Shown: positions 1 to 64,000 of the stretch, piece after piece | Layout: the number at the start of each line of letters is the position of its first letter | Position numbering within the stretch: the stretch's first letter is position 1 | Origin: Luteolibacter luteus | Lineage (GTDB): Bacteria > Verrucomicrobiota > Verrucomicrobiia > Verrucomicrobiales > Akkermansiaceae | Length of the DNA: 64,000 nucleotides | Assembly (NCBI RefSeq): GCF_012913485.1 | Contig: NZ_CP051774.1 | Location: 496,001-560,000 of the forward strand | Reading direction: 5' to 3' | Made by a program: the position numbers and the translations under genes | The notes under the pieces: model-generated | Seen by the model: the letters and a program-made list of their open reading frames with translations, nothing else | Told to the model about the DNA's origin: nothing | Databases searched by the model: none

Positions 1-42
1 GCAAACCTTTGTCTTCAATCCACCTTTCACATTTCAGATCCC

Positions 43-384
43 ATGCTTTACCTCGTCCACGCTGGCACCGTCATTTCAACAGCCTCCGAACTCGAACCCG
101 CCTATCCCGGCCGCTGGCAACGCGGTCAGATCCTCTACTTCTCTATCAATTCCGAACCGCTCGACGACAACATCGAGGAAGCGGCCCTGATGAATAGCTC
201 AGGAGAACTGTGGCACGTCGAGATCCTAACCTCCTCCCACCCGCGAAACCGGGATTCCCCCGCTCTCTCCGGCGTCGTCGCCCGGGTACTCCGGAAGCTC
301 GAAGCCGATGCGGCCCTGTTGTCGCTACTGCCGCAGCGCCCGAAGATCTCCGCATTTCCCCTCACCCGGGAATATGCGGCATGA
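43..384 (+). CDS. hypothetical protein
   Basis: A 113-residue protein that I do not recognise. It starts with MLYLVHAGTVIS and has no signal peptide, membrane segment or cysteine motif. The frame is preferred over overlapping frames because its third codon positions are strongly G/C rich, like the neighbouring genes, and because it ends just before the convergent acyltransferase gene. A Ser/Leu/Arg-rich C-terminal third might form one helix. It could be the last gene of an operon entering from the left edge. Existence is moderately supported; function is unknown. Confidence 0.5.
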   Translation: MLYLVHAGTVISTASELEPAYPGRWQRGQILYFSINSEPLDDNIEEAALMNSSGELWHVEILTSSHPRNRDSPALSGVVARVLRKLEADAALLSLLPQRPKISAFPLTREYAA

Positions 385-386
385 CG

Positions 387-408
387 AGGAGCTGCGGCTG
401 CAGCTCCT
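387..408. terminator. hairpin between convergent genes
   Basis: A perfect 9-bp inverted repeat (AGGAGCTGC / GCAGCTCCT) with a GGCT loop lies between the hypothetical gene and the end of plsC and overlaps the plsC stop codon. It has no clear T tract on either side, so it is a possible bidirectional terminator or 3' end stabiliser and not a classical intrinsic terminator. Confidence 0.45.
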
Positions 409-1018
409 AGAGCGCCTTTACCGCGTCCATGATCCGGTCCGCGATGTGTTGGTAGCCGTGCTTCCCCTTCGCCGTCTCGAGCTCCTCTGCGGTAAGCCGG
501 ATCGGCGGACCGATATGCAGTGAGATCTGGCTAAAGCGCACACGGGCCGAACCACGCGGCAATGCCTCACGCGCACCACGGATACGGATCGGTTGGATCA
601 CCGCATTCGTCTTCACCGCGATGAGTCCCACGCCTGGCTGGGCCACGCCCAGATCACCGGTGAGACTGCGCTCCCCTTCCGGGAAGATCAGCACCCGCTT
701 GCCGGAGCTCAGCAGCTTGATGATGGCCTTCAGGCTGGTCATGTCCGGCCGGTCCTGATCCACCGGGATGGAGTTCCACGCGAGGTAGATCCACTTCAGC
801 AGAGCCCCCTTCATGAGGGTCTTCCGCGCGAGGTAGAACATCTCGTCGTGATAGAGCGTCCCGATCAACGGCGGATCCAGGAAGCTCTCGTGGTTCGCGG
901 CGATGAGCACCGCGCCTTCAGTCACGAGATGCTCGCGACCCACGACTTTCAGACCGAAAAGCGAGCGATAGGCACTCCCGAAGAGCGACCAACCGAACCA
1001 GTATACCCAACGCATCAT
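407..1018 (-). CDS. plsC: 1-acyl-sn-glycerol-3-phosphate acyltransferase (PlsC family)
   Basis: Membrane-associated acyltransferase that would add the second acyl chain to lysophosphatidic acid to give phosphatidic acid. Motif I is NHESFLDP at residues 42-49, with the catalytic His/Asp pair. Motif III is FPEGERS at about 112-118. A hydrophobic, aromatic N-terminus (MMRWVYWFGWSLFG) suits membrane contact. The ATG at 1018 is chosen: the longer start at 1075 would overlap cmk by 29 bases and add a polar leader unlike the family. It is the last gene of the tyrA-aroA-cmk-plsC run. At about 203 residues it is a normal compact PlsC. The exact acyl acceptor is inferred. Confidence 0.88.
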   Translation of the reverse strand: MMRWVYWFGWSLFGSAYRSLFGLKVVGREHLVTEGAVLIAANHESFLDPPLIGTLYHDEMFYLARKTLMKGALLKWIYLAWNSIPVDQDRPDMTSLKAIIKLLSSGKRVLIFPEGERSLTGDLGVAQPGVGLIAVKTNAVIQPIRIRGAREALPRGSARVRFSQISLHIGPPIRLTAEELETAKGKHGYQHIADRIMDAVKAL

Positions 1019-1046
1019 AGGCCAAGGAGAAGCAGGAAAAGTTCTA

Positions 1047-1727
1047 TCAGATCGAGCCGTCCCCCGACCAAGCACTCTCGGGGATCGGGAAACCCTGGCT
1101 CACCAGGATTTCCAAAGCAGCCGCCACGCCGGTTTCGATCGTGTGTCCTGAGGTATCGAGAATCGCGGCACCTTCCGCGATCTTCAACGGAGCCGTTTCG
1201 CGGCGGCTATCAGCGTGATCGCGCGCGGCCACGGAATCCACCTCGCCGACTTCCTCACGACGCGCCTCGCGCACCGTCGGGTCGGCATCCATGTAAATCT
1301 TGTACGGCGTCTCGGGAAAGACGACGGTGCCGATGTCCCGGCCTTCCATCACCACATCGCCCAGCTTCAGGTAATCCCGCTGCAGGGAAACGAGGCACTC
1401 GCGGACTTCCGGCACCGCGGCCACCGCGGAGACGTTCGCATTCACCTCCTCGCTGCGGAGTTCATCACCGGGATCCACTCCGTCGACGGCTACGGTGGAA
1501 GATAATCCATCCACCCCGCACTGGAGCTCCATGCCCTTCAGCGCCTCGACCACAGCCAGGCGGTCGTTCGCATCCACGCCCAATTGCAGGACCTTCCAGG
1601 TCACGGCCCGATACATCGCGCCGGAGTTCACCATGATCAGGCCGAGGCGCTTCGAGAGGATGCGCGCAAGCGTGCTCTTCCCGGACGCGGCCGGACCGTC
1701 AATGGCGATGGCTCGATGAAGGATCAT
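1047..1727 (-). CDS. cmk: cytidylate kinase
   Basis: Phosphorylates CMP and dCMP with ATP in the cytoplasm. The P-loop DGPAASGKST is at residues 10-19. NSGAMYRAVTW follows, as in Cmk nucleotide-binding regions. GRDIGTVVFP and a DADPTVREARR lid-like segment complete the family signature. The length of 226 residues is typical. The start codon overlaps the aroA stop by four bases (ATGA), which indicates translational coupling. The aroA-cmk adjacency is common in bacteria. Identification is secure. Confidence 0.97.
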   Translation of the reverse strand: MILHRAIAIDGPAASGKSTLARILSKRLGLIMVNSGAMYRAVTWKVLQLGVDANDRLAVVEALKGMELQCGVDGLSSTVAVDGVDPGDELRSEEVNANVSAVAAVPEVRECLVSLQRDYLKLGDVVMEGRDIGTVVFPETPYKIYMDADPTVREARREEVGEVDSVAARDHADSRRETAPLKIAEGAAILDTSGHTIETGVAAALEILVSQGFPIPESAWSGDGSI

Positions 1728-3082
1728 GGCTGAACGGGAACCGTGGGCAGATCGTAGTCAGCCTCGACCTTGCTTTCGGCGAGAACCGCGGCGAGCTGCT
1801 TGGAGAAACCGGGATAAGACGTGTTCACGCACTCGGTATTGCGCATCACCGTCTCGCCGCTGGCGAAAAGCCCTGCGATCGCGAAGGCCATTGCGATGCG
1901 GTGATCGCCATGGCTCTCCATCGTGGCGGCATGAAGCGGTGAACCACCGGTAATCTCCATGCCGTCCTCGAATTCTTCCACCTGACCGCCCATCGCACGC
2001 AGGTTGTTCACCACCGTGGTGATGCGGTCGGTTTCCTTCACGCGCAGTTCCTTCGCATTGCGGATGACCGTCTTGCCCTCGGCCATCGCCGCAGCGACGG
2101 CGATCACCGGAATCTCGTCGATCAGGTTCGGGATCTCCGCCTTGAGCAGTTCGGTGCCCTTGAGCTTGCCGCCGAGGATCTCGACATCGCCGATCGGCTC
2201 GCCGGCTTCGGAAGAAGTCACCGTGCGGGTGATTTTCGCACCCATGCGCTCGATCACATCGAGCACCGCGGTGCGCGTCGGGTTCAGGCCGACGTTCTTG
2301 ATCACCAGGCGCGAGCCCGGCAAGGCGGCGGCAGCCACCACCCAGAAGGCAGCGCTGGAAATATCTCCAGGCACTTGGAAATCACGCGCCTGCGGAACCT
2401 GGCCACCTTCGATCGAGATGGCATTCCCTTCCGTCGAAAGCTTCACGCCGAAGGACTCGAGCATGCGCTCGGTATGGTCGCGCGTCTCGGCAGGCTGCAC
2501 CGCGGTGGTCGTGCCATCGCAGAACATCCCGGCCAGCAGCACGGCGCTCTTCACCTGTGCGCTGGCCATCGGCAGCTCGTAGCGAATCGGCGTCAACTTC
2601 GTGCCGTGAATCCTCAGCGGTGCGCAACCCGGCTTCTCGCCGAGGCAATCGATCTTCGCGCCCATGGCACCGAGCGGATCGGTGATGCGGCCCATCGGAC
2701 GCCCGGAAAGCGATTCATCACCGAAAAGCTCCGTCTCGAAAGACTGTCCGGCGAAGAGACCCGCCAGCAAACGCATGCCGGTACCGGAGTTCCCGCAATC
2801 GATCGGCCTGGTCGGTGCGGCCAGTTCCATCTTGCGGCCATGAATGCGCATCGTCGTCGGCCCGAAGCCCGGCATCTCCTCCAGCACCTCCACCTCCACG
2901 CCACAGGCACGCATCGCGCCCAGGGTGTTCAGACAGTCCTCGCTCGGCAGGAAATTCCGCACCGTGGAAACCCCGTCCGCCAGACCGGCAATCATGGCCG
3001 CACGATGGGACATGCTCTTGTCGCCAGGCACCGGGAAGGCGGCGTCCAGCGTGCGGATGGATCGGACTCGGAACTCGCTCAT
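1724..3082 (-). CDS. aroA: 3-phosphoshikimate 1-carboxyvinyltransferase (EPSP synthase)
   Basis: Transfers enolpyruvyl from PEP to shikimate-3-phosphate in the shikimate pathway. The substrate-binding PGDKSMSHRA is at residues 19-28 and CGNSGTGMR at 96-104; late in the protein come KETDR and HGDHRIAMA, the C-terminal catalytic signatures. The start at 3082 (MSEFRV) is used because it makes an ATGA overlap with the tyrA stop; the upstream in-frame start at 3145 would sit inside tyrA. The protein is 452 residues, normal for the family. It sits between tyrA and cmk in one transcription unit. Confidence 0.97.
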   Translation of the reverse strand: MSEFRVRSIRTLDAAFPVPGDKSMSHRAAMIAGLADGVSTVRNFLPSEDCLNTLGAMRACGVEVEVLEEMPGFGPTTMRIHGRKMELAAPTRPIDCGNSGTGMRLLAGLFAGQSFETELFGDESLSGRPMGRITDPLGAMGAKIDCLGEKPGCAPLRIHGTKLTPIRYELPMASAQVKSAVLLAGMFCDGTTTAVQPAETRDHTERMLESFGVKLSTEGNAISIEGGQVPQARDFQVPGDISSAAFWVVAAAALPGSRLVIKNVGLNPTRTAVLDVIERMGAKITRTVTSSEAGEPIGDVEILGGKLKGTELLKAEIPNLIDEIPVIAVAAAMAEGKTVIRNAKELRVKETDRITTVVNNLRAMGGQVEEFEDGMEITGGSPLHAATMESHGDHRIAMAFAIAGLFASGETVMRNTECVNTSYPGFSKQLAAVLAESKVEADYDLPTVPVQP

Positions 3083-3954
3083 GAAAAATCGTTTCTGACG
3101 CGTGGCAGCGCGGAGTCGCGGGCATCCTTTGCCTCCGCCAGCCACAAGCGCAGCGCTTCTTGGTCGCCCGCCTCCAGCATGGCAAGCATTTCACTCATCT
3201 CCTTGATGCCCTGACCTAGTACCACCTTCATGGCATCACGGTTTTCCACCACGATCTCCGCCCACATCGCGGCGTCGCCGCCAGCCACCCGGGTGGTGTC
3301 CCGCAGGCCGCCACCGCCGAATTTCCCATCCTGCGGCTCTTGGAGCGCCACCTTGGCCGTCACCGCCGCCATCATGTGCGGAAAATGGCTGATCTTCGCG
3401 ACGAGCGCATCGTGCTCCGCCGCGCCTAACCAAGAGATATGGCAACCCATCGCCTCCCAGAAACGCGCCAGCCGGTCTGTCCATGGCGCGCCGACCGCAT
3501 CGTCATCCGTCAGCAGGCAGGCAGCCCCTTCAAATAGCCGCGCATCTGCCGCCCCCATGCCGGTTTGCTCGGAGCCAGCCATCGGGTGGCTACCGATGAA
3601 GCGTCCCCCCGTCCTCTCCAGTAGCGGCCGTAGCAGGCGGTGTGGCGTCGCCTTCACGCTGCCCACATCCGTGACCAGCGCCTCGCGGGAAAGACCCGCA
3701 CCCTGTGCTGCCAGCAGCACCGTGGCCATCGCACCCACCGGCGTGGAAAGAACAATCAGGTCCGCACCCTCAAGCGCCTCCTCCATGCGCTCGGTCGCTT
3801 CGGAAATCCCTCGTCCCCGGGCCTGCTCCACCGTTTCGGCACGCCGTGCCCACAGCGAAACGGCACGGTCCGGAAATCGCTGCCGCATCGCCAGTGCCAA
3901 GGAGCCGCCAAGCAGCCCCCCGCCCAAGACAGCGACCTTTTGAAACTCCATCAT
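3079..3954 (-). CDS. tyrA: prephenate dehydrogenase
   Basis: NAD(P)-dependent oxidative decarboxylation of prephenate (or arogenate) toward tyrosine. The Rossmann glycine motif LGGGLLGGSLA begins near residue 10. STPVGAM, DVGSVK and GSHPMAGSEQTG follow in family order, the last holding the active-site histidine. The length of 291 residues is that of the stand-alone enzyme, with no ACT or chorismate-mutase domain. Either of two adjacent ATGs could be the start. It is the first gene of the tyrA-aroA-cmk-plsC operon. Whether it prefers prephenate or arogenate cannot be read from the sequence. Confidence 0.94.
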   Translation of the reverse strand: MMEFQKVAVLGGGLLGGSLALAMRQRFPDRAVSLWARRAETVEQARGRGISEATERMEEALEGADLIVLSTPVGAMATVLLAAQGAGLSREALVTDVGSVKATPHRLLRPLLERTGGRFIGSHPMAGSEQTGMGAADARLFEGAACLLTDDDAVGAPWTDRLARFWEAMGCHISWLGAAEHDALVAKISHFPHMMAAVTAKVALQEPQDGKFGGGGLRDTTRVAGGDAAMWAEIVVENRDAMKVVLGQGIKEMSEMLAMLEAGDQEALRLWLAEAKDARDSALPRVRNDFS

Positions 3955-3973
3955 GGCATGGCCCGGAACAGAA

Positions 3974-3998
3974 GAGCCGGACCCTGCGGGACCGGCTC
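3974..3998 (-). terminator. candidate terminator upstream of tyrA
   Basis: An 11-bp stem with one mismatch (GAGCCGGACCC / GGGACCGGCTC, loop TGC) lies downstream of the minus-strand lipoprotein gene and is followed on that strand by TCTTCTGTT. It probably ends the lipoprotein transcript before tyrA. Confidence 0.5.
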
Positions 3999-4031
3999 CT
4001 CGAAATCAAATGTTGCGACGTGGCAGAGGCT

Positions 4032-4490
4032 TCAAGGAACCCGGAAGTGCTTCTTTTCAGAAGCCGGATAGGTCGGATCCGCCACCAGCGAGCCCGGCGG
4101 GAAGCCCTTCACGTCGATCGGCTTGTTGTTGAAGGGACTGAAGACGAAGCCCGGCTTGCCAGGGATCGGACGCGCCACCGGAGGAGCCTCCTTCTTCTCG
4201 TTGGCAGGCTTCGGCGGGGCCGGAGCCTTCTCACCACCGCCATCCGGAGTGGTCGGTTCCACCTTCGGCGTTTCACCATCCGGCTGGGTGTTCGTGCCCT
4301 CCGCCTTCAGCTCTTCCTCGCGCTTGCGCTTCTCCTCGCGCTGCTTGTTGATTTTCTCCTGCTCTTCGGGAGTGAGCTGCTTGCGTTGAGCTGGATCAGC
4401 GGGCGGTTCCGGCGGCGGTTCGACGTACGGAGTGCAGGAAGCCGCGAGCAAGGCAGAGGCAGCAGCCGGGAGAATCAGGCGCAGATTCAT
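4032..4490 (-). CDS. hypothetical Pro/Glu-rich lipoprotein
   Basis: Small secreted protein of about 152 residues with a lipoprotein signal. The start at 4490 gives MNLRLILPAAASALLAASC, a short basic and hydrophobic leader ending in a plausible lipobox with cysteine at residue 19. The mature part is dominated by Pro, Glu and Lys: an acidic/basic helix-like stretch (EEQEKINKQREEKRKREEE) sits between Pro-rich linkers, followed by a compact tail with PGKPGFVFSPF and DVKGFPPGSLVADPTYP. It is probably anchored in the envelope. An upstream start (4523) would bury the signal peptide, so it is rejected. Function unknown. Confidence 0.75.
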   Translation of the reverse strand: MNLRLILPAAASALLAASCTPYVEPPPEPPADPAQRKQLTPEEQEKINKQREEKRKREEELKAEGTNTQPDGETPKVEPTTPDGGGEKAPAPPKPANEKKEAPPVARPIPGKPGFVFSPFNNKPIDVKGFPPGSLVADPTYPASEKKHFRVP

Positions 4491-4624
4491 GGTTCTAGAA
4501 GGGATCTCGGTCGGCAACACCATGCCGCCGGAAAGCGCCGACGATGCCCCGCTACCCCCGCCCCGTCAAGCCGGGGCCTTGCCGGAGCTTGCAAAACGCC
4601 GCCCTTCCATGGCTGCCTCCCCGC

Positions 4625-4858
4625 GTGAGAAAGCCTTCCACCCCGATCGACGATTGCCTGCGCCCGCACGGGACCATCCTGCGCACCCTCGCCGAAGGCC
4701 TTTACGAAGCCGCCCTCCCTAACGGGAAACCCGTCATTTCCCATCTCTCAAAGGAACTCGCCGCGAATCCACCGCCCCTCCCCGAAGGCACCGTCGTCCT
4801 GCTGGAAATCAGCCCCTTTGATCTCGATCGCGCCCGCATCGCTGCCGTGATCGCCTGA
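4625..4858 (+). CDS. divergent IF-1-like S1/OB-fold protein
   Basis: A 77-residue protein from a GTG start that aligns by eye with translation initiation factor IF-1. It has HGTILRTLAEGLYEAALPNG where IF-1 has a GTV-EALPN-F-VELENG pattern, then VISHLSKEL for the IF-1 HISGKM region, and ends VLLEISPFDLDRARI against the family VELSPYDL-GRI. The size matches IF-1 (about 72). Many positively charged rRNA-contact residues are missing, so it may not replace IF-1. An upstream ATG (4544) would add a Pro/Arg-rich leader that lacks homology. Whether a canonical infA exists elsewhere cannot be told. Confidence 0.65.
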   Translation: MRKPSTPIDDCLRPHGTILRTLAEGLYEAALPNGKPVISHLSKELAANPPPLPEGTVVLLEISPFDLDRARIAAVIA

Positions 4859-4910
4859 CCGATCTTGACCCCGGTTTGACACCTCGTCCGGCCTCCGCCT
4901 TCATCCCGCC

Positions 4911-5522
4911 ATGCCCGAAAGCTTCACCGGTGGTTTCGTCCAGACCAATGCCTACCTCGTCGAAACCCCGGATGGAGGCCGTCTCCTGATCGATGCCCCG
5001 ATGGGCGCCGCCGGGTGGCTGGAAGCCAAGGGCATCCGCCCCACCGCCCTCCTGCTCACCCACCAGCACTACGACCACGTGGAGGACGCCGCGGCGGTCG
5101 CGGCACTTGGCGCGAAAGTCTACGCCTTCGCCCCCTACTCCACGGTCCTCACCTTGGAGGAAAGAGTCCGCGCCTGGGGCCTGCCGATCGAAGTTACGCC
5201 CTACTCGGTCGATCAGCTTCTGGAAGGCAGCGCCGAACTCGAGATCGGCAACCTGAAAATCCAGCTCGCCCACGTGCCCGGACACTCGACGGACAGCGTC
5301 ACCTTCTATCTTCCGGAACGCGGGGAGCTATACGCCGGAGATACCCTTTTCGCCGGTTCGATCGGTCGCGCGGACCTGCCCGGCGGGAATATGGGGCAGC
5401 TCGTCGACGGCATCCGGGAAAAACTTTTCGTCCTGCCGGATGAAACACGCGTTTTCCCGGGCCACGGCCCCGCGACCACGATCGGCGCGGAACGTGCTGA
5501 AAACCCGTATGTCGGTGACTGA
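4911..5522 (+). CDS. MBL-fold metallo-hydrolase (glyoxalase II-like)
   Basis: Metallo-beta-lactamase-fold hydrolase of 203 residues. The metal motif THQHYDH has H51, H53, D55 and H56. H121 lies in HVPGHS, the bridging Asp in GDTLF is at 144 and the last His in PGHG at about 185: a complete binuclear metal site. The layout, including GSIGRADLPGGN, is that of short glyoxalase-II-like hydrolases acting on thioesters, but substrates in this subgroup vary. There is no signal peptide, so it is cytoplasmic. It appears monocistronic. Confidence 0.88.
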   Translation: MPESFTGGFVQTNAYLVETPDGGRLLIDAPMGAAGWLEAKGIRPTALLLTHQHYDHVEDAAAVAALGAKVYAFAPYSTVLTLEERVRAWGLPIEVTPYSVDQLLEGSAELEIGNLKIQLAHVPGHSTDSVTFYLPERGELYAGDTLFAGSIGRADLPGGNMGQLVDGIREKLFVLPDETRVFPGHGPATTIGAERAENPYVGD

Positions 5523-5644
5523 AAGCGAGGCAAAGCCGCGCCCGGGTGTCGCTACTTACGGGCGAGAAATCCGCTGGAATTTTACACTCTCCCCTGCGAC
5601 TTTGGTAAAGCAGATGAGACAACCGACGTTTATTGCCTGAATCC

Positions 5645-8275
5645 ATGGCTGACGACCCGCAAACGCCGGTGGAAATCCCGATCCCCGAGTCGCTGCGCAA
5701 GCAGCTCGACGATTTCCGCCGTCAGTTGTGGCGGGCTAAAATCGCCGAAGCCGTCTTGGCGGGATTTTTCGGGCTCCTCTTCTCTTTCTTGCTCGTTTTT
5801 GCCTTGGACCGGGTCTGGCAGACCCCCGCCCTGCTACGTCTGGCAATCCTCATCGGGGGCACCTCGCTCATGGCGATCTTCGCCCCGCTGTGGATGCATC
5901 GCTGGGTTTGGAAGCACCGCCGCGAAAATCAGCTCGCCCGCCTGATCGCAAAGCGCTTCCCCGGCCTCGGCGACCGCCTGCTCGGCGTCGTCGAGCTCCA
6001 GCAACAGGTTGAAAATTCCGATACCCTCTCCCCTCGCCTGCGTGCCGCCGCCATGCAGCGGGTCGCGGAGGAAGCGGAGCGCCGCAAGCTTGAGGAGGCA
6101 CTGCCCGCTTCCCGCCAGCGCACTTGGTTCCTTGCGGTCGTTGCACTGTTTCTCACCGCAACAGGTGCCCTGATTTTCGCCCCGAAGGCCGGCATCAGCT
6201 CCTTGAAGCGCTGGCTGATGCCTCTTTCCCAGACCCAACGCTACACCTTCACCGCGCTCGAGGCGACACCTGCCGAACTCCCCGTGCCGCAGGGAGAAGC
6301 CTTTTCGATCACCCTGAAGCTCGCCAAGGACACCGAGTGGTACCCCGCTTCCGGCGTGGCGAAATATGGCCGCCAGGATCCGGTCTTCGCCCCATTATCC
6401 GGCAGCAGCTACGAGTTCCAGTTTCCCGCGCAACAAGATCCCGGGATCGTGAAGATCGAGATCGGAGATGCGAAGCACTTGATCAAGGTGGTCCCGACCC
6501 TGCGCCCCGCCATCCGCAGGGTGCTGGCAAACCTGAAGCACCCGGACTACCTGCAAATCCCGAATCGGGAAATCGACCTCGGCAGCGGCGTTCTTTCTGC
6601 CGTGGAGGGGAGCAAGGTCTCCGTGACGATCGATGCCACCCGCGAGCTCGCCTTGGCCAGCTACCAGTTCGGCCCCTTGGAGTCGTCGCTCGCCACCCCG
6701 GCACCCGCCGCGGAACTCCGGGAGCGCGGCGAAATGAGCATTCATGGAGCCTCGGCAAGCACGCCTCCCATCGAGATCGGCAAGGATGTCTCCAAGCTCC
6801 CGATCCAGTGGACCGACCAGCTTGGACTCAAAGGCGAGGACGGCTTTGAAATCCGCGTCGATGCCCTGCCGGATGAAGCTCCGGGGATCTACATCCAGGG
6901 CCTCCCGCGCCAGCACGTCATGCTTCCGGAGGAAACCGTCGATTTCGAGGTACTGTCCGAAGACGACTTCGGCATCCGCCGCATCGGCTTGGAATGGAGC
7001 GGCGAATTCACCCGTGCGACCGACGAAAAGCCGGCTAGCGGCGAGATCGAGTTGGCCACCGGTGGCCCGGCGATGAATCGCCTCTCGGGCAATCCCGCAT
7101 TCTCTCCGCAAGCCTACCAAATCCGGCCGCAGAAGCTCACCCTGCGCGCATGGGCGGAAGACTACATGCCGGGACGCCAGCGCGCCTTCTCGGAGCCCGT
7201 CACGCTTTTCATCCTCACGCACGACGAACACGCGCAGATGCTCAAGACCCAGTTCGACCGCGCGATCGGCGAGCTGGAGGACCTCGCACGCCGGGAGCGG
7301 AATCTCTACGAAGAGAACCAGCGCCTTGAGCGCCTGGCACCGGAAGACCTGCGGAAGGAAGAAAACCTGAAGCGCTTGGAAGCCCAGCAGGAAGCGGAGA
7401 AGCAGCAGGCCGAGCGCATGAAGGATCTGGCCGAGAAGATGGAAAAGCTCTTCAAGGACAGCACCCGCAACGGAACCATCGACAAGGACACCCTGAAGAA
7501 GATGGCCGAAGCCCAGCAATCGATGCGCGAGCTCGCGGAGAAGGACATGCCTGAAGTCGAGAAGCCCCTCGGCGACGCACAGGACCAGCGTAATACCGAC
7601 GAGAAGTCGAAGCAGGATGTCGAGAAGGCCGTGCAGGAGCAGAAGGAAGCACTCGAGAAGATGCAGGAGGCCCTTGAGAAGGCGAACGATGCCAACCAGC
7701 GCTTCGAAGCAAGCACCTTCGTCAACCGTCTGAAGAAGGCCGCTTCCGAACAGGAAGGCGTCGGCATCAGCGTGTGGGATTCCTACGCGAAGACCGGCGG
7801 CCTCTCCATGGAGGAGCTTGACCCTTCGGATTCAGGCAAGCTGCAGGACACCATGCGCCAACAGGCGAATATCACTTCCGACGTCCGCTGGATCCAGGAG
7901 GACCTGAACCATTTCTTCACCCGCACCAACAAGGAAGAGTATCGCAAGATCCTGGATGCGATGACCGAGTCGCGCATCGATCTGAAGCTGGAGGACCTGC
8001 GCCTGTTGCTGGATGCCAACCATGGCTATCGTGCCCGCGAGGAAGCCGACATCTGGGCAAACAAGCTCAAGGAGTGGGCCAAGATGCTCGAGGGCGAGCA
8101 GCAATCCGGCGGCGGGGGGGGCGGCGGCGGCGGTGGTGAAAACCAGGATGAGGATTTCGAGTTCATGCTGCGGGTCATGAAGATGATCCAGCAGGAACAG
8201 GATCTCCGCGCGCGCACCCGTGCCCTTGAAACACTCCGACGTTCTTACGACAATAGCCCGAATCCCGAGCCATGA
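5645..8275 (+). CDS. DUF4175-like membrane protein with long coiled coil
   Basis: An 876-residue envelope protein. Three hydrophobic segments lie at about residues 33-54, 63-83 and 160-180. A beta-rich extracytoplasmic region follows (about 190-530), then a long Glu/Gln/Lys/Arg coiled coil (about 535-690), and near residue 821 a run of about ten glycines before an acidic, helical tail. The pattern fits DUF4175-type proteins of Verrucomicrobiota, Planctomycetota and Bacteroidota, whose role is not established. The start at 5645 (MADDPQ) is preferred over the ATG four codons earlier. The stop overlaps the next start (ATGA), so it heads a coupled operon. It could act as a scaffold for the secreted proteins encoded downstream; that is inference. 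Confidence 0.8.
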   Translation: MADDPQTPVEIPIPESLRKQLDDFRRQLWRAKIAEAVLAGFFGLLFSFLLVFALDRVWQTPALLRLAILIGGTSLMAIFAPLWMHRWVWKHRRENQLARLIAKRFPGLGDRLLGVVELQQQVENSDTLSPRLRAAAMQRVAEEAERRKLEEALPASRQRTWFLAVVALFLTATGALIFAPKAGISSLKRWLMPLSQTQRYTFTALEATPAELPVPQGEAFSITLKLAKDTEWYPASGVAKYGRQDPVFAPLSGSSYEFQFPAQQDPGIVKIEIGDAKHLIKVVPTLRPAIRRVLANLKHPDYLQIPNREIDLGSGVLSAVEGSKVSVTIDATRELALASYQFGPLESSLATPAPAAELRERGEMSIHGASASTPPIEIGKDVSKLPIQWTDQLGLKGEDGFEIRVDALPDEAPGIYIQGLPRQHVMLPEETVDFEVLSEDDFGIRRIGLEWSGEFTRATDEKPASGEIELATGGPAMNRLSGNPAFSPQAYQIRPQKLTLRAWAEDYMPGRQRAFSEPVTLFILTHDEHAQMLKTQFDRAIGELEDLARRERNLYEENQRLERLAPEDLRKEENLKRLEAQQEAEKQQAERMKDLAEKMEKLFKDSTRNGTIDKDTLKKMAEAQQSMRELAEKDMPEVEKPLGDAQDQRNTDEKSKQDVEKAVQEQKEALEKMQEALEKANDANQRFEASTFVNRLKKAASEQEGVGISVWDSYAKTGGLSMEELDPSDSGKLQDTMRQQANITSDVRWIQEDLNHFFTRTNKEEYRKILDAMTESRIDLKLEDLRLLLDANHGYRAREEADIWANKLKEWAKMLEGEQQSGGGGGGGGGGENQDEDFEFMLRVMKMIQQEQDLRARTRALETLRRSYDNSPNPEP

Positions 8276-8904
8276 AGACGACCCTCGCATTCATCCTCGC
8301 TCTCCCCTTGTTCGCTGCGGCCGCAGAGAAGGATCTCGCGACAAAAATCGCGGAGCATCAGGACGGCTCGCGAAAGCTCTCCGAGCAGCAGGACGAAATG
8401 GCAGCAGACGTCCAGCAGCTCATCATCGAACAAACCCATCCCAAGGTCATCGAGCTGCTCGAAGGCGTGGAGCAAGCGATGGATGAAGCGTCGGGCTTGC
8501 TGCTCGAGTTCGACACCGGCGGGATCACCATCGCCGCGGAAACCGATGTCATCGAAAAGATCTTCGAGGCCGCCAAGGAACGCCAGAAACAACAGGGCCA
8601 GGGACAAGGCCAGCCGAATAGCCCCGGCGGTGCCATGCTGGACATGATGGAGCGCATGATGGGCAAGGAGCCCGGGGGCGAGCAGCCCGGCCAGCAACCA
8701 GGTCAGCAAGGCGGCGAGCAAGGTGGCGAAGGCCAGACCGGCGACTCGGACTCCGCGAACTCCGCCAGCAACGGAGCCAGCACCGGCAAGGAAGAAGAGC
8801 GCCGCGTTCCGAAGTCCTCCGGCAAGGCCGGCCAAAGCTTGCCGCGTGAATTCCAGGACGCCCTCGACGCCTATAACCGCGCCGCCGAGAAACTCGCGAA
8901 ATGA
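8272..8904 (+). CDS. exported Gln/Gly-rich protein of unknown function
   Basis: A 210-residue protein starting with a clear signal peptide (MKTTLAFILALPLFAAAAE). Residues 20-105 are predicted helical and acidic (KIAEHQDGSRKLSEQQDEM, then a long Glu/Ile/Leu stretch). Residues 105-170 are low complexity: repeated Gln-Gly and Gly-Glu units with PGQQPGQQGGEQGG. The last 40 residues are basic and helical. The helical part resembles the coiled-coil style of the upstream protein, so the two may pair. It overlaps both neighbours by ATGA. No catalytic motif is visible. Confidence 0.75.
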   Translation: MKTTLAFILALPLFAAAAEKDLATKIAEHQDGSRKLSEQQDEMAADVQQLIIEQTHPKVIELLEGVEQAMDEASGLLLEFDTGGITIAAETDVIEKIFEAAKERQKQQGQGQGQPNSPGGAMLDMMERMMGKEPGGEQPGQQPGQQGGEQGGEGQTGDSDSANSASNGASTGKEEERRVPKSSGKAGQSLPREFQDALDAYNRAAEKLAK

Positions 8905-9887
8905 TCAAGGCTCTCTCCGCATCCCTTTTCCTCGCCAGCCTCCTTCACGGGGTGGCCCAGGACTTGCCACGCCGCCCGGATGACCCGGTGCCGGCGCAGG
9001 TCGATACCATGTTTGATCGCGGCCTCGCCTATCTCGCGAAGTTCCAGAACCAGCAGGGAGCGTGGGATGACAGCATGGGCAGCGAGCCCGGCGTGGTAGG
9101 ACTCTGCGTGGTCGCCTTCCTCGCCCATGGTGAGGACCCGAACCACGGCACCTATGCCAAGAACATTACCCGCGGCCTCGATTTCATCCTGTCCCAGCAG
9201 AACCAGAGCAATGGTTACATCGGGAACAGCATGTATAACCACGGTTTCGCCACCCTCGCCCTCGCGGAAGCCTACGGCATGGTGGACAACCCGAAGATCG
9301 CCCCCGCGCTGAGGAAAGCGGTGGATCTGATCCTCAGTGCGCAAAAACGGAATCGTTCCGAAGCCTGGCGATATACTCCGGACAGCACCGATGCGGATAC
9401 CACCGTCTCCGGCTGCCAGCTGGTCGCGCTCTATGCCGCGCGGAATGCAGGCCTGCCGGTCCCGGATGAAGCATTCAAGAAAGGCCTGGCCTATATGGCC
9501 CGCTGCCGCGGTGGCGATGGATCCTATGGCTACACCTCCGCGAGCGGCGGGAAGCCGACCCTGACGGCCATCGGCGTGCTCTGCCTCTCGCTCGCGAAGG
9601 AAAAGGACGGGAAAGGCTTCCAGTCCTCGGTCGACTACCTGCGCAAGCAGCTCTCCTACCGGGACCGCCACTACCCCTATTATTTCGAGTATTACATGTC
9701 CCAGGCCCTCTTCCATGCCGACCCGGAAACATGGGAAGAATGGAACTCCCGGAACATCCGCTACCTTTCGACGGCCCAGTCCCGTGACGGCTCATGGCCC
9801 GGGAACAAGGGACAGTCCTTCAATACGGCAGGGTCCCTGCTTTCGCTGGCCCTGAACTATAGGTTTCTTCCAATCTACGAAAAATGA
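8901..9887 (+). CDS. secreted prenyltransferase/squalene-oxidase-repeat protein
   Basis: A 328-residue exported protein. A signal peptide of about 19 residues (ending HGVAQ) precedes alpha/alpha-toroid repeats, each with an aromatic helix and a Gln-x-x-Gly-x-Trp-like turn: FQNQQGAWDD, LSQQNQSNGYIG, RCRGGDGSYGY and TAQSRDGSWPG. These repeats form the barrel of terpene cyclases, but the catalytic DXDD or DCTAE motifs are absent and the protein is exported, so enzymatic cyclisation is unlikely. Related exported toroids are common in Planctomycetota and Verrucomicrobiota and may be peptide- or glycan-binding scaffolds. It is coupled to both neighbours through ATGA overlaps. Confidence 0.82.
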   Translation: MIKALSASLFLASLLHGVAQDLPRRPDDPVPAQVDTMFDRGLAYLAKFQNQQGAWDDSMGSEPGVVGLCVVAFLAHGEDPNHGTYAKNITRGLDFILSQQNQSNGYIGNSMYNHGFATLALAEAYGMVDNPKIAPALRKAVDLILSAQKRNRSEAWRYTPDSTDADTTVSGCQLVALYAARNAGLPVPDEAFKKGLAYMARCRGGDGSYGYTSASGGKPTLTAIGVLCLSLAKEKDGKGFQSSVDYLRKQLSYRDRHYPYYFEYYMSQALFHADPETWEEWNSRNIRYLSTAQSRDGSWPGNKGQSFNTAGSLLSLALNYRFLPIYEK

Positions 9888-11431
9888 TCCGACGTCTGGT
9901 CATCGCCTCTTGGCTCACCCTGCCGCTCGCTGCCCAGCAGGAGCCGGTGGATCACCTGCGCTTCACCAATGGTGACCAGTTGCAGGGGCACTTCGGCGGC
10001 ATCAGTGACAACGGTAAGATCTTCTGGGAGCGCCCGGACATCGCCACCCCCATCGAGCTGCAGCAGGAGAAGGTCCGGCAGATCGTTTTGCATGGTGCCA
10101 GCCCGGCCTCGCCGATGGCGAACCCCTGCCACGTGACCTTGATCAATGGCGACCGCATCCCCGGCAAGGTGGTCGCTGCCGACGAGAACGAATACACCAT
10201 CGAAAGCACCGCCGCGGGCGTGCTGACACTCCCGCGCGACGTGATCGCCACCGTGGCGCCGAATCCCTTCGGCGGGCGCTTGCTCTACGCCGGCCCCTTC
10301 GAAGAAAAGGGCTGGAACATCGCACGTGCGGAAAGCGCTGCCGCCGACATTCAGGACCCCTTTGCAGCAAATGGTCCGCTGCTGCCGGATCCCACCGGAA
10401 AGAAGGATGCGAATGCCAAGAAGGAACCCGAGGCGAAGGCCTCCTGGGTCCATGCCGGAACCGCCTGGTATTCCCGCAATGGCAATGATGCGATCACCTA
10501 TGACGCAAATATGCCGGATCGCGCCCTGCTGCGCTTCAAGCTCGGCTGGCGCTCGCGTCCATCCTTCGCCGTCGCCTTCCATGCCGATCTGGCGAAGCCG
10601 CCGGCGGCGAAGAAGGAAGGGGGCGATGGCGACGACAACCGCGGAAATTTCGGTGGCCCGTCACAATTCACCAAGCTTTTCGGCAATGCTTATGTGTTGA
10701 ACTTTAATCCCGGTTACGTCCGCTTGCAGCGCACCTGGTACGACGAGGATGGCCAGCCGAAGATCACCGGCGTCCGCGTCGGCAGCACGTCCATCCGCCT
10801 GCCGGATACGGGCGAGGCTCTCTTCGAGATCCGCGCCGATCGCAAGGAAGGCTGCATCGCCGTCTACATCGATGGCGAGTTCGCCCTCCAATGGTATACC
10901 AACGAGGAGAACCGTGAAGAAGGCGGGGTCGAGGAGACCTACAAGGCCCCGGGCGGGGCTTTCGGGTTCCAGGTGCAAGGAGGTGCCTCGCAGGTGAAGA
11001 TTTCCGACATCGTGGTGGCGGAGTGGAATGGCATGACCGATTCCGCCCGTAGCATGGAGAGCGAGAAGCAGGACATCGTCCTGCTCACCAATGGCACCGA
11101 CCGCTTCTCCGGCACCGTGCGTGGGATTCAGGATGGCATCGTGGAGATCGACTCGAAGTATGCCGGGATGAAGATCCCGCTCACCGAAGTCGCGGAGGTC
11201 CGCTTTGCGAAGAGCGGACGCCGCAAGATCGAGGAGGCTCCCGCAGCGGAGATCTCCGTTCACCTCCAGCCCGTCGGGAAGATCAGCGGAAAGCCGGTGG
11301 TCGCCGCCGATGGCAGGATCGAACTGGAAAACCGCTTGGCCGGAAAGATCGACCTCGATCTGGCACCCGCCGTCGTCTTGGAATTTCAAGCTGGCGGAGG
11401 ATTCCTTGACGGTTGGGATGATGACCTTTGA
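9884..11431 (+). CDS. secreted paralogue 1: beta-barrel repeats plus ConA-like domain
   Basis: A 515-residue exported protein (MIRRLVIASWLTLPLAAQQ signal). It begins with two short beta repeats carrying the pattern hydrophobic-x-NGD-x-hydrophobic-x-G (LRFTNGDQLQGHF and VTLINGDRIPGKV). A concanavalin-like sandwich follows (about 150-380) with LLRFKLGWRSRPSF, EIRADRKEG and IDGEFALQWY, and a C-terminal repeat (VLLTNGTDRFSGTV). The same architecture occurs in the next two genes. A Lys/Asp-rich insertion near residue 230 is unique to this copy. The start overlaps the preceding stop (ATGA). Function unknown; carbohydrate or wall binding is possible. Confidence 0.75.
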   Translation: MIRRLVIASWLTLPLAAQQEPVDHLRFTNGDQLQGHFGGISDNGKIFWERPDIATPIELQQEKVRQIVLHGASPASPMANPCHVTLINGDRIPGKVVAADENEYTIESTAAGVLTLPRDVIATVAPNPFGGRLLYAGPFEEKGWNIARAESAAADIQDPFAANGPLLPDPTGKKDANAKKEPEAKASWVHAGTAWYSRNGNDAITYDANMPDRALLRFKLGWRSRPSFAVAFHADLAKPPAAKKEGGDGDDNRGNFGGPSQFTKLFGNAYVLNFNPGYVRLQRTWYDEDGQPKITGVRVGSTSIRLPDTGEALFEIRADRKEGCIAVYIDGEFALQWYTNEENREEGGVEETYKAPGGAFGFQVQGGASQVKISDIVVAEWNGMTDSARSMESEKQDIVLLTNGTDRFSGTVRGIQDGIVEIDSKYAGMKIPLTEVAEVRFAKSGRRKIEEAPAAEISVHLQPVGKISGKPVVAADGRIELENRLAGKIDLDLAPAVVLEFQAGGGFLDGWDDDL

Positions 11432-11444
11432 TTGCTGAACCCCC

Positions 11445-12770
11445 GTGTATCGTCTCGCACTCACTCTCGCCCTGATCTTGCCCGCTGCCGCGGACGAGGT
11501 CATCCTGACCGACGGGTCACGCCTGTCCGGCACCGTGGCCGCCGTGGCCGATACCGGCGAGCTTGCTCTCGCCAGCCCGCTCTCCAGCGAGCCATTCCAA
11601 CTTCGGGCGGATCACATCAAGCAGGTGCAATTCAGCCACGCCAAGAAAGTGGTCGATGAATACGATGCCATGCTGGTGCTCGCCAATGGCGACGAACTGC
11701 CCTGCGATTTGCTGGGCATCAACGCGGATTCACTCCGCGTAAACACCTCTCTCGGCGGCGAGATCGACGTGCCGCGCAGCGCGGTGAACACCGTGCAGCT
11801 CGGGGTACGGCCCCGGAAGCTGGTCTATCGCGGACCGGATAGCGACGATGGCTGGAAGATCAAAAGCGGCTGGCGCTTCGACAACCGTCGCTTCATGGCC
11901 GATGGCAGCGGCACTCTGGCACGGAGCTTCGATATCCCGGGGTCCTTTGCCCTGCGCTTCCGCTTGGCCTGGAAAAACACGCCGAACATCCAAGTCTATT
12001 TCGCCGACGACATGCTGGAAACCACCGGCAAGGCGGATCGCTACTACGTGACCTTCAATAGCTCGGGCTTCGAGTTGAAGCGCCAGCAGAGCAATGACGG
12101 CCACCCCTATCTGGCGATGGCTTCGATCCCCCGCGAGCCGGACGACTTCCCGGACTCCCAGCTCGAAGTGGAGCTCCGCGTGGATCGCAAGCTGGCAATG
12201 GTGCACGTCTACCTCAACGGCGAGTTTGTGGAGAAATACCATGACTCGCTCGATAGCGCGCCCATCGGCCAGGGCGTGATGTTCCGCAGCAATACCGGCG
12301 GCGAGGACTTGCAGTTTATCGATGCCGTCGAAGTGCGTGAATGGGACCCTTCCGCCGACCGCCACCGTGCCGAACCCCGGGGCGATGAATCTTCCGACGT
12401 GGTGATCACGCGCTCCTCCGATCGCGGCAAGGTGAAGATCCTCGAGATGCGCGAGCTCAACGGCACCCCGATGCTCTTTTACAAGGGCCCGCACTCCCCT
12501 ACCGCGGTGGAACTCCCGCTGGACGAGGTTTCCACGCTGTTCTTCGAACGTCCTGCGGAGCGCCCCGCGCAGCCGCACCCGCCGCTTGCACTGGGCCTGC
12601 GCAGCCGTGGCTCGCTGGGCGTGAACAATTGCCGCTCCGAAGGAGATCTGCTCATCGCCGATCATCCTTTGCTTGGAAAACTCTCGATCCGCCGTGATGC
12701 GGTGGCGAAGTTGGAGAGGATCGATGGCAAGGAAGAGCAAAAGGATGTAGAGGAGGAGGAAGAGGAGTGA
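11445..12770 (+). CDS. secreted paralogue 2: beta-barrel repeats plus ConA-like domain
   Basis: A 441-residue exported protein from a GTG start, 13 bases after paralogue 1; no in-frame ATG precedes the signal peptide YRLALTLALILPAAA. N-terminal repeats VILTDGSRLSGTV and LVLANGDELPCDL match those of paralogue 1. The central sandwich has LRFRLAWKNTPN, VELRVDRKLAM and VYLNGEFVEKYHD, at the same relative places as in the sister proteins. The C-terminus ends in an acidic run (KDVEEEEEE), whose codons form a purine-rich AGGAGG-like tract that may serve as the ribosome site of the next gene. Confidence 0.75.
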   Translation: MYRLALTLALILPAAADEVILTDGSRLSGTVAAVADTGELALASPLSSEPFQLRADHIKQVQFSHAKKVVDEYDAMLVLANGDELPCDLLGINADSLRVNTSLGGEIDVPRSAVNTVQLGVRPRKLVYRGPDSDDGWKIKSGWRFDNRRFMADGSGTLARSFDIPGSFALRFRLAWKNTPNIQVYFADDMLETTGKADRYYVTFNSSGFELKRQQSNDGHPYLAMASIPREPDDFPDSQLEVELRVDRKLAMVHVYLNGEFVEKYHDSLDSAPIGQGVMFRSNTGGEDLQFIDAVEVREWDPSADRHRAEPRGDESSDVVITRSSDRGKVKILEMRELNGTPMLFYKGPHSPTAVELPLDEVSTLFFERPAERPAQPHPPLALGLRSRGSLGVNNCRSEGDLLIADHPLLGKLSIRRDAVAKLERIDGKEEQKDVEEEEEE

Positions 12771-14170
12771 TGAAGACGATGCTTTACCCCTCCCTGCTGC
12801 TTGCCGCCCTGACCGGTGCGGGCGCGGCCCCGCAGACCGAAGTGCAGTGCATCGACGGCAGCCGCCTGAAGGGAAATCTCGTGGAAATCGGCCCGGACAC
12901 CGCGCGGTTGGAGGCGGATTTCCTGGCATCCCCGGTGCCGCTGAAGACCGAGAAGATCCTGGAGATCTCGATGGCCGCGAAGCGTGGCGATTTCAAGGGC
13001 GACCATGTGGCAACCGTGACGCTGAGCAATGGCGATACCCTGCGCGGCGAGTTGACCGGAGTGAGCGACAAGGAGATCTCCCTGAGCACCTGGTATGCCG
13101 GTGACATGAAGTTCCGCCGCGAGATGGTGGACCGCTTGGAGATCGAGGATCGTCCGGAGCTGTTTTTCTCCGGCCCGGAATCGATCGACGGCTGGACCTT
13201 GGACGACCCGCCATCGTGGAACTATGAGCAAGGAGCCCTGCGCGCCACCGGCCCGGGCTCGGTTTCACGGGATGTCGGCAAGCTGCCGGCGAAGCTCCGC
13301 TACGCCTTCGACCTGGCTTGGCGCGCGAGTCCACGCTTCCGCTTCATTTTCCTGAGCGATGATGTGCAGGCCGGAGAACCGGCCAATTGCTACATGCTCG
13401 ATTTTACAAATTCGCGTTTCCTTCAGCTCACCAAGCGCTCGTCCCGCACCGGCGTTACCCAGATCGGCGGCTTCATCAATATCCCCGAGATGCAGACCAA
13501 GGAGAAGATCCGCATCGAGGTCCTGGTGGATCGCAAGGCGGGCTTCATCCGCTTGCTGGTGAATGGCAATGTCGCACAGGATTGGAACGACCCCGATCCG
13601 GAGCAAGGCGCATCCTCAGGAGGTATCCATTTCAACTCCCGGGAAAGTGCCAACATCCGGATCTCCCGCGTCGAGGTGACCTCGTGGGATGGCGTCGTGG
13701 AAGGCCATGCGCCGGACAATGGAGAGGGACTCATGGAAGACGATGAGCCGCCCCAGCCGAAGGAGGAACCGGAACCCGATCCAGCCCGCATCCGCCTGCG
13801 GAACAACGATGAGGTGGCGGGCGAGATGCTGGGCATCGAAAGCGGCAAGGTGAAGCTGAAGACCCGCTTCGGCGAGGTCTTGCTCCCCGTTTCGAGGCTT
13901 CGCAACTTCACGCTTCACACCAAGGACAACCGCAAGAACCCGGACCTCTACCAGATTCCCAAGCGTTACCTGGGCGACGTTCGCGCCTGGTTCCCGGATG
14001 GCACCTGCGTGACCTTCCGCCTCGAAAGTTCGGCTGAAGGGCGCTTGAAAGGCTACGCACAACCCTTTGGGGACGTGGCCTTCGATGGCAATGCCTTCAA
14101 CCGGATCGAGTTCAATCTCTACGATCCGGAGCTGGAGGAGGCACGCCTCAGCTTCCAAGGATGGAAGTAA
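12770..14170 (+). CDS. secreted paralogue 3: beta-barrel repeats plus ConA-like domain
   Basis: About 466 residues with a signal peptide (MKTMLYPSLLLAALTGAGA). The repeats VQCIDGSRLKGNL and VTLSNGDTLRGEL, a ConA-like middle (RYAFDLAWRASPRF, IEVLVDRKAGF, LLVNGNVAQDWND) and a C-terminal repeat IRLRNNDEVAGEM repeat the architecture of the two upstream genes. An in-frame GTG at 12767 is possible, but the ATG at 12770 overlaps the upstream stop as TGATG and follows a purine-rich AGGAGGAGG tract. It is the last gene of the six-gene run, followed by a hairpin and the convergent aat gene. Function unknown. Confidence 0.75.
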   Translation: MKTMLYPSLLLAALTGAGAAPQTEVQCIDGSRLKGNLVEIGPDTARLEADFLASPVPLKTEKILEISMAAKRGDFKGDHVATVTLSNGDTLRGELTGVSDKEISLSTWYAGDMKFRREMVDRLEIEDRPELFFSGPESIDGWTLDDPPSWNYEQGALRATGPGSVSRDVGKLPAKLRYAFDLAWRASPRFRFIFLSDDVQAGEPANCYMLDFTNSRFLQLTKRSSRTGVTQIGGFINIPEMQTKEKIRIEVLVDRKAGFIRLLVNGNVAQDWNDPDPEQGASSGGIHFNSRESANIRISRVEVTSWDGVVEGHAPDNGEGLMEDDEPPQPKEEPEPDPARIRLRNNDEVAGEMLGIESGKVKLKTRFGEVLLPVSRLRNFTLHTKDNRKNPDLYQIPKRYLGDVRAWFPDGTCVTFRLESSAEGRLKGYAQPFGDVAFDGNAFNRIEFNLYDPELEEARLSFQGWK

Positions 14171-14176
14171 GGTCAA

Positions 14177-14197
14177 GGGCAAGCCTCTGGCCTGCCC
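14177..14197. terminator. hairpin between convergent genes
   Basis: A 9-bp stem with one mismatch (GGGCAAGCC / GGCCTGCCC, loop TCT) lies between the end of the six-gene run and the end of aat. It has no T tract. It is a possible bidirectional terminator. Confidence 0.4.
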
Positions 14198-14208
14198 TAT
14201 CCACCAGA

Positions 14209-14829
14209 TCAGGCACCGGGACCGAGCGGCGGCGGATGAAAGACACCGTCCTGCGGCCCCAGCGCATCCTTGAGCCGCCGCTGGTATTCATCCCGCGGTA
14301 CCTCGATCCCACCGAATTTCCGAAGGTGATCGGTAAGCCACTGCGTATCCAGCAGCATGAAGCCGCGCGCCTGCAATTCGCGCACCAGCGCGACTAGGGC
14401 GAACTTGGAGGCATCGGTCTTCCGGGAGAACATGCTCTCTCCAAAGAAGGCCTTTCCTAGCGCCACCCCGTAGAGCCCGCCTTGCAGGCCCTCCTCATCA
14501 TGCACCTCCACCGAATGCGCATAGCCGAGGCGGTGCAGCAGGCAGTAGCTCTCCAGGATGGTGGCGTCGATCCAGGTGCGCTCGCGGTCGGCACAGCCCT
14601 GCATCGTACCGCGGAAATCGGTATCCCACTTCACGACGAAGGGCGACCGCTTCATCGCACGCTTCATGCCGTGGGGAATGTGGAAGCCGTGATCGAGCGG
14701 GATCACCCCGCGCAGCAACGGCGAAAACCACGTGAGCTCACCTTGATCTGCCATCGGGAAAACCCCTTGGGCATAGGCACCAAGCAGCACTTGCGGCGGG
14801 ATGATCTGGGCTGGCGGGAATCCGGACAC
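14209..14829 (-). CDS. aat: leucyl/phenylalanyl-tRNA--protein transferase
   Basis: Adds Leu or Phe from aminoacyl-tRNA to proteins with N-terminal Lys or Arg, marking them for ClpS/ClpAP degradation (N-end rule). Family signatures are GAYAQGVFPMAD near the N-terminus, WFSPLLRGVIPL, and the core GGLYGVALGKAFFGESMFS followed by ASKFAL; LLDTQWLTDHL is the conserved late motif. The length of 206 residues is slightly short, as in many non-proteobacterial Aat proteins. It is transcribed alone, away from a repeat-containing intergenic region. Confidence 0.95.
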   Translation of the reverse strand: MSGFPPAQIIPPQVLLGAYAQGVFPMADQGELTWFSPLLRGVIPLDHGFHIPHGMKRAMKRSPFVVKWDTDFRGTMQGCADRERTWIDATILESYCLLHRLGYAHSVEVHDEEGLQGGLYGVALGKAFFGESMFSRKTDASKFALVALVRELQARGFMLLDTQWLTDHLRKFGGIEVPRDEYQRRLKDALGPQDGVFHPPPLGPGA

Positions 14830-14952
14830 GTTCCGCGGCTAACATGCATGCAGTATCCCCATCGCTCAATCGGATTCGGCGGACTGCCGAGCCAAGCTTT
14901 GAGGGTCGCGGATAGGGTCAGCCAAGTTCTCCCGGGCCCCGCAATGCCCTTC

Positions 14953-15128
14953 CACTGGCAGTAGAAGCTTACCACCGACATGCGCGAAGCTTCCCGAGCC
15001 AACATCCCCTTTCTCGTGCACATCGGGCCTCTCACCATACCCATCGTCGGGCTTCTCGGCCGGAGACCTTCTACTGCCACCAAGGGTTCGGCAGAGAGAT
15101 CCCTGTTAAATTTCTTCTTTTTAACAGG
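14953..15128 (+). repeat. structured intergenic repeat, copy A
   Basis: The 504-base gap between aat and yceD contains a structured element and no convincing gene. It opens with CACTGGCAGTAGAAGCT (14953-14969) and, 22 bases further on, AAGCT again. A 12-bp perfect inverted repeat TGGCAGTAGAAG / CTTCTACTGCCA spans 14957-14968 and 15068-15079. It closes with a perfect 9-bp hairpin CCTGTTAAA / TTTAACAGG at 15102-15128. The same parts, in the same order and at nearly the same spacing, occur on the minus strand at 38068-38239. It may be a short non-autonomous mobile element or a structured RNA; a gene for yceD-rpmF begins 205 bases downstream. Confidence 0.7.
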
Positions 15129-15333
15129 AGGAACAGGAACGGATTCCAAAGGTCCCCGCCATCGGATATCCGGCAAAGCCCCCGGGATCCATACGCCATT
15201 CACGCACCGGAGTTCCGGAATCCATTTTGGAAACAAGCGCTTGGCAAATAGTCGGCCGGCCTTTCTCCATTCCCCTTGCACATCCCCTCATGCGGGTTGA
15301 AATCTCCCTGCCCCTCCCACACTCTTTTCGCCC

Positions 15334-15837
15334 ATGTCCGCCCGTCTTTCCATTGATCTCCACACCTTGCCCGAGGAAGGCAAAAACTTCAGCGGAGAGA
15401 TTGATCCGGAGATCTTCGACCTCCCCGAGCACGACGTCAAACCGCTGGGCCCCATGGTCTACGACCTCCGTGTCCAGCGATTCGGCTCGGAATTGCTACT
15501 TTCCGGCAGTCTTTCCGCACCCTTCGAATTGATCTGCGTCCGCACCGTCCATCCTTTCAAAAAGACCCTCGTCGTCGACCCCGCCAATGTTTCGGTAGAG
15601 ATTGAGGATGAAGGATCTGTGGACGTCACCGACGCCCTCCGGGAGGAGCTCCTCTTGGAGATCCCGGACTACCCGCGCTGCGAGGAAGCGGACGAACCGA
15701 TGCACTGCGAAATCGATCCTCGCTATTTGGCAGTGGACAAACCCGCAGAGGATGGGGTAGAGACCCGCCCCCGCGCCGCAGGGGACGACCGCTGGTCGGC
15801 CCTCGATGCGCTGGATAAACTGGATTCCGAACGCTAA
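15334..15837 (+). CDS. yceD: YceD/DUF177 family protein (23S rRNA accumulation)
   Basis: A 167-residue acidic protein of the DUF177 family, needed for normal 23S rRNA accumulation in the bacteria and plants studied. Visible features are a beta-rich N-terminus, RVQRFGSELLLSGSLSAPFEL, in which the usual first CxxC cysteine is replaced but a later Cys (ICVRTV) is kept, an acidic middle, and the family tail DDRWSALDALDKL. Its position 12 bases before rpmF is the classic yceD-rpmF arrangement and supports the call. It probably acts in the cytoplasm on pre-50S particles. Confidence 0.88.
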   Translation: MSARLSIDLHTLPEEGKNFSGEIDPEIFDLPEHDVKPLGPMVYDLRVQRFGSELLLSGSLSAPFELICVRTVHPFKKTLVVDPANVSVEIEDEGSVDVTDALREELLLEIPDYPRCEEADEPMHCEIDPRYLAVDKPAEDGVETRPRAAGDDRWSALDALDKLDSER

Positions 15838-15849
15838 TACCTTCACGTC

Positions 15850-16032
15850 ATGGCCGTACCAAAACGCCGTCAGTCCAAGAGCCGGCAAAAGATGCGCCGG
15901 GGTGCCAGCCGCTGGCGCGCACCGATCTTCAAGTCTTGCTCCGAGTGCGGCAGCCGCGTGCCTTCGCACATTGCCTGCCCGTCCTGCGGTTACTACGCTG
16001 GCCGCAAGGTTCTTGAAGTGGATGCGCTCTGA
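15850..16032 (+). CDS. rpmF: 50S ribosomal protein L32
   Basis: A 60-residue basic protein of the large ribosomal subunit. It starts MAVPKRRQSKSRQKMRRG, the L32 signature. It carries the zinc-binding pair CSEC and CPSC, so it is the C+ form. The short spacing from yceD and the plsX gene downstream form the common yceD-rpmF-plsX order. Confidence 0.98.
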   Translation: MAVPKRRQSKSRQKMRRGASRWRAPIFKSCSECGSRVPSHIACPSCGYYAGRKVLEVDAL

Positions 16033-16061
16033 AGCGCTCCGACCCGGATTTTTCAAGATCG

Positions 16062-16084
16062 CCGTGCCGGCTTTTCCGGCACGG
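16062..16084 (+). terminator. hairpin downstream of rpmF
   Basis: A perfect 9-bp stem (CCGTGCCGG / CCGGCACGG, loop CTTTT) lies 30 bases after rpmF and is followed by TGATTTGTTG. It may partially terminate yceD-rpmF transcription before plsX or separate the ribosomal mRNA by processing. Confidence 0.55.
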
Positions 16085-16120
16085 TGATTTGTTGTATCCG
16101 GGTCTCACGATGCACCCGCG

Positions 16121-17149
16121 ATGAAAGTAGCGCTCGATGCCATGGGCGGCGACCACGCCCCCGCCGTCAATATCGGAGGGGCCAAGGAAGCCCTGCAGCT
16201 TTACCCCGCGATCGAGAAGATCTTCCTCGTGGGAGATCAGGCAGCCTTGGAGGCGGAGTGCGCGAAACAAGGACTCTCCCTTTCCGATCCCCGCGTGCAG
16301 ATCGTCCACGCCCCGGAGACCATCGGCATGGCCGAACCGGGCGCCAAGACGGTGCGCCGCAAGAAGCAGTCTTCCATCAATGTGGCGATGGACTTGGTGA
16401 AGGCCGGCGAGGCTCACGCCTTCGTCTCCGCGGGCAATACCGGTGCCGCCGTCGCCTCCGCCACCATCAAGCTCCGTCTGATCGAAGGCGTGGACCGCGC
16501 GGGCATCGCCTCCGGCCTGCCGAATGAATTCGGCGTGTGCCACTTGCTCGATGCCGGCGCAAACCCCGAAGCCAAGCCTGAGCACCTGCTCGTCTACGCG
16601 ATCATGGGCAGCGCCTTCGCCCAGTACGCCCTCGGCGTGAAGCAGCCGAAAGTCGGGCTCATGTCGAATGGTGAGGAAGACGAAAAAGGCACCACTTTCA
16701 CCAAGGAGACCTTCGCCCTGCTCAAGCAGTTCGCCGACAGCGGCAAGGCACCCTTCGAATTCGTCGGCAACGTCGAAGGCCACGATCTTTTCGAAACCCA
16801 GCTCGACGTGGTGCTCTGCGACGGCTTCACCGGCAACGTCGTGCTGAAGTCCTGCGAAGCCACCGCCAAGGCCATGTTCAAGTGGCTGAAGGCCGAGCTC
16901 ACCGCCAGCCCGATCCGCATGCTCGGCGCGAAAATTTCCAAGGGCGCCTTCATGGCCCTCAAGGAACGCGCCAGCGCCGAATCCTACGGCGGCAGTCCCC
17001 TTCTCGGCGTGAATGGCGTGGTCATTATCGCTCACGGTGGCTCCACCGCCGTCGCCGTCCGCAATGCGATCCGCGTCGGCATGGAAACCTACGAGCACAA
17101 GGTGAATCCCCACATCCAGGAGACTCTGGCGAAGGTGGCGCTCACCTAG
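16121..17149 (+). CDS. plsX: phosphate acyltransferase PlsX
   Basis: Converts acyl-ACP to acyl-phosphate for the PlsY-dependent first step of phospholipid synthesis; a peripheral membrane protein. The N-terminus MKVALDAMGGDHAP is diagnostic; VSAGNTGAA, NVEGHDLF and DGFTGNVVLKSCEA follow in the expected order. The length of 342 residues is typical. fabH, often next to plsX, is not found here; instead a convergent minus-strand gene follows 29 bases later. Confidence 0.97.
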   Translation: MKVALDAMGGDHAPAVNIGGAKEALQLYPAIEKIFLVGDQAALEAECAKQGLSLSDPRVQIVHAPETIGMAEPGAKTVRRKKQSSINVAMDLVKAGEAHAFVSAGNTGAAVASATIKLRLIEGVDRAGIASGLPNEFGVCHLLDAGANPEAKPEHLLVYAIMGSAFAQYALGVKQPKVGLMSNGEEDEKGTTFTKETFALLKQFADSGKAPFEFVGNVEGHDLFETQLDVVLCDGFTGNVVLKSCEATAKAMFKWLKAELTASPIRMLGAKISKGAFMALKERASAESYGGSPLLGVNGVVIIAHGGSTAVAVRNAIRVGMETYEHKVNPHIQETLAKVALT

Positions 17150-17178
17150 TGGACTAGCGGCAGGCACAGGCAGGAACT

Positions 17179-18114
17179 CTACCTCGTCACTTGTGCCGGC
17201 GGTTTTGTTAGGCCATTCCGCCGCGCCACGGTCTCGCCCAGTGTCTTGATCGCGAGCATGTAGATCGGATCATCCTTGGGAAAGAGTTCCACCCACTTCG
17301 ATGCCGCTTCGGCATCCGTCCACGCCCACTTGCGCAAGACATTGAGCACCGCTTCCTCGTGGATCTGGCCGGCCGGGATCTCGCGGCTCACCAAGGCCGC
17401 CGCCCTCGCGGGATCTGTCTGCGCCTGCGCATTCGCCACTCTCGCGAAGAGGCTGTCGCGCTCCTCCCCCTCCGGAAAGGTCGCCAGCCACTCGGCGAGC
17501 GGTTGCAAGTCATCCGCACGCGACCACTGCTGCGAAAGACTCTCGACCATGATCTCGCGGCGGTCGGCATTGATGTTGGTCTCCCGCAGCACACGCACCG
17601 CCCTCTCCGGATTCGTCTTCGCCACCTCGAAGGAAACGTAGCTCACCATCGTGTCCCGCTCACGGGGATTGTCTGCAGGGTTCGGAAGATTCGCCGCCCA
17701 GTCCTGTGCCTTGTCCGGATCAAAGGAAGCCCAACTCTGAACCACCACCATCATCAGATCAGCCCGCCATTCCGGATTCTCCTGCGATGATGCAAATGCT
17801 GCCGCCGCTTCCGGATCGAGCTTTGCCAAGGCAGGCACCAGCTTCTGATAGACGCGGTTGATGCTCGCTGGATCCTTCGTAGCCAAGAGCGCCAGAATCT
17901 CCTCCTGCAAGCGCGCGAACTCCGCCGCCTTTTGCGCTGCTGTCCTACGGCTCGATTCAGTCTGATGCTTCGGAGCAAGTGAATGCTCCGCCACCTTGCC
18001 ATTTCCGGCTTGAGGCTCTCGACTCACTCCAAGCATCGCAACGAACAAGGCACCGCCGAAAAGAATGATGCACCCCACAACAAGACGGGGTTTTGTATTC
18101 GTCTTCATCGTCAT
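17179..18114 (-). CDS. exported helical-repeat protein of unknown function
   Basis: A 311-residue protein with an N-terminal signal anchor (RLVVGCIILFGGALFVAML). The rest is built of helical units resembling a degenerate motif of Trp, Asp-Pro, Ala and Trp-Ala: VQSWASFDPDKAQDWAANL, KTNPERAVRVL, QTDPARAAALV, LRKWAWTDAEAASKWVELF. Many Verrucomicrobiota encode families of such exported proteins; no function is known. Two in-frame starts two codons apart are possible. It is followed on the same strand by no gene, and its own upstream neighbour is the beta-helix gene 70 bases away, so the two may be co-transcribed. Confidence 0.7.
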   Translation of the reverse strand: MTMKTNTKPRLVVGCIILFGGALFVAMLGVSREPQAGNGKVAEHSLAPKHQTESSRRTAAQKAAEFARLQEEILALLATKDPASINRVYQKLVPALAKLDPEAAAAFASSQENPEWRADLMMVVVQSWASFDPDKAQDWAANLPNPADNPRERDTMVSYVSFEVAKTNPERAVRVLRETNINADRREIMVESLSQQWSRADDLQPLAEWLATFPEGEERDSLFARVANAQAQTDPARAAALVSREIPAGQIHEEAVLNVLRKWAWTDAEAASKWVELFPKDDPIYMLAIKTLGETVARRNGLTKPPAQVTR

Positions 18115-18183
18115 CTGATTTTCGAAAATGGCCCCGGCCTCCCGAATGGAAGCCAGGAAAGCCGGGGCCGGTTCAGGGCTCCA

Positions 18184-19929
18184 TCAATCCACACGCACCG
18201 ACGACACTACGTCGTTCGCGTTCGGAGTCAGCGTCGTGAAGTTCGGCGTGTCCGCCGTGCGAACCCACGATTGCCCGCTGAAGTTGTCATCGGAATACAT
18301 CGTGACCGTGCGCCCGCTCTGCACCCTCACGGAAGACGCCCAATCATTGACCAGGCCTCTCGCCGCCATCTGCACCAGCGTGTAGGTGCCCACCGGCAGC
18401 AACTGGCTGGCCGCACCGCCGTAGTTCGTATTCTGGTAGAAGGTCGCACCCGAGGGTCCGGTCACCCGGCAGGAGGACATCTGCTCGTTCGCATTCGGAG
18501 TCAGCGAGGCAAAGCTCGGGGTATCCGCAGTGCGGGTCCACGATTGACCGCTGAAGTTGTCGTCCGAATAGAACTGCACCGACCAGCCGGCAGGTACCCT
18601 GACCGACGATGCCCAATCGTTCGCCACACCGGCCGCAGCGAGCTGGCTGAGCGTGTAGTTCCCCGGTTGCAAGGCCGATCCCGCTGATCCCCCGTAGTTC
18701 GTATTCTGATAGAAGACGACACCGGTCCCGGTCTGCCAGCTGTTCCCGGTGGTGGTCACGTTCATCGCGCCACCGGCCTCATTGAGGAAAGCGGGCTGCC
18801 CGGCATTCAGATTCGAGACGGTGTTGTTCTTGATGTTCGCCGAACCCGAAGACCCGCTGACTACCCACACACCCCGCTTCGCAGGATGGCTGATCGTGTT
18901 GTTGTCCCCGAAGGTGATCGAGCAACTGCCGATCCGCACGCCATGCTGATAGGAGTCGATGATGTTGTTCCCGCTGAAGCTGCAGATCGCATCCTCATAG
19001 ACCCAGATCCCCGCGGTGTCATTGTGGCCGCCTACCCGGGTGAAGGTATTGTTGTTCACCTGGCCGTTCACGCACTGGAAGCCATCCGCGCTGAACTTGC
19101 CTACCTGGATGCCATTCTCACCGGTCGAAACCTGATCGGAGACCGAGTTTCCCTGCATCAGCGAATTGATTCCGCCCGCGATGCGCAGGCCGTTCGCGCC
19201 GAAGGAATTCGTCTGGGTGTTGTTCAGCACCTTCGGATCCTGCATGTTCTGCCGACCGAGTGAGATCCCTTGCGAATTGATCGCGATCCCGTCGTCTCCG
19301 GATCCGTTGATGTTGCAATCTTCGACGGTGAGGTAGGCACCGAGTTTATTGGGGCCGTCACCGTTGTTGATGTTCAGGCCATCAGCCCAAGTGTCTACGG
19401 TCTGGCAATTCCGGATCGTGCCGTTCGACCCGCTGGCCCACATGCCGGCCTGGGCCTTTTCAAAGCGGACCCGCTCTACCAGCCAGCCCACGCCTTGGGT
19501 ATTGATACCGGTGGCGGATTGCGCACGGTTCGGGGCATTTCCCTTGAGTCCGATGTCACGGACCGTGCAGCGCGTGATGTCCAGGTAGTTCGCGCCATCG
19601 CTGGGATTCACGTTCACATCCCGGAAAAGGGTGCTGCTATTCATCCCTGCTCCGGTGATGGTGATGTCCGTGGCGGACAAAGTAGTACCGACATAGTAGG
19701 TCCCCGCCGGGATCCACACTCCCCTGCCCTGCGTTCGCGCGGCATTGAAGCAATTCTGGATTGCGGTGACGTCGTCGGTCGTATCATTCCCGGTCGCACC
19801 GTAGGTGGCGATCGAGAGCGTGTTCGCTGGTTGCGATTGGGCCATCGCGGCTCCCGCGCCTGCCGCCAGGAAAGCGGCACTCAGAAACATGTGGGCACGA
19901 TTCTTCCTTTGATAGGTGGTTTTTTTCAT
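18184..19929 (-). CDS. secreted right-handed beta-helix protein with two beta/gamma-crystallin-type repeats
   Basis: A 581-residue exported protein. The signal peptide ends AGAGAAMAQ at about residue 30. A pectate-lyase-3-like start (LSIATYGATGNDTTDDVTAI) leads into a parallel beta-helix with Asn ladders (NNNTFTRVG, SGNNIIDS, IKNNTVSN), as in polysaccharide lyases and glycanases. From about residue 405 come two copies of an 85-residue beta/gamma-crystallin-type unit (FYQNTNYGG ... NDWASSVRV ... SDDNFSGQSW). The helix may bind or cleave a polysaccharide, while the repeats may bind calcium; neither is proven. An upstream run of basic residues (MKKTTYQRKNR) supports this start. Confidence 0.8.
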   Translation of the reverse strand: MKKTTYQRKNRAHMFLSAAFLAAGAGAAMAQSQPANTLSIATYGATGNDTTDDVTAIQNCFNAARTQGRGVWIPAGTYYVGTTLSATDITITGAGMNSSTLFRDVNVNPSDGANYLDITRCTVRDIGLKGNAPNRAQSATGINTQGVGWLVERVRFEKAQAGMWASGSNGTIRNCQTVDTWADGLNINNGDGPNKLGAYLTVEDCNINGSGDDGIAINSQGISLGRQNMQDPKVLNNTQTNSFGANGLRIAGGINSLMQGNSVSDQVSTGENGIQVGKFSADGFQCVNGQVNNNTFTRVGGHNDTAGIWVYEDAICSFSGNNIIDSYQHGVRIGSCSITFGDNNTISHPAKRGVWVVSGSSGSANIKNNTVSNLNAGQPAFLNEAGGAMNVTTTGNSWQTGTGVVFYQNTNYGGSAGSALQPGNYTLSQLAAAGVANDWASSVRVPAGWSVQFYSDDNFSGQSWTRTADTPSFASLTPNANEQMSSCRVTGPSGATFYQNTNYGGAASQLLPVGTYTLVQMAARGLVNDWASSVRVQSGRTVTMYSDDNFSGQSWVRTADTPNFTTLTPNANDVVSSVRVD

Positions 19930-20246
19930 TGGGCGTTGTCGAGTTAGCCATTCCCGATCTCCGCCCAGGTAGAGATGCAGGAATAGAATCCGACCACTAA
20001 CTCCCCTCTACCCGTCGGGTCAAATATTTTGGCCATCATACCAAGCCGAAGGACAAATCCTAACAGGTCACACAATCCGGAAACCCGCTTGCCCATTGGG
20101 TTTCCAAGCACTTCAGGTAACTGTGACATGTACATCTCCAAGACCTTACGAATCTTGCACAATCCACCTTCACATGACTTCCAAGCCAACTTTATCCATG
20201 GATTGCGGTTGCCCTCTTCGCGAACTGAAGACAGCGTGATCCTGAC
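19930..20246. other. divergent intergenic region
   Basis: A 317-base gap between divergently transcribed genes (the beta-helix gene and the desaturase-like gene). It is visibly richer in A/T than the genes and must hold both promoters. I see no confident -35/-10 pair, hairpin or small gene in it. Confidence 0.5.
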
Positions 20247-20981
20247 ATGCTCGAAGCACTGCGCACGGCCACGGCACTCCAAACCGCGGGTTTCTTCCTC
20301 GTCGCGAATCTGGCGATCTTTGGAGGTTCCATCGTGCTCTGCTGGGCCTTGGGCGTGATGTTCAAGGGCAAGCGAATCTTCGATCGGTGGGAACCCGTTC
20401 GTTCGGTCGAATTGGCCGCAGCCTTCTCTGCGGTGATTCTGAACGCCGCGGTCTCGGTCGGCGGCTGGTGTTTATGGACGCGCGGCTGGATCGAGCTCCG
20501 CGACGGAGGCATTCTCCGCTCTGTCATCGACTGCCTGCTCATGGTGTTCGCCATGGATCTCGGCATGTACGTATTCCATCGGGCCGCACATCACCCGGTG
20601 ATGTTCCGCGTGATTCACCGCTTCCACCACCGCCATGAAGCGACGAATCCCATCAGTCTCTTCGTCTTGCATCCTCTCGAAGTGATCGGCTTCGGCGGCC
20701 TGATGATTCTTTTCCTCACCCTCTATCCCATGAGCCTTGCAGGACTCATCGGTTACCTCACGCTCAATGTCCTCTTCGGCACCTTGGGACACGCCGGAGT
20801 CGAACCCTTCCCCGCCTTCCTCAGCCGCTTGCCGGTGCTCAGACTCATTGGCAGCTCGACCTTCCACGCCGAACACCACGAGCATCCGCGCTACAACTTC
20901 GGCTTCTACACCCTCTTCTGGGACAAGCTCTTCGGAACCTTGGATCCGGACTATGAGCGGCGCTTCCGGCAGGGATCTTGA
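20247..20981 (+). CDS. sterol desaturase / fatty acid hydroxylase superfamily protein
   Basis: An integral membrane di-iron oxygenase of 244 residues. The eight-histidine pattern is complete: HRAAHH, HRFHHRH and HAEHHEH, with a further His in GTLGHAG. Four or more hydrophobic segments surround these motifs. The last lines YNFGFYTLFWDKLFGTLDP are the family C-terminus. Members hydroxylate or desaturate sterols, carotenoids or fatty acids; the substrate cannot be told here. It is probably transcribed alone, though a GNAT gene follows on the same strand after 76 bases. Confidence 0.88.
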   Translation: MLEALRTATALQTAGFFLVANLAIFGGSIVLCWALGVMFKGKRIFDRWEPVRSVELAAAFSAVILNAAVSVGGWCLWTRGWIELRDGGILRSVIDCLLMVFAMDLGMYVFHRAAHHPVMFRVIHRFHHRHEATNPISLFVLHPLEVIGFGGLMILFLTLYPMSLAGLIGYLTLNVLFGTLGHAGVEPFPAFLSRLPVLRLIGSSTFHAEHHEHPRYNFGFYTLFWDKLFGTLDPDYERRFRQGS

Positions 20982-21057
20982 GCTAACAGTTCGTCCTGGC
21001 CAACACTTGGCACCGACGGGCCTCGCGCTTGACAGCCCTCAGATCGTAGAAACTGAA

Positions 21058-21525
21058 ATGACTAAGAATCCGCCAGAATCGCCCGACGGGATTACAGCCC
21101 CAATCATCTTCGTCGAAGATCATTGCACGGACGAAGACCGTGACGTGATCCTGCGCGGCCTCGTCGACTACAACGAGAGCCAAGCCCCCGCCTCCAAGTC
21201 TCGCGACATCGCCGTTCTGGCTCGGCACGAGGGAAAGGTGGTCGCCGGCCTCACCGGACATACCTACTGGAACTGGCTCTTCGTAAAATGGCTCTGGGTC
21301 GCGGAAGACTTCCGGAAACAAGGGCTCGGCCAGAAGTTGATCGCAGCCGCCCATCAGGAAGCCCGCGCACGCGGCTGCCAGCATGCCCACCTTGATACCT
21401 TCGACTTCCAAGCGCTTCCATTCTACGAGTCGCTCGGCTATGTCGTCTTCGGAAAACTCGAAGACTGCCCACCCGGACACACCCGCTTCTTTCTGCAGAA
21501 ACGGGATTTCGACCGCGAAGCATAA
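21058..21525 (+). CDS. GNAT family N-acetyltransferase
   Basis: A 155-residue acetyl-CoA-dependent acetyltransferase. The acetyl-CoA pyrophosphate loop appears in VAEDFRKQGLGQKLI (R-x-x-G-x-G/A). Upstream is VVAGLTGHTYWNWLFVKWLWV, the usual beta strand, and downstream HLDTFDFQALPFYESLGYVVFG, the conserved Gly-Tyr turn of the fold. The ATG at 21058 is used; longer forms in this frame extend into the previous gene with no homology. The acceptor substrate is unknown. Confidence 0.88.
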   Translation: MTKNPPESPDGITAPIIFVEDHCTDEDRDVILRGLVDYNESQAPASKSRDIAVLARHEGKVVAGLTGHTYWNWLFVKWLWVAEDFRKQGLGQKLIAAAHQEARARGCQHAHLDTFDFQALPFYESLGYVVFGKLEDCPPGHTRFFLQKRDFDREA

Positions 21526-21576
21526 GGCGACCTTCACAAGCGCGGCACGTTCGAACCGATTGTCGACACTCTTCCC

Positions 21577-22053
21577 ATGGCCTATCTTCGCGACGGAGAT
21601 CATTGCTGCAATCTCCCCCACTCCACCGGCATCCCGCTCACCGCGATCGGGTGGCTGGACCCTGACCACGACTATCCCCGGGGAAAGGTGAGCGAGGGGT
21701 TCTTTCGCCAACTCTGCATGCATTTGGGAAAGCCCTGGCAAGCGCCCTTCGCATGGGCGGGCTTTCACCACTGCGAACTCTGTCAGTTCTCGACCTCCCA
21801 AAGTCACTTCGGAGGCTACTCCTTCCAATCGACCTCAAGTTCAGAGATCTTCGTCCCAAATGGTAGAGAGATCTTTGTCTCACCGAAGAACATCGCCCAC
21901 TACATCGATGCTCACGGCTATCTGCCGCCTGACAGCTTTATCGATGCTCTTGGAGCCTGTCCGACTCAGGGCTCCAATGCCTATCTCAAGCTTCTCCTCG
22001 ACTCCGGCGGTCGGGAATGGCTCAAGCGATTAGAGGCACCAGAACCCTCTTGA
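21577..22053 (+). CDS. conserved hypothetical protein, soluble
   Basis: A 158-residue protein without signal peptide or membrane segment. It contains a distinctive N-terminal block GWLDPDHDYPRG and a Cys/His/aromatic middle, FAWAGFHHCELCQF, in which CELC with nearby HH could bind a metal. The C-terminal half has NIAHYIDAHGYLPPDSFIDAL. I believe this combination recurs in uncharacterised bacterial proteins but cannot name a function. Codon use matches its neighbours. Confidence 0.65.
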   Translation: MAYLRDGDHCCNLPHSTGIPLTAIGWLDPDHDYPRGKVSEGFFRQLCMHLGKPWQAPFAWAGFHHCELCQFSTSQSHFGGYSFQSTSSSEIFVPNGREIFVSPKNIAHYIDAHGYLPPDSFIDALGACPTQGSNAYLKLLLDSGGREWLKRLEAPEPS

Positions 22054-22124
22054 GCAGACAAGTTTTAGCCCCGGGCCAACGCTCAGTATCCCACCTCGGA
22101 CATCTAGCACCCCGCCGCCAACCC

Positions 22125-22586
22125 ATGAACGTCGCAACCTCCACGATCATTCAAAGCACAGCAGAGCGCCTGTGGCCGCTGCTCACGAGTTCGCAGATGA
22201 CGGCATCCGGGCGCTTCTGCCTTGGCGTTCCCCGCCCCGTCGCTTGCGAACTCCCAAGCGCAGTGGGCGAAGTCGGAGCGGAACGTCGTTGCATCTCGGA
22301 TCGCGGCACGGTGATCCAGACGATCACCCACTGGAATCCGCCGACCCGCCTGAAATTCCGCATGCGCTCCACCGACCACCAGTGGGGACGCTGCGTCGAA
22401 TCCATCGAAGAGGACTTTCACATCGAGGAAATCCCCAAAGGCGTGCGGATCACTCGAGTCACCCGTATCAAGGCGAAGGGCTTCCTGAGCCGGGTGAAGG
22501 AAGCCTTGTTCTGCATCGGCCTCAAACGGGTGCATTTCTATGTCTTCAAAAACTGGCGCAACCAACCCGCGACCGCTTCCTTCTAG
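22125..22586 (+). CDS. SRPBCC/START-like domain protein
   Basis: A 153-residue soluble protein that resembles the SRPBCC (Bet v1-like) fold: an N-terminal beta strand and helix (NVATSTIIQSTAERLWPLL), then strands with VGEVGAERRCI, VIQTITHWNPPTRLKFRM and GVRITRVTRIKAKG, and a last helix. Such proteins bind hydrophobic ligands or act as stress-response cyclases; no specific ligand is evident. The ATG at 22125 is used because residues before it have no homology. It follows the previous gene by 71 bases. Confidence 0.65.
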   Translation: MNVATSTIIQSTAERLWPLLTSSQMTASGRFCLGVPRPVACELPSAVGEVGAERRCISDRGTVIQTITHWNPPTRLKFRMRSTDHQWGRCVESIEEDFHIEEIPKGVRITRVTRIKAKGFLSRVKEALFCIGLKRVHFYVFKNWRNQPATASF

Positions 22587-22737
22587 CAAAGCCGGGTAAG
22601 GCTCCCGGCAAGCTAGTCCCAAGTCTCGGTAGGACGATCCGAAATTCACGCGGGGACCACTGGCAGCGCTTCCAAAAGACCGGCTACTCCGGTGAATCTC
22701 GGGCAAAGCGCTCATGCGTCGCTCACGGGAACCAAGC

Positions 22738-22774
22738 GCCTGTTATTTTTCCTGTTAAAACAGGGATAACAGGC
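22738..22774. repeat. nested hairpin related to the CCTGTTAAA repeat
   Basis: The 382-base gap before the deacetylase gene contains a nested palindrome: a perfect outer 9-bp stem GCCTGTTAT / ATAACAGGC and a perfect inner 6-bp stem CCTGTT / AACAGG. The sequence CCTGTTAAAA links it to the hairpins at 15102-15128 and 38068-38094. CACTGGCAG also occurs upstream (22658-22666), but the rest of the longer element is not recognisable. Nothing else convincing lies in this gap. Confidence 0.6.
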
Positions 22775-22968
22775 TCGGCACTCCGTCGGATTTTCGAGGC
22801 TGCGGCCGGGAGATTGGGGCCGGGGACCAGAGAACTTCCGGAAATCCCACCGCCTCATTCATTTGCTTCCATTTCTCCCCCTATGCCAGCCCGCCCGATC
22901 CCGTTCACCCACACTTCGCGCTTCGCACCCGGCTCCCTGCGGCTACACTTCCGGCCATCCGAACCCGA

Positions 22969-24222
22969 ATGAAGCTCGCTCTCCTGCTTGCCTTGCTCCT
23001 GCCGCTGACCGCGTCCGCGCAGGTAACCCCGCCTGCGCCAGCTCCCACACCTGCCCCGAAGCCCGCAACACCAACTCCGGCAACTGCCCCGGAGGGAACC
23101 GCGGTGCCTGAAACGGCCCCGATCCCCGCTCCTGCACCAGCCGAGCCCGCGGCCCCGGTCATCCCGGACGATGGCGTGCGCGTGGCCGTGCTCGGCTACC
23201 ACGACTTCTCGGAGACCGCCACGGAGACCGAAATGATTATCCGGACCTCGAAGTTCCGGAAGCAGATGGAGGCGATCAAGAATGCCGGGCTTCCCGTGAT
23301 CCGGATGGAGGACTTCCAAGCTTGGAAACGCGGGGAAAAGGAAATTCAGGACAAGAGCATCGTCATCACCATCGATGACGGCTGGAAGGCGGTTTACACG
23401 GACGCCTACCCGATCCTGAAGGAGTTCGGCTATCCTTTCACCCTCTTCCTCTACAAGAACTACATCGACGGCGGCGGGAAGGCCCTGACCTCCGCCATGG
23501 TCGAAGAGATGCAGAAGAACGGAGCCAGCATCGGCAGCCACTCCGTCAGCCACTCCTATCCGGGCAGCTATCGCCGGAAGGGTGCCGCCGCGTATGAGAA
23601 GTTCCTGCGCAAGGAATTCGGCGAGTCGAAGACCTTCCTCGATGAGAAATTCAAGGCCCGGGTCACGACCTACGCCTACCCGGGTGGCATCCACACCGCC
23701 GAGATGGACCCCATCTCCAAGGAACTGGGCTACGAGCACCTTTTCACCGTGCTGCCGGGCAAAATCCGCCGCTCGAACGACGACCACACGCTGCCCCGCT
23801 ACATCATCCTCGGCACCCACGACCGGATTTTCGAGCTGGCTACCGGCTTCAATGACGTCGCGGGCGGCAGCACTGCCACCGCGGGCAGCACGGCGATCGC
23901 CCCGCAGACCACCCCGCACCCTGTCAATCCCGAACCGGGCAGCATGATCGATAGCCGCCTGCCGCTGATCAGCGCGGACCTTTCCGCCGTAGCAGATATC
24001 AATCCCGCCACCCTCTCCATGAAAGTCGGCGGATTCGGCGAGGTTCCTGCGGTTTACGACTCGAATGCGAAGTCCTACTCGTGGCAAGTCAACCGCCGCC
24101 TCCGCTCCCCGGTTTGTCAGGTCGCGGTGTCATGGCTGGACAGCAAGGGCAAACCACCCGAAGTTCCGCTGCGCTGGTCCTTCCGCATCGACCCGGAAGC
24201 CGCCTACTTGCCTGAGGAATAA
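22969..24222 (+). CDS. secreted polysaccharide deacetylase family protein
   Basis: A 417-residue exported protein. A signal peptide (MKLALLLALLLPLTASAQ) is followed by a 40-residue Ala/Pro/Thr linker and then a NodB-type domain at about 60-290. Motif 1 is TIDDGW (a variant of TFDDG), motif 2 is the metal pair in GSHSVSH, and motif 3 is YAYPGG. Deacetylation of a peptidoglycan or exopolysaccharide amino sugar is likely. The C-terminal 110 residues form a separate beta domain (SRLPLISADLSAVADINPATLSMKV) of the type that docks on carbohydrates or adjoining enzymes. ffh follows after 49 bases but is probably unrelated. Confidence 0.85.
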   Translation: MKLALLLALLLPLTASAQVTPPAPAPTPAPKPATPTPATAPEGTAVPETAPIPAPAPAEPAAPVIPDDGVRVAVLGYHDFSETATETEMIIRTSKFRKQMEAIKNAGLPVIRMEDFQAWKRGEKEIQDKSIVITIDDGWKAVYTDAYPILKEFGYPFTLFLYKNYIDGGGKALTSAMVEEMQKNGASIGSHSVSHSYPGSYRRKGAAAYEKFLRKEFGESKTFLDEKFKARVTTYAYPGGIHTAEMDPISKELGYEHLFTVLPGKIRRSNDDHTLPRYIILGTHDRIFELATGFNDVAGGSTATAGSTAIAPQTTPHPVNPEPGSMIDSRLPLISADLSAVADINPATLSMKVGGFGEVPAVYDSNAKSYSWQVNRRLRSPVCQVAVSWLDSKGKPPEVPLRWSFRIDPEAAYLPEE

Positions 24223-24271
24223 GCGGTTTCTTCCTTGTTTCCTCTCTCATCGATCTTTTCCCTTTTCTCAC

Positions 24272-25726
24272 ATGTTCTCGAATCTCGCCGACTCCCTCGA
24301 CAAGACCTTCCGCAATCTCCGCGGGGTCGGGAAAATCTCCGAGTCCAATATCACCGACGCCCTGCGCGACATCCGCCTGGCCCTCCTTGAGGCCGATGTG
24401 GAATTCAGCGTGGCGAAGGAATTCGTGGCTCACGTGAAGGAGAAGGCCATGGGCGTGGACGTGCTGAAGTCCATCAAGCCCGGTGAGCAGATCGTTAAGA
24501 TCTTCCACGACGAAATGGCCGAGTTGCTCGGCGGCGATCAAGTGCCGCTTGATCTCTCGGATCCGGGCTATGTCCTCATCTGCGGCCTGAACGGCGCGGG
24601 AAAGACGACCACCGCGGGCAAGCTGGCCCTGCGCCTGAAGCGCGAAGGCCGCAAGCCCCTCCTCGTCGCCTGTGACCTTTACCGTCCCGCCGCCATCGAT
24701 CAGCTCGCCGTGCTGGCGAAACAGGTGGATGTCCCCGTCTACACGCCCGAAGCTTCCGAGACCGATGTGGTGAAGGTGGCCAAGGACGCTCTCGAGTGGG
24801 CGAAGACGCAGAATCACAACGTCATCATCTTTGATACCGCCGGCCGCCAGGAGGTCGATGAGCGCCTGATCGAAGAGCTCAAGCGCCTGCATGCCTTCCT
24901 CCAGCCGAAGGAGACCCTGCTCGTGGCCGACTCCGCCACCGGTCAGCAAGCCGTTTCCGTGGCGCGCCACTTCGATGAAGCGGTGGGCATCACCGGCATC
25001 ATCCTTACCAAGCTCGATGGCGATGCCCGTGGTGGCGCCGCGCTCTCGATGCGTGCCGTCACCGGCAAGCCGATCAAGTTCGCCGGTGAAGGCGAAAAGC
25101 TCGACCAGCTTTTCGAATTCCACCCGAACCGCATGGCCGACCGTATCCTCGGGATGGGCGACATCGTCGGAATGGTGGAACAAGTCGCTTCCAAGATCGA
25201 CGAGAAGGACGCAATGAAGTCGATCCAGCGCCTCGCGGAGGGCAAGTTCGACTTCTATGACTTCCTCGATCAGATGAAGATGCTCCAGAAGCTGGGCGAC
25301 ATGAAGGGCCTGCTCGGCCTTCTTCCCGGCTTCAACAAGATCAAGAAGCAGATCCCGGATGCCGCCTTCGACCCGAAGCGAATGAAGCGCACCGAAGCGA
25401 TCGTGCTGTCCATGACGCCCGATGAGCGCCGCCGTCCGGAAATCATCAAGAACTCCCGCCGCGAACGCATCGCGAAAGGCTCCGGCGTGAAGCTCGTGGA
25501 AGTGAACCAGCTGCTCAAGCAGTTCGGCGAGATGCGCAAGATGATGCGCTCCCCGAACAAGATGAAGAACATGATGAAGCAGATGGGCGGCATGCCGGAC
25601 ATGGGCAAGATGCCGAACTTCGGCAAGATGCCCGGCGGACTGGGCAGCCTCGGCGGTGGCGGTGCCGGAGATCTCGGCAACATCGACGAGCTGATGAAAA
25701 AGATGAAGGGTAAGTTCCCCTTCTGA
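24272..25726 (+). CDS. ffh: signal recognition particle protein Ffh
   Basis: GTPase subunit of the signal recognition particle, which targets membrane proteins to SecYEG with 4.5S RNA and FtsY. The N domain starts MFSNLADSLDKTFRNL; the G domain has P-loop GLNGAGKTTTAGKL, DTAGRQ and TKLDGDARGG; the M domain is methionine-rich (MRKMMRSPNKMKNMMKQMGG), ending in a Gly-Met tail. The ATG at 24272 is chosen: the frame is open to 24065 but that part overlaps the previous gene. The length of 484 residues is standard. Confidence 0.97.
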   Translation: MFSNLADSLDKTFRNLRGVGKISESNITDALRDIRLALLEADVEFSVAKEFVAHVKEKAMGVDVLKSIKPGEQIVKIFHDEMAELLGGDQVPLDLSDPGYVLICGLNGAGKTTTAGKLALRLKREGRKPLLVACDLYRPAAIDQLAVLAKQVDVPVYTPEASETDVVKVAKDALEWAKTQNHNVIIFDTAGRQEVDERLIEELKRLHAFLQPKETLLVADSATGQQAVSVARHFDEAVGITGIILTKLDGDARGGAALSMRAVTGKPIKFAGEGEKLDQLFEFHPNRMADRILGMGDIVGMVEQVASKIDEKDAMKSIQRLAEGKFDFYDFLDQMKMLQKLGDMKGLLGLLPGFNKIKKQIPDAAFDPKRMKRTEAIVLSMTPDERRRPEIIKNSRRERIAKGSGVKLVEVNQLLKQFGEMRKMMRSPNKMKNMMKQMGGMPDMGKMPNFGKMPGGLGSLGGGGAGDLGNIDELMKKMKGKFPF

Positions 25727-25769
25727 TTGCACCTGAAGATTTGCCATCTTCGCTAAATAACCTCGGCAC

Positions 25770-26462
25770 ATGAGCATGGCTCCCCCTCCCTTTCCTGTCG
25801 CACCGCCGAAGAAAGGTCTCCCACCCTTTGCGTGGGTGGGAATCGGCTGCGGCGGCGTGATCGTCTTGATCCTCCTCATCGCGGGGATCGTCGGCCTGAC
25901 TGTTGGAAAATCGGTGCTCTCAAAATTCAAACAGCACCCCGCCCTTCCGATGGTCGAGGAAGTGCTTCAGACACATCCGGAAATCGGGCGCTTGGCCGAA
26001 AATCAGGAAGCCGGGACCGTCATACTCGCCCCGACTGGTTCACCCGATCAGGTCAAGACTACCTACGATGAAATCGTACGTGGAAAAGTAGTCATGCCTG
26101 ATCCTTCGGGAACACCGGTTCCTTTGTTCCAAGGCGACCTCACCAAAGTTCCCGCCTGGGTGCCACGCTACCCCGGAGCGAGCGGTATCACCTCCCTGGT
26201 TCATGAGGACCTGCCTGACAAGATCCACGGCATCATGGTGATGGAGACCGCCGACGCCATGGACGACGTCGAGAAATTCGCCGATGCCGAGGCCGCCAAG
26301 CTCTTCTCCTCCTCATCGACCTCGCGCAGTAATTACGATCTCAATGGAGTGAGACGGGCCCGCTTCAGCTACGCCGGTGGCAAGAAGGAGCTCACGTTCC
26401 TGGCTTACGGGAAGAGCGGATCCCCTCTCACCGTGATGGTCGTCTACACCGAGAGTAAGTAA
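25770..26462 (+). CDS. single-pass membrane protein, hypothetical
   Basis: A 230-residue protein with a Pro-rich N-terminus, one transmembrane segment (WVGIGCGGVIVLILLIAGIVGL at about 24-46, preceded by KK), and a soluble domain. The middle repeats the shape of a short alpha/beta unit (VPAWVPRYPGASGITS) and the end has RARFSYAGGKKELTFLAYG. I do not recognise the family. It lies between ffh and the convergent SLC13 permease gene, whose stop lies four bases away. Confidence 0.6.
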   Translation: MSMAPPPFPVAPPKKGLPPFAWVGIGCGGVIVLILLIAGIVGLTVGKSVLSKFKQHPALPMVEEVLQTHPEIGRLAENQEAGTVILAPTGSPDQVKTTYDEIVRGKVVMPDPSGTPVPLFQGDLTKVPAWVPRYPGASGITSLVHEDLPDKIHGIMVMETADAMDDVEKFADAEAAKLFSSSSTSRSNYDLNGVRRARFSYAGGKKELTFLAYGKSGSPLTVMVVYTESK

Positions 26463-26465
26463 GGC

Positions 26466-28289
26466 TCAGTGGAAGGGCCACACCAGCGGGATGACCAGAC
26501 AGGCCACGACCCAGCAGATGATATTTAGCGGAATGCCCACCCGCAGGAAGTCCGAGAAACGGTAGCCCCCCGGTCCATAGACCATCAGGTGAGTCTGGTA
26601 GCCCATCGGCAGCGCGAAGGCGGTGGACGCCGCCACGGTGACTCCCATGACGAAGGGTCGTGAGTCCACACCCAGTTCATGCGCCAGCTTCACCACGATC
26701 GGCACCATCATCACCGCCGTGGCGTTGTTGGAAAGCACCTCGGTGAGCAACAAGGTAAGCAGGAAGACCAGCCACAAAGTCGCCAGCGGCAGATGCTCGG
26801 GTGAGAACATCGTCCTTGTGACTTTCACCAAGGTCTCCGCGAGATACTCCGCCGTGCCCGTCGCCTGCATCGCCATGCCGAGTCCCAGCAGGCCGTAAAG
26901 CATCAGCATGACCTGCCAGTCCACGCTCGCGTAGGCATCGCGCGGAGTGATCACCTTCAACCAAAGGAGTGCCAGCGCGCCAACCAGCGAAGCGTAGTGG
27001 ATCGGGACCACCGGAAAGCTCGGGTTCACCCCGTTCACCAGATCCGTGATCGTGGCCACGGCCACCACGCCAATCAGAGTCGCCCAAGCAATCCGGGAAT
27101 GATGCTTCGGCGGTGGTGGAGTGTCATCGACCGGCTTGTCGGTGAGGATGAAGTCCTTCGTATCCTCGATTTCATCGAGGTTGTGGGCCGGAGTGATGAC
27201 GAGCAAGGTATCACCGATCTCCAGAGGCACGCTGGCCAGCTGTTTGGTGATGTTCACCCCATCGCGATGCACTGCCAGCACCACGGCATTGTATTTCTGG
27301 CGGAAATCGGAGCGCGCCAAGGTCTGTCCGTTAAGGGACGACTCATCCCGCACCACCAGCTCCGTCACCAGCCCGTCAACTGTGGAGAGCACCTGCGCAC
27401 GGATCGAGGCGAAGAGTTCTTCCGGCTTCACCGTCCTCTTGTTCCGGCTGTGCACGGCCACCAAAAAGCGATCGTATTTCTCGACCGTGATGGTATTCAT
27501 CGGCCGCATGATGCGCTGCCCGTTGCGACGGATCTCAAGCAGGTGCACTCCTCCCTCTCGGTCAAAGAGCGGGGTATCCAACAGCGGCTTGCCCACCATC
27601 GGAGAGTCTTCTTCCACCAAGATATGATAAAGCGGCGTGGTGCGGTTCTCGATGTCCAGACTACCGCTGATTGAGGAACGGGCTGGAATAAGCTTGGGGC
27701 CGAAGATGACCAGATAGGCGATACCCGCGATCGCCAGCGGGATACCCACCGGTGCGAGCTCGAACATGGTCATCGGCCGCTCGCCGAGGTCCTTCAGCGC
27801 ACCGTTCACGAGCAGGTTCGTGGAGGTGCCGATCAGGGTGCAGCAGCCACCCAAGATGGAGGTATAGGAAAGCGGCATCAGCAGCCGGGAGGCCGGGATG
27901 TTCTTGCTGCGGGCGAAGCCGAGGTTCACCGGCAGCAGGATGGCCACGATGGCCGTGTTGTTCATCCACGCACTGAAGAAGGCGGTCAGCACGGAAAACC
28001 ACAAAATGGCCCAGCGTAGATTCCCGGACAGCTTGGTTTTCAAGATGTGGCCGATGTGATCGACCGCTCCAGACCTCTCCAGCGCGCCCCCGATCACAAA
28101 AAGCGCCGCGATGGTAAGCGGCGCTTCATTTTTAAAGACTTCCGTCATCTTCGACGGGTCGATCAGCCCCAAGGCCACGACGCCGCAAAGAACGGTGAGT
28201 GCGATGACATCCGGCGCAGCCCATTCGCGGATGAAGGCGATGAGGGTCACGACGATGACCGCCAGGGTGAGTCCGATTTCCCAAGTCAT
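26466..28289 (-). CDS. SLC13 family permease with TrkA-C (RCK_C) domains
   Basis: A 607-residue inner-membrane transporter probably for anions (dicarboxylate, sulfate or phosphate) coupled to sodium. It has two hydrophobic halves (about 1-190 and 400-607) with re-entrant motifs: FFSAWMNNTAIVAILLPV and TEVLSNNATAVMMVPIVV, the paired SNT/NNT signatures of the family. Between them lie two RCK_C-type soluble domains (LLEIRRNGQRIM and VVLAVHRDGVNITK) that often bind nucleotides and gate transport. The start MTWEIGLTLAVIVV at 28289 begins the first membrane helix. The frame is open upstream to 29360 but that part is antisense to gatB. Confidence 0.9.
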   Translation of the reverse strand: MTWEIGLTLAVIVVTLIAFIREWAAPDVIALTVLCGVVALGLIDPSKMTEVFKNEAPLTIAALFVIGGALERSGAVDHIGHILKTKLSGNLRWAILWFSVLTAFFSAWMNNTAIVAILLPVNLGFARSKNIPASRLLMPLSYTSILGGCCTLIGTSTNLLVNGALKDLGERPMTMFELAPVGIPLAIAGIAYLVIFGPKLIPARSSISGSLDIENRTTPLYHILVEEDSPMVGKPLLDTPLFDREGGVHLLEIRRNGQRIMRPMNTITVEKYDRFLVAVHSRNKRTVKPEELFASIRAQVLSTVDGLVTELVVRDESSLNGQTLARSDFRQKYNAVVLAVHRDGVNITKQLASVPLEIGDTLLVITPAHNLDEIEDTKDFILTDKPVDDTPPPPKHHSRIAWATLIGVVAVATITDLVNGVNPSFPVVPIHYASLVGALALLWLKVITPRDAYASVDWQVMLMLYGLLGLGMAMQATGTAEYLAETLVKVTRTMFSPEHLPLATLWLVFLLTLLLTEVLSNNATAVMMVPIVVKLAHELGVDSRPFVMGVTVAASTAFALPMGYQTHLMVYGPGGYRFSDFLRVGIPLNIICWVVACLVIPLVWPFH

Positions 28290-28439
28290 GTGAAAGTCTC
28301 CCCGTGTGGGGTCAACCGGCCCGGCCATGCACCGGGCATGGAAAAATGGCAAGCCCGGGGCGAGGCAGCGGATCGGGCGAGATTCGGGATTGGCCAATCG
28401 CCGACAGCGCCGCAGACTCCGCCCGTCCGTCACTTTCCC

Positions 28440-29891
28440 ATGCCTTACCTCGTCACCATCGGTCTCGAAGTCCACTGTCAGGTCAAAACGCGCACGAAGA
28501 TGTTTTGCTCCTGCGAAACCTCCTTCGGTGACGAGCCGAATACCCGCACCTGCCCGGTCTGCCTGGGCCTGCCCGGCGCGCTCCCGGTGCTGAACCGCTA
28601 CGCGATCGAGAAAACCCTGCTGGCCGGGCTCTATCTGGACTGCGGTTCCCCCGAAATTTCCCGCTGGGATCGGAAGAGCTACTTCTACCCGGACATGCCA
28701 AAGAATTTCCAAACCACGCAGATGGACTTCCCCCTCTGCCTCGGCGGCTCCGTTCCCCTCTACGACCACTGCTACCCCACGGATGCGCGGAAAAGCATCG
28801 CCCGCCCCGGCCACCGGGTGCGACTGAACCGCATCCACCTGGAAGAGGACGTGGCGAAGTCCACCCACCTTGGGAACTCCTCGCTGATCGATTTCAACCG
28901 CGCTGGCACCCCCCTGATGGAAATTGTCAGCGAGCCGGATATCGAATCCGCGGAGGAAGCAGGTGCCTACCTGCGCTCCCTGCAGATGATTCTCCAACAA
29001 GCCGGGATTTCCGATGCCGATATGGAGAAGGGTCAGATGCGCTGCGACGTGAACATCTCCCTGCGCAAGAAGAAGGAAGACCCTTACGGTGCGAAGGTCG
29101 AGCTGAAGAACCTGAACTCCATCTCGGCCGTACGCCGGGCGATCTATCACGAGGTCGAACGCCAGGCCGAGGAGCTCGACATGGGCATCCCGCAGATCCA
29201 ATCGACCCGCCGCTGGGACGATGATCGCGGGGAAACCCAACTCATGCGGACGAAGGAAGACGCACACGACTACCGCTATTTCCCCTGCCCCGATCTCCTG
29301 CCAATCGTCACCGGGCCGATCCTCGACAAGGTGCGCCCGATGCTCGGCGAGCGACCGCACGAACGCTCCGCCCGCTACGAGGCGGACTTCGGCGTCACTA
29401 CCTACGATGCCTCGGTGCTATCCTCGGATCTTCCGCTCGCGACCTACTTCGAAGCCCTCGCCGCAACTCCCGGCATCCCCGGAAAGAAAGCCGCGAATTT
29501 CCTGCTGAATACCCTGCTCGGAACGCTCAACGATCGCTCCATCGCCATCGCCGACTCACCAGTGGGAGCCGGGAAAATCGGTGGCCTGCTAATGCTCGTC
29601 GAAGATGGCACCCTGGCCCTCAGCCAAGCGAAGGAAGTGCTCGCCGTGATGCTTGACGCCCCGGACCGCGATCCCGCGGCCGTGGCGAAGGAACTCGGCT
29701 TCGAACCGACCGACGCCGGCGAACTCGATGCGCTCTGCGATCAAGTCATCGCTGCGAACCCGGACAAGGTCGCCGAGATCAAAGGCGGCAATGAGAAGCT
29801 TCTCAACTGGCTCACCGGCCAGGTGATGAAGGCCTCCCCGAGCAAGCCGAACCCGAAGCAGGTCACAGATCTGCTGAAATCGAAACTCTAA
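28440..29891 (+). CDS. gatB: Asp-tRNA(Asn)/Glu-tRNA(Gln) amidotransferase subunit B
   Basis: Part of GatCAB, which amidates Glu-tRNA(Gln) (and Asp-tRNA(Asn)) in bacteria lacking some tRNA synthetases. The N-terminus IGLEVHCQVKTRTKMFC is diagnostic; CSC ... CPVC is the zinc-binding site, and LPGALPVLN and DYRYFPCPDLLP follow. The helical GatB tail with a YqeY-type C-terminus is present. The length of 483 residues is typical. The ATG at 28440 lies just after the divergent SLC13 gene. gatA and gatC are not in the window. Confidence 0.97.
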   Translation: MPYLVTIGLEVHCQVKTRTKMFCSCETSFGDEPNTRTCPVCLGLPGALPVLNRYAIEKTLLAGLYLDCGSPEISRWDRKSYFYPDMPKNFQTTQMDFPLCLGGSVPLYDHCYPTDARKSIARPGHRVRLNRIHLEEDVAKSTHLGNSSLIDFNRAGTPLMEIVSEPDIESAEEAGAYLRSLQMILQQAGISDADMEKGQMRCDVNISLRKKKEDPYGAKVELKNLNSISAVRRAIYHEVERQAEELDMGIPQIQSTRRWDDDRGETQLMRTKEDAHDYRYFPCPDLLPIVTGPILDKVRPMLGERPHERSARYEADFGVTTYDASVLSSDLPLATYFEALAATPGIPGKKAANFLLNTLLGTLNDRSIAIADSPVGAGKIGGLLMLVEDGTLALSQAKEVLAVMLDAPDRDPAAVAKELGFEPTDAGELDALCDQVIAANPDKVAEIKGGNEKLLNWLTGQVMKASPSKPNPKQVTDLLKSKL

Positions 29892-29897
29892 GTTTCC

Positions 29898-30239
29898 ATG
29901 GCCTCCAGCGATACGAAGTTCCGGATCCCCGCTTCAGAGATCAAGGAGCTGATCCCGCCGATGGGAGCATGCTTGGCGACGGACCGGATCACGGTCGATG
30001 GAATGAAGGTCGGCTACATGTATCGCGAGGAGCCGGACAATGAAGCCGACTCCGGCTGGCGCTTCCTTTCCGGAGACGAGACGCAGGAGTATGCCGACAT
30101 GCCGTCGAACTGGGCGGCCTATGAGGTGAACACGATCTGCAACTACGACCCGGCGATCATCCCCCATCTGAATCGCGAGGCGGGAACGGCATTCGGTCGG
30201 ATTGAGGGCACGGATCTGTTCGAAGAAGAGGAGCCCTAG
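29898..30239 (+). CDS. DUF2185 domain-containing protein
   Basis: A 113-residue soluble protein. The block CLATDRITVDGMKVGYMYRE, then EEPDNEADSGWRFLSGDE and YADMPSNWAAYEVNTICNYD, is that of DUF2185, a family including an immunity-protein-like group (Imm33). No toxin gene is adjacent, so an immunity role is not supported here; it may be a housekeeping member. It starts six bases after gatB and so may share its transcript. Confidence 0.8.
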   Translation: MASSDTKFRIPASEIKELIPPMGACLATDRITVDGMKVGYMYREEPDNEADSGWRFLSGDETQEYADMPSNWAAYEVNTICNYDPAIIPHLNREAGTAFGRIEGTDLFEEEEP

Positions 30240-30294
30240 AACGGGTGCGCATAGGCTTCCAAGGCCTAACTTTCATGCCGGATCTTCAATATTG

Positions 30295-31125
30295 ATGCCT
30301 ATGCTTCACCACGGCGATTGCCTCGAGATCCTGCCCACCTTGCCGGATAGCTCGGTGGATCTCGTTGTCACCTCGCCACCCTACAATCTAGGCATCAACT
30401 ATCGCTCCTTCGACGATACCGCGGGACGTTCCGAATTCCTCGACTGGTGTCGTGCCTGGGCCACGGAGCTGAAGCGCGTGCTCTCCGATGACGGCTCATT
30501 CTTCCTCAACGTCGGAGCATCCCCTGCAAACCCTCTGCTCCCCCATCAGATCGTGCTCGCCTTCACCGAAGGTCCGGAGGCGCTCTTCGTCCTTCAGAAT
30601 ACCTTCCACTGGATCAAATCGATCACCGTCGAGACCCGCAGTAGCGAGCAGATCAGCGTGGGTCACTTCAAGCCGATCAACTCGAAGCGCTTCGTCAACG
30701 ATTGCCACGAGTATGTCTTCCACCTGACCAAGCGCGGCGAGGTTGAAGTCGACCGCCGCGGCGCGGGTGTGCCCTATCAGGACAAGTCCAACATCGCCCG
30801 CTGGGGACATACCGGAGGCGTCGATCGCAGGTGCCGCGGGAACACTTGGTTCATCCCCTACGACACGATTAACTCCCGCGACAAGGAGCGACCCCATCCC
30901 GCCAGCTTCCCGATCGCACTGGTGGAACAGTGCATCCTCCTGCATGGCAAAGGAAGCGCCACCCGCCTGCTGGACCCCTTCCTCGGCATCGGCAGCTCCG
31001 CCGTGGCAGCGAAGCGCCAAGGCCTCGCGGAGTTCACCGGCATCGAGCTGGATGACTACTACCTGTCCATCGCCCGGCAGCGCTTGGAAGAGGTGGACCT
31101 TTCCGAAACCGGACCAGGCAAGTAG
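30295..31125 (+). CDS. site-specific DNA methyltransferase (beta class), orphan
   Basis: A 276-residue class-beta amino-methyltransferase. The catalytic motif IV is TSPPYNLG near residue 22, and the AdoMet motif I is DPFLGIGSSAVAAKR at about residue 225, an order (IV before I) typical of the beta group. TSPPY allows N4-cytosine or N6-adenine methylation. A downstream basic region, WGHTGGVDRRCRGNTWFIPYD, could read DNA. No restriction endonuclease is adjacent, so it is an orphan. Starts at 30295 and 30301 are both possible. Confidence 0.88.
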   Translation: MPMLHHGDCLEILPTLPDSSVDLVVTSPPYNLGINYRSFDDTAGRSEFLDWCRAWATELKRVLSDDGSFFLNVGASPANPLLPHQIVLAFTEGPEALFVLQNTFHWIKSITVETRSSEQISVGHFKPINSKRFVNDCHEYVFHLTKRGEVEVDRRGAGVPYQDKSNIARWGHTGGVDRRCRGNTWFIPYDTINSRDKERPHPASFPIALVEQCILLHGKGSATRLLDPFLGIGSSAVAAKRQGLAEFTGIELDDYYLSIARQRLEEVDLSETGPGK

Positions 31126-31182
31126 CCCCCCTGCCGCGCAAATAATCGTTTGGTTTCCCCCGTTCCCCTTCTAGATTCCGGC

Positions 31183-31962
31183 GTGGACGAGCCGGAGCAG
31201 GTAGACAGCGTAGAGGAATACACCAAGGTCGAATCCATCTTCGTCCGCCATCGAAATGCCCTGGTGCTGCGTGCGAAGTTCGCGCCGATCTACACCGACT
31301 ACTACCTGCACCTGATGCAGCATGGCATCCGCCATTCGCAGGAGCTGGATGAGATGCTGAAGGACAGCCTCGCCGCGATCACCCTCCACTGCGTGGCGCG
31401 CCCATGGGCGGAGACCGTGGCATGGACCGTGAACCTCCGCGCACCGCGCGTGAATATCTTTGTGACCGGTAGTTCTCTGGAGGAATCCGTAACCGGTCGT
31501 CTCTTCACCGAGGACGTCCGTGAGCCCGATCGCAATTTCTTCTACTCGCAGGTGACTGCGAAGCAATGGGCCGAGCCGCGCCTTTCCACACTCGAAGTGG
31601 AGGGCCGCGATCCCCTGCGCTGGGTAGAGCAATACTACGCGCAATCCGAGCAGCGGCCGGCGCGGATGTTCCGCCACGATGACGAGCTTTTCACACTCGT
31701 TACCGCCCAGCCGGATTGCGACGAGGAATGGCTTGCCGGCCTCGATGCCGATGCGGCAGAGCGGATTCAAGAGACCGAAGAAACGACCCTGCTGGAGACC
31801 CGCCGCTTCCATTTCAACTGTGGCTGCGATCTCGGGAGAATCCTGCCCGTGCTGGGATCCTGGCGCGAACGCATGGACGAACTCTTCGAGGACGCCGATG
31901 TCATCACGGTCCAGTGTCCGCGCTGCGCCGCGAAGTATCGTGTGACCCGCGACATGCTCTGA
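31183..31962 (+). CDS. hslO: Hsp33 family redox chaperone
   Basis: Cytoplasmic redox-regulated holdase that is activated when its zinc cysteines are oxidised. The C-terminal zinc switch is complete: CGC (within FNCGCDLG), then 29 residues, then CPRC, inside the family's 27-32 spacing. The N-terminal domain has LTLHCVARPW-like spacing (AAITLHCVARPWAETVAW), EESVTGRLF and other Hsp33 features. No ATG precedes the conserved part; GTG at 31183 is preferred to TTG at 31150, which would add eleven residues unlike the family. About 259 residues. Confidence 0.85.
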   Translation: MDEPEQVDSVEEYTKVESIFVRHRNALVLRAKFAPIYTDYYLHLMQHGIRHSQELDEMLKDSLAAITLHCVARPWAETVAWTVNLRAPRVNIFVTGSSLEESVTGRLFTEDVREPDRNFFYSQVTAKQWAEPRLSTLEVEGRDPLRWVEQYYAQSEQRPARMFRHDDELFTLVTAQPDCDEEWLAGLDADAAERIQETEETTLLETRRFHFNCGCDLGRILPVLGSWRERMDELFEDADVITVQCPRCAAKYRVTRDML

Positions 31963-32024
31963 GGCCGATTCTTGGGACGGGATTAGGATTGGCCCTCGCG
32001 GTCCGGCTCTCCATGCTCCGCGGC

Positions 32025-33110
32025 ATGCCGACAACGCGCGTCGATCTCGGGGACCGTTCCTACGATGTCCTGGTGGAAAAAGGCCTGCTCTCCCAAGCAG
32101 GTCAGGCAATCCAGCAAGCAGGTGTCCGTGGCCGCGCGGCCGTAATTTCCGACGCGAATGTCTCCCGTCATCACGGCGCCAAGCTGCTTGCGAGTCTCGA
32201 AGCCGCTGGCTTCGCTCCAAGCCTTCACGAGGTTCCCGCAGGCGAAGGATCGAAGTCGATGAGCCAAGTGGAGGAACTCTGCGCCGCCATGGCAGAGGCC
32301 AAGCATGACCGCCGCTCCTTCGTCGTCGCCCTCGGCGGCGGAGTGGTCGGCGACTTGGCCGGGTTCGTCGCTTCGGTCTTCTATCGCGGCATCCCTTTCG
32401 TGCAGATCCCGACAACAATCGTCTCACAGGTGGACTCGTCTGTCGGCGGGAAGACAGGGGTAAACCTGCCGCAGGGCAAGAATCTGCTGGGAGCCTTTCA
32501 CCAGCCGGCCCTGGTGATCGTCGATCCCGACGTGCTCGCCACGCTGCCGGACCGCGAGTATCGCGAAGGCTACGCGGAGGTTATCAAGCACGCCGCCATC
32601 CGAGATGCCGCAATGATCGCTGATATTGCCGCGCTCGACCCTTCGACGCGCGAGGTACCTGCTGACCTGATCGCGCGGAACATCGCCATCAAGGCTCGGA
32701 TCGTCGAAGTGGATGAGCATGAAACCAAGGGCATCCGTGCCCTTCTCAATCTCGGCCACACCATCGGGCATGGTATCGAAGCGGCAGTCCCCTACGGCAG
32801 CATGCTCCACGGGGAGGCAATCTCACTCGGACTGCGTGCCGCCCTCTATCTTTCTGAGAAACGCTCGGGACTATCAAAGGAAGACTCCGCCAAGATCCTC
32901 GGACTCCTCCAGCACTTCAGGCTGCCCCTCATTCTTGAGGACCAGATCACGACGGAACAAATCCTTCACAAGCTGGGCCGCGACAAGAAATTCGAAGCAG
33001 GCAAGATCCGCTTCGTCCTGCTGAGCAAGGCTGGCGATGCCTTCGTCAGCGATGCCGTAACGGCGGAAGATCTGCAGGAGGCCATCGAACACCTGCGGCA
33101 TCCGCTTTAA
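32025..33110 (+). CDS. aroB: 3-dehydroquinate synthase
   Basis: Second enzyme of the shikimate pathway; uses NAD and a divalent metal to convert DAHP to 3-dehydroquinate. GGGVVGDLAGFVASVFYRG is the NAD-binding region, IPTTIVSQVDSSVGGKTGVN and GAFHQP follow, and metal ligands lie in EVIKHA, LNLGHTIGHGIE and MLHGEAIS. The 361-residue form starting at 32025 has the usual length; a further ATG at 32013 is possible. aroA and tyrA lie 29 kb away, so the pathway is dispersed. Confidence 0.96.
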   Translation: MPTTRVDLGDRSYDVLVEKGLLSQAGQAIQQAGVRGRAAVISDANVSRHHGAKLLASLEAAGFAPSLHEVPAGEGSKSMSQVEELCAAMAEAKHDRRSFVVALGGGVVGDLAGFVASVFYRGIPFVQIPTTIVSQVDSSVGGKTGVNLPQGKNLLGAFHQPALVIVDPDVLATLPDREYREGYAEVIKHAAIRDAAMIADIAALDPSTREVPADLIARNIAIKARIVEVDEHETKGIRALLNLGHTIGHGIEAAVPYGSMLHGEAISLGLRAALYLSEKRSGLSKEDSAKILGLLQHFRLPLILEDQITTEQILHKLGRDKKFEAGKIRFVLLSKAGDAFVSDAVTAEDLQEAIEHLRHPL

Positions 33111-33156
33111 GTTGGACCCGCAAGGCAATCTATCTTCTACCCACCACTCAAAAACA

Positions 33157-33192
33157 GAAAACCCCGTCGCCCTTTCGGACGACGGGGTCTTT
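33157..33192. terminator. bidirectional terminator between aroB and the pseudopilin genes
   Basis: A perfect 9-bp stem (ACCCCGTCG / CGACGGGGT, loop of ten bases) lies between two convergent genes. It has GAAAA on its left and TCTTT on its right, so in both directions the hairpin leads into a short T run. Confidence 0.8.
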
Positions 33193-33206
33193 GAAAGACA
33201 AACCCA

Positions 33207-34151
33207 TTACATTCCCGGCAACTCGACGGTGCGGGAGTATTGGAAGGATTCCTGAGCCAGGATCTTCTCGCGCACCTCATCCTTGAGGCCGGGGGTGTTG
33301 AGACGGATCACAGCAGCGTCGGAAAGCACGGTAATGCCGATTTCGACGCCCTTGAGGCGACCGGCCTTGAGTTCGTCGATGCTGACGACCGGCTTGAGCT
33401 GGCCGACGGAAGCATCGGTCTCCAAGCCATTGCCGCGGAGGATCATCTCCGTTCCGGCAGCGTCTTCACCGAGGGTCACGCGCACCGGCACCGTGGTCGG
33501 AGCATTGTTACCCGAACCCGGCTGGGTCACTTCCACCTGGAAGGTCAGCGTGAACTGATAAATGTTTTCGCAGACGAAGTTCTCCACTTCCTTGACCTTG
33601 TCATCGTAGCTGGAGAAAGCCGCCTTCAGGTCAGCTTGGCCCAGTAGATCCTTAAAGGTATCATCCGGATTCACCAGCAGGCGGTAGAACACGAAGGTGG
33701 AGGAATCATCTTCCTCGGTGCCCTTCACCGGATCCTGATATTCGAGCTTGTAACCCACGCAGGACACGTCGCCTCCCGCATCGTTCGCCGTACCGATCTC
33801 ACCAAGGTAACGGTCGGTTGCAGCAGTGAAGAAAATCAGATCTGCGGCGTTCGAGCTTTGGTTGGCCGAAGTACCCGGCAGATCGCTGCTGATCTTCGCA
33901 TACATCCACTCGAAGGAATTGCCGCGGCGCGATACCATGGACTCGAAGTCCTTCGCCAGGGTATCCAGCATCGACTTCGCTTGGCGGGATGCGCGGATCT
34001 CCGCACGACCACGCTGCCACGAATCCAAGGCCACACCGGTGATGGAAACGAGGACGGTGACGATCACCGTGGTGATGGCCATGGCGACCATCAGCTCGAT
34101 CAGGGTGAAGCCGCGCAGGAAGCGGCGCTTTAAGGATAAAGGGGTTTTCAT
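33207..34151 (-). CDS. prepilin-like protein, GspJ-like (Verru_Chthon cassette protein C type)
   Basis: A 314-residue minor pseudopilin-like protein. A class III prepilin leader ends RGFTLIELMVAMAITTVIV, with the cleavage glycine before Phe and the Glu at +5. The following residues (ALDSWQRGRAEIRASRQAKSM) look like GspJ-type helices, and a long beta C-terminal domain follows (DLIFFTAATDRYLGEIG). It is the last gene of the trio; trio order is H-like, I-like, J-like. The family label (Verru_Chthon cassette C) is from memory of the lineage-specific family. Confidence 0.75.
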   Translation of the reverse strand: MKTPLSLKRRFLRGFTLIELMVAMAITTVIVTVLVSITGVALDSWQRGRAEIRASRQAKSMLDTLAKDFESMVSRRGNSFEWMYAKISSDLPGTSANQSSNAADLIFFTAATDRYLGEIGTANDAGGDVSCVGYKLEYQDPVKGTEEDDSSTFVFYRLLVNPDDTFKDLLGQADLKAAFSSYDDKVKEVENFVCENIYQFTLTFQVEVTQPGSGNNAPTTVPVRVTLGEDAAGTEMILRGNGLETDASVGQLKPVVSIDELKAGRLKGVEIGITVLSDAAVIRLNTPGLKDEVREKILAQESFQYSRTVELPGM

Positions 34152-34173
34152 TGGAAGTCAGCAGTTGGCTGTC

Positions 34174-34896
34174 TTAGCGGCGAACGGCGAGGTTGCGGGT
34201 GAAGATGGGTTTGGTGAGGTTGTTCGGATCGAACTTCCCACCCTGCCGGACGTATTCCGGTGCACTGTTCGGCACAATGAAGAACTCCGCGGCGAAAGCA
34301 ATAACCGCTTCCACGTAGGCGTCGGAACCGGAGCCACCCAAGGACTCGCCGGTGTTGTTCGGATCCGGGTTGATGCCACCGCTCTCGCGCTTCTTGAGCT
34401 GGCCGTTGCTGAACTCAAGCTGGGTCAACTTGGCCGCGAAGATCCGGCCGTCGAGTGCGTTGAGGTCTTCCATCAGCAGGGTGTCCGAGCGCAGGCGAAC
34501 CATCGGCTGGACCACGAAATCCTTACCGGCGACACCTCCGCCTTGGGTAAACGGCTCCATGGTGCCGTCCTCGCGCAGCGAAGTCGGATTTCCGCGATAC
34601 TGGTAAAGCATCACCGTCTCGCTGCCATCGGAGGCTTGTTCGATCCAGTTATAGGCCTTGTCGAAGCCAGTGGTGTAGCTCGGGCCCGAACCGCCGGGAC
34701 GAAGGGTCACAAGCTCGCGTTCGAGAGCCGCGGCCAAGCGGTCCGCCTCCTGAACGCTGATCGCCTTACGCAGACCCGTGGTGGCGGGGCCGAAAACGGC
34801 GAGGAACGCGGTGAGAAGCAAGGCAAGCACACCGATGGCGATAACGGTTTCCATCAAAGTGAAACCGCGGCGCATGCGTGAAAGGGTGGAATTCAT
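34174..34896 (-). CDS. prepilin-like protein, GspI-like (Verru_Chthon cassette protein B type)
   Basis: A 240-residue protein with a type III leader ending RRGFTLMETVIAIGVLALLL (Gly before Phe, Glu +5), then a helix with AVFGPATTGLRKAISVQEADRLAAALERE and a beta domain that includes MLYQYRGNPTS and VQPMVRLRSD. It sits between two other prepilin-like genes with gaps of 7 and 22 bases, so they form one transcript. The assignment to the B type of the Verru_Chthon cassette is tentative. Confidence 0.7.
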   Translation of the reverse strand: MNSTLSRMRRGFTLMETVIAIGVLALLLTAFLAVFGPATTGLRKAISVQEADRLAAALERELVTLRPGGSGPSYTTGFDKAYNWIEQASDGSETVMLYQYRGNPTSLREDGTMEPFTQGGGVAGKDFVVQPMVRLRSDTLLMEDLNALDGRIFAAKLTQLEFSNGQLKKRESGGINPDPNNTGESLGGSGSDAYVEAVIAFAAEFFIVPNSAPEYVRQGGKFDPNNLTKPIFTRNLAVRR

Positions 34897-34903
34897 GTTG
34901 TCG

Positions 34904-35572
34904 TCAGAATTTGGTCACGTCGGAAGGAATGCCGATTTGGTCCGGCCCGCGGAACAGCGAGGTGCGGCCGTTTCTCCAAATCACAAAGCCGGCAAAGTCG
35001 CGCTTGCCGTCGCCGGTCACCCGAGGCTCTTCGCCGTCGGGGCGAATGCCGGAGCCAACCACGAAGCTCGAGCCCGGAGAGGTACAAATCCCCTCGGAGT
35101 TGAACTCGTAGTAGAGGTAACGGCCATCGAAGGCGCGTTTGTTGATGGTGAGGGTCATTTCTTCGATGTCCCCGCTCCCGGCCTCATGATCCTTCTTGCT
35201 GTAGGACTTGCTGAAGAAGGTCTTCTCCGGAAGGTTCAGCGCGCGGCTGGCAAGCTCCCACTCTTCGGTAGGCTCGCCCTGCTCATCCAGCTTCTGGTAA
35301 GCTACCACGATGCGGCGAAGGTAATTCTCGGTGTCCCGGGGATCATTGATATCCACCAGCACGCGCGATTTGGTTCCCTTTCCGACCGCGATCGAACGGG
35401 CTTCATCAAACACCGCTTCCGAGGTGGCAACGGCAGCCCCGACTCCATTACCCCCCGTAATCCCTCGCAGGCCTACGGCCCCCAAGGTCAGGAGAAGCGA
35501 AATGATCAGGATGACGACAAGGAGCTCGATAAGGCTAAAGCCTCCAAGGAGTCGTTTCTTGGGTGAAGTCAT
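34904..35572 (-). CDS. prepilin-like protein, GspH-like (Verru_Chthon cassette protein D type)
   Basis: A 222-residue protein with a leader ending LLGGFSLIELLVVILIISLLL, then FDEARSIAVGKGTKSRVLVDI, the GspH-style segment where a helix meets a beta domain. It is the first gene of the pseudopilin trio. The order H, I, J is that of the type II secretion gspHIJ block, but neither gspG nor gspK flanks it. Which secretion or pilus machine these serve is not visible in the window. Confidence 0.75.
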   Translation of the reverse strand: MTSPKKRLLGGFSLIELLVVILIISLLLTLGAVGLRGITGGNGVGAAVATSEAVFDEARSIAVGKGTKSRVLVDINDPRDTENYLRRIVVAYQKLDEQGEPTEEWELASRALNLPEKTFFSKSYSKKDHEAGSGDIEEMTLTINKRAFDGRYLYYEFNSEGICTSPGSSFVVGSGIRPDGEEPRVTGDGKRDFAGFVIWRNGRTSLFRGPDQIGIPSDVTKF

Positions 35573-35661
35573 GGCGGGTTTTATTTTGAGGACTTATGCT
35601 GCGGTTTTTTGCCGGATGCAAGCGGGAATGTGTTTACATCGCGATTACGTGAAAAACAGGA

Positions 35662-36663
35662 TTAGGCCGGATAGTGGCCCTTCCGGGGACCATCCACCCA
35701 AGCCCAAGCGGAGCGGACCATGTCCCGGACATCCTTGTGCTTGGCCTCCCAGCCCAGCACCTGCTTAGAATAAGAAGGATCTGCCAGAAGCTGAGGCGGA
35801 TCACCCTCGCGGCGAGGGCCGTATTTGACCGGGACGGTGCGGCCGGTGACTTCTTCCACCGCGGAAATGATCTCCTTTACGGAGACCCCCACGCCGGTTC
35901 CCAAGTTCGCTTGGATCGTGTTCCCTCCAGCCGCGAGATGCTCCAGCGCTTTCAAGTGGGCCTCGGCGAGGTCGTTCACGTGAATGTAATCGCGGATGCA
36001 AGTGCCGTCCGGGGTCGGATAGTCGGTGCCGAAGACATCAACATGGGACACCTCGCCGGTGACAGCCATGAGGACCCGGGGGATCAGGTGGGTTTCGGGA
36101 TTGTGATCTTCACCGATCACGCCATCCTCAGAGCAACCGCTCGCATTGAAGTAGCGCAAGGAGACGCTCCGCAGCCCGTAGGCGTGATCGCAGTCCTTGA
36201 GGACCTGCTCGAGCATCAGCTTGCTTCGGCCATAAGGGTTGATGGGGTCCTGCCGGTTGCTCTCCACGATCGGGATGGTCTCCGGCACGCCGTAGGTGGC
36301 GCAGGTGGAGGAGAAGACGAAATTCTTGCAGCCCTTTTCCTGCATCACTTCCAGCAGGTTCAGAGGTTCCGCGGTGTTGTTGCGGTAGTACTTGAGCGGA
36401 TTGGTCACGGACTCGCCCACATAAGCGTAGGCAGCGAAGTGGATTACCGCGGCAAAGCCGTGCTGGTCGAAGAGCCGGGTGATCAGGGCACGGTCGCCCA
36501 CGTCCCCCACCACCAGTTCCACGCCGTCATCGACGATCGCTTCCTTGTGGCCGAAAACCAGATTGTCCAGAACGACGACCTTGTATCCCCGGGATGCGAG
36601 CAATCTGACAGTATGGGAGCCGATATAGCCGGCTCCTCCGGTAACGAGGACAGGGGCGGTCAT
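35662..36663 (-). CDS. galE: UDP-glucose 4-epimerase
   Basis: NAD-dependent interconversion of UDP-glucose and UDP-galactose. The Rossmann motif TGGAGYIGSHTVRLL is near residue 8, the catalytic Ser-Tyr-Lys set appears as SSTCATYG and YGRSK, and SLRYFNASG follows. The length is 333 residues. It lies upstream of the pseudopilin trio on the same strand with an 89-base gap, so a link to surface polysaccharide synthesis is possible but not shown. Confidence 0.96.
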   Translation of the reverse strand: MTAPVLVTGGAGYIGSHTVRLLASRGYKVVVLDNLVFGHKEAIVDDGVELVVGDVGDRALITRLFDQHGFAAVIHFAAYAYVGESVTNPLKYYRNNTAEPLNLLEVMQEKGCKNFVFSSTCATYGVPETIPIVESNRQDPINPYGRSKLMLEQVLKDCDHAYGLRSVSLRYFNASGCSEDGVIGEDHNPETHLIPRVLMAVTGEVSHVDVFGTDYPTPDGTCIRDYIHVNDLAEAHLKALEHLAAGGNTIQANLGTGVGVSVKEIISAVEEVTGRTVPVKYGPRREGDPPQLLADPSYSKQVLGWEAKHKDVRDMVRSAWAWVDGPRKGHYPA

Positions 36664-36730
36664 GTATGAGATTTAGGCAGCTTGACGCCCGCAGGAAATG
36701 GATTCTGTGGCTACCTGTCAACCCGCCCGC

Positions 36731-36936
36731 TGGACTTCGCACGATTCAACCGAATAAATCCTTTCATCCCACGGCGCAAAACCATGACCCGGGCGAGTGC
36801 CCCCTCGGAGTGGGGCGCCGGCTCCCCCGCAAAAAACGGGACGCGGCCACGAAACGGCAGAAGGTTTCCACCCCCTCTGGACTTCTATCGGATCGGTTGA
36901 ATAATTCCCTCCAACCACCGTTTCAAAACCATGACC
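36731..36936 (+). repeat. duplicated leader of the downstream lipoprotein gene
   Basis: Within the 267-base gap between galE and the lipoprotein gene, the sequence from TGGACTTC through the start codon occurs twice, 147 bases apart (36731-36789 and 36878-36936). The final parts, beginning GAATAAATCC and GAATAATTCC and ending AAAACCATGACC, match at 29 of 38 positions. The first copy leads into a short frame of about 38 codons that dies before the second copy. This appears to be a decayed tandem duplication of a gene start. Confidence 0.55.
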
Positions 36937-37917
36937 GCAACATCCCGCTGGATCAAAGGAGCTACCGCGGCGCTTCTCACCGTCGTCGCCACTTCCTGTT
37001 ATTATGACCCCTACTACGCCGGCGGTGGCGGCGGTGGCGGCTACTATGAGGGGGGCGGTGGCGGCTACTACGGCGGAGGCAGCACGACTTTCGTCTATAC
37101 CAGCAATGACCGCTGGCTCTACGACCCGGTGGTCTATTGCTACTATGACCGCTACCGGGGCTGCTACTACGATCCCTACCTTTATGGCTACTATCCCGCC
37201 GGCTATTGCCCGCGCCCGATCTATGGAGCTTACCACCCGCATGGCTGGTATCCGGGTCATGGCGTCCTGGCACCGCCATCCGGCTTCCGCGACCGCTACC
37301 TGAGCAATTACCAGGACCGCATCCAGCAGTTGAAGAACCGCAACTACCGCTGGGCGCAAAACGTCCGCGAGAAGAACGACCGCGCTGCCGATGCCATGCG
37401 CGAACAGCGCGTGCGCGCCGCCGCGAAGTACAAGGACGCCCAGTTCTATCAGAAGCAGCGCAATCAGGCGATGCGCGAGCAGCAAGGCCAGCGCCAGCAG
37501 AACATCCGGGAGCAACAACAGCAGTTTAACAACAAGGCCTGGGGCCGTGGCGGACAACGCCAGCAACAGCAGCCTCAGCAGTTGCAACAAGAGCGGCAGC
37601 AGCCGCGCCAAGCCCAACCGCAGCGCCCGCAGCAAAGCAACCAACGCTCGCGGAATCCCTACTACAACCAACAGGTGGACACAACTCCCCGCGGTGGTAA
37701 CGGGGGCGGATCCCGCCAAGCCCGGGCTCAGGACGCCCAACGCCAGCAGCAATATGGCCGCGGCGGTCCAGGTCCGCAGCGTCAACAGGCAGCACCGCGT
37801 GAAGCACCTCCACAACGCGAACCACGTGCCAATGGCGGCGGCGGCGGCGGCGGCGGTGGTGGAAACTGGAAACAGAAGATGCAAGAACGCCGCGGCGGCC
37901 AAGGGCAAGACGCCTGA
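36931..37917 (+). CDS. Tyr/Gly/Gln-rich putative lipoprotein
   Basis: A 328-residue low-complexity exported protein. MTATSRWIKGATAALLTVVATSC has a lipobox-like end with cysteine at 23. Next is a Tyr/Gly region (YYDPYYAGG, YYEGGGGGYYGGG) and many Tyr-Asp pairs, then a coiled basic segment RDRYLSNYQDRIQQLKNRN, and a Gln/Arg/Pro/Asn-rich tail ending in a run of glycines and ERRGGQGQDA. It may be an aggregating or sticky surface protein, but no family is recognised. It ends in a strong terminator. Confidence 0.7.
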   Translation: MTATSRWIKGATAALLTVVATSCYYDPYYAGGGGGGGYYEGGGGGYYGGGSTTFVYTSNDRWLYDPVVYCYYDRYRGCYYDPYLYGYYPAGYCPRPIYGAYHPHGWYPGHGVLAPPSGFRDRYLSNYQDRIQQLKNRNYRWAQNVREKNDRAADAMREQRVRAAAKYKDAQFYQKQRNQAMREQQGQRQQNIREQQQQFNNKAWGRGGQRQQQQPQQLQQERQQPRQAQPQRPQQSNQRSRNPYYNQQVDTTPRGGNGGGSRQARAQDAQRQQQYGRGGPGPQRQQAAPREAPPQREPRANGGGGGGGGGGNWKQKMQERRGGQGQDA

Positions 37918-37940
37918 GTCCAAGAACTTCAGAGCTATCC

Positions 37941-37975
37941 AAGGCCTGCCGGGAATCCCGGCAGGCCTTTTCTTT
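37941..37975 (+). terminator. strong intrinsic terminator after the Tyr/Gly-rich gene
   Basis: A perfect 13-bp stem (AAGGCCTGCCGGG / CCCGGCAGGCCTT) with a three-base AAT loop runs directly into TTTTCTTT. This is the clearest rho-independent terminator in the window. Confidence 0.92.
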
Positions 37976-38067
37976 GGCCACCCGGGCTTGAAGGCAGGGC
38001 CTGCTCCGGCAGCCAATCGCAAGGCAGGAAGGACTCCGGGGACCTCTGCGATTTCCACCCTGATCCG

Positions 38068-38239
38068 CCTGATAAAAAGTGGAAATTTAACAGGGAATCC
38101 CGAGGTGCCGCGAGATGGCAGCGGAAGTACCCCCTACCCGGCCATTCCACCAACAGGCTGGCAAGAACTTCCCTTCACCGATATCACGCATACTGCCGCC
38201 AGCTTCGCAGACGCCGGCCATCAGCTTCTACTGCCAGTG
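38068..38239 (-). repeat. structured intergenic repeat, copy C
   Basis: On the minus strand this stretch has the same parts as copy A: CACTGGCAGTAGAAGCT (from 38239), a near-perfect 12-bp arm pair TGGCAGTAGAAG / CTTCCGCTGCCA (38225-38236 and 38116-38127), and a final hairpin CCTGTTAAA / TTTATCAGG (38068-38094). Arm spacing is 109 versus 111 bases, and arm-to-hairpin distance 33 versus 34, while the intervening sequence differs. The 347-base gap otherwise holds only the terminator. No gene is seen in it. Confidence 0.7.
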
Positions 38240-38264
38240 ACAGCTCGGGAATACCCCTCCGCGG

Positions 38265-38984
38265 CTAGGGCAGCTTCGGCTGCTCGCCGCCCTCCCGCTT
38301 CGCCCTTTCGCGCTGCAGATCCTCCAAGGTCACCGTCGGCCGCATCATCCGTCTGCCTATCCACCATCCCGCGAGCGCTCCTCCGAAGTGGCAACCGTGT
38401 GCCACCACTTGGAAGCCAGCCTCCGGAAGAAACCAAGAGCCGACCAGAAACATCCCTTCCGCCAAGATGATTCCCCGTCCGAGATTCTTCGCCGAGATCG
38501 GCAAAGGGGCCATCCGCGACTCCGGAGATACGGTGGTCAGCCAAAGCAGCAGGGCCGTAAAACCTCCGGAGATTCCCACCAATTGGAAATCGCGATGCGG
38601 TGAAGGTGCTGCGATCACTTGGACCAAGCCACCCAGCAACACTCCCGCCAGCAGCACCTTGGCCACGGCCGATGCCCCACCAATGCGCTCCACCCGGGCG
38701 CCAATCAAGAGCAGTCCCGCCGCATTGATCGCGAGGTGGGTGATATTTCCGTGTAGAAAAGCGTGGCTCACCAATTGCCAGACCTTCCCTTCGAGCAAGC
38801 CTTGGCGAGAAAGCCCGAAGGTCAGGAAGAGCCAGTCCAAGCGATCATCACTGGCAAAGCACATGCCACCGTAAACGGCAGCGATCACGAGAACCAGAAG
38901 CCAGCACAATTTCGCCCCGCGGAGATCCGCGATCACCCAGCGCCAGCGATCTCCGCTCCGTTGTGTCACGGTCGGAAGATGCAT
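38265..38984 (-). CDS. rhomboid family intramembrane serine protease
   Basis: A 239-residue membrane protease with about six transmembrane segments. HAFLHGNITHLAINAAGL holds the conserved His and Asn of the second helix, GISGGFTALLLW has the catalytic serine (G-x-S-x), and AHGCHFGGALAGWWIG has the catalytic histidine in the last helices. Its N-terminus is a short cytoplasmic tail. It follows nuoC on the same strand after 54 bases and ends with a basic tail (LQRERAKREGGEQPK). Substrates are unknown. Confidence 0.92.
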   Translation of the reverse strand: MHLPTVTQRSGDRWRWVIADLRGAKLCWLLVLVIAAVYGGMCFASDDRLDWLFLTFGLSRQGLLEGKVWQLVSHAFLHGNITHLAINAAGLLLIGARVERIGGASAVAKVLLAGVLLGGLVQVIAAPSPHRDFQLVGISGGFTALLLWLTTVSPESRMAPLPISAKNLGRGIILAEGMFLVGSWFLPEAGFQVVAHGCHFGGALAGWWIGRRMMRPTVTLEDLQRERAKREGGEQPKLP

Positions 38985-39038
38985 GGCAGGAGGGTACGCA
39001 GAGAGTCGAAAATTCGCGCGGCTCTACCTAGGGCAATC

Positions 39039-39608
39039 TCACTTCACGACGCGGGCGCGCGGCTCGCGCTTCACCGAATCCTGCGTGCCGGGAGAAGTCA
39101 CGAAGGGACCGCCCTCCAGCGGGGCGATGCCGGTGAAGGCCACGTCCGGCATTTCGCTCGGACGACCGGCCAGCGGAAAATCCTTCCGCAGCGGGTAAAA
39201 GGGATAACCTTCCCACATCAGGATACGGCGCAGGTCCGGGTGACCGCTAAAGCGGATGCCCATCATATCGTAAACCTCGCGCTCATGCCAGTCAGCACCC
39301 AGCCAGATGTCGGTGGCAGTCGGCACTTCCTCGTCCTCGGAAACCTTCGACTTCACCCGCAGGTGCTTGGAGTCATCCACGGTCACCAGTTCGTAGACCA
39401 TCTCGAAGCGAGGATCCTCGCCGAAGTGGTCGAGGCTGGAGATGTCGATGATCATCTCGTAACCCATCTCCTTCTTCGCGGTGGCCAGCACCTCGTGGAG
39501 CACTCCGAGCTTCACGTTGATCGTGTGCTCGCCGCGGAACTCTTTCGTTCCCACGACGTTCTCGCCGAACTTGGCGGAGAGTTTTTCAATATCTTGCGCG
39601 GCGGACAT
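39039..39608 (-). CDS. nuoC: NADH-quinone oxidoreductase subunit C
   Basis: Peripheral-arm subunit of complex I. The motif HEREVYDMMGIRFSGHPDLRR is the family signature, followed by RILMWEGYPFYPLRKDFPL. It is 189 residues long and unfused to nuoD. It lies nine bases after nuoB. nuoA and nuoD are not adjacent, so this pair is detached from the rest of the operon. A slightly longer downstream tail (VTSPGTQDSVKREPRARVVK) is unlike most NuoC proteins. Confidence 0.96.
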   Translation of the reverse strand: MSAAQDIEKLSAKFGENVVGTKEFRGEHTINVKLGVLHEVLATAKKEMGYEMIIDISSLDHFGEDPRFEMVYELVTVDDSKHLRVKSKVSEDEEVPTATDIWLGADWHEREVYDMMGIRFSGHPDLRRILMWEGYPFYPLRKDFPLAGRPSEMPDVAFTGIAPLEGGPFVTSPGTQDSVKREPRARVVK

Positions 39609-39617
39609 GGAAAGCGA

Positions 39618-40154
39618 TCAGGAAAGGTCTTCGATGAATTCCTTCTTCTGGTTCTTCAGCGCCGGCTCGGCCTCGATCTTCGCCTGGAGCTTCATCAGCC
39701 CCTCGATCAGCGCCTCGGGGCGCGGCGGGCAACCGGAAATGTAAACGTCCACCGGAATGAGGCGGTCGATGCCCTGCAGCACGGCGTAGGAGCGATACAT
39801 GCCACCGGAGGAGGCGCAGGCACCCATGGCGATGCACCACTTCGGTTCCGGCATCTGGTCCCAGATGCGCTTCACGGCGAGTGCCATCTTATAGGTCACC
39901 GTGCCAGCCACGATCATCACGTCCGCCTGGCGGGGCGAGAAACGCATCACTTCCGCGCCGAAGCGGCTGAGGTCGAAGCGGCTGCACGCGGCGGCCATCA
40001 TTTCAATGGCGCAGCAGGCGAGACCCATCGGCATCGGCCACATGGAGTTTTTCCGCATCCAGTTGATAGCGGCATCCACGCGCGTGAAGATGATATTGCC
40101 TTCGATCTTGGAATCGTAGGCCGCGTGGGCGGTCTGAAGGGAATCGCTGACCAT
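39618..40154 (-). CDS. nuoB: NADH-quinone oxidoreductase subunit B
   Basis: Complex I subunit that binds iron-sulfur cluster N2. The four ligand cysteines are visible: [10 protein letters not shown] (tandem pair), MGACASSGG and [32 protein letters not shown] is conserved. The length is 178 residues. It is the first gene of a short nuoB-nuoC(-rhomboid) unit; nuoA is replaced upstream by a divergent gene on the other strand. Confidence 0.97.
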
Positions 40155-40311
40155 AGTGGTGCGGCGGGACGATGCCCCTCCCCCGCCCTGCCCTCAAGCC
40201 CGTTTGTGAAATTTTTCACAAGCTCCTGCCCGACACGGCGCCCGGGCTGCGGCGGCAAGCAGCCCAAGGCGCTCCTTGCCAGAGACCCGGCAGACCTGAT
40301 AGCCCGTCTGG

Positions 40312-41604
40312 ATGAGCCGGAGAAAGATCCGAAATTACGGAATCGCCGCGGGCCTGCTGCTCGCGCTGCTCCTGCTGTTCAAAACTTCCGGTCCCACCGG
40401 AGAAGAAGAAGGCACGAAGAACTCTCTCCGCCGGACTAGCGGGCTCTCCCCAGCGAGTTCTGACGAAAACGGACCCGGCAAACCGACCAAGACCGGTCGC
40501 CTGAGGGAAAGCCGGAAGGTGGCATCGGACGAAGATCAGAAGAAATTCGCACGCTTCTTCCTCCCGCCCGTGAAGCTGGAACATGCGAGCATCGAGGAAG
40601 CGATGGAAAAGATCATCGCGGCCTACGCCGAAGCTGCAGTCATGACCCAGGAACACCCCCTCGACCTGCGGGTGGATGTCTCCGGTGCCCGCCCCGATGC
40701 CATCCTCACCTGCACGACACCGCGTGCTCCGGCAGATACGGTGATCCGCTACCTGGCCGCCCTGACCGGTCACCGGGTAAAAGGCTCGCTGCCGGATTTC
40801 CGCCTCGCAATCCTGGAGCGCAGCACGGACCGGAAGGGCTCCTTGGACGACACGATCGATCCCGAGATGCTGGCGGGATTTTTCGAGCGTCAAAAGAAGC
40901 CCACGAAAGCTGAGTTGGGAAACGATCCCTTCGGTGAAGAAGGCGAAGCGGCGCAGGAAGCCCGCGGCCCCTCGTCCACGCTTCAGGAGGTGCTCCGCGC
41001 GAACGGTTTTAACCAGGATGCCGAATTCAGCGCGACTCCGGACGGTCATCTTCACTACAAAAACCTGAGCGAGGCCGAGGTCGAATTGCTCGGGATGCTC
41101 GCCCGCTTCAGCAGCCCCGGTGAGTCCGGCCCGATCCAGATGAAAGCGAGTACGGTAATCGTCCAGCTCGACGACTCCCTCGCCCAGACACTGTCCGACG
41201 GGATGGTGCTCTCCAGCGGGCAATCCCGGCTCGCCTTGGGAGAATTGATGAGGAGCACCAAGGCCGACGTCTTAAGCATGCCGGCCCTGATGACCCGCGA
41301 GGGCCAAAGCGGCAGGATCATTCTCAACGGACAGAACCCGGCTCCCGCCGGAGACGGTGACACCTGGACCGGCGTCCGGGTGGCGAGTGCTTCCGTGCCT
41401 CTCGGCCTGGGTAGCGAGGTTGAATACGCCTTTGAAATCCGCGAGCCGAACGGCCAGCGGACCAAGGGCAGCAGCAGCGGCATCCTGCCCGCCGGAGGAA
41501 ACGGGGTCATGGTTGCTCCCCAAGCCGACGGGAAGAAGATCGTCCTCATGCAGGCCACCGAGCCGATGGATGCAAGCGGAAGGCTTCTGTCGGAAGCACC
41601 TTAG
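40312..41604 (+). CDS. exported protein with STN/secretin-like motifs
   Basis: A 430-residue single-pass protein (helix at about 8-23, after MSRRKIRNYG). After a Ser/Gly/Lys-rich linker comes VKLEHASIEEAMEKI near residue 85, the hydrophobic-x-x-A-x-hydrophobic-x-E-A-hydrophobic signature of STN-type short domains that precede secretins and TonB receptors; a beta-alpha unit (ADTVIRYLAALTGHRV) follows. A later half (about 255-410) has ALMTREGQSGRIILNGQNP, resembling secretin strands. It lacks a full secretin barrel. The giant protein at the right edge carries the same type of motif. Confidence 0.7.
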   Translation: MSRRKIRNYGIAAGLLLALLLLFKTSGPTGEEEGTKNSLRRTSGLSPASSDENGPGKPTKTGRLRESRKVASDEDQKKFARFFLPPVKLEHASIEEAMEKIIAAYAEAAVMTQEHPLDLRVDVSGARPDAILTCTTPRAPADTVIRYLAALTGHRVKGSLPDFRLAILERSTDRKGSLDDTIDPEMLAGFFERQKKPTKAELGNDPFGEEGEAAQEARGPSSTLQEVLRANGFNQDAEFSATPDGHLHYKNLSEAEVELLGMLARFSSPGESGPIQMKASTVIVQLDDSLAQTLSDGMVLSSGQSRLALGELMRSTKADVLSMPALMTREGQSGRIILNGQNPAPAGDGDTWTGVRVASASVPLGLGSEVEYAFEIREPNGQRTKGSSSGILPAGGNGVMVAPQADGKKIVLMQATEPMDASGRLLSEAP

Positions 41605-41635
41605 ATTCCGATCAAGATGAGCGCGAGATCGCCGC

Positions 41636-42508
41636 TCACTTCGGCGGAGCGTCCAGGCCGCCGGAGTTCCCCGCTTCCAATTCCGCGGTGATCCGCTCGA
41701 TGCCGGCGAGATTTCCTCGGAGGACCAGCTCAGCATCCTGATCCAAGTGACACAAGATCCCGACCGGGCCGACCCAGCCGCTCGCGGTCACGATCTCGAT
41801 CATTCGTTTTTCCTGATCGCCTGAGCCGACTGGAATGATCTTCCTGTCCGTTTCCGGACCATGGGCCACCATACCATTGATGTTCAAGGCTATCAGATGA
41901 GGTTTCATCCGTTCGAAAAGCTCCGGGAAATTCTCGATGTGGGAATGGCCGTGGTGGAAATTGTAGACCATCCCTACCTCCGGCATGCCCAGCTCCTTGA
42001 GGATCGCCATCTGGTTGTCCGGCTCTCCGAACCAGCCGCCGTGATTGTAGAGACCAAGCTTGCAGCCCGATTTCTTCGCTGCCTCCGCGATGGGACGGAT
42101 CTGTTCCGCCGCAGCCTTTACCTTTCCCTCTTGATCGGGGTTCGCAGGATCACCGATCAGGACCCAGAGCTGCGGATGGATCTGCTTCTTCCCGATCAGA
42201 TCGAGGATTTTCAAGGCCGTCTCGTCGAGTGACGACGGCATCCACCAAGCGGAAATCTCGATGCCATGGGAAGTCATCGCATCCACCTCTGCCTCGAAGG
42301 TCGGGATGTGCTCCGCCCTCCAATCGTAAGCCAGACGGGTGATCCCCAGCCGGTTCAGCATTTCAGCCCGCTGGACCGGCCCGCGCTTGATGGAATCGAA
42401 GGGGACGATGCACCACGCGGCCATCTTCCCGCGCTGGAACATTGCCGTATCCCGACCCTGTGCGATGGCACCAAAGAGGGTGAAGACAAGGATCCAGAGT
42501 CTCTTCAT
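41636..42508 (-). CDS. exported sugar phosphate isomerase/epimerase-like protein
   Basis: A 290-residue TIM-barrel protein of the xylose-isomerase-like/AP-endonuclease-2 group, with a signal peptide (MKRLWILVFTLFGAIAQG). Barrel strands include MAAWCIVPFDS, LGITRLAYDW, EISAWWMP, KLGLYNHGGWFG and VGMVYNFHHGHSHIENF; the acidic and histidine residues that bind metal are partly kept (HHGHSH). Export suggests action on extracellular carbohydrate, but the substrate is unknown. Confidence 0.82.
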   Translation of the reverse strand: MKRLWILVFTLFGAIAQGRDTAMFQRGKMAAWCIVPFDSIKRGPVQRAEMLNRLGITRLAYDWRAEHIPTFEAEVDAMTSHGIEISAWWMPSSLDETALKILDLIGKKQIHPQLWVLIGDPANPDQEGKVKAAAEQIRPIAEAAKKSGCKLGLYNHGGWFGEPDNQMAILKELGMPEVGMVYNFHHGHSHIENFPELFERMKPHLIALNINGMVAHGPETDRKIIPVGSGDQEKRMIEIVTASGWVGPVGILCHLDQDAELVLRGNLAGIERITAELEAGNSGGLDAPPK

Positions 42509-42630
42509 CGGTTTGGAGGGCGACCCATCCTTACCTGGAATGTCTCGCCTTATCTTTCATCGCCGGGATGGGCCCGAAGATGAAACCCGGCCTTGTCAGC
42601 AGGGGGGGAACTGCGGATTCTCCGCGCCCC

Positions 42631-43428
42631 ATGAATCGCATCGACGCGGCATTTGCCCGGCTTCAGTCCGAAGGAAAGAAGGCGTTCGTCGCCTATGTCG
42701 CCGCCGGTGACCCATCCTTCGAAGCCTCGCTGGAGGTGGTGAAGACCCTCGCCGATGCCGGGGCGGACATCATTGAGCTGGGACTTCCCTTCTCGGATCC
42801 ACTTGCCGACGGCATCGTAAACCAGATGGCCGCGGACCGCGCCTTGAAGGCGGGAATGAACACCGCCCGCTCGCTGGAGCTTATCCGCGAATTCCGCAAG
42901 ACGCACGAGACGCCGATCGTGCTTTTCACTTACCTGAATCCCATCTTCACCTACGGCTTCGAGCGCTTCCACAAGGACGCCGCCGCGGCCGGTGCCGATG
43001 GCATCCTGCTGCTGGACCTGCCACCGGATGAGGCGAAGGAAAACGACGATCTCGCGAAGGGAGAAGGCCTGAAGCACATCCGCCTGATCGCCCCGACCAC
43101 ACCGGACGACCGCGCGGAACTGCTGGCGAAGAGCGCTGAGGGTTTCATCTACGCCCTTTCCCGCACCGGAGTGACCGGCGCACACGGGGTACCTTCGGAA
43201 GGCATCGGCACCCAAGTCGCGAAGATCAAGGCACACGCCACGGTGCCGGTGTGCGTGGGCTTCGGCATCACCAAGCCGGAACAGGCCGCCATGGTCGCAA
43301 AGAATTCGGACGGGGTGATCGTCGGATCCGCCATCGTGAAGCAGATCGAACTCCATCCGAACCGCGCCGCCGAAGCTGTCCGCGAATTTGTGACGCCCCT
43401 GATCGAAGCCACCAAGTCCGCCTCTTGA
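42631..43428 (+). CDS. trpA: tryptophan synthase alpha subunit
   Basis: Cleaves indole-3-glycerol phosphate to indole, which is passed to TrpB. The catalytic Glu and Asp lie in DIIELGLPFSDPLADG, the phosphate-binding loops in ALSRTGVTGA and VGFGITKPEQ, and GSAIVKQIE ends the barrel. The start at 42631 (MNRIDAAF) gives the standard 265 residues. trpB is not in the window. It heads a long plus-strand run with dapF next. Confidence 0.97.
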   Translation: MNRIDAAFARLQSEGKKAFVAYVAAGDPSFEASLEVVKTLADAGADIIELGLPFSDPLADGIVNQMAADRALKAGMNTARSLELIREFRKTHETPIVLFTYLNPIFTYGFERFHKDAAAAGADGILLLDLPPDEAKENDDLAKGEGLKHIRLIAPTTPDDRAELLAKSAEGFIYALSRTGVTGAHGVPSEGIGTQVAKIKAHATVPVCVGFGITKPEQAAMVAKNSDGVIVGSAIVKQIELHPNRAAEAVREFVTPLIEATKSAS

Positions 43429-43462
43429 TTTTCAGTTCTTAGCCTCCACTTTGCCCCAGCCC

Positions 43463-44272
43463 ATGCTCCTGCATTTCTACAAGATGAACGGTGCCGGCAA
43501 CGACTTCGTTGTCATCGATAACCGCGACCTTTCCGCTGCCCTGACCAAGGAGCAGATCGAGCACCTCTGCGACCGCCATCGCGGGATCGGCGCGGACGGA
43601 TTGCTCGCCGTGGAGCCGTCCGAAAAGGGGGCCGACTTCAAATTCCGCTACTACAATGCGGATGGAGGCGAAGCCGAGATGTGTGGCAATGGCGCCCGCT
43701 GCTTCGGCCGCTTCACCGCCGCCCTCATGGAGGATGATCCGGAGCGCGTGACCTTCGAAACCATCGCCGGAACCCTCGCGGCCGAACTGGTGGACGACAA
43801 CATCCGCATCGCGATGTCCGAACCCAAGGACCTCAAGATCGATACCGGCGTGGAGATCCCGGACCTCAATGCCAAGCTCCATTTCATCAACACGGGCGTG
43901 CCTCACGTGGTTGCCTTCGTGGCAGACCTGCCGGGCACGGAAGTGGTCCGCCACGGTGCCACGATTCGTTACCACAAGGCCTTCGCCCCCGCGGGAACGA
44001 ATGCGAACTTCGCGACCGTCCTCGCTCCGGGTCATATTGCCATCCGCACCTATGAGCGCGGCGTGGAAGACGAAACCCTGGCCTGCGGCACCGGCATGGT
44101 AGCCTGCGCGCTGATGCATCACCTTCTGGATGGTGCGCCATCCCCGATCAAGGTGGACGTAAAGGGGGGCGACACTCTGGAAATCGGATTCGAAAAGAAG
44201 GGCGATACCTTCACCAACGTGACCCTCACCGGCCCGGCTGACTTCGTCTTTGAGGGTGACATCGAGATTTGA
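43463..44272 (+). CDS. dapF: diaminopimelate epimerase
   Basis: Interconverts LL- and meso-diaminopimelate for lysine and peptidoglycan. The two catalytic cysteines are in AEMCGNGARC and LACGTGMVAC. The N-terminus MLLHFYKMNGAGNDFV is diagnostic; the ATG at 43463 is preferred to a TTG four codons upstream. It is 269 residues long. The stop codon lies inside the palindrome preceding a toxin-antitoxin pair that separates dapF from dapA and dapB. Confidence 0.97.
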   Translation: MLLHFYKMNGAGNDFVVIDNRDLSAALTKEQIEHLCDRHRGIGADGLLAVEPSEKGADFKFRYYNADGGEAEMCGNGARCFGRFTAALMEDDPERVTFETIAGTLAAELVDDNIRIAMSEPKDLKIDTGVEIPDLNAKLHFINTGVPHVVAFVADLPGTEVVRHGATIRYHKAFAPAGTNANFATVLAPGHIAIRTYERGVEDETLACGTGMVACALMHHLLDGAPSPIKVDVKGGDTLEIGFEKKGDTFTNVTLTGPADFVFEGDIEI

Positions 44273-44313
44273 TGTTAAATTTCGGCATCATGTGATGCCA
44301 AAATTTGACATCA
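44270..44313. promoter_or_regulatory. 44-bp palindrome, probable toxin-antitoxin operator and promoter
   Basis: Two 21-bp sites in inverted orientation, TGATGTTAAATTTCGGCATCA (44270-44290) and its mirror at 44293-44313, form a 44-bp palindrome with 20 of 22 pairs matched. The right arm contains TTGACA (44305-44310), a perfect -35 hexamer; the -10 17 bases later is weak (TAGTTG). The position 27 bases before a ribbon-helix-helix antitoxin gene fits autorepression by tandem RHH dimers. It also covers the dapF stop, so a role as a dapF 3' hairpin cannot be excluded. Confidence 0.7.
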
Positions 44314-44340
44314 TTTTAGAGCAGGTGTAGTTGGTTCGCC

Positions 44341-44592
44341 ATGGACTACAAGGCGAGCCGGAAACGAACGATCATTGACCTGCCCGATGAGGATCTGTCG
44401 CGCCTTGATGCTTTGGCCGAAGAAGGATCCGTCTCACGTGCTTCCATACTGAGGGAAGCAGTGGCGGAGTATGTGGTTCGGAAGAGCAAGGTTCCGGCCG
44501 TGCCCAAGCCCCTCAGCGGTTTTGGCTCGCTGAAGGGCTACTATGGCGAGGCGCAGGCCTATCAGGATCAACTTCGGGGAGAGTGGGAATGA
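44341..44592 (+). CDS. ribbon-helix-helix (CopG-type) antitoxin
   Basis: An 83-residue DNA-binding protein. KRTIIDLPDEDLSRLDALAEE and then SVSRASILREAVAEYV give the strand, turn and two helices of the RHH fold. A C-terminal tail of about 35 residues (LSGFGSLKGYYGEAQAYQDQL) would wrap around and neutralise the toxin. The gene overlaps the PIN-domain toxin start by ATGA and is preceded by a palindromic operator, the classic type II arrangement. Confidence 0.9.
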   Translation: MDYKASRKRTIIDLPDEDLSRLDALAEEGSVSRASILREAVAEYVVRKSKVPAVPKPLSGFGSLKGYYGEAQAYQDQLRGEWE

Positions 44593-44960
44593 CCGGCTTC
44601 TTCGATACCAACATCCTTATCGATTTCCTCAACGGGGTGACGGAAGCACAAGTGGCGACCTCCGCTTACGGACGCCGCTGCATCAACCGGATCACCTGGA
44701 TGGAAATTCTGGCTGGTGTCAAAGACACGCCGGGAGAAGATATCGCACGGACTTTCCTCGCCCAATTTGACGTCGTCGAGATGACGGAGGAAGTCGCGGA
44801 GGCAGCGCTCACCCTACGCCGTCACCATGTGCCGCGCCTGAAGTTACCGGATGCAATCATCCTCGCCTCCGCCCGGATGCTGGGCTGTCGGCTGATCACG
44901 AGGAATACCCGGGATTTTCCGCAGGACTCGGCAGACGTCCATGTACCCTACCGCGTGTGA
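44589..44960 (+). CDS. vapC: VapC-type PIN-domain ribonuclease toxin
   Basis: A 123-residue PIN-domain endonuclease that probably cleaves RNA (often tRNA) when not bound by its antitoxin. Active-site acidic residues are in FFDTNILIDFL (first Asp), WMEILAG (Glu), LKLPDAIILASA (Asp) and ITRNTRDF (last Asp). The ATG at 44589 overlaps the antitoxin stop; a GTG two codons upstream is less likely. The pair interrupts the dap gene order. Confidence 0.92.
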   Translation: MTGFFDTNILIDFLNGVTEAQVATSAYGRRCINRITWMEILAGVKDTPGEDIARTFLAQFDVVEMTEEVAEAALTLRRHHVPRLKLPDAIILASARMLGCRLITRNTRDFPQDSADVHVPYRV

Positions 44961-45027
44961 CGGGAAATTTCACAAATCCGGGCTTCCGGGTTGAAGAGCG
45001 CCGCGGGTTGTTCATTCTCCGCCCGCC

Positions 45028-45912
45028 ATGACGTTCCGAGGCACCTACACCGCGCTTATCACTCCTTTTCGCGACGACCGTATCGATACCGCGGCCTTCA
45101 AAGCCTTGATCGACCGTCAGGTTGCCGCCGGCATCACGGGCATCGTTCCGGTGGGCACCACCGGCGAGTCCCCGACGCTCGATATGGATGAGCACATCGA
45201 GGTGATCCGCCTGGCCGCGGAATACGCCGCCGGCCGTTGCCAAGTCGTGGCGGGCACGGGAGCGAATTCCACCAAGGAAGCCATCGAGCTGACCCAAGCC
45301 GCCGAAAAGGTTGGCGCGACGGGGACGCTTCAGGTTTGCCCCTATTACAACAAGCCCTCTCAGGAAGGGGTCTACCGCCACTTCCGCACCGTGGCCGAAA
45401 ATACCGGCCTGCCGGTGATGCTTTACAGCGTGCCTGGCCGCAGCGGGATCGAAATCGGCGTGGAAACGACCGCGCGCCTTGCCGCGGACTGCAAGAACAT
45501 CGTTTCCATCAAGGAAGCCGGTGGTTCGGTGGAGCGCGTGAACCAGCTTTTCCAAGCGGTGCCTGCGGATTTCTCGATCCTTTCCGGCGACGATCCGCTG
45601 ACCCTGCCTTTCATGTCCTGCGGTGCCGTGGGTCTGGTTTCGGTGACCTCGAACCTCGTCCCCGAGGTGCTGGTGAAGCTGGTGCAGCTCTGCCTGGACG
45701 GTGACTTCACCGGGGCTCTGGCTCAGCAGAAGCAATTTTACCCGCTGTTCCGCGGCCTGATGTCGCTGGACGTGAACCCGGTGCCGATCAAGACCGCCGT
45801 CGCACTCCAAGGCCACTGCACGGAGGAACTGCGCCTGCCGCTCGCCCCGATGACGGATGCGGCGAAGGCCCAGCTTGCAGCGTTGCTCCGCGAGTTCGGA
45901 CTGCTCTCCTGA
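45028..45912 (+). CDS. dapA: 4-hydroxy-tetrahydrodipicolinate synthase
   Basis: Condenses pyruvate and aspartate semialdehyde, the first step dedicated to lysine. The Schiff-base lysine is in IVSIKEAGG, the dyad Tyr region is CPYYNKPSQEG, and GTTGESPTL binds the carboxylate. It is 294 residues long and starts MTFRGTYTALITPF. dapB follows after 20 bases. It is preceded by the toxin-antitoxin pair on the same strand, with a 67-base gap that probably carries its own promoter. Confidence 0.97.
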   Translation: MTFRGTYTALITPFRDDRIDTAAFKALIDRQVAAGITGIVPVGTTGESPTLDMDEHIEVIRLAAEYAAGRCQVVAGTGANSTKEAIELTQAAEKVGATGTLQVCPYYNKPSQEGVYRHFRTVAENTGLPVMLYSVPGRSGIEIGVETTARLAADCKNIVSIKEAGGSVERVNQLFQAVPADFSILSGDDPLTLPFMSCGAVGLVSVTSNLVPEVLVKLVQLCLDGDFTGALAQQKQFYPLFRGLMSLDVNPVPIKTAVALQGHCTEELRLPLAPMTDAAKAQLAALLREFGLLS

Positions 45913-45932
45913 TCACCCCCTCGACCCACGCC

Positions 45933-46670
45933 ATGATCCAACTCCTCGTCACCGGCAAGTCCGGCCGCATGGGCCAAGCCGTTCTCCAAGCTGCCAGCCA
46001 GGAGCCCGCCGTCACCGTGGCATCCACCCACGACAGCGGGGAAAGCCTTACCGCAGCGATCACCCAAGCGAACACGGTGATCGATTTCACGGTCCACAAG
46101 TTCACCCGCGAGTTGCTCGACGCCGCCTTGGAAAAAGGCACGCATCTGGTGATCGGCACCACCGGCCACACCGATGAGGAGCGCGAGGCGATTCACGAGG
46201 CCGCCAAGACGCTGCCGATCGTTTACGCCCCGAACTTCTCCATCGGTGTGAACACGCTCTTCTGGCTCACGCAGAAAGCCGCGCAGATCCTCACCCAGGA
46301 CCGCTTCGACATCGAAGTGACGGAGATGCATCACCGCCACAAGATCGACTCTCCTTCCGGCACCGCGCGCCGCCTGCTGGAGATCCTCAACGAGGAAACC
46401 GGCACCGATTACAAGAAGGACATCGTTCACGGCCGCTTCGGCAACGTGGGCCCGCGCCCGCCCCGCGAAATCGGCATGCATACCCTGCGCGGCGGTGACG
46501 TCGTGGGCGATCACACCGTGATGTTCGCCGCCGATGGCGAGCGTGTGGAACTGACCCACAAGGCCAGCTCCCGCCTGACCTTCGCCGCCGGCGCGGTCCG
46601 TGCAGCCGTATGGCTCTACGACAAGCCGGCAGGTCTTTACGACATGCAGGACGTATTGGGGCTGAAGTAA
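45933..46670 (+). CDS. dapB: 4-hydroxy-tetrahydrodipicolinate reductase
   Basis: Reduces the dapA product with NAD(P)H. The nucleotide-binding start is TGKSGRMGQAV and the active-site block is EMHHRHKIDSPSGTARRL; IGTTGHTDEE and APNFSIGVNTLF lie between. It is 245 residues long, directly after dapA, and likely in one transcript. Confidence 0.97.
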   Translation: MIQLLVTGKSGRMGQAVLQAASQEPAVTVASTHDSGESLTAAITQANTVIDFTVHKFTRELLDAALEKGTHLVIGTTGHTDEEREAIHEAAKTLPIVYAPNFSIGVNTLFWLTQKAAQILTQDRFDIEVTEMHHRHKIDSPSGTARRLLEILNEETGTDYKKDIVHGRFGNVGPRPPREIGMHTLRGGDVVGDHTVMFAADGERVELTHKASSRLTFAAGAVRAAVWLYDKPAGLYDMQDVLGLK

Positions 46671-46705
46671 GCCTGAGACTCAAGACCGCTGCGCTCCGAG
46701 ACCCA

Positions 46706-46758
46706 AGACGCAAGACTTGAGAAAGACCTCCTGATCCGGAACTTCGAGTCTTGTGTCT
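46706..46758 (+). repeat. inverted repeat covering the folK start
   Basis: AGACGCAAGACT (46706-46717) and AGTCTTGTGTCT (46747-46758) pair over 12 bp with one G-U wobble, leaving a 29-base loop. The same AAGAC/CAAGAC words recur further upstream (GACTCAAGACC near 46676). The right arm contains the GTG start of folK at 46753, so the hairpin could limit its translation in the dapB-folK message or end the dapAB transcript. Confidence 0.5.
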
Positions 46759-47289
46759 GAAGTCCTCCAATCATCCGTCTCGCGTGAAACCCGCGTAGGC
46801 ATTGCCCTCGGCTCGAATCTGGGCAATCGCCTGCGCCACCTGCAGGAGGCGCGGGACTTGCTGAAAAACGTCGCTGTTCCCGGTTCCCTGATCCAAGCCC
46901 CGGTTTTCCAGACGGAGCCGGTAGATTGTCCGGATGACTCGCCGGATTTCTACAATACCGTGGTCGAGATCGGGTACAAAGGCACGCCACACGATCTGCT
47001 GGACGCCACCCAAGCGATCGAATTCCGGCTCGGTCGGACGACGGTGCCGGTGAGGAACGCGCCACGGGTGATCGACGTGGACATCCTTTACTTCGGCGAA
47101 GAGCGGATCGAGGGGGAAATCCTCGATCTCCCCCACCCTCGCCTGACTTCGCGGCGCTTTGTCCTTCAACCGCTTGCCGAGATTCGCCCGGATTTGATCC
47201 TCCCTGGCGATCAAGTTTCGATTGCGGAACACCTCCGGCACCTCGACTCTAACGAGCCGCCGCTCGTCACTGTGCAAGCGGTGTGGTAA
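46753..47289 (+). CDS. folK: 2-amino-4-hydroxy-6-hydroxymethyldihydropteridine pyrophosphokinase
   Basis: Activates the pterin precursor of folate with ATP. Family signatures are IALGSNLGNRLRHLQEARDLL, VFQTEPV, DFYNTVVEI and the DVDILYFGEE metal/ATP motif, then LDLPHPRLTSRRFVLQPL. It is 178 residues, using the only available start (GTG at 46753). Its stop overlaps the panB start region by seven bases. Confidence 0.93.
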   Translation: MSEVLQSSVSRETRVGIALGSNLGNRLRHLQEARDLLKNVAVPGSLIQAPVFQTEPVDCPDDSPDFYNTVVEIGYKGTPHDLLDATQAIEFRLGRTTVPVRNAPRVIDVDILYFGEERIEGEILDLPHPRLTSRRFVLQPLAEIRPDLILPGDQVSIAEHLRHLDSNEPPLVTVQAVW

Positions 47290-48089
47290 GCCATCCGATT
47301 CCCGTGACCGGTTCCGAAAAAGCCGCTGCCCTCGCCGCCCGGAAGCACGCCGGACCTCCGGTGACGATGTTGACCGCCTACGACTATCCTACGGCCCGTC
47401 TGTTCGATGATGCCGGAGTGGACGCGCTGCTGGTAGGAGACTCTCTCGGCATGGTGGTGCTGGGCTATCCGGACACCACCCACGTCACGCTGGATCAAAT
47501 GATCCATCACGTCGCGGCGGTCGGTCGCGCGAGGCCAAAGGCCCTGCTGATCGGGGATCTTTCGATCGGCACCTATCCCGATCCGGAAACGGCCGTGACC
47601 AATGCCCGCCGTCTGGTCGAGGCCGGTGCCGAAGCCGTGAAATTGGAAGGCGGCCTCCGGCAGGCTGCAAAAGTGAAGGCCATCGTCGATGCCGGTATTC
47701 CCGTCTGCGGCCACCTCGGGATGCTGCCACAGCGGGTCCTCGAAGAAGGCGGCTACAAGAAGAAGGGCAAGACTCCTGAGCAAAGCGCCGCGATCCTCGA
47801 AGGCGCTCTCGCACTTGCCGAAGCGGGCGCATTTGCGATCGTGCTGGAAAGCGTGGTGCCTTCCGCTGCGGAATGGATCACCGCGCGAGTCCCTATTCCC
47901 ACGATCGGGATCGGCTGTGGCGAGCACACCTGCGATGGCGAGGTATCCGTGGCGACCGACCTGATCGGCACTTTTCCTTGGTTCGTGCCTCCCTTCGCGA
48001 AGCCGGAGGCGAATCTTGCTCCGCAGATCACCGCCGCGGCAGCAGCCTACTGCAAGCGCGTGCAGAGCGTGCCGATCCAGCATCGCTGA
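47283..48089 (+). CDS. panB: 3-methyl-2-oxobutanoate hydroxymethyltransferase
   Basis: Adds a hydroxymethyl group from 5,10-methylenetetrahydrofolate to 2-oxoisovalerate, giving ketopantoate for pantothenate and coenzyme A. The motif VGDSLGMVVLGYPDTTHVTLDQMI and the metal-binding GDLSIGTY are diagnostic; VKLEGG, VCGHLGMLPQ and IGIGCGEHTCDGE follow. It is 268 residues from a GTG start that overlaps folK; a later GTG (VTGSEKAA) is also possible. Folate use links it functionally to folK, thyA and folA nearby. Confidence 0.95.
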   Translation: MVSHPIPVTGSEKAAALAARKHAGPPVTMLTAYDYPTARLFDDAGVDALLVGDSLGMVVLGYPDTTHVTLDQMIHHVAAVGRARPKALLIGDLSIGTYPDPETAVTNARRLVEAGAEAVKLEGGLRQAAKVKAIVDAGIPVCGHLGMLPQRVLEEGGYKKKGKTPEQSAAILEGALALAEAGAFAIVLESVVPSAAEWITARVPIPTIGIGCGEHTCDGEVSVATDLIGTFPWFVPPFAKPEANLAPQITAAAAAYCKRVQSVPIQHR

Positions 48090-48100
48090 CCCCCTTCGTC

Positions 48101-48475
48101 ATGCCGTCTCCCGCCTTCCAATCCGAGTTCGACACTTGGCTCGACCGGGCCCTTGATGAAGCCAGCGGCAGGGACGACGTGGTCGCTTTCAGCTTTAATC
48201 TAGGCGAGCCTTGGAGCATCGAAGTCGTCGGATGCGGCAGCTATGATGAGTCTGACGAAGACTGGGCCACCGATGAAATCTTCCGTCCGGAGACCGATGC
48301 CCTCGAGCTTCCTGAAGTGGAGGCTGGCGACGATTGGCAATCCGTTCTCGAGTTCGCCAAAGCGCTTGTCGGCTCGTATCTCTCAAGGCCAAGCACCGGC
48401 AGCAGCACCCTGAAAAATGCCTCCGCGGTCGCTGTGGGTTTCGTGGATGGGGAGATCCACAAGCTCTGGCCATGA
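48101..48475 (+). CDS. hypothetical protein, acidic
   Basis: A 124-residue acidic soluble protein with Trp and Asp/Glu-rich segments (FDTWLDRALDEASGRDDVV, SYDESDEDWATDE) and a last beta-like part (AVAVGFVDGEIHKLW). It starts at the ATG 11 bases after panB and overlaps the following release-factor-like gene by ATGA, so it is translated with it. No family is recognised. Confidence 0.7.
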   Translation: MPSPAFQSEFDTWLDRALDEASGRDDVVAFSFNLGEPWSIEVVGCGSYDESDEDWATDEIFRPETDALELPEVEAGDDWQSVLEFAKALVGSYLSRPSTGSSTLKNASAVAVGFVDGEIHKLWP

Positions 48476-48876
48476 GCACCCCTGACAAACAAGCCGATCT
48501 CGAAGTAAGGATGGCGGCCTTGGGCATCGAGGAGGAAGACCTCCACGAGAGCTTCATTCTCGGCTCGGGCTCGGGGGGGCAGAAGATCAACAAGACGAAC
48601 TCCTGCGTCTTTCTCAAACACATCCCCAGCGGCCTTCAGGTGAAATGCCAGGAAAGCCGCTCGCGGGAGGCCAACCGCCAGCTCGCCCGGGAGCTGCTCT
48701 GCGATGCCTTCGAGGGGATCAAGCGTGACAAGGCGACCGCACAGAAACAGGCCATCGAGAAAAACCGCCGCCGCAACCGGCAGCGTTCCCGCCGCTCGAA
48801 GCAGCGTTCCGTCGCCGAAAAGCGCCAACTCTCTGAGAAAAAGGCGATGCGGAAATCCCCAACAGGTGACGATTGA
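48472..48876 (+). CDS. class I release factor-like GGQ protein
   Basis: A 134-residue protein resembling the catalytic domain of peptide chain release factors, with no codon-recognition domain. The [20 protein letters not shown] segment has the GGQ peptidyl-tRNA hydrolysis motif, followed by [19 protein letters not shown] basic C-terminal tail ([17 protein letters not shown]) is like that of ArfB/YaeJ, which enters the mRNA channel to rescue stalled ribosomes. It is therefore probably a ribosome-rescue hydrolase. It sits between the acidic hypothetical gene and thyA. Confidence 0.85.
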
Positions 48877-48908
48877 TTTCGTCCCCTTCCCTGCTAATCC
48901 TGATACCT

Positions 48909-49718
48909 ATGAAAGCCTACCTCGATCTTATGCGCGATGTCCTGCAGAACGGCGAGGAACGGTCCGATCGCACCGGCACCGGCACGCTCTCGGTTTTCGG
49001 ACGCCAGACTCGCTATGACCTGCGCCAAGGCTTCCCCTGCCTCACCACCAAGAAGCTTCACCTGCGCTCCATCATCCACGAGCTGTTGTGGTTCCTGAAG
49101 GGTGACACCAACGTCGCCTACCTGAAGGAAAACGGCGTGCGGATCTGGGACGAGTGGGCGGATGAAAGCGGCGAACTGGGCCCGGTTTATGGCCGTCAGT
49201 GGCGTTCCTTCCCAGCCCCGGACGGCCGCACGGTCGATCAGATCGCAGAGCTGGTCCACGGCCTGCGCGGTGATCCGCATTCACGCCGCCACCTGGTGGT
49301 CGCGTGGAATCCCGGCGAGCTCAACCGCATGGCCCTGCCGCCGTGCCACTGCTTGTTCCAGTTTTTCGTGCACGAGCCGGAGTCGGACCGCCCCGGGCTT
49401 TCCTGCCAGCTCTACCAGCGCTCCGCGGATCTTTTCCTCGGCGTGCCTTTCAACGTGGCTTCCTATGCGCTGCTGACCATGATGCTGGCTCAGGTCTGCG
49501 ACTTCGAGCCGCGCGAATTCATCCACACCTTCGGCGATCTTCATCTCTACAAGAACCACCTCGATCAGGCCCGCGAGCAACTGACTCGCAGCCCGAAGCC
49601 GCTACCGACGATGTGGATCAATCCGAAGGTCCGGGAGCTGGACGATTTCACCTTCGAGGACTTCCGCCTGGAGAACTACGATCCCCATCCCCACATCAAG
49701 GCGGAGGTCTCTGTGTAA
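48909..49718 (+). CDS. thyA: thymidylate synthase
   Basis: Methylates dUMP to dTMP using 5,10-methylenetetrahydrofolate, which becomes dihydrofolate. The nucleophile lies in [34 protein letters not shown] and [20 protein letters not shown] are diagnostic. The start at 48909 gives 269 residues; a TTG at 48873 is not preferred. folA lies downstream and would recycle the dihydrofolate, with one small membrane gene between. Confidence 0.97.
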
Positions 49719-49724
49719 GCGGCC

Positions 49725-50090
49725 ATGTTTCGCTTCGAGCAGCGCCGGGAAAAGCTGATCAGCCGGCAGCATTTCACGCTGCGGATGCTGCGCTGCGGAG
49801 CGATTGCGGCAGGCATCACGATGTTCGCGCTTAGCATCGGGATCGCAGGCTATCACTGGATCGGCGGCCTTGGCTGGGTGGATTCATTTCTGAATGCCTG
49901 CATGATCCTCGGCGGCATGGGGCCGGTGGATGAACTGAAGGACGATCCTGCGAAAATCTTCGCCGGTTGTTATGCGCTGTTTTCCGGGCTGGTCTTTGTC
50001 GCGCTGGCAGGTTTCCTCGTCGCGCCCGTCTTCCACCGGATGCTCCACCGCTTCCACTATGAGTCGGACGACGACGACAAAGACTCATGA
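49725..50090 (+). CDS. small two-helix membrane protein, hypothetical
   Basis: A 121-residue membrane protein with two hydrophobic helices (about 25-45: GAIAAGITMFALSIGIAGYHW; about 85-103: GCYALFSGLVFVALAGFLVA) joined by a loop with GGMGPVDELKDDPAKI, and a His/Asp-rich tail. This loop pattern resembles uncharacterised two-helix proteins with possible channel-like pore loops, but no selectivity filter is certain. It overlaps folA by ATGA and follows thyA by six bases. Confidence 0.65.
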   Translation: MFRFEQRREKLISRQHFTLRMLRCGAIAAGITMFALSIGIAGYHWIGGLGWVDSFLNACMILGGMGPVDELKDDPAKIFAGCYALFSGLVFVALAGFLVAPVFHRMLHRFHYESDDDDKDS

Positions 50091-50563
50091 GCCGCCTCAC
50101 CGCCATCGTAGCCATGACCCCGGACCGTGTGATCGGCCGGAATGGCGATCTGCCCTGGCATCTGCCGGAAGACCTTGCGTTTTTCAAGCGGACCACTTCG
50201 GGCCACACCATCGTCATGGGGCGGAAGACCTACGAGTCCATCGGCAGGCCCCTGCCAAAGCGCCGGAACATCGTTCTAACAAGGGATACCGCCTGGAGTG
50301 CTCCAGGCGTGGAGGTGATCCATGCGCCGGAAGATCTGGAATCGATCCCGGGGCTCGGCGAGCAGGTCTTCATCATTGGCGGTGCGGAGATCTATGCTGC
50401 ATTTCTCGGACATCTGGATGAATTGCTGGTGTCCTGGGTCTTCGAGAATTATCCCGGAGACACGCGCTTTCCCGAATTCGAGGAACGATTTTCGCAGCCG
50501 GAACTCATCGAGACGCATGAAGCCTTTGAAGTTCGCCGCTACCTGAAACCAACCGCTCTCTAA
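50087..50563 (+). CDS. folA: dihydrofolate reductase
   Basis: Reduces dihydrofolate to tetrahydrofolate with NADPH. AMTPDRVIGRNGDLPWHLPEDLAFFK is the start of the active site, MGRKTYESIG binds the cofactor, and IGGAEIYAAFL is the last conserved block. It is 158 residues long, the usual size, and overlaps the previous gene by ATGA. It completes the thymidylate cycle with thyA. Confidence 0.97.
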   Translation: MSRLTAIVAMTPDRVIGRNGDLPWHLPEDLAFFKRTTSGHTIVMGRKTYESIGRPLPKRRNIVLTRDTAWSAPGVEVIHAPEDLESIPGLGEQVFIIGGAEIYAAFLGHLDELLVSWVFENYPGDTRFPEFEERFSQPELIETHEAFEVRRYLKPTAL

Positions 50564-50565
50564 CC

Positions 50566-50940
50566 ATGGCCCAGACATTCGAACTCGAAGGTACCCTCAA
50601 GCACCTCTTTGACACCCAGACCTTCGCCAGCGGCTTCGCAAAGCGTGAATTCGTGGTGGAAGTTCCGGACGGCCGCTTCCCGCAGATGATCAAATTCGAG
50701 TGCGTGAAGGACAAGATCGCGATGCTCGACGGCATCCGCATCGGAGACCAGGTGAAGGTCGCTTTCGACATCCGTGGCAGCGAGTTCAAGGAACGCTTCT
50801 ACGTGAACCTGAACGCGTGGAAGATCAACAAGAGTGGTGGCAGCGGGGCCGCAGATGACGGTGATAGCCAGCGGACGAATTCCTCGATGGACGCCAGCTT
50901 CGACAATGAGCCGGACATGTCGGACGATATTCCGTTCTAA
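50566..50940 (+). CDS. DUF3127 protein with SSB-like C-terminal tip
   Basis: A 124-residue soluble protein. FELEGTLKHLFDTQTFASGF and then KREFVVEVPDGRFPQMIKFE and CVKDKIAMLDGIRIGDQVKVAFDIRGSE are DUF3127 features, an OB-fold-like family. The C-terminus is a Ser/Asn/Asp-rich linker ending DMSDDIPF, which matches the protein-docking tip of bacterial SSB (often DDDIPF). It could thus recruit replication or repair proteins, perhaps on single-stranded DNA. It starts two bases after folA. Confidence 0.82.
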   Translation: MAQTFELEGTLKHLFDTQTFASGFAKREFVVEVPDGRFPQMIKFECVKDKIAMLDGIRIGDQVKVAFDIRGSEFKERFYVNLNAWKINKSGGSGAADDGDSQRTNSSMDASFDNEPDMSDDIPF

Positions 50941-51661
50941 GAGCCTCAAGGGTCGACGCGCCGGAGTGGTGTGCGAAGAGACGACTCTCCGGTAAGCCTC
51001 GGCCGGGGAAGCTGCGAGCATGCGGCGGATTTCTGCGGAAGAATCCCCCGGAACGATCGGTCGTGCTTGCGACAGGAAGTTCCTGACCCCGAGCGCGGGC
51101 ATCGTGGTACATGCCGGCTGCGATTTTTCCTTCTCTATCAGGTGGGCTTGGGAGCAATGCAAAGTGCCATGCGCCTGTCTCCCCCAAAGGGCTGGTGACG
51201 ATGCTGCGGTGCGTGACCGGCCGCAAATTCTTCAAAATCTAACGCCTTTTTCACAACTTACAGGTGGCGGCTCCGTAGACGATCATCTAATGGCATAAGT
51301 TAACCGAGAGCCCACGCTTGGAATTTGGCACTCTCCTCCCGCCCCACCCCAAGATGAAATGCCCATCCCTCTTCCGCGGTATCTCCTTTTCACCGCCTCC
51401 GGGCTCCTATCTTCAGGCAACCATTTCCCATGCCGAGTGTCGCTTCGGTGACGCCGGAAGACTCGTTGATGATGCATTCCCGGAGGCGAATCCCGACCCG
51501 GCAGGCCCGCCATTTGCGTTTCCCGGGCCGAAAGAATGAAGCTCTTTGAGGGCCAACCTGCATCTTTGGACTCCCTGTCCGGCCTCTCCTTCCACCCACC
51601 CCATCATTCCCTTCCGACCCTATCTCCGAGGCGTCCGCATTCACCTTCTCCCCTATCTCCG
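50941..51661. other. intergenic region, no gene supported
   Basis: A 721-base gap before the first FG-GAP gene. Short frames exist (for example 51020-51298) but none has a signal, family match or coding bias I can defend. The stretch 51215-51300 is locally richer in A/T and could hold a promoter. No tRNA, hairpin with T run or repeat was recognised. Confidence 0.5.
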
Positions 51662-54484
51662 ATGAAATATCTCCTTCCACTCCTAGCCACCACCGCTTTG
51701 TCCGGGCTCGCCTTAGCGGCTGCACCACCCGATTCCGGAGCCGTGCCCGAAGGGATCGCCGCTTCCGACTGGTCCGGCATCCGCGCTGCCCATGAAGCGA
51801 GCCGGCATGCTCCGCACCGGCAGGACAATGGGCACCTGGTCACCCGCAATCCTGGACAACAGTGGCTCGCAGAGTTCGATGGCAAGGGTTTCACCGTCAC
51901 TCCTGACCACGGCGACTGGACTTGGGGCCTCGACTTGACCGGATATGGAAACCACACGCTTTCCTCCGCCTCGTCCCCCGCGCAACTCCGCTACGAAGGC
52001 GGGAAAATCACCTGCCAGCGGGACGAGAACCTTACCGAATGGTTCATCAACGACACCCGGGGCTTGGAACAAGGCTGGAATCTCCAAAAGCGTCCGGAAC
52101 GCACCGATCAGGATGGCCCCCTTCAGCTCCATCTATCCAATCGCGGTGGCATCCGTCCTCAAATCTCCGCCGAAGGAGACTGTGTTTCCTTCCAACGGGA
52201 AGACGGCAGCAGCGCCCTGACCTACGGTGGGCTGAAGGCATGGGACGCCGATGGAAAGAAGCTTTCCGTCCGCTTCGAGCAGGCCGGGGAAGGTGACATC
52301 CGGATCTTGGTCGAGGATCAAACAGCCCGCTACCCGATCACCATCGATCCCGTTGTCCAACAGGCGCGACTAGCCGCCAGCAACGCCGGATTAAGCGACT
52401 ATTTCGGATCAGCCGTAGCGACTTCCGGAAACACCGTGGTGGTGGCAGCGCGCAACGAGGATAGTTCCGCCATCGGCGTAAACGGCGACCAAACGAACAA
52501 TGCCGCGCCGGAGTCCGGGGCGGTCTACGTTTTTGTCCGCGCGAACGGGGTATGGGTCCAGCAAGCGTATCTCAAGGCCAGCAACACCGGGGCCGGAGAC
52601 CAGTTCGGCCGCTCCGTGGCTATTTCAGGCGACACGCTGGTCGTCGGCGCACGCGACGAAGATAGCGCTTCGATCGGTGTAAATGGCGATCAGTCAAGCA
52701 ATGCCGCGACGAACTCGGGGGCGGTCTACGTCTTCACCCGCACCGGCGCCACTTGGAGCCAGCAGGCCTACCTCAAGGCAAACAATGCCGAAGGCGGATT
52801 TGTTATTGGCGATTGCTTCGGCGCTTCCGTGGCGGTGTCGGGCGACACCGTGGTCGTGGGAGCTCCAGAAGAAGACAGCGCTGCCACCGGCGTCAACGGG
52901 GATGCGAGCAACAACTCGGCCGACGGGTCAGGGGCCGCCTACGTCTTCGTCCGCAGCGGCTCGAATTGGAGCCAGCAAGCTTACCTGAAAGCCAGCAATA
53001 CGAATACTGCCGATCTATTTGGCGGTGAAGTGGCGATCTCCGGTGACACCGTGGTAGTCGGAGCTTCCCGCGAGCGAAGTGCCGCCACCGGCGTGAACGG
53101 CGACCAATCGAACAACAGTGTCTTCGGGGCCGGTGCTGCCTACGTCTTCACCCGCAGCGGCACGGCGTGGAGCCAGCAAGCTTACCTCAAAGCCAGCAAC
53201 ACTGCAGTAGCCTCACCCGGCAACAGCGTGGGCTACCTCTTCGGAAGTTCAGTGGCGATTTCAGGCGACACGGTGGTCGTTGGCTCCCCTGGTGAAGAAA
53301 GTGCAGCTACCGGTGTGAATGGCGACCAGACCAGCAAAGCGGCCCTTAGTTCAGGCGCTGCCTATGTTTTCGCCCGCAGCGGCACTGCATGGGCCCAACA
53401 AGCCTACCTTAAAGCCAGCAACACCGGGACCTCTGACAATTTCGGAGTTTCCGTGGGGATCTCGGGCGACAAGCTGATCGTAGGCGCCGTCTTTGAAAGC
53501 AGTGATGCAACCGGCGTGGATGGTGACCAGATCAGCAACGCTGCCGGTGCCTCCGGAGCCGCCTACATCTTCAACCGCAGTGGGACCACATGGACCCAGC
53601 AGTCCTATCTCAAGGCCAGCGACACCGCCCAAAGTGCCTCTTTCGGCTCGTCGGTGGGAATCTCCCCCAGGACCGCTGTCGTGGGTGCATTCCAGCCTGA
53701 TATCTACGTCAATCCCACAACCAACATCACCCATACGGGAGCGGCCTATACCTTCAATATCGATCCCGCTCCTGAAATTTCAATCCGCCAGGCTGAAGCC
53801 AGCCTTCCAAACGGCGCGACCAAACCGGTAGGGATCTTCGTGGTCGGCACCTCGACCGAGGTCACCTTCGACCTCCTGAACCTGGGAGTCGATCCCCTCA
53901 CCCTGACGGGCACTCCGAAGGTCGCCCTGACCGGCAGCAGCGACTTCACCGTCTCCACCCAGCCTTCCAGTCCTGTCGGTGACTCGGGACAAACTCTTTT
54001 CAAGGTGAGTTTCGCTCCGACCAGCCAAGGTCCTAAGGCGGCGTCCCTGTCCATCTCCAGCAACGACGCTAACAACTCCTCCTTTGTCATCCAGCTGACG
54101 GGCACCGGCCTCACCTACACCACCGACACCGATGGCGACGGCCTGGACGACGCCACCGAATTCACCATGGCACCCCTGGGCTTCGATTGGCAGACACACC
54201 AAGGCGCTCTCGCAACCGCCTATCTTGCCAGCTTGAACGGGCCGGGCTTCTACGATGCAGCGCAGATCCAAGCCCTACATCCCGGAACATCCTTGCTCGC
54301 CAAGGATCCGGTCAGCAACCGGTTCAAGCTGACGGCACAATGGGAGAAATCCACCGATCTCGCGGAATTCCTCGCCTTCCCGGCACCGGCAGATTCCTCC
54401 GTCTCGATCAGCCCTTCAGGCGGCGTCGAATTCGAATTCGCATCCCCTGAGTCGGCCGGGTTCTTCCGGATCAACCAAGATTGA
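51662..54484 (+). CDS. large secreted FG-GAP beta-propeller protein with choice-of-anchor D domain, copy 1
   Basis: A 940-residue exported protein. A signal peptide (MKYLLPLLATTALSGLALAAAP) precedes an N-terminal domain (residues 30-225) seen also in the next gene (SDWSGIRAAHEASRH, NPGQQWLAEFDGKGFTVTP). Seven repeats of about 67 residues follow (SNTG...DQFG-x-SVAISGDTLVVGA ... GVNGDQ ... YVFTR), a full FG-GAP beta propeller with acidic calcium-type loops. Then come a choice-of-anchor D type (HYDIN-like) domain (SSDFTVSTQPSSPV), a DTDGDGLDDATEF calcium loop and a short tail. The start at 51662 is used to place the signal peptide. Confidence 0.88.
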   Translation: MKYLLPLLATTALSGLALAAAPPDSGAVPEGIAASDWSGIRAAHEASRHAPHRQDNGHLVTRNPGQQWLAEFDGKGFTVTPDHGDWTWGLDLTGYGNHTLSSASSPAQLRYEGGKITCQRDENLTEWFINDTRGLEQGWNLQKRPERTDQDGPLQLHLSNRGGIRPQISAEGDCVSFQREDGSSALTYGGLKAWDADGKKLSVRFEQAGEGDIRILVEDQTARYPITIDPVVQQARLAASNAGLSDYFGSAVATSGNTVVVAARNEDSSAIGVNGDQTNNAAPESGAVYVFVRANGVWVQQAYLKASNTGAGDQFGRSVAISGDTLVVGARDEDSASIGVNGDQSSNAATNSGAVYVFTRTGATWSQQAYLKANNAEGGFVIGDCFGASVAVSGDTVVVGAPEEDSAATGVNGDASNNSADGSGAAYVFVRSGSNWSQQAYLKASNTNTADLFGGEVAISGDTVVVGASRERSAATGVNGDQSNNSVFGAGAAYVFTRSGTAWSQQAYLKASNTAVASPGNSVGYLFGSSVAISGDTVVVGSPGEESAATGVNGDQTSKAALSSGAAYVFARSGTAWAQQAYLKASNTGTSDNFGVSVGISGDKLIVGAVFESSDATGVDGDQISNAAGASGAAYIFNRSGTTWTQQSYLKASDTAQSASFGSSVGISPRTAVVGAFQPDIYVNPTTNITHTGAAYTFNIDPAPEISIRQAEASLPNGATKPVGIFVVGTSTEVTFDLLNLGVDPLTLTGTPKVALTGSSDFTVSTQPSSPVGDSGQTLFKVSFAPTSQGPKAASLSISSNDANNSSFVIQLTGTGLTYTTDTDGDGLDDATEFTMAPLGFDWQTHQGALATAYLASLNGPGFYDAAQIQALHPGTSLLAKDPVSNRFKLTAQWEKSTDLAEFLAFPAPADSSVSISPSGGVEFEFASPESAGFFRINQD
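52376..53764 (+). repeat. seven in-frame FG-GAP repeats (about 200 bp each)
   Basis: Seven coding units of roughly 195-225 bp, each starting AlaSerAsn-x-x-x-x-x-x-PheGly and ending with a Trp-x-GlnGln-x-TyrLeuLys turn. They are similar enough at the DNA level for unequal crossing over; the fifth unit is longer, with an insertion (VASPGNSVG), and the last is degenerate. Confidence 0.85.
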
Positions 54485-54528
54485 AACCCCGGGCATCAGG
54501 CACCTTGCATCCATCCTTTTTGCTTCCC

Positions 54529-57315
54529 ATGAAAACTCTCCTTCCCCTCCTGGCGCTTGCGTTCTCCAGCATTGGCTGGGCCGCCACGCAGCCAAATCCG
54601 GGCCCCGCTCCCGAAGGCATCACCTCTTCCGACTGGGCCGGAATCCATGCGGCCTACGAAGCCAGCCGCCACGGAATCCGGCGCATGCCGGACGGCAGTC
54701 TCCTCGCCCGGAATCCCGGCCAACAGTGGCGCACGGAATTTGACGGCGAAGGCTTCACCGTCACTCCCGATCAAGGTGAATGGACCTGGGGCCTGGAGCT
54801 GACGGGCTATGGCAATCGCAAGCTTGCTGACAAGTCCCCGCAATCCCAACTTCGGGAGGAGGGAGGAAAAATCACCTGCCGGCGCGATGACAACCTCACC
54901 GAATGGTTCATCAATGATCGCCGCGGCCTCGAACAGGGCTGGGATATCCAGCAACGCCCGGAGCGGGACGATCCGGGATCTCCCTTGCTTCTCGAACTGT
55001 CCACCCGTGGCAGCATCCATCCCGAAGTTTCTCCCGGGAGCGACAGCGTTTCTTTCATCGAAGAACGCGGCAGCAAGGTACTGACCTATGGAGGGCTGAA
55101 AGCTTGGGATGCCACCGGCCGTGAGCTCCACGTCCACTTCGAACAGGCTGGTGAAGATGGGATCCGCATTGCTGTCGATGACCAGAATGCCCGCTACCCG
55201 ATCACCGTGGATCCCATCGCCCGGCAGGCATCCCTGAAGGCGAGCAATCCGGAGCAGGACGACCGGTTTGGCTATCAGGTTGCCATATCCGGTGACACGG
55301 TGGCTGTCAGTGCTGTCGGCGAGTCTAGCAATGCCACTGGCGTGGATGGTGATCAGGCCAATAACGCTGCCTCCCGCTCCGGTGCCGTCTACATCTTCAC
55401 CCGCACCGGTGCGACATGGACCCAGCAGGCTTATTTGAAAGCCAGCAACACCGACGCGGCCGACCAATTCGGATACAGCCTCGCGTTTTCCGGTGACACC
55501 TTGGCCGTAGGCGCTTTCGCCGAGCGCAGCGCGGCCACCGGCGTGAATGGCGACCAGACGAACAACACCACTTCCGGTGCCGGCGCCGTCTACATCTTCA
55601 CCCGCACCGGTGCGACATGGACTCAGCAGGCTTACCTGAAGGCCAGCAACACCGGGCCCGAGGACCAGTTTGGTACAAGCGTGGCGATCTCCGGTGAGAC
55701 TTTGGTCGTCGGAGCTCCTTTCGAAGACGGAGGAGCCACCGGCGTGAATGGCGACCAGTCGATCGTCGGGACTGCCGGAACCGGTGCGGCCTATGTCTTC
55801 GTGCGCAGCGGCGCAACGTGGACCCAGCAGGCCTACCTCAAAGCCAGCAATGCTGAAGGTCAGCCTTCTACCCCGGGCGGAGGAGCCGGTGATGTATTCG
55901 GAGCTTCGGTGGCGATCTCGGGTGATACCGTCATCGTCGGGGCTTCTCACGAACGCAGCGCGGCTACCGGCGTGAATGGCGATCAGAGCAGCAATACAGC
56001 TTACTCAGCCGGTGCAGCTTACGTCTTCGTGCGCAGCGGTACCGACTGGTCCCAGCAAGCTTACCTGAAGGCAAGCAATACGGAAACCAATGACATGTTC
56101 GGCACCAGCGTGGCGATCTCCGGAGACACGGCGATCGTAGGAGCTCCCAATGAGGACAGCGAAGCCACGGGCGTGAATGGCAACCAAGCAGGCGAAGGCG
56201 TCTACAATAGCGGTGCCGCCTATGTCTTCAGCCGCAGTGGCGTGACGTGGACGCAGCAGGCCTATCTGAAAGCTGGCACCGCGCTCCCGGACCGCGGTTT
56301 CGGATGGTCCTTGGCCAGTTCGGGCGATACCTTGATCGTCGGCGCTTACTCCCCTTGGAACAACGCGAACACCGGTGCCGTCTGCGTCTTCAGCCGCACG
56401 GGCACCGTGTGGAGTCCCCAAGCTCAACTCGATCTTCCCCTGATCAGCACGGCAACAGGTTTCGGATCCTCCGTTGCGATTTCCGGCAATCTCGCGGTAG
56501 CCGGAGCTCCTGAGAAGAGTAATGTTTCCGACACCGGTATCACCACCTCGAAGGCCGGCTCAGCCTATACCATCGATCTCAATGTCGATGTGCTGCCGCC
56601 CGCCATCTCCGTCAAACAGGGAGGAGTCGACTACGCAAAGGGAGCGACAAAGTGGTTCGGCTTCGTAGCAGAGGGCGACTCTTTCGATAACCCGTTCAGT
56701 GTGTCCAATCTCGGCCAAGCCGATCTCATTCTGACCGGCACCCCGAAGGTGGTCATCACGGGCAGCAGCGACTTCACCGTGACCCAGCAGCCCGACAGCC
56801 CCGTTAGCGGCTCCACGGGAAGCACCACCTTCAACGTGCGCTTCGCCCCCACCAGCGGAGGGAGCAAGTCGGCGCTACTGTCCATTGCAAGCAATGACGG
56901 AATCGATGCTCCCTTTGTCATCAATCTTACCGGCGGCGGCTTGTCCTACACCATCGACACGGACGGGGACGGCCTGAGCGATGCAATGGAACTGAAGACC
57001 TCGGCATTGGGCTTCAATTGGCAGGTGAAGCAAACCGCCTCCGTGAATGCCTACCTCGCCAGCGCGAACCGGGCCGGGCGCTACGCTGAGAGCCAAGTGC
57101 ACGCACTTCGCTTGGGTGCTACGCAAGTGACCAAGGATCAAGCTAGCGGCCGCATCAAGTTGACGACCCACTGGCAAAAATCCACGAACCTTGTCGACTT
57201 CTTCGACCTTGCCGCCCCGGCTGGTTCCCAAGTCTCGATCAATCCTTCGGGTGGCATCGAATTCGAATTCCCATCTCCGGACGACGCCGCGTTCCTGAAG
57301 GTCGAATCAGAATAG
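54529..57315 (+). CDS. large secreted FG-GAP beta-propeller protein with choice-of-anchor D domain, copy 2
   Basis: A 928-residue paralogue of the preceding gene with the same order of parts: signal peptide (MKTLLPLLALAFSSIGWAA), the shared N-terminal domain (ITSSDWAGIHAAYEASRH), seven FG-GAP repeats, an anchor-D-like domain (SSDFTVTQQPDSPVS) and DTDGDGLSDAMEL. The start at 54529 lies 45 bases after the first gene's stop, so the two form one transcript. Such propellers often bind ligands or surfaces. An adhesive or surface role is possible; no enzyme motif is seen. Confidence 0.88.
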   Translation: MKTLLPLLALAFSSIGWAATQPNPGPAPEGITSSDWAGIHAAYEASRHGIRRMPDGSLLARNPGQQWRTEFDGEGFTVTPDQGEWTWGLELTGYGNRKLADKSPQSQLREEGGKITCRRDDNLTEWFINDRRGLEQGWDIQQRPERDDPGSPLLLELSTRGSIHPEVSPGSDSVSFIEERGSKVLTYGGLKAWDATGRELHVHFEQAGEDGIRIAVDDQNARYPITVDPIARQASLKASNPEQDDRFGYQVAISGDTVAVSAVGESSNATGVDGDQANNAASRSGAVYIFTRTGATWTQQAYLKASNTDAADQFGYSLAFSGDTLAVGAFAERSAATGVNGDQTNNTTSGAGAVYIFTRTGATWTQQAYLKASNTGPEDQFGTSVAISGETLVVGAPFEDGGATGVNGDQSIVGTAGTGAAYVFVRSGATWTQQAYLKASNAEGQPSTPGGGAGDVFGASVAISGDTVIVGASHERSAATGVNGDQSSNTAYSAGAAYVFVRSGTDWSQQAYLKASNTETNDMFGTSVAISGDTAIVGAPNEDSEATGVNGNQAGEGVYNSGAAYVFSRSGVTWTQQAYLKAGTALPDRGFGWSLASSGDTLIVGAYSPWNNANTGAVCVFSRTGTVWSPQAQLDLPLISTATGFGSSVAISGNLAVAGAPEKSNVSDTGITTSKAGSAYTIDLNVDVLPPAISVKQGGVDYAKGATKWFGFVAEGDSFDNPFSVSNLGQADLILTGTPKVVITGSSDFTVTQQPDSPVSGSTGSTTFNVRFAPTSGGSKSALLSIASNDGIDAPFVINLTGGGLSYTIDTDGDGLSDAMELKTSALGFNWQVKQTASVNAYLASANRAGRYAESQVHALRLGATQVTKDQASGRIKLTTHWQKSTNLVDFFDLAAPAGSQVSINPSGGIEFEFPSPDDAAFLKVESE
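55240..56589 (+). repeat. seven in-frame FG-GAP repeats in copy 2
   Basis: The same repeat type as in copy 1, seven units from AlaSerAsnProGlu to the end of the last strand. The first three are very alike in length (67 residues), the fourth has an insertion (GQPSTPGGGAG), and the last two are short and divergent. The degenerate final units are in the same place as in copy 1, which points to duplication of the whole gene, not of repeats alone. Confidence 0.85.
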
Positions 57316-57321
57316 GAAGCA

Positions 57322-57346
57322 AGGACGTCCCCACGCGGGACGTCCT
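57322..57346. terminator. hairpin between the FG-GAP operon and cinA
   Basis: A perfect 10-bp stem (AGGACGTCCC / GGGACGTCCT) with loop CACGC lies between the end of the second FG-GAP gene and the stop of the convergent cinA gene. It has no T tract, so it is a hairpin terminator candidate acting in either direction. Confidence 0.6.
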
Positions 57347-58590
57347 CAAGCGTGAGGCATTTTCAGAACGATCTTCCTCACTCCATCCAAAGCGGACTGG
57401 CTCGTGGCGATTTTGAAATCCTTCCGGTTGCGGGGATGGATCTGTTTCACGGCCACGGTCGGTCGGCCTTTGGCTGCCCACGCGATCCACACGGTGCCCG
57501 CCGGCTTGTCCGGCGTGCCACCATCGGGTCCGGCGATGCCGGTGACCGCCACGGCGATGTCTGCTCCGCTCACGCGGAGCGCACCATCGGCCATGGAGAG
57601 AGCCACTGGCTCGCTCACCGCGCCATGCGCGTCTAATAAAGCCTGCGGCACTCCCAGAATGTCGCGCTTCGCTTCATTCGCATAAGTGATGAAGCCATGT
57701 GTGAACACCGCACTGCTACCGGGGACATCCGTCACCCGATTTGAGATCAATCCGCCGGTGCAACTCTCCGCGGTCGCCAGCTTCAAGCCTTGCCGGGTCA
57801 AGAGACGTACTACGGTCGCTTCCAGTGACGAACCGTCATCGGAGAAGATCTGCCTCGCAAAGCTGGCCTCGGCAATCTTACGGCCAGCCTCTATCGCAGC
57901 TTCGTCCCCGATCAGCCGCAGATCAACTTCTCCCACCCGCGCGCAGTAGCCGACCTCGAGATCCGGAATCTCCGCCAGCTTGGCATCGACCTCCTGCTGC
58001 AGGTCGCTCTCCCCTACCCCGGCAATCTTCAACTCCAGCATGCCTGGCGGCTTGGCGAGCCCGGCCAGCGCCACGATCCGCGGCGCCACTTCCTCCCGAA
58101 ACATCGGATAGAGTTCGCGCGGTGGTCCGGGCAGCAGGAAAACGGCGCAATTCGCCGCGCCGTTCAGACGTGGCGGCACGTAGATTCCCGGCGCGGTGCC
58201 GTTGGCATTTGGCAACACGTCCGCTCCCACCAGCACCTGCGCTTGCTTGCGGTTCACCTCCGCCATCACCTTGTTCCGGATGGCGAAAAAGGCCTCCAGT
58301 GAACGCATCGCTGCCTCATCCTCGATCAATTCAGCTCCCAGCACTTCGGCAGCAGCCTCGCGGGTGAGATCGTCACTCGTGGGCCCGAGGCCGCCGGTAA
58401 TGATCACGACATCCGCCCGGGAAACGCACTCGCGCAACGCCTGCGTGATGGCATCACCATCCGGCACCGTGGTCAGTCGCTGGATGCGGAAGCCCAGCTT
58501 GAAAAGCTCTTCACCGAACCACTTGCCGTGGGTGTTGAGGACAGTGCCGAGCAAGAGCTCGGTCCCGGTGTTCAGGATTTCGATGCGCAC
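57346..58590 (-). CDS. cinA: CinA (ADP-ribose / NMN-type nucleotidase, two-domain)
   Basis: A 414-residue protein of the competence/damage-inducible CinA family. The N-terminal COG1058 domain has EILNTGTELLLGTVLNTHG and TGGLGPTSDDLTRE. The C-terminal PncC-type NMN deamidase domain carries ESCTGGLISNRVT and VTGIAGPDGGTPDKPAGTVW. Known members hydrolyse ADP-ribose and deamidate NMN in NAD salvage. It follows rsfS on the same strand, separated by 51 bases. Confidence 0.94.
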   Translation of the reverse strand: MRIEILNTGTELLLGTVLNTHGKWFGEELFKLGFRIQRLTTVPDGDAITQALRECVSRADVVIITGGLGPTSDDLTREAAAEVLGAELIEDEAAMRSLEAFFAIRNKVMAEVNRKQAQVLVGADVLPNANGTAPGIYVPPRLNGAANCAVFLLPGPPRELYPMFREEVAPRIVALAGLAKPPGMLELKIAGVGESDLQQEVDAKLAEIPDLEVGYCARVGEVDLRLIGDEAAIEAGRKIAEASFARQIFSDDGSSLEATVVRLLTRQGLKLATAESCTGGLISNRVTDVPGSSAVFTHGFITYANEAKRDILGVPQALLDAHGAVSEPVALSMADGALRVSGADIAVAVTGIAGPDGGTPDKPAGTVWIAWAAKGRPTVAVKQIHPRNRKDFKIATSQSALDGVRKIVLKMPHA

Positions 58591-58641
58591 GGCCGAGACA
58601 GAAGACGAGCCGGGCAGGAGCGCAAGCGCAGAGAGCGCCCT

Positions 58642-58995
58642 TTATGCCTTCCAATCGACCTCCTTGGCGTCTGCCCAGAGATCTTCGAGGCCGTAGAAAT
58701 CGCGCAACTCCTCGTGCATCACATGAACCATCACGTCGATATAATCGAGCACCACCCAGCGGGTATCGGCATTTCCTTCCGCATTGGCGGGCTTGTTGCC
58801 GTGTTGCTCTTCCACATTGCCGCGGATATCCCGCAGGATGGCGCGGAGGTGAGGCATCGAGGAACCGGAGCAGACGATCATGAAATCGGTCAGATTCGAC
58901 AGCCCGCGGAGATCCCAGACGCGGATCTTCTCCGCCTGGATTTCGTCTGCCGCTTTTGCGCAAGCCTTTGCCAATTCAAGTCCGTCGATCGCCAT
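58642..58995 (-). CDS. rsfS: ribosomal silencing factor RsfS
   Basis: Binds L14 of the large subunit and blocks joining of subunits when nutrients are low. The sequence KIRVWDLRGLSNLTDFMIVCSGSS and WVVLDYIDVMVHVMHEELRDFYGLEDLWADA are the family's two core blocks. The start at 58995 (MAIDGLEL) gives a typical 117 residues; an upstream ATG at 59046 adds a basic leader unlike the family. It is translated before cinA. Confidence 0.95.
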   Translation of the reverse strand: MAIDGLELAKACAKAADEIQAEKIRVWDLRGLSNLTDFMIVCSGSSMPHLRAILRDIRGNVEEQHGNKPANAEGNADTRWVVLDYIDVMVHVMHEELRDFYGLEDLWADAKEVDWKA

Positions 58996-59118
58996 AAAGT
59001 CCCCTGCCGGGGCGCGGAGCCTAGCTCGTCCGGCGGACTTGGCCAATCAATTTAAGGCACCGCTTTCCGCCGCTTTCTTCCCTTCCCTTTGCCCCCGGAC
59101 CTTTCCTATATCCTCATC

Positions 59119-62100
59119 ATGAGAAAAAGCCTCATCTCCCTGCTGTTTGTCCTGCCTCTGGGAGCGGCGGACCTAGAATTCAAGGAGGCGTTTGCCGATC
59201 CGGCGACGCGCCAGGCCGCCCTGTCGAAGCTCGTGCCGCAGACCCGGGACTGGTTCTTCTACCACGCTCTCCATCAACAGCTTTCCGGGCAAGCCGACGC
59301 CTACCGCAAGACCATTGAGGCTTGGAAAGCCGCTTCCTCAACCGAAATCCTGATTCCCACCGATGGGCTGGAAATCCTCGAAAATCGGGAACTCCTTCTT
59401 CGATTCGACGCGGAACCCCGGAAATCCTCCGATGCCCTGATCCGGCAGCTCGATCTCAAGTTTGAGGACACCAAGCCCGATGCGCGAGCCGATGAGAAGC
59501 TCCCCGATCGTCTCGATCCTGCCCTGATCTCCGCACAGGCGTTTGAAAACATCGCGAACGCCCGCAATTCCGGCGAAGGTTACAAGAAATACTCCGAGGC
59601 CCGGCTGCTGGCCGAACTTGATCGCCTCGCGACCTTTGATGAGACCAAGCTGCGTTTCTTTCACCGCAGTTTGTCGCGGGCGGATCATCCCGGGATCGTC
59701 CCGCTCATTGTAAAAAACCTGCAGCTTTCTGGACCGGACAAGTTCGGGGAAAGGAAGATCCACCAACTCCTGACACGCGGGCAGATGGACGAGTTGCTCG
59801 CAGCGGTTCCTTCGCTGAGGAATGACGAGGCCTTCGCCGTCCGCTACCTCACGACCCTGCTGCCCGGTGCCGAGACGGATTTCGACCGGGATACCGCCGC
59901 CCATGCCGCACATCTGGCCGCCTGCAGGACTTTCGTTCTGGGTCTGCCGCCAGCCTTGAATTCCCTGAAAGCGCATGTCCTCTTCCATCACCTGAGACTC
60001 CAGCGGGAACTGGGACAATTTCCTCAGGAGGATCTCCTCACCTTCCTCCGTCTGCCCCGGTCAGTCGATAGCCTCTACCGTCTCCTGCCACCCGCCGCCG
60101 AGAATCCGGTGATCCAGCTCAGCGAAGACTTTCGGAAAGCCACCGGCTGCCCACCGGTCTATGACGACCGCCCCCTCGTGCAGGTTTACCTCCGGCATCT
60201 GCTGGGCACGATGGAGAGCTCGGATCCCTTCAAGGAGTTCATCGAAGAAGCACCCCTGCGCCAGATCCATGCCCGCGCGCGCCTCCTCGCCGGAGCAGAT
60301 CCCAACCGCTGGGGAGCCGTGCTTCATCCCGCCGAGGTCCAGGAACTCCAGAAGGAAACCCGCATTTCCTTCGCTCCCGGCCAGCAGGAGTTGCTCGGTG
60401 GAGATGCCGCGGTGAAGCTCACGCTGGATCTTAAAAACACGCCGGAACTCGCCGTGCGGGTCTTCGAGCTCGATCTGCCCGGCTGGATCGAACGCGAGGA
60501 AAGCGAGCCCTCTGTCGGCCTCGATCTTGAGGGACTAGTTCCTCATTTTGAAAGAAGCCTCCGCTTTGACCAGGCCCCGCTCCTGCTGCACCGCGAAGTA
60601 CTAGATCTACCGGAATTGACCGGACCGGGTGCTTGGATCGTGGAGTGTGTCTCGCGTGGAGTCGTCTCGCGGGCTTTGATCCGCAAGGGGCGACTGATCC
60701 CGTTCATCGAGCCCGCGGCACGCGGCCAGATCATACGTGTCTTTGACGAAAAAGGAAATCTGCTGACCGACGCCAGCGTCAGCATCGGCACCGAGACCTT
60801 CGCCGCCAAGGAAGAGGGCGGCATCTTCGTCCCGGACAAAGGGAGATCCGCGCGAAATACCGGCATCGTCCGCCACGGGAAGCTGGCCGTTCCGCTCGAA
60901 CTGCGCCCGCGCTTCGATGAAGTCTCGCTGGATGCGCGATTCCATGTCGATCGCGAGCAGCTTCTCGCCGATCAGGAGGCGAGCCTGAGCCTCCGCCTGC
61001 GTTTGAACAGCCATGGCCACGAGATCCCCCTGGAGTGGATCGAGAAACCCTCCATTGTCATGGAGGCGACCTTGGTCAACGGAACCAAGACCGAGCGGGT
61101 AATCAGCAGCGAGCTGAAGCTGGAGCCCGCCATGAGCATCCCCTTCCAGGTGCCGGCAAATGCCCGTGGCTTGAGACTGAAATTCACCGGCACCGTGACT
61201 CCGCACGATGGCGAAGATCCGGTGCCGGTCACCGCCGAGAAAAGCTATCAGCTCAATGGCATCCTCGGCAGCAGCAGGATCGCAGCGGGGCTTTTCACGA
61301 AGTCCACCGAGGGCTACCGCCTCGAAGTCCGTGGCCGCAATGGCGAGCCGCTTCCTTCTCGCCCGGTGAGCTTGGAGTTCCTGCATCGTGACTACGAGGA
61401 GTCCTTGCAACTCGAAGTCCGCACCGATGATAGCGGCAAGGTGGAGCTTGGCTCCCTGCCGGATATCGAAGTGGTGGAAGCAAAAGGCACCGGAATCGAC
61501 AGTGCCAGCCTACAGCCCGGCAATGAGGAGAGCTGGCACAAACGCCCGAGTCACCTGAACCTCGCTCTAGGCGAAGAAGCCCGCCTTCCCCTGACACGCC
61601 CCATGGAAAACCCGGACCGGACCCGCGTTTCCTTGGTCGAAACACGCGACGATGTGGTCGTGCGTGATCATTTCGACAAGCTCGCCTCCCAAGACGGTCT
61701 CCTCGTGGTGCGCGGACTCCCCGCAGGCGACTACTCGCTGACCATGGATGGGAGCAACATTCCGGTTCGAGTGTCGGGAGGACAGCTCCGCCAGCAACTG
61801 CTGGTTTCCACGTCGCGGATCGTGCCGCATCACTTGCCGGCGATGCCTTCGATCCACAGCGCGGCGCTCGCTGAAGGCTCACTGGTCCTTCATGTGAATG
61901 GTGCAGCTCCGGGAACCCGGGTTGCGCTCGTCGGCCGGAGATACCTCTACCACTGGCCGATGGGTAATGCGCTTCAACCCTTCGCCAATCCCGAACCCGA
62001 TAGCATCGTGCCGGACTTCATCGGCAACGATCTGCTGGAGGCCCGGAAGCTAAGCGATGAGCTGCGCTACATTCTCGACCGCCGCGCGGCCAAGAGCTAT

Positions 62101-64000
62101 CCCGGCTCCCTGCTGCCCCGCCCCGGTCTGCTGGTAAACCGCTGGAGCCAGGAAGATCTGGTCCAGGACAAGCAAGCCGGCGCCGGAGGCCTGGATGGGA
62201 ACGTCTTGCCCCGTCTCAGCGAAGGGGAATCGCAGCCAGCTCCGGAAAGCAGTGACGATGACGATTCAAACCGGGAGGACCTGTGGGAAAGCGTGGATTT
62301 TCTAGCGAAGGGCTCGGTCGTCCGCAGTGATCTGCAGGTAGCCGAAGATGGCACGCTCCGTCTTCCCGCAACGGACTTCGTGCATTGCCAGTATCTTGAG
62401 GTGATCGTCCTTGATCACCACGCGCGCCACCACAGCATCCTTCCCCTTGCTCCGAACGATCCACCTTTGCGCGATCGCAGGCTGAGCCGCCCGCTTGACC
62501 CGGGGAAATATCACGTGGGAACCCGTCGTGCCGCCGCTTTGGCCAAAGGCGCGGAAGCCAGCATCGAGAGTGTGATCGATGCGGACTGGCGTGCCTTCAC
62601 TACTCTTGCAGAAGCGCATGCGTTTCTCGCAGGAGCGAGTGGCGATCCAAACCTTGAGAGATTCCGCCCGCTGATCGATTGGCCCTCGCTGGACGAAGCC
62701 GCCAAGCTCGCTTTTCTCTCCGAGCACGCGTGCCATGAGCTCCATCTCTTCCTGGCGCGCAAGGACAAGGAATTCTTCGACAAGCACGTGAAGCCGATGC
62801 TTGCGGAGAAGAAGGCGCCGGATCTGATCGATGACGTCCTGCTGCAGCGCGACCTGAACAAATATCTGCGCCCCTACGCCTGGCAGCGGCTGAATGCCGC
62901 GGAGAAAGCCCTGCTTTCGCAAGCGCTGCCCGCGGCGCGACAGCGCATCACCAGCGAGTTGGAGAACCGCTGGGAAATCGAGTCTCCGACCCCGGAACAG
63001 GAAACGATCCTCTTCACGAAGACCCTCGGTGGCAGCGAGCTTTCCGTAGCGGACTCGCTGGGACTGGCTTCCGCATCGCCCGAGTTTAATGCACCTGAGG
63101 AGGGAGGAACCACGGGGGCTACCTATCTAATAAAAAAGCTGGATGCGATCATCATCCCGGAGATCGATTTTGAGGATATCTCTGTTGCAGAGGCAATCGA
63201 CCACCTTCGTGCAAAATCGATTGAACAAGACACAATCGAAATCGACCCCGCCAAAAGGGGTATCAATTTTGCGATCCGGAAACCTCGTCCGTCCCTTGTT
63301 GGCGAGGCGCAAGGGATTGACCCCGGTACGCTCCGTGTAAAAGAGCTGAAGCTGCGAAACGTACCATTGGGGAAGGTGCTCAAGTATCTGGTCGATGGGA
63401 CAAAGCTCCGCTATAAAGTGGATGACTTTGCCGTGACCTTCGTCCCGGCCACGGAGACTGACGAAGATCTGTTCACGAAGACCTTCCTCGTACCGCCAGA
63501 TTTCATTTCGTCATTAGGCGGTTCCCTACGAGACCCCCAGGATGATCCATTCTCAGATCCCTTTGCCGACTCCCCCTCCGGAAGAATGCCGGAAATCTTG
63601 GCTCCGAGGAAGAATGAGATTGAGGTGCTCCAATCCAACGGCGTGAAATTTCCAGAAGGTGCAACCGCCAGATTCGATGCGGCCACCAGCACTCTCGTCG
63701 TCCGCAATACGCCAACGAATCTTGATCTGATCGAGCAGATCACAGAGCAGATTTCAGGAGGCCATAGCGGAGCGCTTGAGGCTATGGACGCCTTCAGCGG
63801 CAGTGAGGGGAGCATCGCGAACTCCATCGGAAAACCCATCGACCTGAGCGTCACCGATATGGTGACAGGCAGCCTCCGCAGCGACGGCTCCGCAACCAAC
63901 CGCAACTACATCGACGCGGTGCTGAACAATCCGCAGCCTGGTGCCCCTGCCTTCGCAGGTCCTGTGGCGGGCAACTTCCCCGCACGCCCGTCCTGGAGCT
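59119..64000 (+). CDS. giant secreted protein with macroglobulin-like and STN-like segments (partial, 3' end outside the window)
   Basis: An open frame of more than 1,620 codons with a signal peptide (MRKSLISLLFVLPLGAA) and no stop before the window edge; codons are read from 59119. Residues about 20-430 are helical (DPATRQAALSKLVPQTRDW). Residues about 435-790 look like alpha-2-macroglobulin-type MG beta domains (LAVRVFELDLPGW, VRTDDSGKVELGSLPDIEVV). Around residue 1345 comes IDFEDISVAEAIDHLRAKS, an STN-type signature, with LKLRNVPLGKVLKYLVDG next and, at about 1515-1535, FDAATSTLVVRNTPTNLDL. The rest, and any thioester or bait region, lies beyond the window. Confidence 0.82.
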   Translation, partial: MRKSLISLLFVLPLGAADLEFKEAFADPATRQAALSKLVPQTRDWFFYHALHQQLSGQADAYRKTIEAWKAASSTEILIPTDGLEILENRELLLRFDAEPRKSSDALIRQLDLKFEDTKPDARADEKLPDRLDPALISAQAFENIANARNSGEGYKKYSEARLLAELDRLATFDETKLRFFHRSLSRADHPGIVPLIVKNLQLSGPDKFGERKIHQLLTRGQMDELLAAVPSLRNDEAFAVRYLTTLLPGAETDFDRDTAAHAAHLAACRTFVLGLPPALNSLKAHVLFHHLRLQRELGQFPQEDLLTFLRLPRSVDSLYRLLPPAAENPVIQLSEDFRKATGCPPVYDDRPLVQVYLRHLLGTMESSDPFKEFIEEAPLRQIHARARLLAGADPNRWGAVLHPAEVQELQKETRISFAPGQQELLGGDAAVKLTLDLKNTPELAVRVFELDLPGWIEREESEPSVGLDLEGLVPHFERSLRFDQAPLLLHREVLDLPELTGPGAWIVECVSRGVVSRALIRKGRLIPFIEPAARGQIIRVFDEKGNLLTDASVSIGTETFAAKEEGGIFVPDKGRSARNTGIVRHGKLAVPLELRPRFDEVSLDARFHVDREQLLADQEASLSLRLRLNSHGHEIPLEWIEKPSIVMEATLVNGTKTERVISSELKLEPAMSIPFQVPANARGLRLKFTGTVTPHDGEDPVPVTAEKSYQLNGILGSSRIAAGLFTKSTEGYRLEVRGRNGEPLPSRPVSLEFLHRDYEESLQLEVRTDDSGKVELGSLPDIEVVEAKGTGIDSASLQPGNEESWHKRPSHLNLALGEEARLPLTRPMENPDRTRVSLVETRDDVVVRDHFDKLASQDGLLVVRGLPAGDYSLTMDGSNIPVRVSGGQLRQQLLVSTSRIVPHHLPAMPSIHSAALAEGSLVLHVNGAAPGTRVALVGRRYLYHWPMGNALQPFANPEPDSIVPDFIGNDLLEARKLSDELRYILDRRAAKSYPGSLLPRPGLLVNRWSQEDLVQDKQAGAGGLDGNVLPRLSEGESQPAPESSDDDDSNREDLWESVDFLAKGSVVRSDLQVAEDGTLRLPATDFVHCQYLEVIVLDHHARHHSILPLAPNDPPLRDRRLSRPLDPGKYHVGTRRAAALAKGAEASIESVIDADWRAFTTLAEAHAFLAGASGDPNLERFRPLIDWPSLDEAAKLAFLSEHACHELHLFLARKDKEFFDKHVKPMLAEKKAPDLIDDVLLQRDLNKYLRPYAWQRLNAAEKALLSQALPAARQRITSELENRWEIESPTPEQETILFTKTLGGSELSVADSLGLASASPEFNAPEEGGTTGATYLIKKLDAIIIPEIDFEDISVAEAIDHLRAKSIEQDTIEIDPAKRGINFAIRKPRPSLVGEAQGIDPGTLRVKELKLRNVPLGKVLKYLVDGTKLRYKVDDFAVTFVPATETDEDLFTKTFLVPPDFISSLGGSLRDPQDDPFSDPFADSPSGRMPEILAPRKNEIEVLQSNGVKFPEGATARFDAATSTLVVRNTPTNLDLIEQITEQISGGHSGALEAMDAFSGSEGSIANSIGKPIDLSVTDMVTGSLRSDGSATNRNYIDAVLNNPQPGAPAFAGPVAGNFPARPSWS

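Follow-up and report, generated by a model that had tools for sequence, protein, structure and literature searches.

The Six-Gene Operon

The window, that is, the whole 64,000-nucleotide stretch of Luteolibacter luteus DNA analyzed here, holds six genes that run head to tail and that an earlier note had read as one operon encoding an envelope machine. ORF reading reproduced the gene order, the four overlapping junctions, and the single 13-base gap described there:

5645..8275, + strand: G1, predicted inner-membrane coiled-coil protein (ATG start; the frame is also opened by a TTG at 5633)
8272..8904, + strand: G2, small Gln/Gly-rich protein, predicted to be exported
8901..9887, + strand: G3, predicted exported toroid
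9884..11431, + strand: G4, putative exported lectin-fold paralogue 1
11445..12770, + strand: G5, putative exported lectin-fold paralogue 2 (GTG start)
12770..14170, + strand: G6, putative exported lectin-fold paralogue 3, with a modeled structure (ATG start; a GTG at 12767 is possible)

The G1/G2, G2/G3, and G3/G4 junctions are 4-base ATGA overlaps, the gap separates G4 from G5, and G5 overlaps G6 by 1 base (ATG start) or 4 bases (GTG start). Upstream of the GTG of G5, an in-frame stop precedes any alternative start. Promoter and terminator scans at the operon ends gave no signal better than shuffles. Signal peptides had been assigned to every product except that of G1; when N-terminal hydrophobic stretches were scored by a simple hydropathy threshold, this held for G2, G3, and G5, while G4 and G6 fell below the threshold and are signal-peptide-like by eye. 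In searches of Pfam and NCBIfam, none of G1, G2, G4, G5, and G6 matched a family above cut-off, and PF13243 in G3 was the only Pfam family above its cut-off among the six genes.

The Membrane Protein and Its Partner

Three transmembrane-like stretches were found in G1 by hydropathy, and its AlphaFold model (pLDDT 84.7, pTM 0.56) comprises membrane helices, Ig-like domains, and a long coiled coil, in agreement with the earlier description of a membrane coiled-coil protein; a Gly-rich linker is also present. We describe G1 as a predicted inner-membrane protein whose coiled coil would be periplasmic. A fold search gave only Ig-like matches, the best with a Z score of 9.3 at an rmsd of 10. A complement/alpha-2-macroglobulin-like assignment was considered and rejected as generic Ig-like similarity (best Z 9.3, rmsd mostly 8–24). 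In other families and classes, G2 forms the C-terminal part of G1: a single ORF is matched by both the G1 and G2 models in 9/9 loci of other classes that hold G1, as well as in L049 and L051.

The label "DUF4175-type" attached earlier to this operon fared less well: one of 15 G1 family members matches PF13779 (DUF4175; best E 7e-4), and the window protein has no match to it in Pfam. This label bears on the proposal that the genes encode a cell-division or cell-wall machine in which G1 works like AdvA of Acinetobacter baumannii, reported to have a DUF4175 domain and two predicted transmembrane helices, to be critical for division, and to yield mutants that cluster with those of division genes (PMC7481262). 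The weak likeness of G1 to DUF4175 is consistent with such a role, but the link depends on that one member in 15, and the whole system is missing from 37 of the 112 genomes of the order, so that it is not generally essential; we consider this proposal very unlikely.

The Exported Toroid

G3 exceeds the cut-off of PF13243 (SQHop_cyclase_C; 41.6 versus 26.1 bits), and its hydrophobic N-terminus passes the hydropathy threshold, which bears out the earlier reading of an exported toroid; from its sequence, it is predicted to be a single alpha/alpha toroid built of squalene-hopene-cyclase-type repeats. Squalene-hopene cyclases carry the acid motif DxDD. This motif is absent from the window toroid, which has DADT at positions 164–167.

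One alternative holds that the toroid is the real client, namely a periplasmic enzyme of the squalene-cyclase/prenyltransferase superfamily that receives a metal or cofactor from a MoxR/VWA pair, the lectin-fold proteins serving as scaffolds. The toroid is indeed well conserved, with 57 invariant columns in an alignment of 15 sequences from five families, D164-x-D166 among them, and the MoxR/VWA pair NorQ/NorD is reported to mature nitric oxide reductase in Paracoccus (PMC9976466). Against an enzyme of this kind stand the score of G3 with the full-length cyclase model TIGR01507, far below the cut-off (36.7 versus 431.1 bits), the DADT in place of DxDD, and the length of the protein, a single unit of 328 residues. 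We regard this alternative as unlikely.

The Lectin-Fold Paralogues

G4, G5, and G6 are true paralogues, since all pairwise BLASTP comparisons gave E values of 7e-15 or better (1e-26, 7e-15, and 1e-24; 21–27% identity). The architecture proposed earlier for all three largely stands: the NGD-x-L-x-G motif (NGD or a variant such as DGS) and DRK were found in each, and the N/D-G-E motif is present as DGE in G4 and NGE in G5 but is replaced by NGN in G6. The AlphaFold model of G6 (pLDDT 89.0) shows two small five-stranded beta units, a ConA/L-type-lectin-like sandwich (residues ~127–309) that forms a two-sheet jelly roll of lectin type, and further beta units. Its best Foldseek match is CBM66 (E 2.5e-7), and a VIA comparison with ERGIC-53 gave a Z score of 17.0 at an rmsd of 2.5 over 168 aligned residues. 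The ConA-like domain that had been proposed is thus seen in the predicted structure of G6, and the fold of G4 and G5 is assigned by homology to G6. By look, the strand order of the small beta units is Sm/SH3-like.

Lectin-fold genes occur in 65 of the 112 genomes of the order, all of which carry the VWA gene described below; nine VWA-bearing genomes gave no lectin-fold match at 1e-5. The matches lie no more than 6 kb downstream of a toroid in 112 of 121 places, the other nine being in G014, G024, and G025 (two each), G023, G032, and G072. The three sandwich proteins accordingly form one family found almost only at the toroid, rather than belonging to different known families.

Conservation of the Operon

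Gene order was compared in the best 80 of 554 relatives, which are hence near ones; 25 of these loci were left out for short flanks. All six genes are present in the same order and on the same strand in 45 of the 55 usable loci, the toroid lacks G1 and G2 beside it in seven, and three have no G4 match. The seven loci would suit the view that six unrelated neighbors have stayed together by chance. This view is highly improbable, being already contradicted by the joint presence of the genes in the sets of 112 and 155 genomes, even at large distances; the genes are not scattered in relatives.

The Front Half

In other classes, the genes belong to a longer intact cluster in the order MoxR-DUF58-BatA-VWA-G1(+G2)-toroid-lectin-fold gene(s). 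Of ten loci of other classes, six contain the whole series (L174 and L176–L180); L173 has it too, its MoxR being truncated at the edge, and L175, L181, and L182 are truncated loci. Genome G049, of the same order as the window genome, also has an intact cluster (L071, L049). In L. luteus itself, the front half lies elsewhere:

G000:C1:277622-285886: front half (locus L066), 216 kb from the window operon

Its MoxR (L066:2623-3669) matches PF07726 at 1.7e-61 (206.3 bits, cut-off 27) and reads GVPGLAKT and VLADEIN at the Walker A and B motifs in translation. DUF58 (PF01882, 3.5e-46) and BatA (PF07584, 5.1e-19; 68.9 bits, cut-off 25.9) adjoin MoxR as in the Bat operon. DxSxS occurs in VWA, BatA, and DUF58, and BatA, VWA, and G1 each show, on reading of their sequences, transmembrane-like stretches accompanied by basic loops. 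In a tree, the VWA of L. luteus groups with the contiguous forms with support of 90/99, which is below the tool's star, and the bootstrap is unsettled.

The composition of the front half bears on two further alternatives. A stress or oxygen response of the Bacteroides aerotolerance (Bat) kind, in which the exported proteins would sense envelope damage, is suggested by the shared MoxR, DUF58, and BatA families, by CxxC or CxxCxxC segments in G1 of some relatives (L049, L051, L053, and L058), and by a redoxin domain that ends the L049 lectin-fold ORF. We find it doubtful: G1 of this genome has no cysteine, Pfam finds no redoxin in the window genes, and a Leptospira biflexa mutant lacking every bat gene is reported to have shown no oxidative-stress phenotype (PMC3557215). 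A MoxR-vWA conflict (defense) system of the ternary kind has in its favor that MoxR also matches the bpMoxR model (38.5 bits, cut-off 27) and that such systems are reported in Verrucomicrobia (PMC7159879), but none of ten proteins had a PADLOC match at 1e-3 and most components are membrane-bound or exported, which makes defense a scarcely credible function.

Co-occurrence of the Two Halves

Matches counted as strong at E<=1e-130 for VWA, at E<=1e-100 for G1, and, for the toroid, at a score no lower than 240 bits; a gap in the scores set off the weaker matches, which were treated as paralogues. Over the 112 genomes of the order, VWA and G1 occur together in 72, VWA alone in two, G1 alone in one, and neither in 37; the joint absences in relatives are non-independent events. 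The G1 family is thus found in 73 genomes, and an operon-type toroid likewise in 73, some toroid match being present in 102 (G089 is counted as lacking the operon type, though two partial pieces are present). The BatA profile is found in 74 of the 112 genomes, namely the VWA set minus G096 plus G090. The lack of VWA in G090 and of BatA in G096 perhaps reflects contig ends. G068 keeps BatA and VWA with neither G1 nor an operon-type toroid, and G101 has no strong G1.

VWA and G1 are neighbors (same contig, same strand, no more than 6 kb apart) in 22 of the 72 genomes, with VWA upstream in all 22. They are not neighbors in the other 50, of which 34 have them on different contigs, where contig breaks may hide closeness. 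Among the 16 one-contig cases, 11 have the halves at least 55 kb apart (or on opposite strands far apart), three at 15–17 kb, and two as divergent neighbors (G005 and G032). Since the halves are at least 55 kb apart in 11 genomes, a single deletion hardly explains their joint absence. Of the 155 genomes sampled across the phylum, an identical set of 24 is strong for both profiles. All-or-none switching is seen within four genera (13/10, 13/9, 3/2, and 1/3), and in one genus 10 of the 23 species sampled lack every part that was searched for and could serve as natural controls. In the related genomes examined, the front and rear halves are, with few exceptions, either both retained or both missing.

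A Probable Split MoxR/VWA Envelope System

The intact cluster in other classes and the co-occurrence of the halves make it well supported that both form one system. The earlier idea of one envelope machine thus gains from co-conservation but was incomplete, as it left out the MoxR/DUF58/BatA/VWA motor half, which is located beyond the window and, in other lineages, directly adjoins the remaining genes. We consider it probable that a MoxR/VWA (Bat-like) envelope system, working on the exported toroid and lectin-fold proteins, has its rear half in these six genes. Action in the envelope is presumed from predicted topology, and we infer that MoxR/VWA acts across the inner membrane on the exported proteins. 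MoxR, an AAA+ ATPase, and its soluble VWA-like partner DUF58 would act from the cytosol upon short basic cytoplasmic parts of the inner-membrane proteins BatA, VWA, and G1, the large domains of which (VWA with a MIDAS motif, Ig-like, and coiled coil) would stand in the periplasm. Movement driven by ATP could then pass via these three proteins and bring about the assembly or remodeling of a complex between the toroid and the lectin-fold proteins. The latter may bind a glycan, either of the envelope or serving as substrate, a lectin fold alone being no proof of sugar binding. Precedents are the Borrelia protein BB0173, which is BatA-like and whose VWA domain was measured to be periplasmic (PMC5700661), and the MoxR-VWA remodeling of an enzyme described for NorQ/NorD (PMC9976466).

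Many Verrucomicrobiota are polysaccharide feeders. A more speculative and rather improbable extension is an ATP-driven trans-envelope apparatus of this phylum that loads or holds glycans, in which MoxR/DUF58 would drive the VWA and coiled-coil proteins to set out the toroid and lectins in the periplasm or at the surface; if true, it might answer how large glycans are taken up and stored in Verrucomicrobiota. To our knowledge, MoxR/VWA membrane operons are widespread and their known clients few. Comparative genomics here ties one MoxR/VWA motor to defined exported proteins with recognizable folds, even where the genes are distant, and the toroid and lectin-fold proteins offer concrete client candidates. 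No title on this cluster was among those listed in searches of an open-access library that covers a minority of subscription journals and no bioRxiv preprints.

Comparison With Known Systems

The ConA-like sandwich of G6 resembles CBM66 and the L-type lectins ERGIC-53 and VIP36 (Z ~15–17), but among the matches listed G6 is 4–16% identical to them and its sandwich is flanked by small beta units. G3 shares alpha/alpha toroid repeats with the squalene-hopene cyclase superfamily, and differs as a single exported unit scoring far below the full-length models. AdvA and other DUF4175 proteins, as described in PMC7481262, are like G1 in being envelope proteins with N-terminal transmembrane helices, and one G1 relative is weakly profile-similar; window G1 differs in not matching PF13779. 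The mucin-utilization loci of Akkermansia were considered and provisionally set apart, MUL2 being described as PilM/pilin-like and MUL1 as Sus-like (PMC13174399).

The MoxR-vWA ternary conflict systems share the MoxR-vWA core, and one class is reported in Verrucomicrobia, but the terms DUF58 and BatA do not appear in the available text of that source (PMC7159879) and the present proteins have no PADLOC match at 1e-3. The pairs NorQ/NorD and RavA/ViaA likewise combine an AAA+ MoxR with VWA partners bearing a MIDAS motif, whereas here the larger VWA partners are membrane-bound with predicted periplasmic domains, the candidate clients are exported, and there is no known enzyme client. The Bat operon, with the order MoxR-DUF58-BatA-BatB... 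and BatC/BatD/BatE downstream, has so far resisted functional assignment. At its head, it shares with the present cluster a MoxR ATPase, DUF58, and a BatA-type membrane VWA protein, in that order; in the present system, G1, the toroid, and the lectin-fold genes appear to take the place of BatC/BatD/BatE, and the cluster is split in two in this genome.

Arrangement and conservation of the six genes

The window lies at C1:496001-560000 of a 6.41-Mb single-contig genome (G000), and a reading of its open reading frames confirmed the six-gene arrangement proposed in an earlier note. The genes encode a membrane coiled-coil protein (G1), a small exported protein (G2), a toroid (G3) and three lectin-fold proteins (G4–G6), the last three being mutual paralogues, as had been claimed. 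The G1/G2, G2/G3 and G3/G4 junctions are four-base ATGA overlaps, a 13-base gap separates G4 from G5, and G5/G6 overlap by one base with an ATG start or by four with a GTG start. A one- or four-base overlap is possible in relatives at 37/67 (G1/G2), 32/70 (G2/G3), 50/75 (G3/G4), 16/70 (G4/G5) and 52/73 (G5/G6) usable junctions, which are upper bounds because every in-frame start was counted. A gene for a metallo-beta-lactamase-fold hydrolase lies just ahead of the operon (window 4911-5522), and its relatives also precede the operon in three other fetched loci (L032, L033, L038).

The expectation that the six genes stay together in relatives was borne out: in a survey of the best 80 of 554 relatives, therefore near ones, all six kept order and strand in 45 of the 55 loci with enough flank. 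Toroid and lectin-fold genes occurred without adjoining G1/G2 in seven of these loci, and a G4 match was missing from three; in one genome outside the 55 (G103), toroid and G1 are on separate contigs. Outside the window's family, G1 and G2 form one fused gene, and a single ORF of roughly 930-1,280 residues may make up the lectin-fold part. The lectin-fold ORF of locus L049 (L049:5905-9498) carries a C-terminal AhpC/TSA redoxin domain, and G1 of L049, L051, L053 and L058 has, at the position of the glycine run in the window G1, a CxxC motif (CxxCxxC in L049 and L058); together, these motifs and this domain hint at a possible redox link. In some families other than that of the window, at least one further gene without a family assignment, encoding about 500-800 residues or more, lies between G1 and toroid:

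L049:10532-12946, extra gene or genes
L050:4679-9456, extra gene or genes
L058:6976-9330, extra gene or genes

A front half separated in the window's genome

The six genes are the rear half of one conserved, jointly kept set, which is split in G000. G049, a genome from family f4 of this order, has VWA, BatA, DUF58 and MoxR genes directly upstream of G1 (L049, L071). Loci from other classes of this phylum carry the genes as one contiguous series, MoxR-DUF58-BatA-VWA-G1(+G2)-toroid-lectin-fold gene(s):

L174, L176-L180, whole contiguous series
L173, contiguous series, MoxR truncated at the locus edge
L175, series ending within DUF58, with one lectin-fold gene ahead of the toroid
L181, L182, one side of the series each

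The best VWA relative in G000 is at locus L066 (G000:C1:283658-285886), 216 kb from G1, preceded by MoxR, DUF58, BatA and two small membrane proteins, without a Pfam match and absent from the corresponding place in locus L079:

L066:7240-7944 and 7954-8649, between BatA and VWA, a pair of paralogues (231-234 residues) containing TM-like stretches

In a tree of 26 VWA proteins, whose bootstrap had not settled and in which some paralogue branches are very long, the L066 protein groups with the order's contiguous forms (support 90/99), apart from the VWA of a paralogous G000 operon. G000 contains a complete paralogous operon and a third cluster:

G000:C1 about 574508-586335 (L052 and L067), MoxR-DUF58-BatA/PA14-VWA/MG2-G1-like-toroid, paralogous to the split set; no match to a lectin-fold gene of the window's kind beside it
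L065:3673-13655 (G000:C1 about 201672-211654), MoxR-DUF58-BatA-1227-residue protein-VWA; the fourth protein weakly resembles the G1 family

Co-occurrence of the two halves

Toroid, VWA, G1 and BatA were searched in one set of 112 genomes of the order. VWA (E<=1e-130) and G1 (E<=1e-100) were both present in 72, VWA only in two (G068, G101), G1 only in one (G090) and neither in 37; for toroid and G1 the counts were 72 both, two with one only and 38 neither, and the BatA set equals the VWA set minus G096 plus G090. The lectin-fold profile matched in 65 of the 112, every one in the VWA set, and at 1e-5 had no match in nine genomes of that set; of 121 lectin-fold places, 112 follow a same-strand toroid at a distance of no more than 6 kb. 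In 22 of the 72 genomes VWA and G1 adjoin each other (same contig and strand, within 6 kb), every time with VWA upstream. Among the other 50, they share a contig in 16: in 11 of these the distance is at least 55 kb or the genes are far apart on opposite strands (as in G015, for example, at 2.17 Mb), in three it is 15-17 kb, and in two (G005, G032) they are divergent neighbours. In the remaining 34 they fall on different contigs, and assembly breaks there may mask closeness.

A chance association is unlikely: Fisher's test gives p = 5e-26 within the order, kinship ignored, and better evidence comes from switches within four genera, where species with all versus none number 13/10, 13/9, 3/2 and 1/3. 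In the first genus, 13 genomes carry toroid, VWA and G1, and ten have no match to the toroid, VWA, G1, BatA or lectin-fold profiles:

G001, G030, G038, G050, G060, G067, G070, G073, G109, G111, small genomes (2.2-2.7 Mb) of the same family

Seven of its species (G010, G015, G018, G026, G053, G057, G080) have the halves far apart on one contig, so a single simple deletion of that layout does not account for the ten lacking both. Across 155 genomes of the phylum, strong matches to G1 and VWA fell in the same 24; 12 of these are outside the order. Ten of the 12 have the two genes no more than 1 kb apart on the same strand of one contig, and two have them on different contigs, VWA being at or near a contig end.

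Protein features and proposed working

MoxR has Walker motifs, and the DUF58 protein is VWA-like with DxSxS and no TM-like stretch. DxSxS is also present in BatA and VWA, each of which carries a pair of TM-like stretches at the N-terminus and a single one at the C-terminus. In G1, three TM-like stretches come first, with Ig-like domains (about residues 202-525) and long helices after them. A basic loop separates the first and second TM-like stretches of BatA, which by the positive-inside rule suggests a periplasmic VWA domain, as measured for Borrelia BB0173 (PMC5700661). In the most likely reading, cytosolic MoxR/DUF58 would drive the membrane trio BatA/VWA/G1, which would assemble or remodel the exported toroid and lectin-fold proteins.

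G3 is a toroid that contains PF13243 and, by the full-length cyclase model, is not a full cyclase. The predicted G6 structure (pLDDT 89) combines two small beta units, ten strands in all, with a ConA-like sandwich and more beta units; CBM66, ERGIC-53 and other lectins come closest to it, a likeness of fold that does not establish function. Alternatively, the toroid might be an enzyme that the system matures. A cell-division or wall role is another alternative, in favour of which PMC7481262 describes AdvA of Acinetobacter, a DUF4175 protein, as critical for division. A defence system is unlikely.

Comparison with known systems

A Bat-like stress role is a further rival to the assembly or remodelling of exported proteins. 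In the open-access papers searched we found no description of a form extended by toroid and lectin-fold proteins; MoxR/VWA and Bat-like operons themselves are already known.
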